Part shown: in pieces, positions 1 through 64,000 of the stretch
Layout: every line of letters starts with the position of its first letter
Position numbering within the stretch: position 1 is the first letter of the stretch
Source: Sipunculus nudus
Lineage: Eukaryota; Annelida; Sipuncula; Golfingiida; Sipunculidae
Direction: 5' to 3'
Assembly: GCA_026874595.1 (NCBI GenBank)
Contig: CM049315.1
Location: forward strand, 15,442,164 to 15,506,163
DNA length: 64,000 nt
The notes under the pieces: generated by a model
The model's database searches: none
The model's input: the letters and a program-made list of their open reading frames with translations, nothing else
What the model was told of the DNA's origin: nothing
Made by a program: the position numbers and the translations under genes

Positions 1-1514
1 TGTAAACAACATGCGACTCGGGATCCTTTGCCACTCATTTCTTATGTTTGCTTGCAATAAAGAGTTTCCGCCACGCGGAACTTTTTCCTTACTTTTAGTG
101 GGTTTCCACGGTAAGTGATTCAGTTATAATCCCTACATACTACATTGTTCCTTACTTTGACTTGTTTTCTACCTGAAATACATCATTTAGTCCACAAAAA
201 TACATTTTTTCTAACTTTGAGTGGCTTCCCACTTCAAATACATCATTAAGTCCCTACAAAACACATATTTAGACTCTTTTACATCCATCTACCTATTGAC
301 AATTGGTGTCAATCGAAGTGTCATTTCAGGAGGATTGGAAAGCCTACTCAGGGATTAAGTAGGGGTCCAACTTGGAAGACTTATGGCAAATTCTCCGAAA
401 AAGGTCAAAGTACACTTAAAGAGAGGTTCCATTGGTCTAAAAAAATTGGTCTCCCCCCCCCCCCCCCCGGGAGCTTCTGTTACTAACGAGGTATGCGTAT
501 TCCCGTTTCTTTCTTTTGGAACAGCTTCCTTGACTTTAAATATACGTTTATCTTCCTTACATCAGTCCATCCTTTATACGTCTAACGATAATAATATATG
601 TAACCAGTCGAAGATATTCGAAAATCTGAGTTCCCCCGCGTTCAATTCTGGTACACAAATGTAAAAATCATCACTGACCAGGTATTTAAGGTAAATACAC
701 CGATGTATCAATATCTTGCCACAGCGGCACAAAATAAATGTAAAATTATTTGTACATATCTTATAGAGACAGTATCCCACTGAAAATTTATATATCATTT
801 TAATTTGTGAAATAAAAAAAGAACCAACATTCCTAATCTCATTTAATGCATCCCCCAACCCCGATAAGAATCCGAGTTACCGGGTTTATCAGGCAGTGCT
901 TTGCTTTGCAGGTTCTTCGGGTTCGGCCAGCAGGGTGGCCACTGAGCAAAGAATTGTAATCAGACTAATGAGAGCATGGTATCGCATTGTGCATCAAGCT
1001 CCAAATTTTAGACATGCGACACCCGCTCTAGCGTTTGCTAATCGTAAGTGAAACGTCTACTCAGCGTGTACTCGGCGAGACGGTTTCTGAAATTTGTGTA
1101 AAACGTGGGTAGGAATATTATTGCAAGTATTTGAAAGTAAACATAGTTCAAGAATGATTTACAGTCGAGTTCACAGCCACGATCAGGCAATTGTTCCACG
1201 GTATTTCATATTTTTTTAAAGAGACCAAATCTAGAGAAGCAAGGTCGTCCGTGGTCGGAGACACACGTGTGTTTTGGGTCCTCTCAAGGCGTCAGCGTAT
1301 TTCCCTGTTTTTTTTTCAGAACTTTGGAATACAAAAAAAAGGCAGAGCTCCTTGATAGTATTCGAATGCGAGGAGGTACCCGAGTTGTTGATAGATAAAG
1401 GAACTTTTGTGAATTTTGGAGCCGAAAATATTGGAAGTGAACCCAGAGTTCAGTAGCAGGGTTTGTAGCTGTCATGGATCGTGAGCAAGTACAGAACGCT
1501 TTATGTTATCCTTA
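1..1514. other. Unexplained AT-rich DNA
   Basis: No convincing exon or repeat end is seen here. There is a 16-bp C run near 454-470, and there are short open frames on both strands that look like chance. If the last GABA-B receptor exon is spliced further (see 6528-6692), a further 3' exon could lie here, but none was recognised. Confidence 0.4.
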
Positions 1515-2797
1515 AGGGCCCCATCACACTAGATGAAGACCTTACGGCGACCACGGCGACCTAGTAGATCACCGTTAGTCGCCCCTCAACATTGGAAAAA
1601 CCCCCCAAGAGTGACTGTTATGCCGCTCTCGCCCCGCTGACACGACGTGTGCTGGCGCCGCCAGCACACGTCGAATCGAACTGGGCGCAGAGAGAGCGCA
1701 GCTCTCACGTCATAAGCGCAGCGGCAACACCGTGCGAAGCGTGTAAAAGGCTCACTAGGGTCACCGAGGTCTCGGCAGCGGCGGGTTAAGTGTGCTGAGC
1801 CAGCGCCGTGGAACGGGAAGGCCGATGCTACCACGTTTACTGGCGATCGACCTGCGCTGTCAGGAAGCTGGTACTGCGCTGCTTGGACACCGATGGCGAT
1901 CGAATTCCGATCTGTCTGCGCTTTTAATCCGCGGCGACCCCGCGGCGGAAATTTTGTCCATGTTCAAAACTGGTCGCCACTCATGGCGTTCATGGTGACA
2001 CAGGCGCTTGAATCGCTATTTGTGTTGATATTGGCTTAAATAGTGTTCAATTTACCTTAACAACAATCCCCTACCGTTTTATGAGCTGTAAACTATGATA
2101 TATCGCTTGCCGATACTTGTTTATTTAATAAATACACAAGGCCGGCATCCAAGTCTGCGGACGGATAGGCAATAATACAACAAATCAATTAAAATTCCCA
2201 AATATTTCAAAGATTTTCGAGGGAAGAAACTTACAGTCGTTAAATGGCCAGTTCTTCATCTATAAAAGCATCAACAATTCCAATACACACGGTGTACCAC
2301 TTGTAATGAGCTTTTATTTGTAACTAGTCTGCATCCATTAAGCAGCTGTTACCCCAAACAAGGAAATCCCCATGTATCTTGGTCAGCAGTAAGGATTCCC
2401 CCCTGGAACCTAACACCTGATTGGTTGATAATTATGGATATAGTAATCTGGGATAAATCTGTCTGTTTGTCGCTTAATGGATACAGACTCAATCGCAGAT
2501 TTGGATGCCGGCCTTGTGTATCTATTATATAAACAAGTACCGGCAAGCGATATAACATGGTTTACAGCTCATTAAACGGTAGGGGATTGTTGTTAAGGTA
2601 AATTGAACACTATTTAAGCCAATATCAACACATATAGCGATTCAAGCGCCTGTGATGGTGACCATATGACGACCCAAGGCGACACTATCTCGCTCCTACG
2701 AAGCTCATAAAAACTTAAGGACACACTGGCTACGCTCTACGGCGATCTGCCCCAATTCGGTGATCGCAGCGAGATCGCCTCTCGTGTGAAGGGGGTG
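1515..2797. mobile_element. Non-autonomous DNA element with foldback arms
   Basis: Both ends carry a related inverted sequence: CCCCATCACACTAGA near 1517 and, on the other strand, CCCTTCACACGAGA near 2783-2796. Inside, about 170 bp at 1991-2161 recurs as an inverted copy at 2491-2667 with only a few differences, leaving a loop of about 330 bp. The outer parts are GC-rich with scattered gcgac/gatcgcc motifs, unlike the surrounding DNA. A perfect 15-bp palindrome with a 1-nt spacer lies at 1643-1673. No transposase frame is visible. The terminal repeats are imperfect and no clear target duplication was found, so the exact ends are approximate. Confidence 0.5.
1643..1673. repeat. Perfect GC-rich palindrome
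   Basis: The arm CGACGTGTGCTGGCG at 1643-1657 is followed by a single C and then by its exact reverse complement at 1659-1673. It lies in the GC-rich left part of the 1515-2797 foldback element and could form a strong hairpin. No function is assigned. Confidence 0.85.
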
Positions 2798-3026
2798 TAA
2801 CGTCGGTTGAGAATTGACGCAAGAGGAATGCCCGGGCAATCTGAAGTACAAGTGGCGTCAGCTGTTTCAGTGCCATTGTTCGGAAGCATGGCGACAGTGC
2901 TATTGACCCGGGGGATATCACAGGAGCACAGTTTCTCAAACAGGCTTGGATTGTGTACATGCTGAAAGAAGCTTCAGTGTTAAGGCTGGTGGGACATAAA
3001 CATAACCCGTTTGCCCGTATTGTCTG

Positions 3027-6000
3027 ATGAAAGTTGGATCTTTGAACGTTAGAGGACTCCGCAAAAGGATGATACGGACTGGTTTATGGTTAATGATAAA
3101 GAAAATGAAAATTTAAATCTGTTTTATATTGGAGGCTTATGTTACACAGGAAGATGCAAAGATATGGGCTAATGAATGGGATGGAACATTGTTCTTCTCC
3201 CCGTATAATAATTGTAGTAGAGGTTAAATTATATGCATATCTAGATTACTTCATGTAGAAGGATTGGCGCAGAATCAAATAAGTGAATACAATTCAAGAA
3301 TTCAGCTCATAAAATCTGAAAGTGATGGTTTTAAATATGCATGTTTTAATATATATGCACCAATCAGTGATAGGGAGAAAATTATTTTCTTTGATCGATT
3401 CAAACATATTGTACAGTCGCTAACTTTCTCGGATGAAAATGTAATTTTAGCTGGAGATATGAATACAGTTATGGAGGAAAGTATAGATAATATATATGGA
3501 GGGAAATGTAATGAAATCGGAATCGTTTAATAACTGTATTTATTCCTGTGCATTAGATGATATTTATAGATCTATAAATAAATATCAAAAGGAAATTACA
3601 TGGTTCAGAAGGAACCCGCTAGCTGCTAGACGACTAAATTACATTTGTGTTGGAAAGGGCTTCTTAATTTATGTAAATAATCTGAAATTGAACCTTATAC
3701 AAAGTCTGATCATTAATTTGTAACTTGTTTTACTGTATAATTGTATTGATTTAGTGTATTGTATTGTTAGGGTTGTTTTAAGAATAAATTATAGTTATTT
3801 GTTAACAAAAAACCACTGACTTCTTTATTCATTCCCCTAGACATTTCACGCTGCCTAGTGTTACAGAATCTGATTTGTTTTTGTCTCCATTACAAAACTT
3901 GTATTCATCACGCATACGTGATCTGTTTATATTAGGTTCCGTAACAATATAGATGAAATAATGAATGAGATATATAATTTTTTTGAATTATACACAGAAC
4001 TTGGTGAATTTGTAAAAGAAAGTACAATACATTTATGGAAAATATAGTTGTTCCTCAATTATCGGATGATTATCAGATGATTTATGTGACAGGGAAGTAA
4101 CTGTAGAGGAATGCACTGAAGTACTTAAGTCTGTGAATTCAAATGCAAGTCCAGGAATTGATAGTCTTGGGCCAATATTTTATCAAACGTTCTGGAGTAA
4201 AATACAACATATTGTTGTTGATTCAGTAAATTAGGCTATGAAAGTTGGCAGATTATCAGCTACTCAAGGAAAGGTATTATTATATTGTTACCAAAAGGAG
4301 GTATATTGACTAGAGATATAGATAATTTTAGACCAATAACATTAACATTTAAAGATTATAAACTTGTGGCAGGCGTATTAGCGCAACGATTACAAAGAAT
4401 TATTAATAAGTTAATAAGTACTGATCAAACTGGCTATATAAAGGGGCGTAGAATATTTCAGAATGCTAGATTAATTGAAGATATATGGTACACGTAGCAG
4501 ACTAAAATACCATGTATTCTTCTAGCATTAGCTATAGCAAGGCTTATTGATAGCCTAAATAGAGATTTCATGTTACAATGTTTAAAATCATACAATTTTG
4601 GGCATAATTATTTACAATGGATAAGGCTCCTTTATAACGATACGCAAAGTTGTGTGTCTAATGCCGGTTGGTTATCAAAGTTATTTTCTCTAGAAAGTGG
4701 GATTAAACAAGGCTACCCTTTAAGTGCTCTACTATTTATTTTGTCAGTTGAGATATTTTCATGTAAACTAAGGCAAGATGTTACAGTTTCTAGTGTAAAA
4801 GTAGGCTAAACGCAAGTAAATTAACACAGTATGCCGACGACCTGACTGTTTTTGTGGAGGTGAGATGTCGGTGTGGAAGGGATTCAAATATGCAACAGAA
4901 TTTGAACAATTCGCCGGCCTAAGATTGAATATGAAAAAAAAAACTTGTGGGATATGGTTAGGAAAGTGGAAGAAGACTCCCTAGCTTCCCTAAATATGAT
5001 ACCGCCGGGTGAAAATGTCAAGATACTGGGTGTCAGATATGCCAATGACAGGTCAGCAGCCGAGGTGGAGATTAATTGGGAAAAACTGTAAAATCCTGGA
5101 GCAAGAGAAATTTAGGTATTCATGGTAGAGTAATTCTAGCAAAGAGTTTGCTGGTTTCATAAATTGTACATTTACTGATGGTCCTGCACCCACATGTTTG
5201 TAAACGGGTGAACGGTATGATATATAAATTTATTTGGCAGGGTACTGGAAAAGGAAAAGAAAATGTAAGAGACGTGTTATGCAGCAGGGATATACGTATG
5301 GGGGAATTAATGTTCCAGTTGTTGAAAATCGACAGCAAAATATTTATATTAAATGGTTGAAAAGATTTATGAAATGTTATGACGATAACATGGTTGTTGC
5401 ATATTCCAACACAAATTTTGCAAATCTTACCCCAAAGGATTATATTTAAAAAATGCCAATGTTTTATCTCAACTTTTGAAAACAGTTTTAGATAATAGAG
5501 ATGTAAATAATGAATTGGCCGATTATCAAGTGATATGGAATAATGTTAATGTTAAATACAGAGGTAATACTTTATTCTTTGGCGATTGGTTGATAAAAGG
5601 TATTGTGCATGATTCAGATGTACTTAGCCATGATGGTTGTATTAAATCCTGTGACCAGCTTAAAGATAAAATGAAAGGTGGTGCGGGTTTTATATTTCAA
5701 TACAATACATTGCGCAGTGCTCTTTATAATCAGAATATAAAGTGTAATGGAGGAATTGTTAAATTTAAAATAAATGGACAACAGGTGTATTAACAGTGTT
5801 TTATTGACCAATGTAAAACCAGCAGCTCAAAGTTTTGGGGAAAAGAAATTCGACCGGAATTTTTTTGGAACAAAATCTGGGAAAATTGTTTACAAGTGTA
5901 CAACAGAGGGTAGAATAAGGTCATTGCAATGGAAGATATTACATAATATCTACCCGACAGGGATTCTGTTACACAAAATGGGGAAAAGAGACAGTGAGCA

Positions 6001-6463
6001 ATGCATCTTTTGCAAATTTAAGAAAGACAATATTGAAGATTTTTTGTTAATTGTGATATTGTTTTTGGCATTATGGAATGAAGTGAGGAAAAAGTAATGC
6101 TTTTCATGGGAAAAAAGTCGATTTAAATGACATAAGTATTAAGTATTCTTTTTGGGTATGAGTTGTCAGTAGTGGGGTATTTTAAATATGCAAACCATCT
6201 TATTTTAATTGGAAAATTATGTATTAATAAATTCAAGTATGGAAATTATCCTAACTTGTTACTGTTGTTTGAAAAAGAATATGAATAACGGCTTATATGA
6301 TCATGTAAACTGAACAAAAAATATATGTATCATGATATGTAGAAATACCGTTGACTTCAGTAGCTACCGATCATATACTCGCATTCATTATTATACTGTT
6401 CATTAATCTATTTGTTAATATACAAAACTATGTATAAATGAAATGTGAAATAAAGTATTTAAA
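3027..6463 (+). mobile_element. Decayed Tx1/L1-type LINE (endonuclease plus reverse transcriptase)
   Basis: The plus strand encodes broken pieces of a non-LTR retrotransposon polyprotein. The AP-type endonuclease begins at 3027 (start MKVGSLNVRGLR) and continues with the pattern FNIYAP and then LAGDMNTV near 3450. The reverse transcriptase follows at about 4285: FRPITLTFKDYK, then DQTGYIKGRR, then SGIKQGYPLSALLF, and the catalytic YADD at 4830-4841. A cysteine pair (CIFCKF) near the C-terminus and a 3' end with AATAAA followed by an A run near 6450-6463 complete the layout. These motifs and their order fit the Tx1/L1 group. Several stops and frameshifts break the frame, and an LTR piece interrupts it at 3729-3951. 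It is a dead copy; the 5' end is uncertain. Confidence 0.85.
3729..3951 (+). mobile_element. LTR 3' fragment nested in the LINE
   Basis: This stretch matches, by eye, the 3' part of the solo LTR at 41043-41908 and the fragment at 39200-39413. It includes the block around TTATTCATTCCCCTAGACA and the terminal CCGTAACA. It splits the LINE between its endonuclease and RT regions, so it arrived after the LINE. Only the distal part of the LTR is present; the 5' part is missing. Confidence 0.7.
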
Positions 6464-6527
6464 AAAAGACCAAAAGGTAGAAAACGGGATAGACATAAAA
6501 TGGACTCGTCAAAAGTATGGAGTTTTC

Positions 6528-6692
6528 TTACCCAGGGTCATCAGCCGATGTTGACCCCCCGGGACGGACGCCTTTACTCGTCATCCCCTCCGGTCTTCCC
6601 ATCATGACTTCATCACTCATGCGACGTGCGTCCGGGTGTTCCAATATCCGCTGTTCCAACGACCGCTCTAACCGCTGTATCTCTTGGTCGAG
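6528..6692 (-). CDS. GABA-B receptor exon o (coiled coil, apparent C-terminus)
   Basis: Codes residues 692-745: LDQEIQRLERSLEQRILEH continues the heptads begun in KRQIVE, matching the GABBR2 coiled coil used for pairing with subunit 1. A Gly/Ser-rich end follows, then TAA at 6528-6530. That TAA lies inside a good donor (CCTGG, then GTAAGA at 6526-6531), so an alternative form may splice past the stop. No later exon was recognised. Confidence 0.82.
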   Translation of the reverse strand, partial: LDQEIQRLERSLEQRILEHPDARRMSDEVMMGRPEGMTSKGVRPGGSTSADDPG

Positions 6693-9600
6693 CTTCAGGT
6701 TAAATAAAACACATATAAAATATAGATGAACGACTGTTATAATAATAATTTATCAAACAATACATCAACTAGTTTTCTAAATATGGTCTCTTGCATTGGT
6801 TTAAGAAATAGTCACGTTAGAAAGTTTAGTTAAATAATCAACTTTTGTAAATTACTGTATATTATAATTTGTATATTATAGTGCATTTTATATAAATTTC
6901 AATTTGTTCAATATTAGCTAAATATGTCAATCTGCATAAGCGAACATATTAAATAGGCCGATTTATGGTACAATTCCGTAAATATATATAACATCTTGCA
7001 GGCTATTTCAATGTTGTGACATAATTTACATCATGGGAGCCTTATAGACGGCTGCGCCATTACCATTATAACCTGTACCTCCACAATTTGACGCTTGTAC
7101 ATCCTGCCATTAAATATAACCTGTACCTTTACAATTTGCCGCTTGCACACCGTCTTTAAATATAACCTGTACCTCTACAATTTGCCGCTTGTACACCCTC
7201 TCAATAAGTATTACCAGTATAACTTGTACCGCTATATTTTTCGCTTGTACACCTGTCAAAAAGTTACCAGTAAAACCTGTACCTCCACAATTTGTCGCTT
7301 GTACACCCTGTTTTGAACTTGAGCTCGGTATATTCCTTCCTTTTTTTCATCCGTAGCAAACCGTCGAGTGTTGGCTGCGACAGTCAAACCTGAACTTGTT
7401 ATAACGGGATCACCGTTGTGCCGCAATATGGCGTATACCTTCATAAAAAATGACAAAATAAAAGAAAAGACTTTATACCGTTTTTGCCTAATTTTAAGCC
7501 GCATCCTTAACGGTTTATTATCCCTGTTGTCCGGTAGCTCAACACACGCAGCAGATTTATATATCTGATTGTAATCAATCTCTGATAAGGTTATTTTCCT
7601 TAGATATAAACTTCGCATATGGCTCTTCCGAATATTTAGAATACACCTATAATCGGACTGCATTGTTGTTAATTGTCTTGGTTATTTGACCAGTGTTACA
7701 TTAGATGATCGACAAATGAATCATCTGATTGTTGATAGAAGTAACTGGTCCTTATTCACGATAGCTTAACAATATTTCATAAATTAATGTTTAGCTGTGA
7801 ATGTTGAATAGATGGTAAAGATAGGGGTTTACCTACTTTAGGCAAAAATAGCAGGCAAAGCATTCCGGTTGTCGACAGAATTACCAATACTGAAACAACT
7901 GCATAGGAGAGAGTAGGCTGCGTGGGTAAGAGAGAGGACACTGCGACGACGATGACGCTCGTAAGGACGACATTATACACACTCATTCCGATATACTGAG
8001 AGTCATTGAGCACTGGGATCTTAACATGGCGGGTCTCCCACGCCATATATACTCCAAACAAAAGAAGTAATCCTTTAAATGCATAGTAAGCTCCCAAGAA
8101 CTTGTCCTGGTGATCGGAGCGACACCTGGCGAGGACTGGGATATATACGATGTCCGGATCTGAATATGAAGGCTGAAAAAAAACAAAAACGAAAACGTTT
8201 ATGTTCCCACATAACGTGAATAATGACGTAACAGTCTTTGTTACGGTCACTGTTGCTATTTCTTCCTCTTTATATAGTTTTATTTAGTGTAACATATATT
8301 AATAATGATAAAATACTAGGTTATCCTCTATATTTTCGGCATGTTTAATGGCAATAAACAAATGCATGGAAAAATTATACGAAAGAATTTTTAGTCGTAC
8401 CCTCTTAGTTTTTAGGTACAGGCTGTACGTATATGGCGCTGTATGAAATCGTAATAAAATGTTTTCTATATAAAAAAAATCGACGTTTTTATTTAACGAA
8501 CCAATAAAGAAAACCCGTAAATTTTTATATAAAAAATAATCCTTTTCGTAATCGTACCACCATGGTGAGGTTATACTCCTGCCGCTGCATGGGGTCAATG
8601 AGTATCCATAGCAACAAGTTCAGAGAATCCAGCACCAGCAAGGCTCCTATCAGCAACAGGAGCTGTTTGTCCTGAAGTAGCTGGAAAATAAAAATCACAA
8701 AGCTTAATGTCAGTGTAATTAATGATCATGGTATAGCGATGGTATTATATATGATGTTATCTGTGAACGGACCAAATAAATATACAAGTGTATAATATAA
8801 TGGGGAACCAAGAAATGTCTTAATTATCTATTAAGGAAATATAACCTCTGTCTCAGCGCCATCTAGTATTCAATCGGTGAAATACATGACCTGTAAAAAA
8901 ATATGTACTTTATATATTCGTAAAACTTTTAATATATAATTAGGGACACAGAAAGATGACAAACATTTGCACTGTTAGCACAAAAAAATGATTCAAGGTT
9001 GCATTTCGCGTCCCTTTTAATTAAATAATATGATTTCAAGTTTGGATATTAGATGGCACTTAGTAGTAGAAATGACATTACTACAAAACGTAACAACCAC
9101 GTTTTTTGTATCCCAGTTTACATAATAAATGTCGCACACATTTACATTATAGTATATTGCATAGGGAAGTGCGGCATGCGGAACGTGTTTGATTTTTCAC
9201 ACATGATAGCAAGCAAATTGTACTGCAGGCCTGTTCTCACTGCAAAATCAGACTATCGACTGCTAAGCTCTGACTTTTTCCCGGGAAAAAAAGATATAAT
9301 ACTATTCATTAAAGCCACCTTTCACCTTTCAAACAAAACAAAAACGCAATCGCGCCAGAAATAACAGTGAGCTTGCGTCTTCCTGTTCCTCCACTCCGTG
9401 TTTACATTTTTTCAGACCTCTGCATTCCCTCACTTTTTTTCTTGTTAAGATGATACCACTTTTTTTCTTTTGTGCCCATTTGCCGTACTCATTTCTGTGC
9501 AAGCCGGTATGACCATATATAAGTAATTTGAGGGTATAGCAGATACGCACATTCGTCAGGAAACTCAGTCAGTTGTTAATACGAAGGTTCCACCAGCATA

Positions 9601-12211
9601 ATTATTAAAAGTTGTCAATCTAAGCCTGTTGATAAATTTGCGGTGTATAATGCTGAATACCAGTCAGTGAATTCGCAAAGGAAAGAGCCCGGCGCCGTCG
9701 TCATAAAGAGCCGAGTTTATCAAGAAGCGGAGCTGATATTTCATTAAGCCGAAGTGAGCCCATTTTGTACAGCTCAGTTTGGCCTTAGAAAACATTAATA
9801 CAAGAAGATGAATCTTTTACAATTGAAAATGCCCGAAAAAAGTTCAGGTTTTGTTATTTTTCTTTTCTTGTCGTTGATAGAAAACGGAATGATGAAAGTG
9901 TTATAAACTATACTGGATATCAGAATTTAGTTAAATTTTAGATGGATGCAATATATCACAGGTAGTATAAGTAACTTGTTTAAATAAAACGGGAACTTTG
10001 TAATATCGTCAAATGGAGAGGTTTTCCGGTCAGTTAACGCCCACGGACATTTTACAAGCTAAGTCGAGCCTCGAAACTCGGCTTACTGCTAAAGGCAACC
10101 GTCTCTTTGTCAAAGCAAGCCGCTTTTGTATGGCTAACAAGGCTCCGGGTTCTAACCAAGGATATGATTTAGACGCGGATGAATAGGCTTATGTTCGTGA
10201 GATGTTAAAAGGCTGAAATCTTAGGCAGAAAAGGGGCCGGTTATACCTTACATCTGCATGGTGCAGTAAATGACAATCGTGTGAACACAAATTAACAGAT
10301 GTGGTGTAAAAATGGCATATTTGGTATTTTAACCTGTGGCAGTTTTGACCCTGGCAGTTTTACTCTGGCTTTTTACCCCTGGCATTTGTACTAGGCATTT
10401 TACCTTTGACATTTGTTCCTGGCACCAATGAACATATACAAGAATTATTTGACTGGTGTTTTAGCTTCGTTCTGTAAGGTAACTCACCTTGCTCTTGATC
10501 AGTCCCTGATTAGCTTTCCTGAATATTTGATGTACTCTGTAAGTTTTTGCGAACATAGCACCGAATGCAAGCGAAAATCCTGCTGCAAACAGGAACGCTC
10601 GAGTCTGGAAGAACAGAAAAAATGTGCGAGTTGTACGTGCACACAGAGTGTTTTTTTTAATTACTACTATATATCTATTTACATACTTGACGCTAAACCT
10701 GTTCTGAAAATAACTGCCTCCGAAAACCTGATTTTTACACCCATTTTTACTTATTTTCTAATAATTCTATAATTCTAGACATCGTATGAAACCGTGTATT
10801 TTTTATTATTTGAGATATATCCCTCTATACATGGAAAGGCCTGATAAGCTGGTATAATAACTACGATTTTCACGTACATTGACGATCTGAATTAGATGTC
10901 AGTTTTAAAGATATACCAGTTTTATAAATTTACTGCGATTTCCCTGGATCCCTGAGACAAACTGTAAATGTTTGATCATGTTCAACGTATGAACTAATTT
11001 GGAATATAACAACAGAAAACACTGCACATATAATTTCAAATTAAGATACTGATGGCTGTTTTTGAGACATAAGTAAGTACATGTAGCATTATATTTTGTG
11101 AAATACCTAGAAGGTCAGTGCCATTGTAATCAAAACAGAAACCCAGAGCAATAAACAGCAATTAGAAACGAAAGTTAATAGCACTTTTGACGCGTCTCAC
11201 TTGAGTTCTCAATGTGTTCTCCGCTCTCACTCCTAGGTTTGGACGGATCATTTAGAGGACCTGGAGTGGTGAACGACCGATATTAAAATCACGGAATTAA
11301 GAAAGGGTAGAGGTCAACGGTGTATTGGCATTGTTGACCAGACAGTGACCGATCCGCGACCCCGCTAGAAAACTGCATCATTTAATTACCATTTCAAGCC
11401 TAATTATTAGTGTTCAGGCAGTTCAGCAACCTTGATTTTCAGACAATAATATCGAAAGATACCTTGAAATTCAGTCGGTGGTAAGATATACCACCCAAAA
11501 CCACCCTTACCCTCATATACACTTCTCTCTTTTAATTATTGATTTATCAAATTTATAACTTTTTACTTGTTTCCTCAAATCTTGACCTCGTGACCTCTTT
11601 CTCTCTTGTCTGTTGGTGCATGTGTCCCTAATGTATCACCTGAATTATAATCTGTTTGACCAAACTTGTACTCCCATGACTGAACCTAAGGATTTAGATA
11701 TAATCAATATTTGTTTTTATGTCATATTGTAATATTTTTGGAGATGTTGCGCATTGAACATTACGTAATACTTACGTTACATAATACTGCGAAGGAGAGG
11801 ACGGAACTAGATATAATAGAGTCGTCGAAGCCCAAAACAATGACCGCCACATAGATCATAATACAGCCCAACACGGCCACGTTGTTCAACTTAGGACTGG
11901 ATAACTTGATATACCTGTTGGCAGAAGACGTCAAAGAAACAAATACCTAGGTTTATCAAATTGTCATTGCTCTTAGGTAGCTACATCATGCAGCAGTGGA
12001 ATGACCCATTGGAAAGCTTGGATTTTTACACGCTTGATCAATGGTATAAACGCAGATCAAATAATATGATGTTAACATTTATTAGGCAAAACTATTTGAG
12101 TGATATTTATTTATTATAAAATAAAAATAAATAAAATATAGTATAAAAATATAAAAAATATATAGTAAATGTATTGTAAAAATACATGTATATAATGTGT
12201 ATATATATGTG

Positions 12212-12251
<40 letters not shown>

Positions 12252-15200
12252 GTGAGTGCTTAAATAACTGACCGTGTTCGACGATGATATAAGTTGAAAC
12301 AAAGAAAGACGAGAGCCAGGAGGATTCCCAGACTGCTGACGCAGCAGACGGCTATAAACACGACGTGTGTCACCGAGTCCTTCTGTACCAGTATGGTCAC
12401 TCCGTCCACAGGGACTCTGTTATCTGCAAAATCAGAGAATTATTAATAAAAAACACACGATAGACACGTTATCTTGAAGTCATGAAATGTAAGCAATTCA
12501 TAAAAACAAAATATATCCCCATTTCAAAATAACTCTAAATATTGATATAATAAATTGTTTATATCACACTGCCACAGAGAAAGACATACACGGACTTAAA
12601 TATTTGGAACAAACGAACGTATGGTGAAAAACAAGCCCATCGCCGTTTTCCTGGGTGTAGAATTTTGAGCAAGACAGTATGTCTCATATTTTTGGTATTT
12701 TATTTAAAGAAAGTAGAACAGTTGAGGTAAAAAGTATAAAAAAGTCAAACAGCTATTTACTTAATTGATCGCTGCAAAACTGATGCCATAACTTATAGGC
12801 TTTAGTGAAATGTCACAACAAATAGTTAAAGCTGAGATGCTGCGAGTTATCGCTCTGAGACATCAATATATCAATTAATATTTTTTCTTTGTTTCCGCTG
12901 TTCCTTGAGAGCGCAGCAACAGCTAGCATTTGACTATTATATGTAAGTACTTATAAATCTTTGCACGAGGAGTCTAAACTCATAACCTTTAAAGAGACCA
13001 TGTTGAAAAAGCATTCAGTTATATTTGTCGAATGCAGCACTGTTGGTTTTGTAATTTTACTTGAAAGTTATTTTACCTCTCCACTGAACTGGACGACATC
13101 CATCACACCGGAAATCCAGATAATCTGCTTCCGGATAATAAAGGGCAACTCGTTTCAGACTAGTTCCTGGAAAGAAGTGGATCATTGACGAATGTATGAA
13201 ATTAACAGGGTTTTTTTTAATTCATTGACAAAAAGGCTGACCGATATTTGAATGCTAACCTGGAAAGCCCAGATCTTTTGAATGATCAAGGTATTTTTTT
13301 AAATGTTGTAATTTCTTTGATCTACAACCTTTTGTGTTTTTGCCCCGGATGTTTTATATCTAGGTATAAATATTTTAAGTTAGTGTATCCATCCATTCTG
13401 GAGACACTGTCAAACAAGCGCCTATTTAATAACACGTGTCTCATGTAATCACTCTTTCGGCAGGTAAATGTAAACGTTAATTTCTTTGTGTTGTTCTCAA
13501 GGCCCTTGTAATTTAACAGTGAAGTTACATTAAGGGCAAGAGGTTTTACCGAACTCCGATGGCACACTTGGGTTTTTCACATTGAGTACAATGTGTCATT
13601 GTAAAAGTACATAATCAGCCGCAAAGCTTGAAAGTGAGTTCCTGATTATCCCGTCTGTATCCCGGCAGTTTCGTTCAATAGTATAAGTGGCACAGGTAAT
13701 GAGATCAAAACCTCCTGTTGTATGTCATTCGTGCAGCCAGAACATCCGGCTAAATTGTCTGTCAGTACTGATAAACAAAAGTGTGCTACTTTAAACAATA
13801 TAATCTTATTTCATCGGTTTCCAGTTAACGTTTCCAGTATTTCGCGTTCCTTACTTATCTGTCTGTCCCTGGGTTTCTAGATCAATATTGTCATGTTGAA
13901 TTAACAAAAGTTAATTTCCAATGAAATTTTGAAAATGGTAATACGCATTCCTTAGTATATAATTGAAGCTGAATGCAAGAATATTCGTTGTACATTGTCC
14001 ATTTATTACTATTGTGTCACATCTGATGCCACTTCTATCTACGTGTTTTAGTTAAGCATTATTAAATGAGAGGAAATTATTAATTGGTAGATGAAGTAGA
14101 GTAAAAACTGCTTTGAATCTGTTTTTTTTTCTGAAGGTAACATTGATGTAACTGATGGCAGAACATTTTCTTCCTTAATGTCAAGCTCCGAATAAGGATG
14201 AAATTGATTCTTTTTTTTTTCAGCACCGTATTTTAGCTATCTGTATGCCTTGGTCAAAAGGTTCAATACAAATCAGTTCAATGTCATGATCCAGGTAGAT
14301 CAGTACAATACGTTGACATATACTATGATGAATTCAAACTTTGAAAATCCATGCTGTTATCTTCATCCATTATCTTCTTTTTGACATTTATTTGTGTGAC
14401 ACAAATATTACTCGTTAAATCTTGATTTTTATCGCATATTAATGAGGCATTTTTACATCAAATGTTTTATTCAATTTAATAAAATTGCTCATTGTACCAA
14501 TAAATATGACAATAATGCGTACCTTGATGTTGAGCAATTGCCGTAAGGCCACGTCTGTCGGCCCCGTCAAACGACACAGGACCCTAAAATGATGGCACAT
14601 TAATTGAGTTGTATGATGCCGGTTATTGACGAAAATAAACCAATTTACATAATGAATCATCTAACGGTCAATAAACTTTTTAATCCAAAGCGAAATTAAA
14701 TTATCCCAGTTATTATGGTCCCTAACTGCAGGATAAATTGGTCAAACGTAGTTATAATAGAAATCTTACTTTTTTTTCCATCCATGCACATCATATAAAA
14801 ACGGTTAAACCCGATATATGAACGCTACAGCCTTTCTTATTTGTAATACATCCTTCAAAGTTTAGTTTACTAAGCATTGTGAACCCCATTGAGAAAATAT
14901 TTTCACACAATCAGATTTTACTTCCATTTTATGCATACTTTGGGAACTTTAGGGGATATTAAACCTTCAAACGGCGATTTATGTCAGCATATCAAAAATT
15001 ATTTCAATGCCTAAGTTCAATTATTAATATTAGCAAATCGCTTAATTTTACCCTAATATAGGTAACTCACTGACATTCCTTGGAAAGAGAGTGAACCTAA
15101 TATATCAGCAAACTCCTCTTTCGTGTTGTCATGGTAACTGAACTTTCTCAGGTTTGAACTTTCTTTGGACTGTAACACGATTTTACGGAGGGTAAACGCC

Positions 15201-16925
15201 ACCGTCCAAATACTGTCATATGTTAACGAGGCGAACGGATTATCCGTCATGCTGCGACCCGTCTGATGGTATTCATGATCAAATTCACTTTGATTCTGAA
15301 AAAATAAAGTCCTCAGTTGTATTTATAACAAGCATTATGAACCTCTCATCTGAACGCAGTTTTTCAAAAGGGGCCCTGCTACCAAAGAGTAATCTACAGA
15401 TAATGCAGTTTAGAAACAAAAGCCTGATACTAGTAACAGTAGAAAAAAGATATTTACCATAAACGGGTTATCACTTTGTTTTATTTGTCGATAATTTGCG
15501 CCGGCCATCGTTGTGCCAGAATAGACAAGCGAAAGATTAGTAAACGCAGAAATTGGGAAAGAAAGAGGACAATTAGAAAGCATCTTTGTTTGCTACCCAT
15601 TAGCCATAGCGAAATTAAGAGAATTGATTAAAGAGGATTAAATAGGATTATCACTGATAAATCGATGTAGGCCCATCTCTTTGTTTGAAAATGCGTGCAG
15701 CAAAATGGATGTAGAGTTATTCAATTACCTATTTCGAGCGAACCGTTAATTTAACGACCGCCAGTTCAAGCTTAAATGGATTTAAACTTCATTGGATAAT
15801 ATTCACATTGTCATGAAGTAAAACAAGGGTGTCATTGTCCTGCTGTTCTTTACGTCCACAAACCAGTCCATTTTGGATGTTTTGTATTTTCCGTCTTGCA
15901 AACTTGTGCAGGGTATCAGGAAAGTCTCAATCACACACTCTCTCTCAGTAAATCCATACTCACATGCACAAACACACATATATTTGTACGTTTTTCAGTT
16001 TGATAAAAAGAAACCCTTGCACTATGCAATGATCATTATGCATGGATATAAAAGCGGAAAAGTTATCATTATTATTTACATGTGACAAATTTGTGATATT
16101 ATGAAATATAAGAAGAAACAGGTGTCATTGTAACAGTGTACGAAGACCACTTGCACAAAACAGTTCTCTAAACCCGAGGACCAATTTCCAGGTGCAGTAA
16201 TAAAAGTGAACAAGAAAGGAAAAAAAATAAAGTTAGATTTTTCAATTTGATTTCAGTTAACCTAAGTGCGAAATGTTATTGGTTTTACCCTTTTGTAGTA
16301 TGTGTTATCCGCCATCGTCTGTTCAGTCAAAATATTAACGATAATAGAACCAGGTATCAATGTAATTTGAGTTACACAAGTTAAATAAGGGAGTTTTGGA
16401 AACCATTCCTTTTTCATAAAATAACCTTAGCACTTAACACCTGTGCCACCAAGAGTCAGCTATGTCCAAGATCTTTCTTGTTTGTCTGAATGTCTGTGTT
16501 TATATCTAGAGTGATATTTAAAATATTTCAACAGAGAGAGGGAGAGATGTACAGATAAATGTTTTCCCACTCTTAAATAAACACTCATTAACTCAACTTC
16601 CTCTTAATATATGAAAGATATGGAAGGTATGAAAGATACCTTTTACCTACCAGCCCCAACTCGGCACGGGTTGAGCCGATAATTGAATGCAGGCCAGTCA
16701 CAGCAAAATACCCATCAACAGCCTGTAGTAACTGCGCATGCGTGCAGTCGGTGTCATTATTTGACTCCCACCAGGTGGCTCTGGGCATGCTTGGCAAAAT
16801 CCACACGTAGCGAGCTCCATACAAACTTAGTTTATAAGCCTGTAAAAACAATGGAACTCATTGAATACAATGAGTATAGATAAATTAATTTGATATAAAT
16901 AAATATATGTGTATAAATATGCAAA

Positions 16926-17006
<81 letters not shown>

Positions 17007-20000
17007 AGAGAGAGGTATGAAGGTAATAGGTTGGGAATAACACTTGCATATATAGCTTAATCACATTGACTCATATGTCGAAAGATTCAGAATGATAGAT
17101 ACGATATTCCAAGGCTCGAGCTATAAAGAATTTATACCAAAGAACAGATGCAACCATCAATCACGATAACCGATAACCAGCTATATCAGTACTCTGAACT
17201 GACAGCCCGCGGAGTAATCCAGATGTCGTATCTGAATCATGTCAAATGTCTCTCCTTCAGATTCGTTGTGAAGATTCTGCTTGTAAAATATCTTACACAA
17301 GTTCAATTTGCTAATCTATGTTCGAAATGTTAGCATACCCGGCTGTACCATAAGGCGGCGCTTTGGGAATTTTTATTGAATTTTAAGCATTTGAATTTGC
17401 ACATATTCACGATTGGTATATCAATAGAAAGTATATTCCTTTTGAATTCTTTTCTATATAATATCATTCACTGAAGATTACAACATACGGAGGTTCTGAA
17501 GCCCCCGTGACCTCGGACATTTGCGTGTCTCGCACAAATATGTCCCACATGTACCTGGCCTGTGCATATGCAGCGGGAGCTACAGACTTTAAACAAAAGC
17601 AAACGTACTCAGGCGGCCCAGGACGTTAACTGGTATCAAAAATGCTCAGAGGTACCAGCAGTGTATCCCCATTGACCAGAAATAATAAATTTTTCTATGA
17701 TGGATAAGCATGAATCTTAAGATAAAAACATCCAGAGATTTTACCCTATGGCCTATGCCCTGTACATAGCTTGCTTCGATTTGATTCAAAGGAACAGGCT
17801 GCGATTGATAAATGAGTTAATTCATATTGTAGATTATCTTTAGAAGTCACTTCAGATTTATTTCTTAAAGTATTTTGCAAGACCTGGTAGTAAGACAACA
17901 ATATGATTTGGTATATCAGTACTATGGGTTAATCTAAAACCATATAACAATCTTGAATTGTGAAACGTTTACCCCCTAGATTTCATTTACATATAAGAGC
18001 GTGTGAAGTGTGTGTGCGTCCAGACGTTTATTTATTACTAAGAATAATCTTTTGAAAAATACACTGGTAAGAAATATTTACGGGAAAACAAACCTCACAG
18101 AACACTTGCCTCGCGGCACTCTGATGGAAGCTGCCGAGTAAAATACGAGCTCCCGACTCCTGAAAAAGAGTAAAATTTTTCTTCACATCAGAATTAATGC
18201 ATTAATGAAAGGGAAATTTAACTACAAACAATCCTTTGTCCCCTCTTGAATTAAAACTTGAGTTATAATTACAAGGCAAAACAGCATATAACAAAGGCAC
18301 CTATATAACATTTATACTTAAATGATTTTCAGTCCTATAAACCTGTTAAATACAGCTCATGGATTCAGGGGCGCAGCCAGGATTTACGGTGGTTGGGGGG
18401 GGGGGGGTGGGGGGATCGAGTAGGGCCGTGGAGGGGGGAAACATTTTATTCGGTGTGTATATATATTTATGATATAGAAAATATAATGAAAACTGAAGAA
18501 TATTTGGAACTGTGTCTGTGTTAGGAGGATTAGTGTCATGAGGATAACTGGACTCTGTGAAGTATCATGATTATTGTGATATTTGTGCTAATGACCCCCC
18601 CCCCCCCCCCCCGAGAGCTGTAACTAACCCATTTATTTGTTATTATATATCTTTTGTGTTATCTTTTCTTTGGGTGTGTCAATGTCTGGTCTGCCTATCA
18701 TTTTGACTGACAGGGAGGCGGGAGGGGGCATTACCGCCTATGGCACCCCCCTGGATACGCCCCTGGGATTACAATACTTGATAAATGTTTGCTTTGCAAT
18801 TTGGTAGCAACAAAAGCACAGACAGGCTTTTTGACGAACTCCATGACGCGTAATACTTTGATCTACAATCTGTGTAGGTCTCATTGCCCATTTTTTACAT
18901 TATGTAGATAAAAAAGAAATGGTGACATTTTCTGTTGGCTAAAACACTCTGTGTAATTTTGACCTTTGAATTTTATAAGCCATTTCAGGTATGAAAAATT
19001 CGAATATAAGATACATGACAAAATTGCATGGTTGAAATCACACAAGTCCTGGGATAAAAAAAACATTAACACTACAGGATACCTGATTGCGGGTTTTCTG
19101 ATATAAAAGCTGGCTCAGAACCATCTGAAAATGTCATAATTAAAAGTTTATATTTTTATCCTTTAGAGAGAGACTCTTTGTTGTAATACTGACCTTTTCT
19201 AATGCCAGTGTAACTTAAGAAATAAATGTTTTGTATCATGCAAGCCCTTTTGCAAGGTTTGCTATTCCGGTGACTTCCTCTAACAGACAGGACTGCATTG
19301 TTGTTTCTGTAAACTCCACATTAATCTCAGGTGTTATTCTGAGCCAACAAGAACTGATTTAAACACACTAGGTAGTAACTGGTTCACTCCTGAGAGACTG
19401 CTCGCGCTTAATACACCGACTGTCCTCTCCTGCTCCATAGGGACGAAACACTTAGCAGCCGCGATCTGTCTGGCGTTGTATGATACCATAAAGTATGTTT
19501 TGTCAATTTCTCAATTACTATATGAGTGTAGGTGAATTTTTTGCATGACCAGACACTCTATCCTCTGGAAACCTATCCTATGTCCAAATATTAAACAAGA
19601 GCCACCATGAATTAGATTCATAGCATGGACTTCTTCAGACTACTAACACAGGGAAAACATATGCCACGTCTAAAAATGCAGAGGTCAAAGACTTCCAATC
19701 ATACAAGGTGGCTAGTTGTTCCCAAAATGTTGCATGAATTACTGAAAAAGACCAAGACCGTTTAGTGTTTATGGAATTTTGGACGGAAAGTACCCTGAGA
19801 AGCTAAAGGAAACATTTTAGTCTAATTAACATTGCCAAGCCAAAAACATTGTGTTGATAGGGGATTTTGCTGTCCGTAATCCAGGGTCAAAGCTGTCCGA
19901 GAATAAATCTCAGCTGTGCTCAGTTGGAGGAATAGCTGTCACTAAGGCCGCACGGGGCCTCAGACGAGTGCTTCGTGTTACTTTTGGGTTACCAGCAATT

Positions 20001-23000
20001 TTCCGAATATGATACTGATCTATGTATTAGGTTCAAACCCTAAACGCAAGATAACCGGCCAAGCGGTCACCATCGCTGCCCCTGAGTCTAAGATATCAAA
20101 CGACCGCCTAATGCTAACTCTCATTGATCCGTTAGCATTTTTTGCAGAAAAGGTACGGTTTTAACCTCTTACTTGCATCTCTTTCATTTTCTGTGGGATG
20201 TCAGCGCCGTCTGCCCTGAAGGTCATTGTTGCTGTCAAACTTATGTTCGCCTGTCCGAATACATCTAGCATGTCGTTGATTGGCTGCAAAAAATAATGAA
20301 ATAATTTGATTGGATTAGAGCCTCGGGGTTTGTCATTTCCTTGCCGTTATGACTTATGCATGAATTTCCGCAGGGCTTACCGCGGCTTATTATTAGCTCC
20401 ATTTTCGATTGAATTTAATACTTCTGTCTTCACGGTTTGTTGTGTATTCTACATCTATTCCAGAGTAACTATAGTGAATAAGATATTCAATTTTCGATCT
20501 CTTGATCCAGAGTTCTACAACTCAATAAAAATATACCTATATATATATAATATATATATATATGTATATATATACTTATATATATATATATATATATATA
20601 TAAGTATATTTAGAGCTTTACTATAGGACCATAGTGTACTCACGTAAAGTATTATAAAATGTTATTAAATTAAATGTTACAAGTCGATGTATCTTTCAGT
20701 GTTTAATAATTCATGATGATTGATTAAACAATAGTCTTAATATGAACCAATAACATTTAAATGATTCCAGTTTTTATTAATATAGGGAGTTATACGTTTA
20801 GATATGTTTATTTCTGTGATTGACTGATTGATGTCAGGTTAACTGCCATGACAATACCAGTGTTTATCTCTAAAAATTACGTTACAGAGTGCCTTCAACT
20901 GAATAATCAGACTTTCATTAACAAGATATCCACTATTATTTCACAAGATTTGCGCGCTTTTTATTTGCAGTGAAACTGTTGCAACATGGAAGATCTTTTC
21001 ATGGCGAAGGATACAGATGAACCCGTGAGACAGACGCCTTGTTGGAATCAAGAGGACCGTGACCATACTTTAATGGAAAGCCCCGATGATTTGAAAGCGC
21101 ACTCGCAACACGTCGAGGTTATAGCTTTAACAATTCTGTGCTTTGTTAATGAAGCTTTTTAACTTACTTTAATTGGATCAGTTAACCCGGTAACAAATTT
21201 ATCTTTGGGTGTCTATCATCTCGGCCTCGTTGCGACAGACAAATTAACCAATCACGCATGTGATCCGGGGGGGGGGGGGGTTATAACTAGACACGGCGCG
21301 GTAAGCGTATGGAAAGCCCTTAATTAAAACTTTCGGTGTTCACTCCTCTCCTGTCACGCATGGTCATTCAGCTGTTACATCTGCCTCTGTTTGGGGCGTG
21401 TCCTAATATTTCCGACATGCCGTTTTTCAGACCACGAGAGGACTGCATTATTTGATTTGAGTTCATCAAACTGCAAGTGTAAGCATTGATTCATTCCAGG
21501 GGCGCCGACGACACGAAGTTCGTACTTTTTCTCTTTCTAGTTCATGGCTGTTCGTTCGATTAATTGATCAAAGATAATCTTGCTAAGAGCTCAAGATCAA
21601 ATACATGAGAAAATCTGCCATCCCGCCTTCGCAGATGATGGAAAATCATTAAGTTCAATCGGTGTGCCGCGGGAGCAACATGGTTTGATATCATCGATAT
21701 TCACTGTAGCATAAATAACGCAAGACCATATGAAAGACGTAAGCAAATGATTTAAATCTGATCACATCACAACACATCGTCGAGTAGATATTTGTAGCTC
21801 GTCTGAGGCCGGGATAGAATGCATTTGATTTTTAAATGTCAGCTCCACAATATAATGATATGGGATGTTTCTATTGTCAGTCATGTATTCAAATCAGAGT
21901 GACAAGGCCTCTCTACCTAGAAGAATAAAAATGGGCCATGCGAGGTCTTTAAGAAAACAATGGCTGTTCTTCCCCAGTGGAGTTAATGATTGAAGCTTAA
22001 AGGGACAAATATCCCCAGTACCTGCCGATTCTGTTAAAGCAAGCAGACCTGCCTCCTCAGAAGATCAAGAGTTGGAAATAACAAAATTCATTTTAATTTC
22101 AATTAAATCAGAATTATGTGATGGGTCAACCCTCTAAACATTCCCGCCAGTTGTAAATCAATAGATTTTAGTCTGAAAAAAATCCAAATGTGTGGGCGGA
22201 TGTAAGAATAATTATCTTCTGTGTTAGCAAAGGTTACTGATATCAGGGGCCTGACTGATATTACTACTAATATGAAAATTAATACAGTTACGGCTAATAC
22301 ACTCTGCATGTAATCTCTCTCCCTGAAGTGTCATTTCATTCACGCAGAGCCTCGTTGATCACGCGCTTCACCTTCACAGACACTCGCGTATATTGTAATA
22401 AATAAATTATTATTTGTCTTTCCGTTTGCTTGCATGGCACAGATAATTAATTTGGAATCATGTTTACTGATATATCTGATAATAAATGTTGAAGGAGGGC
22501 GACAATACAGAAGGGATGGGGGTTATATAACCTCCAACCTCCCCGACACACACATTTTGGCAAGGCGGATTTCAAATGTAATCACCCCCTCCCCCCCCCC
22601 CCCCGCCGCTATTCAGAAAGTAAGATTTATATACTGGAAATAAAATAAATGAATAATTCGAATGAATGACTTTTGTTACAGTTTCGCCTTACATTTGACC
22701 ATAAGTTTTAATCCTGTAATTTTTCGTAATATCTTTAATACATTTAGCTTCACAGGCAACTATATGGAACAATGGATATTTTTTAATATTCGTATAAGTT
22801 TAAAAAAAGTAGCCCCAACCTACCCATGAGCCATCCCCACCAAATCTGGGAGATAATTTGACGTCCCAGAAAAGGGTGATATAAATTCATGTATATGTGA
22901 CATATAAATCATACAGTGTTTAGTTATTTATTAATGTTTTTCACTAGGATAGGTCCATGGCCTGTTTGCAAGAATATGCTATTCCTAAAGCTTTATGATG

Positions 23001-24565
23001 ACAGGTTTTTTAGGGCACGGAGCTAGGTAATCCAGCAGTTATTATCGTAAAGCGATTATCGCAGGTTTCCTCAGTTTTCGCCATTTTTCATTTAATAGGC
23101 TTTTGACAGTGGGCTTCGCACCGGGTACCGTCCGGAGCTAAGATCCGTGTTATGTTTAATATATGACCTCTCACCTTTTCTGTTTGAAAGTATAATTTTC
23201 GTTTCAGAAACTGCGGTTGAGGAATATGAACCATACATTTAACCGTCGCATAAAGTGAAGGAAATATCACTCCAAGACAGCCATGTATGCCCATGAGCAC
23301 TAAGATATGGCAAAGACACGGCAGCAACACCTGTCCACGAGGACACTAGATGTACCACTCTAGGTTTGCTAATGGTTTAGTCAAATGCTTCCTCTTCTCT
23401 GTAGCCATGGTACCAGGCCTTAAATGCTGTCTCTGCAGCTCCCCGACATTTAACTGAATGTCCAACCGGTGGTTGTTTAGAAATTACTGTTGTCTCGGGT
23501 AGCAATAAACCTACTTCCATCTCAGAGACCATGGCGTTTAATATTTTGGAATAGTCAATACAAAGTGGTAAATATAAAAAAAAAAAAACATAAGTTATAT
23601 GGAAATAGGGTTTTTTTATTGTAGATATACTAAATTGACAAATATTACCGTAACCTGGACCTTCTGTTGACATGGTTAGCGAAATTTGTTTTTTTTTTTT
23701 AAATGCTCTGTGCTACTTACAAGAGTGTGCCGCTTCTCTCCTTGGTTAATGACGGCCACGCGAGTCCATCCAAAACGCTGGATAAAAAGCTTTCTAGCTG
23801 GGTTATGAGAGGTATCAGTGGCGGCAAGGCGGTAAAATGTGGGGTACTTCTCTCGATCACTTAGCGTGGGAGACAGCGCCCCGTAGGACACCTGCAACCA
23901 CAAGAAACCACCCATGTGTTCAGTTAATTGTATGTGATGGAAGCGGCTGCACAACGCCTAATCAGGAAAAGTTGTTCCACTTCTTGAGTTTCATGTTTTG
24001 CCTTGAGTTTCATTTTAAGTTTTATTTGCAGTTAATGATGCTAGGAACTGAAGGAAAGGTTTTTGAATTAGAGTAATTATTAAGACGAGAGCACTGGGAA
24101 GGAAATCCATCATTGGGTAAACAGGGACCGTCTAAATAGGGAAGAAAATACAAACAGTTGTATACAAATACCAAAGGTCTCATTCAGCCGGAAAGTTATA
24201 TGAAATGTTCATGACTTCATATCCGTATGGATCTCGTTGTCTTTTATTCTATCTTCCTCCTGTTATAATAGTCTATATTAGTTGTATATATTACTTCATT
24301 AGTCTTTTACTATTAGTTCTTATTAACACCATTTATACAAATGTCATATTACTGTCATCATTTATCATAAATTGTTTTTCGTTCTTACTTGAACGTCTAG
24401 GTAGTGAGAGACATACTTAATCATTACCAAAATAAGATTCCAAAATGGCGCGATTTCCGCCAGTGTCTCCGTAACTTCCGAACATGCGCCGCCGAGGAGC
24501 ATGACAATCTGGGGTTTCCGGTATACAAGGTCGTAAAAGGCGTCAGCCCCTACCCCGGGATCACA
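6528..24565 (-). CDS. GABA-B-type metabotropic receptor (class C GPCR), 15 exons, 5' end missing
   Basis: Fifteen minus-strand exons join, with GT-AG introns and matching phases, into 745 residues plus a stop. Residues 1-350 are the ligand-binding Venus-flytrap domain, with Cys1/Cys28 and Cys161/Cys194 placed as in vertebrate GABA-B receptors. Seven membrane helices span roughly 371-638, with the extracellular Cys446/Cys544 pair, FGAMFAK (461-467) and NDSQYIGMSVYNV (583-595). A heptad-rich coiled coil follows at about 685-707. Family knowledge: such receptors sit in the plasma membrane, work as heterodimers of two subunits, respond to GABA through one subunit and signal to Gi/o through the other. 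The helices and tail resemble GABBR2; the N-terminal lobe (residues 40-90) resembles GABBR1 in places, so subunit identity is not certain. The signal peptide and about 100 residues are missing. I infer one expressed gene because every junction keeps frame. Confidence 0.93.
7070..7310 (-). repeat. Five-copy tandem repeat of an exon end with its splice donor
   Basis: On the plus strand, units start at 7070, 7118, 7164, 7221 and 7274 (period 46-57 bp). Each contains a form of AACCTGTACCTCCACAA followed by a CGCTTGTACAC block. Read on the minus strand, each unit encodes a version of VYKRQIVE followed by GTACAG or a variant. The unit nearest 7300 is the true end of exon n; the other four lie in the intron and carry the same donor, with decay in the 7221 unit. 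A stop (about 14 codons after exon n when read through) separates the exon from the next copy. Confidence 0.85.
7283..7438 (-). CDS. GABA-B receptor exon n (C-terminal tail)
   Basis: Codes residues 640-691 of the cytoplasmic tail. It contains NTRRFATDEKKE, close to the QNRRF ... QKKED stretch of GABBR2, and ends VYKRQIVE before the donor GTACAG. The join LPK to VYAILRHNGDP is in frame. The last ~25 bases and the donor are the first unit of a five-copy tandem repeat that continues into the intron (7070-7310). Confidence 0.85.
7837..8172 (-). CDS. GABA-B receptor exon m (TM5-TM7)
   Basis: Codes residues 528-639: outer loop with Cys544, helix 5 (AFKGLLLLFGVYMAWETR), NDSQYIGMSVYNV entering helix 6, helix 7, and the closing LFLPK. 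These are the strongest GABBR2-like matches in the window. The end reads CCTAAA then GTAGGTAAAC; the first GT joins exon n in frame. If not spliced, the frame runs 20 more codons to a stop at 7777-7779. Confidence 0.96.
8558..8680 (-). CDS. GABA-B receptor exon l (TM4)
   Basis: Codes residues 487-527: LLQDKQLLLLIGALLVLDSL, then a second half ending WILIDPM and YNLTM. This matches KDQKLL ... W-x-x-DPL of GABBR2. Two donors are possible, after ATG (GTGGTA) or three bases later (GTACGA); both keep frame and differ only by one Val. I use the longer. Confidence 0.92.
10488..10604 (-). CDS. GABA-B receptor exon k (TM3 and loop i2)
   Basis: Codes residues 448-486: TRAFLFAAGFSLAFGAMFAK, then TYRVHQIFRK. 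AFGAMFAKT is a hallmark of GABBR2-type receptors. The exon ends in the basic inner loop. It is 117 bp, phase 0 at both ends, with a TTCCAG acceptor and a GTGAGT donor. Confidence 0.95.
11776..11914 (-). CDS. GABA-B receptor exon j (TM2)
   Basis: Codes residues 401-447: YIKLSSPKLNNVAVLGC begins helix 2, after the family pattern IK-x-SSP-x-x-NN. Cys446 in VLCN is the extracellular end of helix 3, expected to pair with the Cys of the second outer loop (544). Acceptor CAACAG, donor GTAAGT. Confidence 0.94.
12213..12250. repeat. (TAA)n microsatellite
   Basis: About twelve TAA repeats lie in the intron just below the TM1 exon of the GABA-B receptor gene. Confidence 0.95.
12273..12423 (-). CDS. GABA-B receptor exon i (TM1)
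   Basis: Codes residues 351-400 plus two bases: NRVPVDG (the R-x-P-x-D linker), then transmembrane helix 1 at about 371-395 with SSLGILLALVFLCFN. The donor GTCAGT splits codon 401. The AT-rich intron just below holds a (TAA)n microsatellite starting about 25 bp from the exon. Confidence 0.93.
13077..13166 (-). CDS. GABA-B receptor exon h
   Basis: Codes residues 321-350 plus one base: SLKRVALYYPEADYLDF, then a CDGC pair and PVQWR. This is the last flytrap strand (VG-x-Y ... D-x-L) leading to the linker. The CDGC pair is not something I recall in vertebrate subunits. Acceptor TTCCAG, donor GTAAAA. Confidence 0.85.
14523..14583 (-). CDS. GABA-B receptor exon g
   Basis: Codes residues 301-320 and the first base of 321: GPVSFDGADRRGLTAIAQHQ. 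This is the strand pair G-x-V-x-F ... R of the lower flytrap lobe. It is a 61-bp exon, acceptor TTTTAG, donor GTACGC, ending in phase 1, which the next exon completes. Confidence 0.9.
15071..15295 (-). CDS. GABA-B receptor exon f
   Basis: Codes residues 226-300, with ASLTYDSIWTVAFTLRK (matching YDGIW/YDAIW of the family), FSYHDNT and the closing LGSLSFQGMS, the usual F-x-G-V-S/T-G stretch. Acceptor TTTTCAG, donor GTGAGT, phase 0, 75 codons. Confidence 0.94.
16651..16839 (-). CDS. GABA-B receptor exon e
   Basis: Codes residues 163-225: AYKLSLYGARYVWILPS, then TWWE, a Cys at 194 and the helix QLLQAVDGYFAV. This equals the YG-x-x-Y-x-W-I-x-P ... WW segment of the family. The donor area reads CTG then GTAGGTAAA, with two overlapping GT choices; the first keeps phase 0 and fits the next exon. 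Confidence 0.93.
16926..17004. repeat. (CA)n-(TA)n compound microsatellite
   Basis: A CA run at about 16929-16957 passes directly into a TA run to about 17003, then a short GA run. It lies in the receptor intron between exons d and e. Confidence 0.95.
18094..18159 (-). CDS. GABA-B receptor exon d (22 codons)
   Basis: Codes residues 141-162, including ARILLGSFHQSAARQVFCE, which matches the family pattern R-I-I-L-G-x-F ... A-x-x-V-F-C. Cys161 is half of a conserved disulfide. It is a small exon with acceptor TTTTCAG, donor GTTTGT and phase 0. Confidence 0.9.
18366..18765. mobile_element. 400-bp non-autonomous DNA transposon with 5-bp target duplication
   Basis: The left end CAGGGGCGCAGCCAGG and the right end, read on the other strand, CAGGGGCGTATCCAGG are inverted copies. 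The element is flanked by the perfect 5-bp direct repeat GGATT (18361-18365 and 18766-18770). Inside are a long G run and a long C run and no coding frame. A second copy with the same end type and its own 5-bp duplication is at 43213-43373. The 5-bp duplication and CAGGGGCG ends suggest a hAT5-like or related superfamily; that assignment is inference. Confidence 0.82.
20173..20283 (-). CDS. GABA-B receptor exon c
   Basis: Codes residues 104-140, a helix and strand of the ligand domain running from PINDMLDVF to QKMKEMQ. It is weakly conserved in the family. Support comes from its position, the TTTGCAG acceptor, the GTAAGA donor and phase 0 on both sides, which join the flanking conserved exons exactly. 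Confidence 0.8.
20518..20604. repeat. (TA)n microsatellite
   Basis: Two TA-rich runs separated by short TGTA/CTTA interruptions, in the receptor intron between exons b and c. Confidence 0.9.
20986..21162 (+). CDS. Possible small ORF or first coding exon, unrecognised
   Basis: A 58-codon open frame starts at ATG 20986, 15 bp after a good acceptor-like TTTTTATTTGCAG. It begins MEDLFMAKDTDEP and is acidic and polar for about 44 residues (third-base use and GC look more like coding DNA than the flanks), then turns hydrophobic to a stop. It lies on the plus strand inside an intron of the minus-strand receptor gene. The change in character after HSQHVE near 21115 could mark an exon end (GTTATA, a weak donor). 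No family was recognised. It may be noncoding. Confidence 0.25.
   Translation: MEDLFMAKDTDEPVRQTPCWNQEDRDHTLMESPDDLKAHSQHVEVIALTILCFVNEAF
23721..23891 (-). CDS. GABA-B receptor exon b
   Basis: Codes residues 47-103: VSYGALSPTLSDREKYPTFY, then a segment with HNPARKLF and FGWTRVAVI. This is the classic first-lobe strand-helix-strand of the flytrap (YPTFFRT and WGWKKI in other GABA-B receptors). Acceptor TTGCAG, donor GTAAGT, phase 0 at both ends. Confidence 0.92.
24428..24565 (-). CDS. GABA-B receptor exon a (first exon found)
   Basis: Codes residues 1-46 of the assembled chain, starting with CDPGVGADAFYD after a TTTACAG acceptor and ending WNLIL before a GTAATG donor. This is the first flytrap lobe. 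The Cys at residues 1 and 28 match the conserved disulfide pair of the family. The GGACSE stretch falls where the GABA-contacting serines lie in subunit 1, but whether the pocket is intact cannot be judged here. Both ends are phase 0, so at least one more coding exon must precede it. Confidence 0.9.
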
Positions 24566-27500
24566 CTGTAAATACAGAAGAAATCATTGTAAACGAAAAT
24601 ACATGCACATGTCTTAGACGAACACATGATCAACTTTATTAATCTTATAAAATATAAGGTGTGTTTAAGGTCTAATCATCGTCAAACAACCTTGGGTTAA
24701 TTTAGCTTTAGAATTCATATTAATAATAATTTTAGACATAGTGATGTATATATATTTAGAATCCTCAGAAAATTCTCTATCAGATGAGGTATATTTAAAA
24801 AGTGTAACAGTGTCCACTTTGAAAATTTAAAACTTGAAATTATTTAAAATAATTTTTTTTTAACTGGATATATCTCAAAATTGGCATAGGGTTTGTGTGT
24901 GGAAATAGTATCATTTGAAACTACATACAAATATCTCCAGGCGTTTTTTTGGTTATATAATTAAAGTCTTTTTTTCATAATGAAATTTAAATTAAAAAAA
25001 AATGTGTGATGTTTACAATACTTATTTTGTTTAAATAACGTATTTCTACTATACTAAAAACGATATAGGAAAAAGAAAAAAATCGCATTTTAGAATACTT
25101 GTTGATTTACCTTTATTCAAAATTTGAAGACTCTATATTTGATGGTTTTTGAGAAATATCGCTCTGAAGACCGTACGGTCTCCTGAAATACTGTTTTGAG
25201 AAAACGGCCAAAAACTGTTTGGGAAGAGAAATTTCGTTTTGAGTGGAAAACAGGGATATAAGCGCAAATGACAGTTGTATTTTTTCACTAAATGTTCCGA
25301 TGAGAATCGGTTTCAATATATAAATTATAAAAATTAATGGTTTATTAATGTTAAAAAAGGGATTTTGTTAGGCATCATGACAACTGGAGAACTGTCAAAC
25401 TAAAGTAGGCGGAGCTTACTGGTCCGAGGGGCCGGTCATCGGTAATCAGGTCATGGGCTACCGCGCCGGGGCACGCGTCAGGTGTGAAGTGACTGATAAG
25501 AACGATCACTCTGTTTACTCTGCGCTCTCATTCAAACTACCATATGCCCTAATCCAATTAACAACTTGTCTCTCCCTCTCACAATTATATATGAGACACT
25601 ACATAGCTAGCAGCAACACATATCTCTCTCTCTCTCTGAGAATCGTCATCTCTGTGTAGTTTCGTTACGGACACAGGAAACTTGTGATCAGCTGTATGTG
25701 ACTGTCTCTCGTTCAAATAGCGAATTTTATCTTCGCTCATTCTATTCTTTTTTCTTCGACCCATGACGTTCAGTTTGAGGATAGTGTATATTATAGAAGA
25801 AGGAACGATGTATTCGGTAATGGTTTTGGCGATGTAATGATGGACCCTGGGAGAAAATGTTATATTGCAGGGTCAATATTACAGAAATAAAAATCGGTAA
25901 ATTCATATTTCTGGGTATATTCTTGGTGCCAGGACCATTATTGGTTGACACTAACATATTTTAGGGCAGTGACAAAGACATTATTTGGCGACTGGAGGAG
26001 TACGATGTACAGTTTACTTCTGGGTTAGGCGTATAGGGGGACGTGTTTGTAATAATTAATGCCAATTAGTAAGTGCCGGTAATAAAGATTAGCTCTTTCC
26101 CGGCTGACTGACTGCGGCTTCCCCACGCCTGTCAATCAACCATTTGCCTAACGCCACGACCGCATGGTAAACCAATAAGCAACTGACACGCTGCTAACTC
26201 TCGCCGATCTGACAGTTGGTCCTGTTTGCACCCCACGTGGGGTTGACATCTGAAATAAAATACTTATTTTTCTAACTGATACAATATAACCCCAGGAACG
26301 TTTTTTTGTGAAAAGATAGATATAGCAATCATCTATAAAACCAGATGTTTTTCAGAAAAATGTAATTTTCATGATTTTTGACGATGATTAGACCTCAATT
26401 CAACATAAGGTAAATGTGTGGCATGTTCAAATAATCTTAAAATGAGACCAGGTAAATGACCTCGCCCCTCTTCATCCTGCATGGCGAAGAAATAAGAACA
26501 GAAGTCCCCAAAAAAATTAAGTAATCAGATTCCGAGTGCAGTAGAATAAAACAGACAAGAATGATATGTTATCTGTAGTCCAAGGACAAAGTAACAGGTA
26601 AGTAAAATATGCGGGCAAAATATCTAATGAAATAACAAGTCCTGACTTGCGCAAAGAGCTTTAGAAACTGCATTTGAATGAGAAATTACGGTCATTCATT
26701 AATTTTATTTTGCTATAAGCTTTATATCATGATCATGTATATTTTATTGTAAAATCATGTGACCATTTATATAGGCACGCTGCAGAAATAGATTTATTCA
26801 CACGGAAATTGATCAAGATGAATACAAGCTTTCTAACTCAGGCAAATCTGGAACAGAGACGGCAGAAAAGCTTCTAGAACAAAATCACGTTTAGGTTCTG
26901 CGGTAAACATTGCTATTTTTTGTACACCTTCGTGATGATGCCCTCACCATTATTTGACCCTTAAGTTTTGTCAAAACGTCTTTTGATATAAACCTTTATT
27001 CTTCATAAATGTAATTAACTATTACTCCAAAAATAACTTATAACCTTGCGGATTCGACAGGATATCAATAATGTGATTTTCGTCATACCGAGTCTATACC
27101 TGCACATTTATATCCATGAGTAATAGTCAGATAATTGGTCCACCCCAGAGGACATGGACATGCATAATAGAGGAATGAAAAGAGCTGATGGGACCAATTC
27201 GTACGCTTCCGAGGCAGCGGAAATTTTTCACATCTATAGAAGCAACTGATTTTCCCGCTGCCTGCTTTGACCGTTTATGATACACTTTGACACCAGGTGG
27301 CGGTTCGGTGTCTGATGAAAAAAGGTGCGTATGATGTGATGAGCAGCCAAGAAGATGTCAATTAACAAACACTCGACAGGCATCCTGGCTCCGCCCACAG
27401 CTGCGCTTCAAGCGCCGCTTTATGACAGTTAATGGTCGGATTTTAATTTCTTCTCTGCATTCTTGCTTCATCGACCGATTCGATTATGACATTACGACTA

Positions 27501-29317
27501 TGTTAGCGTAGCCATGTATTTGGTGTCTGCAATACTGAAACCAGCCAGCGAGATGTGCACGAAGCCTTTGTTGTTACATTTAGTTTGAATTACCGCTCAC
27601 CGCCCGTGCATCGTATGTGCCCGAGGACCTATGCAAACCACTTGTGGGGCCACTCTCTCTGAGCCTGTGGCCTGTTCAGACGGTTGCCGGGGCGATGAGC
27701 TGTCATTCAAAACAAAATGAACAACATTGGCCCCGTGTATACTCGCTTGGCTGGTAAACAGTTTTGTCTTCCAGCACAGGGTCTCATCTGATTCGACCAA
27801 AATACAGTGCTCACCTCTGGGGAGGATACGAGGTCAAAACAAACAGCGCTCACGATATAGGTAGTAGGACTATAGGTAAAGCGCTGTGTATAGAGCGTAA
27901 CCAGTCCGTTGCCCGAAGTTATTTTGAGAAAATAAGCACATTCTACGTTGACATTTCGTCACACAGAAATTTTTCACTTTGCATTATTTGTCATGTGAAG
28001 ATGTTACAATTGTTTGCGTCCTTTAAGGCCTGCTTAGTGAATGGAGATAAAACAAGAAATCTGCATTTTAACGATCCGGGGCATCCGCTATGTGGAGGTT
28101 CCCAATTGTGGGACAATCCCTGTGCGCGTTTGCATTCACGGTCCGTATTCCAAAGTTCATTCATACAAAAAGGACTCTAGGTGTTTGTGAATATTCCCTG
28201 ATGACGCTCCTGAATCCGGACCATGTGCCACACGAAAATCTGATCGCTTCTTCACTGGCTAATTTCCAAAACGCTCCGAAATTATCATCATATTCTGTTC
28301 AAGACTGCGTGAGTTGTGTTGTGAATAAACACAAAAAATACACACACGAGCAAGGATGAATGTATAACCCTCTTACCCTCAATTTGTACTATATGATGAG
28401 TTTAATCTTACTGACAAACTAATGAGAAGCCTTTTGGAATTCAGGATTTGTAAACATATTCATATTTATATCCTGTCGTTGAGGTTTATAGCTAACTTGT
28501 GAAGGTCTGAATGATGTCTCATGGTTTTTTTATTCGGAGGTTATGGTGGGCCTTGAAGTGTAAGTAGTCCATCGCCTGGGTTTAATACATAAGCTCCCAA
28601 GTCTCGGTCTAAGATGCCAAATATCATGAATATTCATAAAATTGTGTGCGAATCCCAGTTTTAAGGAAGCAAATAGGTGATAACTGACCTCACCATGAAC
28701 TTTACGTGACCTTAAAAGTATATTCATTTAATGAATAATCATGAGCATAACTGTTCCACGCAACAAATCAGGTCGCCAATATCACTGTAAACCGTGAGTC
28801 ACCTGACAATAATAAAATTTGCATAATTTGGGAGAGTTCTCCAAAACAGAACACGTGTAGTCTGTACCAGTACCCGTGTCGGCATGTTTTCGGGATATAT
28901 TTTTATACAAAGGAGGCAGTATAAAAAGTTCTCGGCCAAAGGTTGCAGAAGCCATGAGCGAGTGAATAATAATGAATAATAATGCATGGCACGTGATTCG
29001 TATGAGACAAATAATCCAATATATTGCAAGACGGTTCACAATGACTGCGATATACTCAACAGTGCAGCGATTACAGATGATGACGTCAGTCAATGCGACG
29101 TCTACGTCATCCACCTTTGCAATGTCATTATTGTCCTGTAAACAGCTCTCGCAAGGAAGACCTTCTGTAAAGGACCGTTTTGGGGGGCTCATTTTAATAA
29201 TTAGATAAAAAGGGCGAGGCGTAAGGGCTCTGGTGGTGAGGTCAACTTGCAATAATTTAATATAGATTCTTTCGGCGTAAACGAGTGGGTCTAGAGTAAA
29301 GAAAAGAAAAGTATTTT
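24566..29317. other. No recognised gene; probable upstream intron or flank of the receptor gene
   Basis: This should hold the intron leading to exon a, and perhaps earlier receptor exons, but no frame with signal-peptide or N-lobe features was found. An acceptor-like TTTTATTTCAG followed by an ATG frame of 33 codons occurs on the minus strand near 26245, without recognisable protein. A TC run lies at about 25626-25638. An open frame of 138 codons at 27764-28180 (+) has no recognised motif. Confidence 0.4.
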
Positions 29318-29699
29318 CACAATGTCAACACGTATTTTCACAATGTCAACACGTATTTTCACAATGTCAACAAGAATCTTTTAATGTTGCAACCCTTTTT
29401 TCAGAATGTCAAGACGTATTTTCAGAATGTCAGAATTTCAGGATGTCAACACGTATTTTCAGGATGTCTGCGCATATTTTTCAGGATGTCAGCAGGTATT
29501 TTCATAATATCAACACGTATCTATTTATATAGCAACACGCATTTTCCGAATGTCAATGCGCACTTTCAGAATGTTAACATGTATTTTCAGAATGTCAAAA
29601 TGTATCTTCAGGATGTCAAAACGTATATTCAAATTTCAAGACGTCATTTTCAGGATGTTGACACATATTGTCGAAAGTCGACTCGTATTTTTAGAATGT
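29318..29699. repeat. 21-bp minisatellite, left part
   Basis: Imperfect repeats of about 21 bp with consensus ATGTCAACACGTATTTTCAGA on the plus strand, with some spacing changes. Because 21 is a multiple of three and the unit lacks stops in some frames, long meaningless frames (for example MSTRIFR repeats) appear. The array is continued at 30406-30987 after an inserted element. Confidence 0.9.
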
Positions 29700-30405
29700 T
29701 GTTACGAAGACAAATAAATAAGGGGGAAATCCTGGGCCGATCTTGGATTCGAACCCATAACGGTGGCGCACAAGTCCGGCGTCCAAACCGCTTCGCTAGC
29801 AAAGGAAGCTTCACCAGCGAGACAGTTCGGTCCGCTTTTATGTCACCCCGTAACACAACCCCTTTTAAGACCGTTCTGCTATCAAAACAAGACTAATTAT
29901 CCCAGGAGTCACACTTTGGTGAGCTTATTCCCTGGGCCACAAAGTTTAAAGTCACGTTGGACGAGCCAACATTTTGTTACGAAGGCAAATTGATCAGGGG
30001 AAGACATTGGGCCGGTCCCGGATCCGAACCCATGTCGTTGGCGCACAAGTCCGGCGTACCAACCGCCTCGCTAGCAAAGCAAGCTTCACCAGCGGGACAG
30101 TTCGGTCCGCTTTTATGTCACCCCGTTTCACAACTCCTCTTAAGAGCGTCCTGCTATTAGAACAAGACTAATTATCCCAGGAGTCACACTTTGGAGAGCT
30201 TATTCCCTGAGCCACAAAGTTAACCGTCACGTTAGACGAGCCCCCATTTAATTACAAATGCAAATAAATGAGGGGAAAATCCTGGGCCGATCCGGGAGTC
30301 GAACCCAGGTCGGTGGCGCACACGTCCGGCATACCAACCGCTTCGCTAGCAAAGCAAGCTTCACTAGCGTGACAGTTCGGTCCGCTTTTATGTTACCCCG
30401 TAACA
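29700..30405 (-). mobile_element. TRIM-like element: three 156-bp terminal repeats, two 119-bp internal parts, tRNA-like boxes
   Basis: Three blocks of 156 bp (29700-29855, 29975-30130, 30250-30405) are separated by two spacers of 119 bp. Block 1 starts TGTTACGAAG and the last block ends CCCCGTAACA, the TG...CA ends of an LTR. ATGT flanks both sides (29696-29699, 30406-30409), a possible 4-bp target duplication, though the host array itself contains ATGT. Read on the minus strand, each block carries an A-box-like GCTAGCGAAGCGG and, about 44 nt on, a B-box-like GGGTTCGAATCC, as in tRNA genes. In that orientation AAAAGGGG lies just before a block start, where an LTR element's polypurine tract would be. 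No coding frame is credible. It could instead be a tandem tRNA-derived SINE; the equal block and spacer lengths favour the LTR reading. Confidence 0.65.
29745..29800 (-). promoter_or_regulatory. tRNA-like A and B boxes in block 1
   Basis: On the minus strand GCTAGCGAAGCGG (29788-29800) resembles the RNA polymerase III A box and GGGTTCGAATCC (29745-29756) the B box. Equivalent pairs occur in block 2 (30063-30075 with 30020-30031) and block 3 (30338-30350 with 30295-30306). Blocks 2 and 3 each carry a base change in the B box. The sequence does not fold into an obvious complete tRNA. Confidence 0.6.
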
Positions 30406-30987
30406 ATGTCAACACGTATTTTCAGGATGTCAAGACGTACTCTCAGGATGTCAAAATGTATTTTGAGGATGTCCATACGTATTTTCAGAATGTCAACACG
30501 TATTTTCAGAATGTCAACACGTATTTTCAGAATGTCAAAACGTATTTTCTGGATGTCAAGACGTATATTGAAATTGTCAAGACGTAATTTTAAGGATGTC
30601 GATACGTATTGTCAGAAAGTCGACATAAATTTTCAGCATGTCATGACGTACTTTCAGGATGTCAAGACGTACTTTTAGGATGTGAGAACGTATTTTTAGG
30701 ATGTCAATACGTATTTCAGATTATCAACACGTATTTTCAGGATGCCAACACGTATTTTCAGAATGTCAACACGTATTTTCAGGATGTCAACACGCATTTC
30801 TAGAATTTTAACACGTATCTTCAGAATGTCAACACGTATTTTCAGAATGTCAGCACGTATTTTCAGGATGTCAAGACGTATTTTCAGAATGTCAACATGT
30901 ATTTTCAGGATGTCAAGACGTATGTTCAGAATGTCAGCACGTATTTTCAGGATGTCAAGACGTATTTTCAGAATGTCAACACGTATT
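30406..30987. repeat. 21-bp minisatellite, right part
   Basis: The same 21-bp unit as at 29318-29699, about 27 copies, more regular toward 30990 where copies alternate between ...AACACG... and ...AAGACG... forms. Open frames run through it on both strands (for example DILKIRV repeats on the minus strand) and are best explained by unit length, not by selection. Confidence 0.92.
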
Positions 30988-32356
30988 TGGAATTTATGTT
31001 CACAGTTTTCCACACCAGGCCCTGCTGTTAGCTTATATTCCACTGATGTTCAGACATAATCATTTATGTACCGCTAGTGTCTGCCGTGTGGCAAACATTC
31101 CACGTCCCCTTCCTTGAGATGAATCGTCAACGTTTTCTGTATAAACTGGCTTTGGGTCAGTCAAGGACACATTTAAGCTGTTAGAAGTGAGTGCCTGACG
31201 GACATGACAATTCGCGCCATGGGACCTGTGTGTTGCTTGATGGCTCGTCTCGACCACATTGTAGAGAGCGAATGCTTGTTGTAAGCCAGAACATGTTCGA
31301 GCTAAGGATAAGAAGATAAGAAGTCCGCAATGTTGACCTTTTGGCCACTGTAACCGGCTGTCTGTCAGGCTGCCAGCTGGTCTTTACAGATAAAAAGTTC
31401 TTCCGTCATTTCATTATACAGATGATTTCGGTTAATTTCTACCGGGTCGTACTTTTTATTCTCCGAATCTACATTATTTAATGACTACCTGAATAAACTT
31501 TAGAGTATTTTGAGGAAGAAATCGTTTTTACTTTGAAACCCAGTATATCATTTATTTTCCCATTGTCATAAATTTTTGAAAGAGCCATTACTGTATTACA
31601 GGAATACATAATGTAATCCTACATGAGATGATTTTGTATCTTTTTCAAGTTAGGATGATATTTAAGATGCATCAAATGATTACTGTTGAAGTTATTGTGT
31701 TTCATATTTGTATAAGGAATACTATTTGCCCGGTGTCTACAGCTATTGAATGGCGAAGACATGGCCGTTGGTATTCTAGTGTATGCTGTATCATTAAACG
31801 GCTGTCTAAATGTATCCGGCGGCATGCCTCTTCGAAACCAGTGATGTTTTGACATAAGCTGTCATGACCTGCCGGTATGGTCAGGCTGTTAAGCTACAGA
31901 TATCGGTTTATAGTCTGATATAATCGTGTCAAACTCATGCTATTTTAGAATTTTTCTGAGCCACACTGGGAACCTGGACATCACCACAAGCGAGAGGTTA
32001 TATCTCCCTCGGTATCCAACCTGCAGTGACGAAATAATATTGAGCTTAGCATGTGGCAATTACAGAGCAAAGTCAAAAGTGCCACAGATTATAAACATGT
32101 ACATTGTATATACTAGTATATGGGCGTGCCTTTATAGAATAGATACCTATCTCTGTTAAATACAGTAAAATTACCATTATTATAGCTATTCATATCCACA
32201 GCCTGGTTTTATTGTAGTGACTTTCCCGTTCTCTGACGTCAACGGATTTTATTAAGCAAGATCTGTCCCGCAGCCCATGTAAAAATACCCTGACATGAGT
32301 AGTCTCATGCAAATTATCAGGGGATGTACCAAAGATTTAGAATATCTATATACTAT
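30988..32356. other. No recognised gene or repeat
   Basis: Ordinary intergenic or intronic sequence. Short open frames on both strands show no motif. AT content rises after 31480. Confidence 0.4.
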
Positions 32357-32470
32357 AGCAGGGGTGGGCCAACTTTGCTTCAAGCGGGCCTCATGGAACA
32401 TCAGAAACACGTACTATTTATATGCCCTTTTTTTTGGGGTACACAAAAAATGAGAAATAATAATGAATAT
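32357..32470 (+). mobile_element. hAT-type end fragment
   Basis: CAGGGGTGGGCCAACTTTG at 32357 looks like the terminal repeat of Charlie-type hAT elements (CAGGGGTGGGCAA...), followed by the usual GCGGGCC stretch. No matching inverted end was found downstream, so only one end is supported and the right boundary is a guess. Confidence 0.45.
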
Positions 32471-32620
32471 ATTGTGTGTCACTTCATGAATCATACAAAA
32501 CAGTTTTTAATAGAATATATGCCATTGCACGCAGTCCTCTACAAGGTTTTCTGAATCAGGATTAAGCATACTGTAGTTATACTCAAAGCCGAGTGCAAAT
32601 GTCGGTCTGCTAGAAAGGAC

Positions 32621-32720
32621 TAGGGGTGCATGATATTATCGATACATCGGTATATCGTGATACGGTTATCCGAAACTTGCGTATCACGATACATTTTTCA
32701 AATATCGATATTTTTTTACA
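32621..32720 (+). mobile_element. hAT-like end fragment, related to 38289-39199
   Basis: TAGGGGTGCATGATATTATC at 32621, followed by several ATCGATA/TATCGTGATA motifs, resembles the end of the hAT element at 38289 (TAGGGCTGTATCAATATATC). The opposite end is not seen. Confidence 0.45.
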
Positions 32721-35700
32721 TTTGTTAAACATGTATAATTTCTTTTCTTGTATTAATAATAGTCTAATGCAAATTTAGTTTTCTAATTGTGGTTGAGATT
32801 AAAGACATGTTTAAATTGGAAGCCGCAAGCGTGTCTTAAGAAGTTTACTATTAAATGTTCAAACAGGCCTGATATACCATAGACCAAAGGTCCATCCCAG
32901 GAAATGTGCATGTCTGCTTCAGGACTTATTGGTACACGAGAAATATTCAATACAACAAAAAGAAAGAAGTAATCAGTCATTCATTAATGCCGTATGTTAA
33001 CACATGAGAAATTCGGTTAAAAAAATAGTACTTTAATAATATTTACATACTGAATTTACATACTGTTACTAATTTTTCTGTATGCAGAGTGGTCACAAAT
33101 GAAGAGTGTACGTCAATTTTATATAATTAAAACGATCATGACATTAAATTACATGTCATCCAATGGAATCATTCCTCGTTTTAAATGAAGAAATTGTATT
33201 TTATAAAGTCTGATTAACTGCAGGTTGTAATTTTATAGTTCTCTATTTCTCAGTAATTTTCTAAATAGGATATGCCCTTCCGATGTATATAAATATGATA
33301 CACTGAGTTAGTTTCTGTACTCTTTAGTCCCCCGTAACAGTTATGTGACATCTATTCCTAACGTATATATTTAGGGCAAATTATATTTATTCTGGTAAAT
33401 AATGAAAAGACCGGTCAAGGATATCCATAAATATATAATCTCGGCCAGTAGCGGAATTTTACCCTTCCCTCCATATTAAAAAAAACGACTTTCATAGTGG
33501 CACGAACTGCGATGCTGAAAAAAGCACTGTAATATAGATGAGAATGTAGATGACGCCACACAACCTACAGGTATGATGACAAACAATTAAGTATTTTCTA
33601 ACAACTTACCAGGTGCGAAAAATATTCTATTATAACCTTACTTTTTCATTTGAAATTTTCCTGCATGGTGTTTAATTTTTGACTGTATCCAGGCATGTCT
33701 AACACGGGTAAGAGAATGTTTGACAAGTCGGGCGGCACGGCGGTTACCATGCAGTTGGCATTTATACTTCGGTGAACATTCACAAACATTTTTTGTCTCA
33801 TTTCATAATTTATAACATAGTGGTTAAAGCGTTAAGATTTATGTCCATTGCAGGGCAATTTCCTGTATGACTAATGTCACGACGCAGAGTTGGCTGCCGC
33901 GTGTTTTCGCGGCTGCTCACCAGCCCGTTAGAAACACAATTTATTTTCAAGGAAAAAGGCATATGGTAGACGGTTATGGGTCATTATAAGTGTTGGCCTG
34001 TTAAGAAAATACACTTGTCTCCACTTATCATATTATTACACATATGATCGTTACGATATGTCCATGTGGAATGATTATTAATGTTACTTGGTCAGGTTTG
34101 TGATTTTGCAACAGTGAGTAATTTTTAAAAATATTTCTGTTATTACATAAACAAATAGAATATAAATGCAAATCCTGTCCCAACTGCTACTTCAGTCTCC
34201 TCTTGTGTACGTTACATCGATAAAATAAGAGGATTGATGAATACATTAGTGTGTACATATAACACTCTTTGCTCTGTGATCTGTGATAATGCAAAATAAT
34301 GTTTCAAAGCATGACCTACGTTTTACAAAAAGTAGTAGATTTCCGAGGAGGCAGAAAGTGTCAGAGACCCTGGTTATATTTCCTGAGATGCTTCGACCTA
34401 CAGTTTGTAGAAAATCCAGTCAAATGCGCCTTCCACAGAGTTCAAGGCTCGTGGCGATGATTTGTGTATTGATAAACGACATACATACCTCCCCTTTTAC
34501 TGTAAAGCAGCAGAAAGTGTCTGCGGAGTATTATCGAGCGCAGTTAGTGTAAACGATCATCTGGCTTCCCATGAGCGCTGACACCAAAACCCGATGCTGT
34601 ATGTATCGATCTACTCTCTGTGGTCGCCCTTAGGAACGCCGGCGGGGTCTCTGCTGTCATTTCTTTCGTTTATAAATTTTGCTTTGAACGGCAGTGGAGG
34701 TTAAATGGATTAAAAAAAGAGTTTGCATTTGTCTCTTCAGTTTTCTACTGGTCTTTTACGCAGAAAAATACACATCCAGATTCTCATTTGTTTGTTTTCT
34801 TTAGAAAATTGCACTCCATTTCCATGTTTATAAATTACCTAATTATTGCCTGGTTTATAAAATAGCCATCTTCAGAAGCGATACATATTTCTACAGAAAT
34901 AACGATGTAACACTTTGTGCTATAAATATGGAGCCTCGTGTTTTCGGAGGCCTCAAAACATAATTTCATGCTTGGTAAATCCTGTGATTTGATATTAATC
35001 ACATTCCTGTCATTTGTATTAAATGTTATGTCCTAGAAATATGGCAGTATTTCATGCCAGTGATTATGGGAGAACTCAAAATTTGTTTTACACACAATAC
35101 AGCTTTACCATTATGGGCAACTCTTATACCTGAGAATCAACTGTATATGTGTCATCACCGTGGCCTGTGTGTACCATATCCATGATATGCAGCTAGTCTT
35201 TACATTTTTTTACAGATGTATATTTGTTGTATGTGTAAATGCTTTTTTAAGCTATGCACTGGATTTAATTTTGACTCGGGAATAGGTAACAGCCCAATGG
35301 AATACTATTTTTTTTTATTTTTATCCTTTAATAACCAGGCTCGGTGACCTGCTCTGTGTAAAGCCGTTCCAACTACTGGGTCTTTATATCATATCTTTGC
35401 GACAAAGCGCAAGAAGGAAAATCACCGACTGTACAAATACTGTACACCACTATACAAATAATAATCCTTTTATAATTTGCGGATGAGGGTGCGGTCATCT
35501 CAAAGTGTTTCTCTGTTTTCTGCTTGGAAGATCCGAGTCAAATGACTACCTATAACTTTCTCCGCAGATAGGTTCCAACCTTGGGACCAACTTTCAGCTT
35601 TTAAAAAATGAGCCATTTAAGATATCTAGATCAAGAAACGGATGGTAGAAAGAAAAAGGAATTTAAGTAGTGCCACCAAAACTTTTTTTTATCAAAATTG

Positions 35701-38280
35701 AATATAGAAAAAAATTAATCAGCCCCTAAAAAAATGTTAATTAGGTTAAATTAAGTCACAGGTGCATGACTCAGAAGAAACTGAACTTTCAACCCATTTG
35801 GAAATTTAACACTGAAGTTTCTACCAACTTAAAGAAGCTGACGACCCTCAATCACTTGCTTGGTACAGTTTACACTTGTTGCCTCGCAATAAATCGTTTA
35901 AACAGTACAATCTTATGATGACACAGATTACCTCCAAAATTAAATGTATTGTTCCTTGTATATTACCCCATTCTTCTTCAAATTTTATCAGAATCCTTTT
36001 TTTTTCTTTTTGAGTAAAGTTGCCACCAGCTAAATCAACTAACAAAACCAATCATCGCCGGAAAAAATATTGATATATTTGAAAAATTCCCCCTTCGTAA
36101 AAATGGTAAAGTCTATAGCTTTAACCCATAAACTGGACCCTCATTTCCAATGTCAGGCTGACTGACTGGCACTGACTGATTTCACTGTACCATGAAGCCG
36201 TTCCTCATTCATCTATCGTCGCTGAATACTCCCGGTTTATACGATCATCTCCCTGACCATGCATGACGCATTTCCAGTGGGACGAGCGAGTGATCAAACA
36301 GGCACAAGCCATGTCAAGGCATGGGAAAACAAGTCCATTCTCTTGCCTGCAGAGCGTTTCAGGAGCAAAAGAATAATCTCTCTCTGTTCCTGATGACGAA
36401 TTTGCCAATTTTCTGTAAATGTTACTTAACCCGCAAGGGATTTAAAAAGCCAGAGTAACATATAATGATGTTTAGTCCTAAAGGGTGAGGTACAATGGCA
36501 CACTATCAGTTGACACGTCCGATGCAGATGTCCATTGTTCTTATATTTCGGAAAATTCCTTTCGTACACTTGGGGTATTTGTTCTGATGTAACTTTTTAT
36601 ATTACTAAAGAATAATGGTACGTTTCTCATCGGAAATATAATGTATTATGTCAAGTTAGAATTTGAAACGAGAAATCCTTTTATATGTCATACTCAAGAA
36701 GCACTTCTTTAACCAGTTATTTCCAATTATTAAATATCTTCGGATCCGCTAAATAGGAAAATAGATGGTAATTTTACTACGTCTCATGTAATACAATATT
36801 TACCGGGAACTTAGTAGCTGAGCAAAGGAACAGATAATCAAATTCACCAATAAAGTGGAGGTAGGGATAATTAGATATATCCAACAAAAAAGCTTTATAA
36901 CTTAATTCATTAGAAGTATTAAACATATTTTGAAAATAATTTGTATCACTCTAACAGGCAGACACAACTTTTATTTATAAAATACATTGTAGCAGTATTT
37001 GTACTATATACATATATCTAATTACGACAGTATTCAGTTAATACATCCATGTGTATTAGAGTGGTGTAGGTCAGTTTAGAACAAGGACATACGTTCAATT
37101 GTCTTACAATTATGGACAATCTGACCAATAATATAAAGGTAAAAAATAATTTATTGGGGGTACGTTTTCGTGATAATACGGCCATTGGACTCTGTCTACT
37201 GTTTACTTTTGTTTCTTCTTTTGATTTGAAGAACTAGCCGTCCCATCACTTTTTTAATGTATTATATAGGGAGCAGGGCGTGTGTTGAAGCATGATTTCT
37301 TTAGGGTAGATAACAAATAATATGCATTTAGAGATAACACATCAAATGAAGAGGAATCGAAGGAGAGCCAATTAGGGAGACTGGTTTATAGTAAATGATG
37401 AAACTGAAGAGAGGATTTGTTAACAGGGGGACTGGAAAAAAGGACATTGGAGCGAATGATGTAGAAACCTTTCGAAAATTAAGTCCTCCCGGTGCAGTCT
37501 AGTTTAAATCATCATGATACAACGCATATTTATTAAAATATATAGATGTCTGGAATTGGAGAGCGATCGCAACCAGCCACACTGGAGTTCCTAGCAAAAT
37601 TGGGGGATCGGGGTCGGCTATGTAGTGTACTACCATGGAAAATATCTGAAAGTCAAAATAAAAATCATGTACACATGTCGCCCTGAACTGGACTTCCAAA
37701 GCTAGTTCAGCAAATCAGCAATATTGGAGATCTAGGGCAAAACAGTAAACAATAGTAGTTTTTTTTTTACTGGGGGACATTTGGAAGTCCATCCATATTT
37801 GTTTATATATAGCATATAGCTTACTGCTCTCCAATAACTATTTGTCATATTGGATTTTATTTTCTTTCCCGATGGCTACATTTGTAGAAACCTTTTTTTA
37901 TATTGCATTAGATGCAAAATCATCCTAGATCATAGTTGCATAGCATACGTTACCCTGATATAGCTGCCTTGGACATATGTTATCCTGCAATACAAACACC
38001 GAAGAAATTCGTTGTTTGTTGTACAATGGTACAATGACTAAAATGTAATTCTGTCGGGTCTCTATAAACAATATGTGGCTCACGTGACCGATAGTGATCT
38101 GCTTTTGTTCGTGTTTTCTTGGGCACAAACCACTCCAGTACAAAAAGTGAGTCATGAAAAAGTATGAATATGTATAAATGGGTAAACCTTTTAGTTGGTA
38201 TTCTGTAGTACCCCATGCCGTACTATGGGACAACAGTCACGTATTGATCATTTTCTAATTTATTAACAAATAGGGGGGCT
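32721..38280. other. Mostly unexplained AT-rich DNA
   Basis: Nothing is clearly coding. GC-richer islands at 33880-33930, 34560-34650 and 36190-36400 were read in all frames without a recognised protein. One candidate exon (37499-37645, minus) is listed separately. Confidence 0.35.
37499..37645 (-). CDS. Possible exon, unrecognised
   Basis: After a good acceptor (TTGACTTTCAG) the minus strand reads ATA TTT TCC..., giving a 48-residue stretch with IADPDPPILLGTPVWLVAIA and a stop at 37499. Codon composition is richer in GC than the flanks, and the middle is hydrophobic. It could be a last coding exon of another gene or chance. No family was recognised, and no partner exon was found. Confidence 0.2.
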   Translation of the reverse strand: MFSMVVHYIADPDPPILLGTPVWLVAIALQFQTSIYFNKYALYHDDLN

Positions 38281-38288
38281 GTATAATT

Positions 38289-39199
38289 TAGGGCTGTATC
38301 AATATATCGATATATCGATACGAATCGATACACGACGTCGATACGATAACCGAAATGCGTTGCATGCTGTATTGGTCGTATCGATTGCTTGCTAATGAAT
38401 AGCATTCTAACTCCAACTTTACATATAACCATGAAGATTTATAAATCTAAATGCACTGCAGCCTATATATTTGTTGCTTTGGCTTTTAAGACTTGTTAAT
38501 AAATGTAAATACGCATGCAATTCAGTACTTCCATGACAAGCAGGCGCATGTGAGCGATAATAGGAGAATGATAATAACGTTTCTCTTTATTAATGAAACC
38601 GATATTCACATCACATATTGCTACTAGGAACAAGGTACATTCACGTATATATCCTATCTTTATATATGTCATTTAAACTCTAATTTTATTATTTACGCAG
38701 CCGGTCATAGGTTACTCGGAGCTCCCGCGTTCGACATCAGATATGTTAAACCCATGGTTAAAGCCTGGGGACAAATCCTGTACAAACAGGAGAGTGACTA
38801 ATGGGATTCATTTTCACAGAATTATACAAAACTGTGTAATTACATGACATAACAGCCTATGATCTTCCCCACCAAATGCAATAAAACATGTTTGTGCGGG
38901 GGGGGGGGATGCTAAGGACTCAAAGAAGATCGAGATTGTGCTAGTCTTGATTAGATAGATTTCTAAAATTAAAAGCAACTTGTTTATTTATTTTATATCA
39001 AGCTTAAGCTGCTAAAGTGCATAGCATACTAAATATGTTGTATGTTAAAATAAAAAACATATAAAAACAAGAAACAGAGCTTTTATCAAGAAATGATATA
39101 CAAAGAAAAATGAAACGTATCGTCAATACGTATCGGTATCGAATTAATTGTATCGCAATACGTATTGTACCGGAAGAGGCGGACCGATACCCAGCCCTA
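38289..39199. mobile_element. Non-autonomous hAT element with perfect 8-bp target duplication
   Basis: The left end TAGGGCTGTATC and the right end, read on the other strand, TAGGGCTGGGTATC are inverted repeats. GTATAATT flanks both sides exactly (38281-38288 and 39200-39207), the 8-bp duplication typical of hAT transposases. Both subterminal zones carry clustered ATCGATA/CGTATCG motifs. The 911-bp interior shows no transposase frame. The right copy of the duplication coincides with the first bases of an LTR-derived fragment at 39200. Confidence 0.88.
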
Positions 39200-39413
39200 G
39201 TATAATTGTATTGATTTAGTGTATTGTAATGTTAGGGTTGTTTTGAGAATAAATTATGGTTATTTGTTAACAAAAAAAAACACTGACTTCTTCATTCATT
39301 CCCCTAGACATTTCACGCTGTCTAGTGTTACAGAATCTGATTTTTTATCTCCATTACAAAATTTGTGTTCATCACGCATACGTGATCTGTTTATATTAGG
39401 TTCCGTAACAATA
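39200..39413 (+). mobile_element. LTR 3' fragment (second copy)
   Basis: Nearly the same sequence as 3729-3951: GTATAATTGTATTGATTTAG at the start, an AATAAA polyadenylation signal, the CATTCCCCTAGACATTTCAC block, and the terminal CCGTAACA. It matches the last third of the solo LTR at 41043-41908. Its left edge abuts the hAT element. Confidence 0.7.
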
Positions 39414-41042
39414 TATATTATGGCATAAACATTGTATTATAAATGATTCGTTGAGGCTGACAAGTTAAGAACTGCTGTAAATAAATAACGGAGTCTTGGT
39501 ATAATAATTATAGCTATGTGATTATGCTGATGATATTAATTATATAAATGTTGTTTATTTCAGTTTTCTTTGGTTAAACGGTGATTCGATACTTATACAT
39601 ACCAGAATGACCGAACAATACACTGAAAGAACTTAAGATCGATTTAAAAATACTCCATAACAGCGTCAAAATGATGATGTAATTCATCCCCTGAAAGTTT
39701 TTACCTCTTCAGGCGAGATTACTATTCCCTCCATCACTCACCGTGATACTTGACAAAATGAACATTACAGGATTTACGGTCCCCAGGGTTTTAAGGTTAC
39801 GATGCACTTGAACAATACGGCCAAGGCACCGCAGCTCTTAAAGGCGGACCAAGCCCAGCATGTTAAGGTAATACAAGATTTGAGCTTTAATGAAGTAAAA
39901 TGTTCCGAACAGCTATTAACGTAAATGCATTTACCCTCCTCATTTATCATTGTGTAACGACCGATGTTGACAGGATAATACGGGGCACATATTCAGAATT
40001 AGCCAACGAACATGTTAACCGCCACAGGAGTTCATTATAAGAAAAAAAAGTGGGCTGAGATATAATAGAAATAAATTCCTGACGAATCAAATTACAATGT
40101 CGAGTAACGTCGTGTAGAAGGTACAAGAAATAACTTTGGAGTATAAAATGCTAGTTATTTCCGTAATGAAAGGATCATATTGTCAGAACAGAGGCTTACA
40201 AATAATAAAACTCTGTTTTATATTTAATAAATGAGCTTCATGAACAATACATGCGATACTTGAGCAGGTGTACCCGAATCGGGCGCTGCCTGCGTTGAAG
40301 GATGAATATTAAAAATTTAAAAAGTAACATCCTGGATTTGATACACATTATTTTGTGCGACACCACAATTAAGGAATATAGCCTAGAGCCCTGCTATAAC
40401 CGCTGATAAATATAGTTATGCACACATTAAATGGTTAATAGCCATTTAAATAAATGCAATGTCTTCAAGAAAATTGCCTGAAATCAATATAAACATTAAA
40501 TGGTCGTTAAATGTTCCGCTTTTACGTAATTACTGGCGAGTAAAAGTTCAACATTAATAAAGTGACAGTATTTCTCATATGTATATATTTCATTGATATT
40601 TCATAAAAAAGTTAAAATTGCACAGGAATCATTTTTATTAAATGACGCAAGAAACATTTTTAAAATCTGGTGAAAACATATCAGCCATCGAAGTCATAGG
40701 TAGAGATGCCGTTAATAAAAACATTTAAATAAGTGTTTTCGTTTTACACTTTTTTTTTCAATTGAGCTGGCACATACGTTTCAGTACGCTACAACAGGTC
40801 ATTATAAAGGAACAGTGACAACCCTCCAAATGTCTTAAAATGTAACAAAAGAAACACTGGTAAAATGGTTTAACTACGGGACTGTCATGTAAGAAAAATA
40901 CTAAGCACCAAAATGAATGACTAAAAAAGATCAATACATTTATAGGCGATAGGAAAGTGATGACATATCTAAAACATTTGCCAAGCAGTATAAGGAATTA
41001 TGGTACTCTCTTATTTGTAAGTTTAATTTTGCCATTGGACAA
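39414..41042. other. No recognised gene or repeat
   Basis: AT-rich DNA with no frame, acceptor-donor pair or repeat end that could be supported. Confidence 0.4.
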
Positions 41043-41908
41043 TGTTACAGGTGTTTCTTTTATTGTGGTACATATGTCTGTAGGCATTCAGTTTCGTGTC
41101 AAGCGCAAACCTTGAGCGCTGCTATAAATAACCGCACCTGCTGAACTCTCGCGGAGTGTAGAAACACAACGCTCATACTAATCTGTAATTTTCTGGGCTG
41201 GTCGCGCTCTATGAGCGCGTGTGTTGTAATGTTCTTTGGGCGTGTGTATTATGTACTGTTGGGTTCTTTGTGATTGTTTCATGAAATAGAAGTTTCTAGA
41301 ATTTTAGGATGAAAAGTTTTAAAAAGGGGCTGTGTTTTAGAGCAGGGAGGAGAGAGAAATATTCCAGCGGGCACGGAAGAGAGCGAGTCAGTTTTGGACC
41401 TATCCGATAATTGCAGTAGTGTCAGGAATTCTACGAACTCTATGCAGATTTAGTGCGGCCTGTCTCCAGTTTGGTTTCGGGATTATTACAAGAACTTCAC
41501 TTTTGGATTACAACAGACTGATTTTGTGATTGAATTGGACTATTATTCTCTGAAGAGATTTATGTGAACTGTTCATCTGGATTACACGTTTTAAAGGACT
41601 TGTTGTCGCTGTCACAGTGGTGGTATCCAGGTACTGTACACTTTATTTATTATACTGTGTAATTGTATTGATTTACTGCTATACTATTGTTATACTGTGT
41701 AATTGTATTGATTTAGTGTATTGTAATGTTATGATTATTTTAAGAATAAATTATAATTATTTGATAACAAAAAACCACTGACTTCTTTATTCATTCCCCT
41801 AGACATTTCACACTGCCTACTGTTGCAGAATCAGATTTTGTTTTATCTCCATAACAAAATTTATGCTCGTCACGACCACTTGATCTGTTGTTGTTGGGTT
41901 CCGTAACA
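41043..41908 (+). mobile_element. Solo LTR of an LTR retrotransposon (about 866 bp)
   Basis: Starts TGTTACAGG and ends CCGTAACA, the inverted TG...CA ends of an LTR. A TATAAATA box lies near 41124, and an AATAAA signal near 41745. The 3' third is shared with fragments at 3729-3951 and 39200-39413. A 30-bp stretch around GTAATTGTATTGATTTA is present twice near 41655 and 41698. Flanks are ACAA on the left and GCAA on the right, a possible 4-bp duplication with one change. No internal retroelement region follows, so it is read as solo. The exact 5' edge depends on a single copy. Confidence 0.65.
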
Positions 41909-41964
41909 GCAATATTTAAGATATACATAAATGTACATAAATACATTATGTACATTTAAACAGT

Positions 41965-42020
41965 TAAACCACAACCACGGTCGATCGGCAGTCAGGGATC
42001 GAACCAGCGGTCTATCCGCT
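41965..42020 (-). mobile_element. Possible tRNA-derived SINE fragment
   Basis: The minus strand reads GGTAGCGGATAGACCGC and then GGTTCGATCCC (41995-42005), a good RNA polymerase III B box in a tRNA-like setting. The A box is not clear and no tail was identified. Confidence 0.35.
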
Positions 42021-43212
42021 ACCCTAATTAAGGATGCTACACTCAGACTATTAGGAACAATTTTATATGCATCAGAACAGATCTGGCCTCGTACGAATTC
42101 TAATCTGGGATATGTTTCAGTCTTAAAAGAAGTTTGCAGAGTATTTCCTGTTATTTTTAATACAACCTTAGGGCCACTGTATTCATATTGAGCTTATCTG
42201 GTTTCTATACACATGCACAAATCTATAGGCTTTTTCCATACAACTAATCTTAGGATAAATAAAAGATATTCCTTGGCCTCATGCCATACCACAACGTTAT
42301 TAAATGGCACCATAACAAGCCTACTGTGAATAATCCGGCTCGTATACGCTAATCTTCAATGTTGTTTAGATAACAATTTTGATAAAACTGACTTCACTGT
42401 ACCTTTATCTAGAAATGCAACGTAAAGTGACATTATCAAAGTGTAACACCGGGCACAGACACGTAGTTAAAGACTGTTTTTCTTCATTAGACTTTTCTAT
42501 TGATCCTTCATTTTGCCCATACCGGATGTATATACCTTATAGAGGAATCAGCGGAAGTTAAGTGGTGTTCTGTGTTTTCCTCGTCGCATGGATCATTTTG
42601 CTTGGGGTAGAATTATATAAAAGTCGAATAGGGAACAGGGGCGTGATCTCACTAAGAGGTCTTAAAATCATAATATTTCCTAAACTTTGTAATCCTTCAC
42701 TATCATACAGGTAAGCAAAGTACTTTTATCATTAGGCAAAGAAAATATAAAGATATTCAGACACCATGCACGCAGAGCAAATGTGCTTCCTCTCCCTAAA
42801 ATGTTCCCTAAAATTATAAAAGTTCGTTAAATTTTCTTTAGGGTTGTCCCCTGGTCATGAGATTTAAAAAAAAAAAAAACAAGTTCACAGGCGTGACCTA
42901 ATTCGAGCCGCCTTTGTTCCAGCTGGTCGAAATGTAATGTGATGCAGTTGTTGAGCCCTGTCACCGTTTCTCTCAGCTTATTAACAAATGTGTTTGTTAG
43001 TCGACGTGTATCACTGAATATTCATACACATCAGAGCATAACGTCCCTTTCCCCCTTATAGCAAATGTTATTTTACGTAATGTTGAACCGCCACCATTGA
43101 AATATCTCGCATCACATAGACGAGCGATAATAAGGAATAGTTATATCATGTCGCAACAAAACCAAGGGAGTAGTTCTTGGTCCTACAACATGTAAATTGC
43201 AGAGACTGAACA
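42021..43212. other. No recognised gene or repeat
   Basis: No supported coding exon. A run of A is at about 42868-42880. Confidence 0.35.
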
Positions 43213-43373
43213 CTGGGGCGGATGCAGGGTCTTAGATGGGGGGGGGGGAGGGTTCAAACCCTTGACGCGAATAAACAATGTGTCGGAAGGACTAGTAGAC
43301 TTTATACAATACTCTCGCACGCAAAAGTAGGGCAACAAAATGTCGCCAGGCGTCCCCTCTTAATCCGCCCCTG
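43213..43373. mobile_element. 161-bp copy of the CAGGGGCG-end DNA element
   Basis: Left end CTGGGGCGGATGCAGG, right end (other strand) CAGGGGCGGATTAA, flanked by the perfect 5-bp repeat GAACA (43208-43212 and 43374-43378). A G run follows the left end, as in the 18366-18765 copy. It is a short deletion derivative of the same family. Confidence 0.78.
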
Positions 43374-44230
43374 GAACACACGACGGCTGCTTGCGGTTTC
43401 TATGTAAAACCATCACTATGAAATGTATTCTTCGTATTTTCCTGGTGAGCTGTTTGGCCTTGGGCCAGTATCAATGTTCAAATGTCGGTTGCGGCAGCGG
43501 GAGATAGGAATAAACAGCATCTCGAAAGATTACACAATTTTCGTGTTAACGTACATTCAACATGAGAGGGCTGGAATAAAGATATCTCACATGTCCCTGA
43601 ATCTACGGAGGATATCATTCTGTTAAAGGTCACTATATTCTCGCTATGTTAAGAATGGTCTGGTTTTTAAGAGGCTGAATCTTACTTTTCATGCGATGAA
43701 AATCCCTACCAAATAACAGACGAGATAAGATATTAGATAAAAGATTCCAATTAGCCTAAATAGGAAAAGAAATGAGTCATTTGATTTTTTTTTCAATTCT
43801 CGGAAACAGATTTCAAACTATCGCTCTTTCGAAATATGCTTTTTCACAAAGGTGTTCTTTGTTTTTGATCGTTTAAATAAATCGTTTGATATTATCCCAC
43901 TGTAAGCAATTATTTCATCTAGATACATTTCCCATTGCACCGTACCCACTCACCTCGTCGTTCATCAAGTATAATTTTCAAAATGACATTTAGCAAGGTC
44001 CAGAAATTGTCGACAACCAGTATTTATGTTCTTCCCATCATACCACTGCCCATTTTATATCACGCCCTATGGCTCGATCATGGAAAGCCGAGGCATTTGC
44101 CAGATTTATCGTAATTTTGTAAGGCCGGGCCGGTAATCCAAGGAATATCTCTCGTATTTTCTCGTGCAACGTCTGTTATCCACTTTAATGGTTTAATTTT
44201 AGCCTTCAATTATCGCTAATAAGGGCTAAT
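43374..44230. other. No recognised gene or repeat
   Basis: No exon or repeat end could be supported. Confidence 0.35.
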
Positions 44231-45997
44231 TATCTAACAAATTTTGAAGTGAATGACAACTTACTCAGGATAGTATTGATCACAGTCGAGAATCAGATGT
44301 ACAGTTTCTTATACCTCAGTGTGAGGTTTATTGGACTCAGTTCACACCGGTCAGTGTTGATGATGTTTGTAAACTCATCCAATCTTCCCCTTTAACAAGT
44401 CCAACGGGCTCGACCCAGTTCCTACAGTGCTATGTAAAAATATGCAGAAGTATTTGCCCATTTAAGAAAAATTATATAAACGTTCTTGAGGGAAGGACAT
44501 GTCCCTAGTTTTCTGAAAATGGCACTCCTGACACCATTAATAAGCCCTCACTTGACCCATATGACCTAAAGTATTACCGCGTTTGTTTCCAAGTTTCTTG
44601 AGAAAGTGGTTGCTTAGCAATTTTGTTGCTAACAGACATATTCTTGAAAATCTCTTGGCAGAGCCCTTACAATCGGCCTTCAATCATTGCACAGATTCTG
44701 CACTCCTAAGGGTACAAAATTATATACTCTTGGCTTTGTCAGAAAAGAAGTCTGTCATTTTGCTTTCAATGGATCTGTCAGCAGCATTCGACTGTGTCAG
44801 TCATCAAATGCTGCTGACTGTTCTCACTAGACTCGGTTTATAAGACATAGTGCTGAAATGGTCTCAGTCCTACCTAATGCACTGCTCTCCGCATATTTGT
44901 ATATCTGGTATACAGTCCAAGGGTAAGGAGCTTTCTTGCTGGAATACCCTATCATCTTTATGCAGATGACACTCAATTATATATTTCTTTTGACCAAACC
45001 TCAAAAACAGAATCGGTTAAAAATTGAAAACTTCATTCAGCTGATCAAATAATGGATGAATAAGTATATCCTGCAGATAACTGAGTCTAAAACTGAAATC
45101 TTGGTAATTTCTTCCAAATTATCACAGATTGTTCCAGTCCCTTTGCCTAAAGTCTGTAAATCGAAAGCTTATAGGTCTCTGCAAGTTAGAAACATAGGCG
45201 TCATTGCTGACGCAAGTTTAAGTATACGAAACCACTTATTCAACATATCTCTAAGCGTGCATATTTACAACTTAGGAAAATTGTTAAATTTAAAAAGTTT
45301 CTGAACGATGGCTCACTTCTGAAGTTGGTGCATGCATTTATAACATCAAAACTAGATTATGGCATATTTTTACTACTTGGATTGCCTCAGTCCAGTCTTT
45401 AACCAAAGCAGAACGCAGCCGCACGGGTCATCAGTGGGACCCAAAGAGGGGATCATATATCACTCCTGTATTGAAAACTCTCCATTGGCCCCCAGTACGT
45501 CAGCGTACAAAGTACACGGTCTTAATGATAGTATTCAAATGTATTCATGGTGAGACCCCTAGATACTTAGGTGAGCTTATCGTTCCCTAGAACCCAAGAG
45601 GTCTCTAAGGCAAACTAATCTGTACCAACTGGAAGCATCATTCAAAAGGTCGATTTTCGCTATAGATCGAGCTTTCAGTTTTTTCAAGGCCTAGATTATG
45701 GAACGAACTAGCTCTACTTTAAAAGTCTGCAGTCATACTCGAAAGTTTTAAAAAACAACTGAAAACACATCTTTTTATAAATTCGTATGATTGTATGTAA
45801 AATGTTTACTATCTTTACCTTCTTATTTTAATAACTGTTTGCATTTCTTCGTGATACATGTACATCATAGTTTTCTGTATTTTGTATTTTAAGTTTTCAC
45901 ATCAATTAACTACTCAGCTGTGAGTGCAGTATGTGTTAAGCGTTTTAAGGCACATATGTGGTTTAACGCTATATAAAATGACTTATTATCATTATTA
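44230..45997 (+). mobile_element. CR1/L2-like LINE fragment (RT and C-terminal region)
   Basis: The plus strand encodes, across several frames, the end of a non-LTR retrotransposon. LEKVV lies near 44600; LQSAFNHCTDSALLRVQN (near 44670) and MDLSAAFDCVSHQ (near 44770) are the usual RT motifs. The catalytic YADD is at 44959-44970. A C-terminal block with TLHWPPVRQR near 45490 is typical of CR1/L2-type elements in invertebrates and fish. The 3' end is ATATAAAATGACTTATTATC-like, as often seen in such families. Frameshifts and stops make it a pseudogene, and the endonuclease is absent, so it is 5' truncated. Confidence 0.85.
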
Positions 45998-46011
45998 AAT
46001 GTTCATATGAA

Positions 46012-46650
46012 TTGTCGGCTGGGGATTACGGATATTTTATCGATTATCATAACCAAAGTTATTCAAATAACCAGCACCGTAGCGGAGGTTATGCAATATT
46101 CCAATTTTTTACCATAGGGTTACTTTTAAGCAAAATGAAGAGCGACATGGATTGGATCTTAAAATACAGATCTAAAACTGTTAAAAATTTGAATGGTTTG
46201 CCGAGTCGCTACTCTATTTCATGTACATTGTTTTTTATTTTGATACTACACCTTGTCAGAGTCATTGATAATTTTAATGGTCCGCTTCCTTTGATTGATC
46301 TATTGATATTTAGAGCCAGTCGTAACCTAGGTACAACCAGTACTGCTTGTCTGCCCCAACAAGCGATACAATCCAGCACGGTGAGAGACTACCTCACGGA
46401 TCGTTGGACACACCCAACAAACATTCCATACAAATTAAATCGGAAATCTACGCAAATGAAAGTCTCCCCTGCTCATTATCGAGGATACAACCTTATTTTC
46501 ATAAAATCCTTCCCGTCATACATCGCAGTTTTTACAGCCATGCCAGATTCCAATTGGCTGATACAACCGGATGATACCATGAGCCCGCGTGGAGAAGAAG
46601 CAATATCTCATTTTATTTTCAGTAAGTGCCCAGTATTTCGCTCATACTAA
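46012..46650 (+). CDS. Longest single open frame in the window, unrecognised
   Basis: About 212 codons open without a stop; the first ATG inside is at 46135 (MKSDMDWILKYRSK), giving about 171 residues. There is one hydrophobic stretch (ISCTLFFILILHLVRVI), then a polar part. It begins 15 bp after the 3' end of the CR1/L2-like LINE. No family was recognised, no intron signals were identified, and codon use is not strongly coding-like. It is listed because of its length; a chance frame is quite possible. Confidence 0.18.
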   Translation: MSAGDYGYFIDYHNQSYSNNQHRSGGYAIFQFFTIGLLLSKMKSDMDWILKYRSKTVKNLNGLPSRYSISCTLFFILILHLVRVIDNFNGPLPLIDLLIFRASRNLGTTSTACLPQQAIQSSTVRDYLTDRWTHPTNIPYKLNRKSTQMKVSPAHYRGYNLIFIKSFPSYIAVFTAMPDSNWLIQPDDTMSPRGEEAISHFIFSKCPVFRSY

Positions 46651-48545
46651 TCATTCGGCAGTACTTTTAGTCCCAATGGCGTCTAACCATCTGTTTTAAT
46701 TGTAATATGTAGAGGTTATATGGGGTATTTATGCTACACAAGAAATGGTAAAATCGTACTTTGCTGTACCGCTTGATGAGACAGAGAAGCGGTACTGATT
46801 GTACCTTGTTGTAACTGTGCTAAAAATTTTCAGTGACTTAGCTCCAGTCATAAAAAGAGCCAGCTAAGTGATCATGTCAAATACTAACGCCGGCACTAGA
46901 CGTTTGACCCAGTGAATTCTTTTTTATTTCTTCCTCTCAGTATTTAAAGACGACCTATAGGGGTTCAGGCCCGGCATATAAACGTTTATGTGACATGTTG
47001 AATGGTCCAGGTGGTAATAAGCTGGGTCTCTGTCCTTTCTTTGTGCCCCTCCGGCTCCCGGATGTCGGGATAATACTATAAAATGTCGGCCAGGGAGACG
47101 GTGGAGACACACCGAGCTTACCCTGACCAGGATCAGTATATTCCCAAAACCTCGGGTCTCATATGACTGAGACGGGAATATAAGCGTTTCTTTGTAATCT
47201 AGAGCATATAAAGGAAACACTTTTGTCGTTAGAAAGGTTGCTTTCTTCCTAAATACGTCTGATCCGTTATCCTGGCTTTATGGGTCGATATTGGCGTGAC
47301 ACCGCATGGATATATGCAAATCAGTACAAAATAGAACATGTGGCGAAAGTTGCCAAAATGTCCGACATCATGTTTTTATAATTTGAAACAAACAAATAAG
47401 TTTATGTTCCAAAGTATTTATTTTTGGTGCTAGTCTACTGACAGAATGAACATATTATCATATTTAAAGATGGTCACGTGAATGAATGATTTCTCAATGT
47501 GTGTGGCCATTACTTCATCAATTTGTTTCCAGATTAAAATGAGAAAATAAACTAGATTTTATTTTGTACTTTTTTGTAAAATTCATAAACCTTAATAAAA
47601 CGAGTCTAATTGATTTAAAATTATCTTAATGTTCAGTCCATTCTTATTAAGTAGTTTTAAAATAAATAATGCCAAAAGATCAAATAAACACTGACAAAAT
47701 AAAGCTAATAAAGCAGTATCAACTCATTTCTTGCAATTTGAGCATTATAAAAAATCAAAATGTTATTCCCTAATAGAATATGATGAGCTCCTAACTGAAA
47801 TATTTATGGCAGGTTACGTATATTGCACTACTTACTGCGAACACTTAAGTTTACAGTGGTCTTTTATTTTAAAGTTTATCCCTAAATTTTGTTACATTTC
47901 TGCTTGTGCAAGTTAATTTTGTCCAGCAAAATTGACAATATGGCCGTGTCATTAAAAGAATGTAAGAAATGTCCCCTGACGAGATAACGTGATGTTTATT
48001 CAGAGAGTAGGGACTATCAAGGAAAACGAAAGAGGGCTTCCGATAACGTCACGATGGAAGATGATGAATCATACTTTTAAATCTTAATCACTAGAGTTCA
48101 ACCTCGTCAAGATGGCGTATCGCTTTCAAAAACGACAACACAAATAACATTTAAAAACGTGTAATGGAAAACTGACTTAACACTTTTTGAATGGAAATGG
48201 GTTTCATTTTTGTCAACATACAAAATTCAAACTAAAATTTGGGAACCAATTTTTCATAGATGTTACCAAGATTAATCAGTGATTAGCATTACCCATTGTA
48301 TAACACCGGTAGTGTCATCCTTAACTCTTTTTCATCATTTTTTAAACACTGTTATTCATATATATCTTTTCAAGAACTTAAGTGCTCTTTTGCATCATTC
48401 TGCGAATTGGCAAAATACCATGTTTTTTTTTTCTCCATTTCTTCATTAAAAAATGCTCAGAGTGTTTCGGTTTAAGGGTCCTTAAGGGTTTCTGCAATAC
48501 CAACTCGCTACAGAAGATGTCAAGCACATGCGATGTGTTCTCGAT
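46651..48545. other. No recognised gene or repeat
   Basis: AT-rich DNA with short frames only. Confidence 0.35.
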
Positions 48546-48559
48546 ACACTCTTAAAAAT

Positions 48560-48740
48560 GACGTTACACAGATGTTTTACATGATGTTTAGCATGTTTTG
48601 TATGCAAACATGTTTCAATTTTAAACATGTTTCAAAACATGGTTCACCGTTTTTTTTTCAAAATTCGGTCCATTGAAACATCATGCTATGTAGTTACATG
48701 TGTGAAACTGTGTAACACATGTTTTAAGACATGTCTCGGG
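48560..48740. repeat. ACATGTTT-rich subterminal repeat, left
   Basis: At least nine near-copies of (A)ACATGTTT or its reverse complement in 180 bp. The same motif dominates 54470-55165, and nothing comparable was seen elsewhere in the window. Confidence 0.7.
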
Positions 48741-49172
48741 CGGGAAATTACATTTTACTTGTTTTAATCGCCGTTATTTTTTGCCACTGATCTCATGACC
48801 GGATATTCTCCCAATTCGTATGATAAACTGATTGCCAGTGGTGGCGGGAAAGATGAAAACTTCCGAGAAAACGGAACGTGATTTTGAGCAATTACCAGGT
48901 CCACCTTTGATGATATTCAGTCTTGGGCGCAGAGAAGGTTTCCTGTAGCAACCCAAAATGTAATTTGCCAGAAATTAAAAGGTGAGTGAAACGTTAAGTT
49001 TGTGAACAGTATATTTATTCATAATATAGCTCATACTATAGTCATAGAGATACAAATATTCATGCTTTATATAAAGTACAACGACATTTTACCTTCACAA
49101 GAATTAATATGCAATATAAAGTACAAACCACCATTCAAATACAGTAATGTCACTTATGGGACAATTTATATA

Positions 49173-49377
49173 CAAGGGTATGTACAGGATTTTGGAAAGG
49201 TGGGTGGGTGGGGGGGGTTTAACCTCGGGGTGATTTCCAAAATAAAAGTCCTTACTTTTCAAAAGCTGATGGGATAAAGCCCTCTGAAGGGCCAATAATT
49301 CACTGGTTGTCATTGTAAAGGGGGGGGGGACTTTCTTGACCCCTTGGAATCCCCAACCCCACAATGCCGCGCCCCTG
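49173..49377. mobile_element. Decayed copy of the CAGGGGCG-end element
   Basis: Left end CAAGGGTATGTACAGGATTTT and right end CGCGCCCCTG resemble the terminal repeats of the copies at 18366 and 43213, with a G run after the left end. ATATA occurs on both sides, with a 1-bp offset on the right. A second G/C-rich hairpin with similar character follows at 49440-49505 but its ends are not clear. Confidence 0.45.
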
Positions 49378-50044
49378 AATATAAGACTTTCCAGTGCACT
49401 TATTCCATGTGAGTCCAGAACACAAGTAAGTAGTAGCGTCAATTTATCTTCGGGGGGGGGGGGGGGGGGAGGACGCCCCCCCCCCCATCCATATTGATGC
49501 CCCTGCAAGTAAGTACATTTAAGAGGGGGCAATCAAGCAAGCAGGAATGTTAATGACTGTAGCAGTCTTTGAAATTTGGAGTGTTTTTTATATTTAAAGA
49601 ATTGATTTTAAATAGACATGTTGTTTTTATATTTTTAAAAGTAAAACAAGTGGTCATTAGCAGCTTTTTATTAGAAACTACTGTACAAAATTCAGTTTGG
49701 TTCGGCTTAACCATGACCCATCCTTGGGTGCATTGTGGACCTAAGTTTACATGTATAGGCTGCTGAGTAGGTAAGATATTTATTTATCAAATGTGATACA
49801 AGAAGTAGGCTGTGCAAAGATAAATTTTTCAAGGCAGTTTTACTGAAACCTTGAATTTGAAGATGAATAAGGAAGGCATAAGTAATTTGTGATCAGAATG
49901 ATAAAATTAGCAAATTCAAAACCTGTAATTATGTGCAATATCATATTGGTGTAGATTAAATCTGCAGCATGTTCAAAAATTACCTCATGGGCACATCATA
50001 AACAAAATGGTAATTTATGCATCTTATCAATACTGAATGTGTGC

Positions 50045-50700
50045 ACACGGGTGGTGATGGTGGAATAGGTTCCAGAGTAACAAGGCTGGATGTGTGAATG
50101 GAGTCCAGGGTACCAATGCTTGATGTGTGGTGCTAGTAGATTTTGGTCAAGGGTACCAAGGCTGGGTGTGTGTACATGGGTGTTGGTGGAACTGGGTTCA
50201 GAGTACCAAGTCTGGATGTGTGAATACATGACTGGTGGTGAACTTAGGTCCAGGGTACCAAGGCTGGATGAATGTACATGGGTGTTGGTGGAATGGGGTT
50301 CAGGGTACCAAGAATGGATGTGGGCACATTTGTAGTGTTGGGGGAATAGGGTCTAGGGTACCAGTGCTGGATGCATGCATATGGGTGGTGCTTGTGGAAT
50401 AGGGTTCAGGATACCAAGTCTGGATGGTTGAAAACATGACTGGTGGTACCAAGTCTGGTTGTTTGCACATGGTGTTGATGGAACTGGGTCTAGGGTATCA
50501 AGGTTGGATGTGTGTACATGGGTGTTGGAGGAATGGAGTCCAGGGTACCAAGGCTGGATGTGTGTACATGGGTTTTGGTGGTGGGACTGCATTGGATACC
50601 CAGGCTGGGTGGGTAAATATTGGTGGTGGGATGGTTTCCAGGGTACCAAGGTTGGATGTGGGTATATTGGTGGTAATGGTGGAATAGTGGTTCCAGTTTC
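50045..50700. repeat. Minisatellite, about 13 units of roughly 32-55 bp
   Basis: Imperfect units around GGGTACCAAGGCTGGATGTG followed by variable GTACATGGGTGTTGGTGGAA. It is open in some frames on both strands; these frames are products of the repeat and are not called as genes. It lies inside the 48.5-55.2 kb interval. Confidence 0.9.
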
Positions 50701-51329
50701 CCATGTTAGAGTGAATTAGGGGAGAGTGTGAATATTTAATTTAGTAATTCTTGCTTCACTTTATCCAAATTTTTTTTTATTTTTACACAAGTATGCAAAT
50801 TTTTCCCTCTTGTATAATTTTTGGTAATAGTTGAAGTTTTCTAGTTGAACATATTTGCAGGTAATATATTTTTAATCCTCGATTAAATATAAAGTACATG
50901 TGATGTTTTATTTTGTTATTGTCAATGCCACTGAATTATTAAATGACAGATGCTTACAACATATTTTGCTAACCAGCAGCTTTAAATTCCTGAGGGGTCT
51001 TTGATTCAATTTTTGTAAACATTCATATTATTCCATTAAAGAGGTATAACTTTTAGAGGCCTTATTCTTATATATCATCATTATATTACAAGGTGTAAAC
51101 AGTATTTGAATAAAATGTAAGAAGTGGACATTTTCTTTTTATAAAAAAAACCTCCATATAAATAACTGTTATAAATTCTTCTTGGACTTGTGTCAGTATC
51201 TAGCTGATGTCAGTGCATTCCATGCAGCTGCATGCATGTTTAAGAACTGTCAGCTGTGTTTCTTCTTTTTCTCCAAACTGACTATGGAAATAACTGATAG
51301 ATACTGATAAATTGCTACACCTTTTTCAG

Positions 51330-51395
51330 AAAGATGTCAAAGAAGATTCATTTTGTACACAAGAGGGTACAGAACCAACACCTGTTTTATCATAG
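51330..51395 (+). CDS. Possible terminal exon, unrecognised
   Basis: After a CACCTTTTTCAG acceptor, a frame of 21 codons (KDVKEDSFCTQEGTEPTPVLS) ends at TAG 51393-51395. The 2 kb that follows is T-rich with several AATAAA signals (one cluster near 53495), like a long 3' UTR. A donor-like AAAAG/GTGAGT at about 48980 on the same strand could belong to an upstream exon, but no frame connects them. Another frame in the same stretch (51353-51646, 97 codons) is an alternative. Confidence 0.2.
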   Translation, partial: KDVKEDSFCTQEGTEPTPVLS

Positions 51396-54300
51396 ACAAT
51401 GGAGAAATGAGGTCAGGTGCTATTTTGAGTGACTCCATGAAAATATGTTTAATTGAGAATGGTTCAGTATGGAAAACCTCGTACCTACTTCGAGGTACTT
51501 CCTCACACTCTATTCTTAATATAACTAACCCAGCACAATACATGCAACTTCTCAACCCACTTCAGGAAGAGTGTTTTGAAAATAAAGTGCCCAATAAGGA
51601 CAAGTCAACTTCTTCCACAGTTTGTGGCTGCATTAAAATAATTTAGTATTTGATTCTTTTGTTACATCCTTAGTGTTCTACATATTTTCTAAGAAATCTT
51701 TTATGAATTTTACTATTCACATATGTAAAATGTTTCACTCTTTTTTTATGGTAATTGGTTTTTTCTAACTCTTAGAAATGTTTGATGAATCACTGTGAAC
51801 CTACAGCAGTTACTTAATCTTGTACAATCTGGATGATTTATCATGTATTTCATTATTTGTATGAGGCTTCATTTGCACCAAATTTGTATTTATGTTAAAG
51901 TTCCAAATGTGATGGTACAGGCTATATATGGCAAATGTGTAATTTGTAGTATTTAATTGTCATGATTGATTGCATAAATGTAACCTTGTAAAGCTTCAAG
52001 TATTTACAGATGGAGGCCTAGTTTTAGGATTCTAATTTTAAATTTATATTAAAGTGATACCAACCAAGGATTCGGTATTCTGAAAATATTAGGTGTTTAA
52101 TTAGGGTGCTTTCAGTATTGCTCTGATAGATTCTTTTGATACACTAATCAGAATAGCAGCTGATGTGCCTCTCAACTATGCTGAATTGCTGAGAAATCTT
52201 CAGTCATGGAAGACTTTTTTGATGCCAGCTTTTCTGTATTTTATATTACCCTTTTTGGCTGTAAAAAATTGGCTGTCGTCAGACTGAAGCTAGAAACACT
52301 GAAAGTAAATATATTGGCATGTCTGAATTATGTAAATGCTCATTCATGATCTGAGATCATTATATATTTATATTATACAGTCAGTTTTATATAATTGCGA
52401 TACTTGCAGTTGTTACACACAGTGCATGCAAAAATTTATAGTATTGGGACATTTAATTTGCAGTTTTTTCATGCTAGTAAACCTAAGTTGTTTTCTGCTT
52501 CAGGATGTGTTAGGTTAGATTGTAGAAAACTGTCCAACATAAAAAAAAAATTCTAAAAGGAGTATACTTCATATTAAAAAAATTAATACACGTAAAATAT
52601 AATGCATGTTTCAAGTTTTCTTTTGGAAGAAGAAAGCTATTTAATGTTAAGAAAAATTTGATACACTTGTATGTTCTTATATCCATTAGAAAATTCAAGA
52701 GCAACTTTTTAAGAGGTTTTTATCAAATAATTATTCAACTTTACAGTTTTAGCTCGCTGACTAAGACTCTTTGGCTTTTAAGTGTTTAGAATTAAATGCA
52801 AGCTGTAAATTTTCAGTTGTAAATTGTAATAGGTTTAAACTTATTTATTATATATTAAAGCTATGAGAGCAGCTACTTTTAGCCATTATTTAAATGTTTC
52901 GAATCTGTTTTCTCTTGAATTGTCAACGTAGTTGATTTTTTAAATTGAATTAAATTTCTAAAATTAAATATTGAAATAAAACTTGCAAATTAGTGTATAC
53001 ATTATAGCATTTCATTCAAATCTCTTAAGCTGGCTGGGCATTACTGAGCATAACACTGGTGCTTGCAGTCAGGTATATTGAGTAAACGTTCATATAATTT
53101 CATTTTTAGCTAAACTGGCAATATGTTAAACCAGTTTTTAGAAATAATAATTAAGTTTTTCTTAATCAAATGAATTCTTTCATCACCAATCTTTTTTTTA
53201 CTTATTGCAATTATTAAATTAAATGTGTATTATTATACTGTAACTAACCTCCACTTTCTTCCTTATTGCATTTAAAAGGGTTTCACACAGTCCAAGTGGG
53301 TATTTATTACATGCATGTTACAGTGAGAATATGAAATCTTTAATTTTACAAATGTGTAATTATGAGAGGCTCCAGCATCTTTCAGGTTGTCGATAAATTG
53401 TAAAATTGACACCAAACACACCAAATGTGTAAGAAATACAACTCGGTAGAGCATATTATGTGTATATTTATATGCTGAACATTTTTAAATATTAATAAAA
53501 AAATAAAATATTGCCTCATTTCCATTTACTAGGATTTTATACAAATTTTCTCTTTACCAATTCCAGCTGAGCGCCATGACCCACAAGTTCCTTGTTATTC
53601 ATTGTGCAGCAGATTAGATCAGGTTTGCTAGGTTTAATTATTGTTGTAATTTATAGTAAATAATATTTGTGTATACAGCTATGGGGAAGACAAAGTTGTA
53701 CCAGTACTGGTACATTCAGTATTGATATGATAAATGAATACATGCAGACAGCAGATATTTAAGTAGATACTAAATAAACCTTATCTTATTGCTGTTAATG
53801 TGCGTGACTGCATCTATTGTAAAAGAACACTTACAGAAAACTGTGTATTTCAAATATAATATACATTGCCATTTCTGATAAAGGTCTGCACTATGTATTC
53901 CACATTTTTATGCCAAGCATTTTTAAACTAACGAAAATTTTGTAGAAGCCATGAACTGCCATCAAACTGTCAGCATTGCCCATTTTAAATATACTGATAT
54001 ATATAAAATATTCTTTTTTCGTCTTTTGAGATAAGAGTTCCTGCCTTTTTTAATTATATGGGACCAGTTATGAGTCCTAGACTTATACATGGTATTCTAA
54101 ATCACTTTTAATATGTTTCTATACCCACAATAAGTAATTTTGTTTTGATATATATTTCTATTAGCGTCTTCGTCTTCAGCACCTGGCTGTAATGTATTTG
54201 ATCTGGGAAATTTAAGGAGGCAATCAATTATTTAAGGTTCCTGGTAGCTTTATATAATAACCTATGATTGATAACCCATACTGGAAACGTTTCCTGTTCA

Positions 54301-54470
54301 GTGCATCCTCCAAATTAGAAAGCATTGTCTAAGGAATAAATGTTATCTTTTCAGTAAATTTGTGAGTTGTTTCATCAGAAGCACCTCGTCAGGTTTTCAT
54401 AATGGTTGCAGTGGACATTAAACGGCAAAGACAAACAACAAAGAACATTTTCTGTGACTTTAAATATTTT
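51396..54470. other. T-rich stretch, possible 3' UTR or transposon interior
   Basis: No coding frame of note. Several AATAAA signals on the plus strand and low CG content distinguish it from the DNA outside 48.5-55.2 kb. Confidence 0.3.
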
Positions 54471-54599
54471 TCAAAACATGTTTTATTTTGTAGACATTTT
54501 GGAGACATGATTAAAATGCTAATATGCCTTCGATGGGCAAATGTAATTTTTTTCTAGGAAAACGAAACTTTCTTTTGGAACATATAAAAACATGAAACA

Positions 54600-54970
54600 C
54601 AGTGACATGTTTTACTCTAAGTTAAAACATGCTTCTTTGGAAAACACATGTTTCGAAAAAATGGGACAACTACACGTTTTAGGCTGAACAGACGTTTTGA
54701 ATAGTTACATGTTTTATGAAAGTGAAACATGTCTTAAAACATGTCTTATATGTGACATATTTCATATAATGACATGTAACACTGAGACATGTTTAACTCT
54801 AAGTTTAAAACATGTTTCTTAGGAGAAAACATGTTTCGAAAAATGGGACAACTACATGTTTTAGGCTAAACAAACGTTTTAAATAGTTACATGTTTTATG
54901 AAAAATGAGACATGTCTTAAGACATGTCATATATGTGACATATTTCATATAAAAACATGTAACACAGAGA
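54600..54970. repeat. Two tandem units of about 182 bp, ACATGTTT-rich
   Basis: A unit starting GACATGTTTTACTCTAAG near 54604 is followed by a similar unit starting near 54784, and the start motif appears again near 54967. They share TGGGACAACTAC, TAGTTACATGTTTTATGAAA and GTGACATATTTCATATAA blocks in the same order. Confidence 0.85.
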
Positions 54971-55173
54971 CATGTTTTATCTTACTGTCCATGAAATTTT
55001 CTCTGTGTGTGAAACATGTTTTATATATAACCATGTTTCAAGAGGATTAAAAACATGTTTTCGCAGTTGAAACATCTGTGAGTCATGAAACATGCTGGAA
55101 ACATGTTTCGAAAAATGGGACAGAATGGTGTTTTAAATAGAAACGTGAAACATGTCCTCAGTTTTTAGAGTGT

Positions 55174-58100
55174 TCATGTTTTAGCATTATATTCCTGCTC
55201 CATGCCTATACGGGTAACATCGCTTGGTTAAAACAAGTGGTGCATGTCTCGACACACAGACTGTAGTTTATGGTTATAAAGTGACTGTCTGACTTTTTCA
55301 TTGGTTCTGTAGGTCTCTAGGGTTTGGAAAAAAATTACCCTTAAAAGTTGTTCTGCCAGCTAGGGGAAATATCACACAGTTCGACATTTTACGTGCTTTG
55401 GGTCATTAAGAAGAATTATTGCTCACTGTTATGGTATCCGGTAGCCCCGGATCAGGCATACGCTGATATTTCATCAGAATGATACCTCCATAAGGGTTGA
55501 GAATATAAATATATATAATTTACGGAAAGAGATATGCAATAAAATGCTATATCATCAAAATGTAATAACGTCATTTATCATAACTCGTAACTGGCGATAT
55601 AATGTGACTGCCAGGTGATTTGGGCATCAAAATAAAATGTTACTGAAAGGGGATCGTAGAATATTTTTCATTTGACGCTCTCGCGGTGCTGTATTTTTTA
55701 TGACATGACCGGGCAAAACTTCTATTGTAATTTAATAAAAGATCAGAGAGTTAATGGCATTTGGCGCTTCTGCGGTACTTTATCACTCAGTCTAGCCAGG
55801 TGCAGGTCAAGAGTTCACTCAGTGCAGTAGCTTGAGCCAGCAATTGGTCACATTTCCCTGGGGGTAACTGCCTTTCTCACCTAGGCCTGGTCAGCCAAGT
55901 GCTTTAAACTCAATAGATGTTTGACTTGTTAGCCTGATATTTTTATCTGTCTATGCGTCTTTGATGACGTTCTGGTTCACAAAACAGGTGTCGCCACCAA
56001 CAATGACTTTGCACAGTGTATGTGCCTGCTTATTTCTCCAGAGGAATTTGATATATCAGCCCGAATTGGGCATATTTATACATATCGTAAAGCTTTGTCA
56101 TATACAAGACTGGTGGTGCCACCTAGGATATGGTGTAGTGTATGCCCCTGCTTATATCTCAGGAAGGGATATCAGCCTGAAATTGGGCATATGTATACAT
56201 CTCTGATACCTTCGCCGTATACAAGACATGCAGGCCTACTTGAAAAGTAATGGCCCAGCATTGAAACATTATGTCTGGTGTATAAACCATTGCGCAGCTT
56301 CGTATTAGGCCTGTAGGCCTTGTTAGTCAATTAGCATTGTATCTATAAATGTTATATAAGATCAAATTTTATATCAAGTTTATACCCTTAATATCCCTTT
56401 GTTTCAACAATTGTCTTTTTTAAGAGAACTCAAAGCAACCCAGTGGCTGGAAACGTAAATCACCTCTTGGTCAATGGACTGTCAGACGCTAGTGTCAGTC
56501 TAGACATCTTTTCACAACAATATATTTTGTATCAGTTTAGATTACATTATGTTATTGGTGATAATTAAAGTATTTGTGAAAAGTAAATTTTAACATTAAT
56601 TAAGTTTCTCTCTGAATGATTCCTTAAAATTGAAGTTTTTCTTATTTTTTTACAATGACCATTGTACCTAGGATGCACACTCTATACCTCTTTCGAAGGG
56701 AAGAGCAGCCTGTTATTGTGTGCATGTAAATAAATATCTACATTTATATCTAAAAAATAAACAACATTTACACCTATGCCAAGACACAAGGGGACAGAAA
56801 TATTTTGTTTATGTGTGTAATTTCTATGTAGCAATTAAAGTTATTGGGCATATTATTTCAAACGACCCAGACCTCACTTGTAGAAAACTGCAGGAAACCG
56901 TGTCCATTAATATCATTACTTGATTCCATTCTGCTGCGAAAAAAATAGCTCATTTCTTGTATTCTTGACATATATTAACTGGTTTAGGGCTTGAATTTTG
57001 GTGAGTCTTTGTTTTTATATCTGCAATTGAATTAATTTCAATGAATATATTGTGATTAAATTAAATACATGATGTCAGCAGCTGTGGAGAGGAATGATCG
57101 CCTGAGAAAAGGAAGTTTGTCTGCATTGATGATTTATTAAGCATGATTGTTGGATAAAATTTGCAATCTGTTTCCGACAAAATATGGCTTAAGAAATGAT
57201 TATGTTGGAGCTTTATATAAAGGCTTTGAGCCAATTATAAAACACATATTTGGATCTGAATGAAAAGTTATGCCTATGGCCTCTTATTAGAGAAAGGTAC
57301 TGAAAGAGGGAATTTGGTAAGAAGGTTAAAACGCTTAGCCAACGCGAAATATTATTATAAAAATAAATGAAATTTTTATTAAATAAATGTTTCAATTTTA
57401 CCGAACTGTTGCACCCTCTTGTGTCCATTGTCTAATCTCTCTGGCTATTCTCTATCGTTTACAACCAGCGAAATTCTCTCAAAGTATAAGGATGTTGTTT
57501 AATTGTATATTATTTTTGTAAAATATGCAGTGATCTTCGCGTTTTAGGTGAAGGTTTAGTCATTTAAATTGTTTGATATACTTTATTATCATTTATATTG
57601 TAAAATCAACATGGAAGAGTAGGAACCCCATGTAAATTAAGGAGTTTTTGAAAGTTTAAGGAATTCATCACATTATTTCAATCCCCTATGTCAAAACATA
57701 AAATGTTGATGGATACACTGTTGGGTAAAGCGTATTGTTAGCTACTTAAATTGGGGTCGACAGACCCTATTTTTTGTCGTATTGCCCCACCCTGGCTAAA
57801 AAAGTGGCATTATTAAAGCATTTGATGTTCCTATTTGGAGAGATGCTGTGTAAAGTGTTGGTTAAAGTTTGTCTAACCCTTGTACCCCGTATAGCAAAAT
57901 CCTGGATCTGCCACTGACGACTTGTGTAATCAGAAGTATCAGAATTAAACACACATTTAATTAAATTCAACTATTTTGTAAGAAACTTTAATTTAAACAG
58001 AGCTTGATTCATCTCTTTTACATTTGATAAAACTCGTCCATATAAACAAAATGAAATAAGCAGAACAATTATCGGCACGTTCGTTATAGTAATACCAATA

Positions 58101-59733
58101 TATAAAATGATACAATCTTCGTCGTCAAAATAATTTTCTTTGAATAAGAGTTTTGATAAGTTTTTCTATCATCTTTCCCCAGCACGTTCAGATACCGTAT
58201 TACGTGTTGTAGATGAAACGTCTTCATTGTACCATTCAAGGAAATACAGTATATAAGATACTGCCGTCATTGTGAAAATATTATAGTCACATTCTTATTT
58301 ACAAACTCTGCCAAGGGAAAAACGCAAAATGATAAAAAGGAGGCCAGCCCTCAGATGATTTACAATGTAATCAATCTACAACAATATGAGAGGGAGAAAA
58401 TATAATTACCAGTTATGTTTTATTAAAGACGCGTATCTATCTTAGTGACAAAACTATCTTATATCTAATACGATATTTTAAATGTCTAAACAAAACTGTC
58501 TCATGATATGTTATTGAAATATGTATCTTGACAGCCAATCGATGTTTTACTCTGTGTAGCTGTCACCCTGCCACAAGTCTGACTGGCTTGATCATATTTC
58601 AGATCAGGTCACAAAATTTCCTGAGCATAAGAGGCACAAATAGTGTCCCTTTGACAGGAGAAAGTGATAGTGATCGTGAGAGGAGGGGACGCCAAAGAGC
58701 CCTGTCTTGAGAAATTGATTACGCTGAAAGTGAGAGTTAAGTAAGAGTTGATCATTCATGCTGTCGTACCGTTATCGCCGGCGGCTAGAGAGCAATCTAC
58801 GCCATATCGCTTACAGATTTTTTTTCTGTCAATGTGATCCCCCATCACGGAGAACTCCGGCTTCTTAGGCCGCATCTAAAACACGTTTATGGAATCGCCG
58901 CCCCTATTTATCACGGACTTATCATTTATTTTTCTTTGAAGTAAATATTAATGTTTCTCTTTCCATGGTCTCTAAAGAATACATTTTTGGAATAAAAAGA
59001 AACATTTTCTTTTATCAAAATTGAATAATATTTTCCAGTGCGTCATTTAAAAAAAATTGTCGAACAATTTTGTATCATTACTCCACACCGACACAGTTCC
59101 ATGTGTTTAGTCAAAGTCTGTAAAATAATAAGAAACAAATTGGCCCACCAGCCTCATATCAGTCTCCATATCTACCTATCTTAGAGTGTGAAGATCAATT
59201 TATTTTCGTGAGTGGCCTTATATTCCTACATGAGGCCCGGTCATAGCGAGAGACACGTGGTTTAAACGTTTTAGTACCTGACACCCTTCCGACATAATTT
59301 GTCACAGTAAAAGAAAAAGCCGCCTGTTTACATTGCACATGCGCACATATTTACCAAATATCACTCAAGGTATCAACCGCAAACATTCTTGTTCAGTAAT
59401 TCTGCTTTAAAACAGTTTTTATTCAACATATTAAATGCACCGCATCTTGCCTGAACTACACTTTAGGCCTTTACCCCCTATGTATTTAGAAGTCCCAGTG
59501 CATTTTTGTTAAATATATTCTTTCACCCCACCCCACTTTTTTAAGCCGTCGCAACCTTTCTGAAGGGTTTCAAACCAATTTATGTGGCCTGGACCCACTT
59601 TTCCGGACCTGGGGACCTTTTTTTAGGCTTTGTCATTAATCTTCTAGGGTTGGACACCCCCCCACCTTCCCTAAATCTTGGATCCGCCCCTGGCATAATC
59701 CTTATCCGAATAGTTCGATTTCCATATAAGTAC
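55174..59733. other. No recognised gene
   Basis: Mostly AT-rich. The right end of a GGATCCGCCCCTG-type element occurs at about 59676-59692 and a related CTGGATCTGCCACTG at about 57902-57916, without convincing left ends. Open frames near 55961-56250 (+) show no motif. Confidence 0.35.
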
Positions 59734-59861
59734 GTATGCGTAGTCCGTACCCTCTGTTGTTAGTTCCCGATAGCTAAAAACATTTTTAAAAACTATTTCA
59801 CCATAAATTTAATTCACATTTCTATATATAAGCAACAAAAATGGGTTTAAATCAGTTAAAA

Positions 59862-59863
<2 letters not shown>

Positions 59864-59914
<51 letters not shown>
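59864..59914. repeat. (TA)n microsatellite
   Basis: About 25 uninterrupted TA repeats. Confidence 0.95.
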
Positions 59915-59918
<4 letters not shown>

Positions 59919-62520
59919 CGAAAAGGATCTGAATTAATAATATTTCTTACGCAGTACTGACGCTTCCGCTTAAAACATTTAGAAAACATTTGTGTATGAT
60001 AAAAAAAGGACAACTATATTCAACAAAATGCCAATATTATTAGTTTCCGAAAGAGTGATCTCAGAAATGACATTTATACCAGTTGGAACTAGAGGTTGTT
60101 CATACAACATGTGCTGTATTGGAAAACTTTATGCTAAACCTGAAACTGGCAAGGTGATTGCTATGCGTTGTGTGCAAACATCTCTCCAGCAAGAGTGCGG
60201 ATATGGACTACCCATACGAATAACTGAACCCAACCTAGATAAAACCCACAAAGAATATTTACGGACTACGCATACGGACTACAGATACGGACAAAGATCT
60301 TATGGAAAATTACCTATACCTGAAATAAATGTAAAGGTTATTAATCTGTTACCTTTATCCTATGATCCGATGGTGCATGGTATGTAGCGGAAAAGCTTAA
60401 TAGATGCTAAGAATGTTATACCTTGTAACTTGTTGCACTTGTGTTATGAAGAAAAAATTGTAGCTTCATTTCCGAAAAAAAATCGTTAAACGCGTCGGCG
60501 CAACCTAAATAAATGGTATGTAAAAGAAACCATTGTGGCTAATAGATGAAAAAAGAAACCATTGTTGCTAATATATCACAAATATTTCAATCTGCATGAA
60601 GTATATGCAGAAAGTGAAAGAGAATGTTGATTAAAAAATATGGAGGACTTTGTTACTCTGAATAACATTTTCAACTTCACGTAAAAAGTAAAAACAAAAT
60701 GGATTTTCATTTACTATGCCATGTCTTTGCACAACTTCTGTGGTTATTAAGGTAATAAAACAGGTTTATCTGTTACATGAACTAATGTACAATACACAAA
60801 ACTCTGCAAAGAACATTTTCTGTACACCGCACAAATTCCGTAACCACTGCACGCGGGAACGTAAATGAATCCGGAACATGTGACGAAGACACGTATGCTA
60901 TCCCTAATATTATATACACTGTATTCTGGAGACACGTATGTTAGCACTAATATACTGTGACCTGGCAGCTAAAGTCGAAGCGTGAAGCAGAATGACACTA
61001 ACAAGATTGATTGCCCAACCTGTCCAGAAATTCACGATCAGAACTCCCGTCATCAGGGCCTCCATATGTCATGACCAACTTAAAGGTCGAAAATAAATAT
61101 CCATACGGAAAAAAATATTTCCACGTGTACTAATGACAACCGGCGAGACGAGCACATGTTTTCGACCACAAGATTCCCTTATCATAAAATATGTTATTAT
61201 CCCTATGTAATCACTTCAGAGGTAAGTTTTTATAGCCAATGTATAATCCGCATTGTGGAAGTATTAAACTGCTGTTTCCTCATGGACTCAACGCACGCAT
61301 CGTTTTCCTGGCTCACCGAAACGCTTACGTTTTATGGACAATATTCGGAGGGCCAATATTGATATTATTGAATTTAACGTGTTGTTATGTTTACTACTTT
61401 CCGGAAGAAAATGTACAATCATGGTCAAAGTCTTTACGGAGATCTACCCGGGGAATTACGCTTTAAATGGTAGGAGGAAAGTACATTCTCCTGGCAGTTA
61501 TAAAACTTTAATTCCAAATGTGGGATCAATAGGACATAGAACATATGTCTTCTTTTGAACAGCAGACGACCTAAATCTTAGTGAGTACCTTCAGTCTGAA
61601 TCACAATTAGGAGAATTCAATATTTATAGCTGTACTTACGAGACTACCTTCCGTCGCTGGTTGTATCATTCAGCAGACGCAAGGCTCCTTTTCCATTCAA
61701 GGAAAGAAAAACCGATTTGACCTGCCACCAGGAGAAGGTCTTACAAAACAAGCCTGTGGTATTGTTTCTCCTCCTCGCATGGTAGTGCAAGAGCTACCAA
61801 TAAATTGTCTTACATTTAACAGTGACGTCTGTTGCATTTGTTTCGGAAATAACGGCAAAAGAAGAGGATTCTATATCAATATAAACCCAACCCGCACATG
61901 CGACGTGGTCAAAGTTTAAAATCCCGTTCGGGAAACACGAAAGAGCAGATTAAACATCAGTAAATCAAGGCTTTGTTATGTAATGAATGGTTACAGGGAT
62001 TTAAAAAGTTTTTAACCTGACTGGTATATTGGTGTTTATTTTGAAGCACTCACTGAAGTAATGGTTTTATATTATGATCACAAGGACGTAATCAGCATGA
62101 AGATAATACACAATATAACCCCGGGTCCCTTTGCCTTACTGAGATGTTTATAAAGTTGTTTTTGGGATCCTTTACTTCATCTTTGATTAGATGGTTGTTT
62201 GTTAGAATCTAAGTATTTAATTGTTGCGCATTAGAATTCTAATATGTTAAAAACATTAGACATTTTACTAAAATACACAGGACATTAAATGACTTTCTGA
62301 CTTGAGAAGACGAGTCGTACACGAAAACATTTATTGGTTATTTGAAAATAAACTCAAGGGTTCTAACTCTACAGTTAATAAGGCTTTTCCAATGTTTCCA
62401 GGTTACATGAGCATCGAAATCCGCATGAGACGTCAGCTGTCGTGCAGCTGATGTGTCTTGGAGGGAAACCTTGGGGAGATTGTAATACCCCAAACCCTGG
62501 ACATCCAGGCACCTTAAGTT

Positions 62521-63062
62521 TGCTAACTAACTTTTAAAAACTTAGAGCTTAGAGCTTTGTCACCAGCAGACTGACTTTATTTTTTTTTGTTTTTGTTTTT
62601 TGTAGTATTTCTTTTTTATTAATATCAGGATGTTTACGAAGGAATAGGAAATTCAAGTGTCATGAGTCGGATTCAGGCCAATGCAGTTTAAAATCGGTAA
62701 AGTTGTCTTGTCTAGGCCGGTTCTTGTTAGGGCACTCATACGGTAGCCTTAAGTGACCGCGCACCTGTATGCTTTTTTGTGCTTTTTTTGCTTTTTGCTT
62801 TTTTTGCTAACTAACTTTTAAAAACTTAGATCATAGAGCTTTGTCACCAGCAGACTGACTTTATTTTGCTTTTGTAGTATTTCTTTTTTTTTATTAATAT
62901 CAGGATGTTTGCGTAGGAATAGGAAATTCAAGTGTCTCGTGTCGGATTTTGGCCAGTGCAGTTTAAAGTCGGTAAAGTTGTCTTGTCTAGACCGGTTCTT
63001 GTTAGGGCACTCATACAGTAGCCTTAAGTGACCGCGCACCTGTATGCTTTTTTGTGCTTTTG
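62521..63062. repeat. 284-bp tandem duplication
   Basis: Unit 1 (62521-62804) and unit 2 (62805-about 63062) both start TGCTAACTAACTTTTAAAAA and share, in order, TTTGTCACCAGCAGACTGAC, a T run, TATCAGGATGTTT, GTTGTCTTGTCTAG and GACCGCGCACCTGTATGC. They differ by scattered substitutions and by T-run length. No gene is recognised inside; short frames on the minus strand in unit 2 are likely chance. Confidence 0.9.
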
Positions 63063-64000
63063 TTTCTGGAGGCGTTTCCAGTTTTTGATATGCATATGAT
63101 CGGACGATTTGACATCAGCATTCGTATAAAAGCTGGATACGAGAAATTGACAATGACAAACTCCTGAGTGTGGCGCGCTGAAAAGTGTACTCTGCCAAAT
63201 TTGTTATCGGTCCGACAGGAGGGTCTGAAATGTCCGGCTTAGAAGCCATGTTCAGCTTAAAGATGGTGCCTGCGGGCGTAACAAGCATAAAAATCCGATG
63301 TCTGAGGAAGCCACTGTGATTTTTCCTGTAACGGACTTCGTGTTGCATTTTGCCGACGGACTGCTGAATCTAGCAGATTTTGTAGCGATTGTTTCCAGGA
63401 ACAGGCAGAGTACTGTATTTAAATGCGCTGTGTTTAAATGCGTACCGGCAAAGGTGCGGGATATTACTATGAGTGGGATTTCTGCTAAAATTCAGCTGTG
63501 TGGGACTTTTAAATTAAGCCCAGAAAGATAAGTCTGTGCTTGGCGCGTATTCGCCAGAGAGAGCCGTGAATCGCTGTCCCAGGTTTCGCTGTTTTGTGAC
63601 CTAGGTTGAGCGCATTCCTCCCAATGGTCAAGTCCACAGACAGGACAACACAAGTTGAGAAGGGAGTGAACAGGAACGGTCGTTTAACGTCATGGTTGGA
63701 TTCTGCCCAATATTTGTATGAACGCGCTAGCTTTAGCCAGTTTGTTCACCTCTTTGGGGTGCGACAAGCTCTATTTCATTTCTTTCCTCTTAATGCATAT
63801 AATCATGTCAAAATTAGTTAATTAGTTTCTGTAGATTTAAAATGGTATATTCAGGTGAATTTCGGGAGGTTATGATAAGAATATTAAAACTGATTACTTT
63901 GCAACATAACTGATGGAGATTTACGATTATAGCCAAGGATGAGCAATGATGGACAGTTGGACCAGACTTGCCTTTAGCAGAAACCCCTAATTAGATGTAT
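63063..64000. other. No recognised gene
   Basis: Overlapping frames of about 75 codons on both strands at 63115-63531 sit in somewhat GC-richer DNA but show no motif and no clear splice context. Confidence 0.3.

Follow-up and report, generated by a model that had tools for sequence, protein, structure and literature searches.

Among the TRIMs, which are non-coding miniature LTR retrotransposons, those with tRNA-derived LTRs have been described as Helenus (TRIMp3) in fungi, animals and one plant (Kojima 2024, PMC10886601), and the literature that could be consulted, in part as excerpts, yielded this class only in that paper. According to the available portions of its text, animal Helenus elements have 4-bp target-site duplications and primer sites resembling those of Gypsy, the primers given for bivalve Helenus and for Gypsy-13_CGi include tRNA-Pro, and the zebrafish element LTR-11_DR forms tandem arrays. 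Transcription of Helenus by Pol III stands there without experimental validation (PMC10886601). Two further families are relevant for comparison. Cassandra is a 5S-type TRIM of plants (PMC7215508), and biv-TRIM of bivalves has, in the accessible part of its description, a TDR of 202-218 bp, an inner domain of 77-80 bp, a polypurine tract that is mostly GGGGAGA and no canonical primer-binding site (Satovic 2019, PMC6934838). The locus analysed here lies in a 64-kb stretch of DNA, referred to as the window, and is very probably a Helenus-type TRIM on the minus strand, with a putative tRNA-derived Pol III promoter in its LTRs and with the trimeric structure LTR-int-LTR-int-LTR.

Anatomy and insertion site

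With a period of 275 bp, three 156-bp blocks alternate with two 119-bp spacers without any indels (Table 1). The element measures 706 bp in total, of which one LTR-int-LTR unit takes up 431 bp. The blocks differ from one another at 25, 21 and 23 of the 156 sites and the two spacers at 14 of 119. An earlier, sequence-only reading had proposed this alternating layout, and its coordinates and lengths are borne out; the TG...CA block ends that it reported are present in two of the three blocks but not in the block at 30250, which starts with AATT on the plus strand and has lost its TG.

Table 1. Coordinates of the element, its parts and its target in the window
Feature	Coordinates	Strand	Details
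LTR1 (5'-most in element orientation)	30250-30405	-	156 bp
Internal region 1	30131-30249	-	119 bp
LTR2 (middle)	29975-30130	-	156 bp
Internal region 2	29856-29974	-	119 bp
LTR3 (3'-most)	29700-29855	-	156 bp
Putative primer-binding site (tRNA-Pro), internal 1	30234-30246	-	12/13 match
Putative primer-binding site (tRNA-Pro), internal 2	29959-29971	-	11/13 match
Polypurine tract AAGAGGAG	30134-30141	-	3 bp ahead of LTR2
Polypurine tract AAAAGGGG	29859-29866	-	3 bp ahead of LTR3
tRNA-like segment, LTR1 (LTR positions 51-120)	30286-30355	-	A box 30338-30348, B box 30295-30305
tRNA-like segment, LTR2 (LTR positions 51-120)	30011-30080	-	A box 30063-30073, B box 30020-30030
tRNA-like segment, LTR3 (LTR positions 55-120)	29736-29801	-	A box 29788-29798, B box 29745-29755
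TTTT just 3' of tRNA-like segment, possible Pol III terminator	30276-30279	-	LTR1 only
Hairpin, LTR1 (LTR positions 21-75)	30331-30385	-	-24.7 kcal/mol, z -3.69; overlaps A box
Hairpin, LTR2 (LTR positions 21-75)	30056-30110	-	-27.7 kcal/mol, z -4.30
Hairpin, LTR3 (LTR positions 21-75)	29781-29835	-	-29.3 kcal/mol, z -5.41
21-bp minisatellite left of element (target)	29311-29699		tandem-repeat row
21-bp minisatellite right of element	30405-30988		tandem-repeat row
Target-site duplication copy ATGT	29696-29699		identical to 30406-30409
Target-site duplication copy ATGT	30406-30409		identical to 29696-29699; adjoins the element's other end

In minus-strand orientation, both spacers open with AAA, followed by a stretch fitting the 3' end of tRNA-Pro as given in excerpts of a primer table (PMC12217144) and a probe list (PMC4688932); the available text of PMC4587795 prints a matching proline primer site from a mouse retrovirus. 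Of the four tRNA ends that were compared (Pro, His, Lys and Ser), all of which start with TGG, the other three fit internal regions 1 and 2 at 8 and 7 (His), 6 and 5 (Lys) and 6 and 6 (Ser) of the 13 positions. Internal region 1 has TGG followed by 9 matches in the next 10 bases; the chance of finding TGG with 8 or more matches in the ten bases that follow is ~0.002, assuming 46 tRNA ends and 7 offsets. Internal region 2 also matches at 9 of 10 bases, but starts with TGT. At its other end each spacer closes with the purine tract that had been noted ahead of a block in the initial reading. Since primer site and purine tract are located at the correct ends of the spacers, the blocks are LTRs and the orientation of the element is fixed. 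The TRIM assignment made earlier is supported by this tract, by the 4-bp duplication and by two features that had not been listed with it, the tRNA-Pro primer sites and a similarity that spans the length of a tRNA.

The element is non-coding and TRIM-sized. Ten ORFs across the element and its edges were scanned separately with Pfam, nine of them without a match at E 0.1, and the ORF at 29300-29893, which consists partly of minisatellite, has three weak matches far under their cut-offs. For the remainder of the window, the Pfam scan comprised 143 of the 414 ORFs of at least 50 aa, mostly those of at least 67 aa, with the ORFs of the element and minisatellite and the repeats near 50 kb set apart; it yielded two ANF_receptor, three RVT_1, one zf-RVT, one DUF7636 and one weak RAG2_PHD match. 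The ORFs with RVT_1, zf-RVT, DUF7636 and RAG2_PHD are remains of mobile elements. An exon at 7780-8283 on the minus strand resembles GABA-B receptor subunit 2, and on this basis the host is taken to be an animal.

The target of the insertion is a 21-bp minisatellite, and ATGT adjoins the element on both sides. Because ATGT recurs throughout this minisatellite (42 times in ~46 units), a match between the ATGT flanks says little by itself, and the argument for a duplication rests on the register of the repeat. When the flanks are joined with a single ATGT retained, both sides best fit the 21-bp unit in one register, the match to the unit over 42 flanking bases being 25/42 on the left, where the nearest 21 bases reach 18/21, and 37/42 on the right. 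The preserved register together with ATGT on both sides is the outcome expected from integration with a 4-bp duplication, in agreement with the minisatellite insertion and possible ATGT duplication suggested beforehand.

A blastn self-search found no second copy of the element in the 64-kb window. In a laxer gapped scan of the window, the LTR consensus scored best with 56.0 at 1651-2200, compared to 52.5 for a single shuffle, and the spacers scored 47.5 and 51.5, compared to 50.5 and 52.0 for single shuffles; the match at 1651-2200 contains many gaps, is slightly above its one shuffle and is not counted as a copy. The sequence CCCCGTAACA at 33330 and a copy with one mismatch at 21186 were considered as LTR ends and rejected, as there is no LTR alongside. 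Exact element patterns had no match in viral or genome contigs and blastn had none in phages, which says little, since these collections do not consist of animal genomes. A search of the literature text with sequence strings gave one unrelated paper. Among other tandem repeats in the window, one at 62519-63061 also has a period of 275 bp, but the element has no blastn match there and the equal period seems a coincidence. In addition, a 183-bp unit at 54581-54977 is repeated ~2.2 times with 88% matches.

Variable sites are unevenly distributed along the LTRs, with 4 in the 57 sites at positions 14-70 compared to 29 in the 99 sites elsewhere (Fisher P 0.0009 for a segment picked post hoc). A scan for segments of low variation placed the best one at positions 5-92 (9/88), and 6 of 300 shuffles did as well. 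Such a pattern could be due to uneven mutation, to conversion among the LTRs or to constraint that acted prior to insertion, and no conclusion is based on it.

The tRNA-like segment and the promoter

On the minus strand, A and B boxes are found at LTR positions 58-68 and 101-111, separated by a 32-bp gap that corresponds to tRNA spacing. Scored with A- and B-box patterns, LTR1 and LTR3 each reach the full joint score of 16/16, equalled by none of 2000 base shuffles. LTR2 scores 14, with one base changed per box, which was equalled by 13 of 2000 shuffles, and a second A-box position in this LTR scores equal to the chosen one. The presence of A- and B-box-like sequences in each block, as first read from the sequence, is confirmed in this graded form. 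GGTTC, CGG and TRGC are found in all three LTRs, each of which has G rather than Y as its fifth A-box base.

The similarity to tRNA extends beyond the boxes. LTR1, LTR2 and LTR3 align along positions 1-71, 1-71 and 5-71 of human tRNA-His, with a similarity equalled by 0, 1 and 1 of 500 shuffles. For human tRNA-Pro, the corresponding numbers are 3, 1 and 9 of 500, and for human tRNA-Lys 0, 60 and 8, with LTR2 at chance level. The comparison comprised these three human tRNAs, which makes tRNA-His at most a candidate for the parent tRNA. Neither ARAGORN nor Rfam at gathering score reports a tRNA in the window, neither of the two Rfam matches up to E = 5 within 29600-30500 is a tRNA, and relaxed ARAGORN settings give only weak hits conflicting in type and strand. 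A functional tRNA is rejected on these grounds, and the LTR segment is read here, by its sequence, as tRNA-derived rather than as a tRNA gene. TTTT follows the segment in LTR1 and is absent after it in LTR2 and LTR3.

The alternative that survives best is that Pol II transcribes an otherwise ordinary TRIM from the TATA-like sequence CATAAAAG as its promoter, with the A and B boxes present as a relic or by chance. This sequence lies at LTR positions 14-21 and is unchanged in all three LTRs, and the failure of every tRNA finder to accept the LTR also fits such an element. Against it stand the tRNA spacing of the boxes, the shuffle results of LTR1 and LTR3 and the similarity over the length of tRNA-His. 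AATAAA is also absent in the orientation of the element, although one ATTAAA is located where LTR1 ends (element position 154). A Pol II-transcribed TRIM is considered unlikely.

Elsewhere in the window, at 41990-42040 on the minus strand, a full B box GGTTCGATCCC occurs with an A-box-like site (6/7) 34 bp upstream, possibly the remnant of a SINE.

Replication, the LTR hairpin and the origin of the trimer

For a Helenus-type TRIM, the LTR's internal A and B boxes would recruit Pol III and RNA would start just upstream of the tRNA-like segment, which would make this segment the repeated end (R). At the primer-binding site seen in the spacers, tRNA-Pro would prime minus-strand DNA, and the polypurine tract would likewise prime the plus strand. 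A Gypsy-type integrase, probably supplied in trans, would then join the element to the minisatellite and produce the ATGT duplication that is observed. The third LTR may have arisen through a template switch that preceded integration, or soon afterwards through an unequal exchange in which LTRs of this one insertion took part.

The divergence between the two internal regions (14/119) does not differ from that between LTR1 and LTR3 (21/156; Fisher P 0.72). Since the spacers have diverged no less than the outer LTRs, trimer and insertion are of about the same age. A different route to the same structure is the fusion of two separate TRIM insertions by recombination between neighboring LTRs, as proposed for tandem TRIMs and BARE1 in the available text of PMC6934838 and PMC7215508. 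As nearly every unit of the target contains ATGT, insertions at the same place in two units would also result in flanks that match and keep the register. Such a fusion requires the same orientation and the same base of two units, as otherwise the flanks mismatch and the register breaks, and the matching in-register flanks thus speak against it. Although the recurrence of ATGT through the target leaves it some probability, fusion is very unlikely, and the third LTR more likely stems from a template switch ahead of integration or from an unequal exchange between LTRs at an early stage. For Cassandra, routes of both kinds are considered in the accessible part of PMC7215508.

Each LTR contains a hairpin with a folding energy equalled by none of 200 shuffles, although the z-scores are flattered because the segment was picked from folds of the whole LTR. 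In contrast, the spacers fold near chance, with z-scores of -1.40 and 0.03 (18 and 99 of 200 shuffles). The 3' arm of the hairpin overlaps the A box. It is conceivable, but quite unlikely, that the hairpin is functional. Its 5' arm belongs to U3, while its 3' arm falls within the 5' half of the tRNA-like R. In genomic RNA, the U3 close to the 3' terminus could then base-pair with the R at the 5' terminus, forming a circle that would aid strand transfer, and transfer between molecules would yield trimers that integrate as such. If this holds, the element would be a captured product of cDNA multimerisation, and the TRIM behind it an animal one whose promoter is of Pol III type.

Relation to Helenus and other families

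Compared with the available portions of the description of Helenus (PMC10886601), the element shares short LTRs with a tRNA-derived A/B-box segment, the absence of coding sequence, a primer-binding site, a polypurine tract, a 4-bp duplication, a tRNA-Pro primer and tandem arrangement, and its LTR-int-LTR unit is inside the size range of 311-1263 bp. It differs in being a trimer, in the G at the fifth base of the A box, where most Helenus elements have TRGCY, and in the hairpin overlapping the A box, which those portions do not mention. Of the anatomical features of Helenus that were compared, all are present except for the fifth A-box base, and the likeness is one of anatomy.

Cassandra resembles the element in having a Pol III-type promoter in its LTR, tandem LTR/internal arrays and a stable RNA fold, but belongs to plants and carries a 5S rRNA promoter instead of a tRNA-like one (PMC7215508, as far as its text was available). 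On the element strand, its two 5S motifs match the three LTRs at best at 10, 10 and 9 of 12 and at 9, 10 and 9 of 13 positions, equalled by 106-833 of 1000 shuffles, and a Cassandra reading is set aside because the 5S motif fits no better than many shuffles. Like the present element, biv-TRIM is an animal TRIM, and it forms tandem arrays of the type TDR(x)-I(x-1) next to solo repeats. Judged by the accessible part of PMC6934838, it differs from the 156- and 119-bp blocks, the AAAAGGGG/AAGAGGAG tracts and the clear primer-binding site found here; lengths, purine tract and presence of a primer site speak against this reading, and its conserved inner segment matches the element at no more than 9 of 14 positions. 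A retrozyme is set aside as well, as Rfam gives no match of any kind at gathering score in the window, hammerhead ribozymes included, and neither of its two matches within 29600-30500 (E <= 5) is a hammerhead.

A tandemly duplicated tRNA-derived SINE would account for the internal A and B boxes and the tRNA-like segment. However, this segment begins ~50 bp inside the repeat rather than providing a Pol III head start, the array opens and closes with the same 156-bp block without a simple tail, the spacer ends carry a primer site and polypurine tract, and the duplication measures 4 bp, making a SINE highly improbable. Least probable of all is a satellite, with 275-bp units in a short array. The 2.6 head-to-tail units would speak for it, but it is contradicted by the same block at both array ends, the 4-bp duplication and the interruption of another repeat in register.

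Taken together, the Helenus-type element is old and well supported in its anatomy, while its activity is unproved. A tRNA-like counterpart of Cassandra had been regarded as not standard in animals, a view that is out of date given Helenus (PMC10886601, available portions); as Helenus already covers TRIMs with tRNA-derived LTRs, the element is of a known kind and a claim of novelty is not upheld. It does provide a clean added case for this class, in which a single locus combines a promoter of tRNA type with a primer site, a polypurine tract and a 4-bp duplication checked by register. If its host is outside the taxa of Table 1 in Kojima's paper, as far as that source was available (PMC10886601), the range of Helenus would widen. 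More generally, a tRNA-like sequence in an animal genome may be part of a retrotransposon as its LTR.
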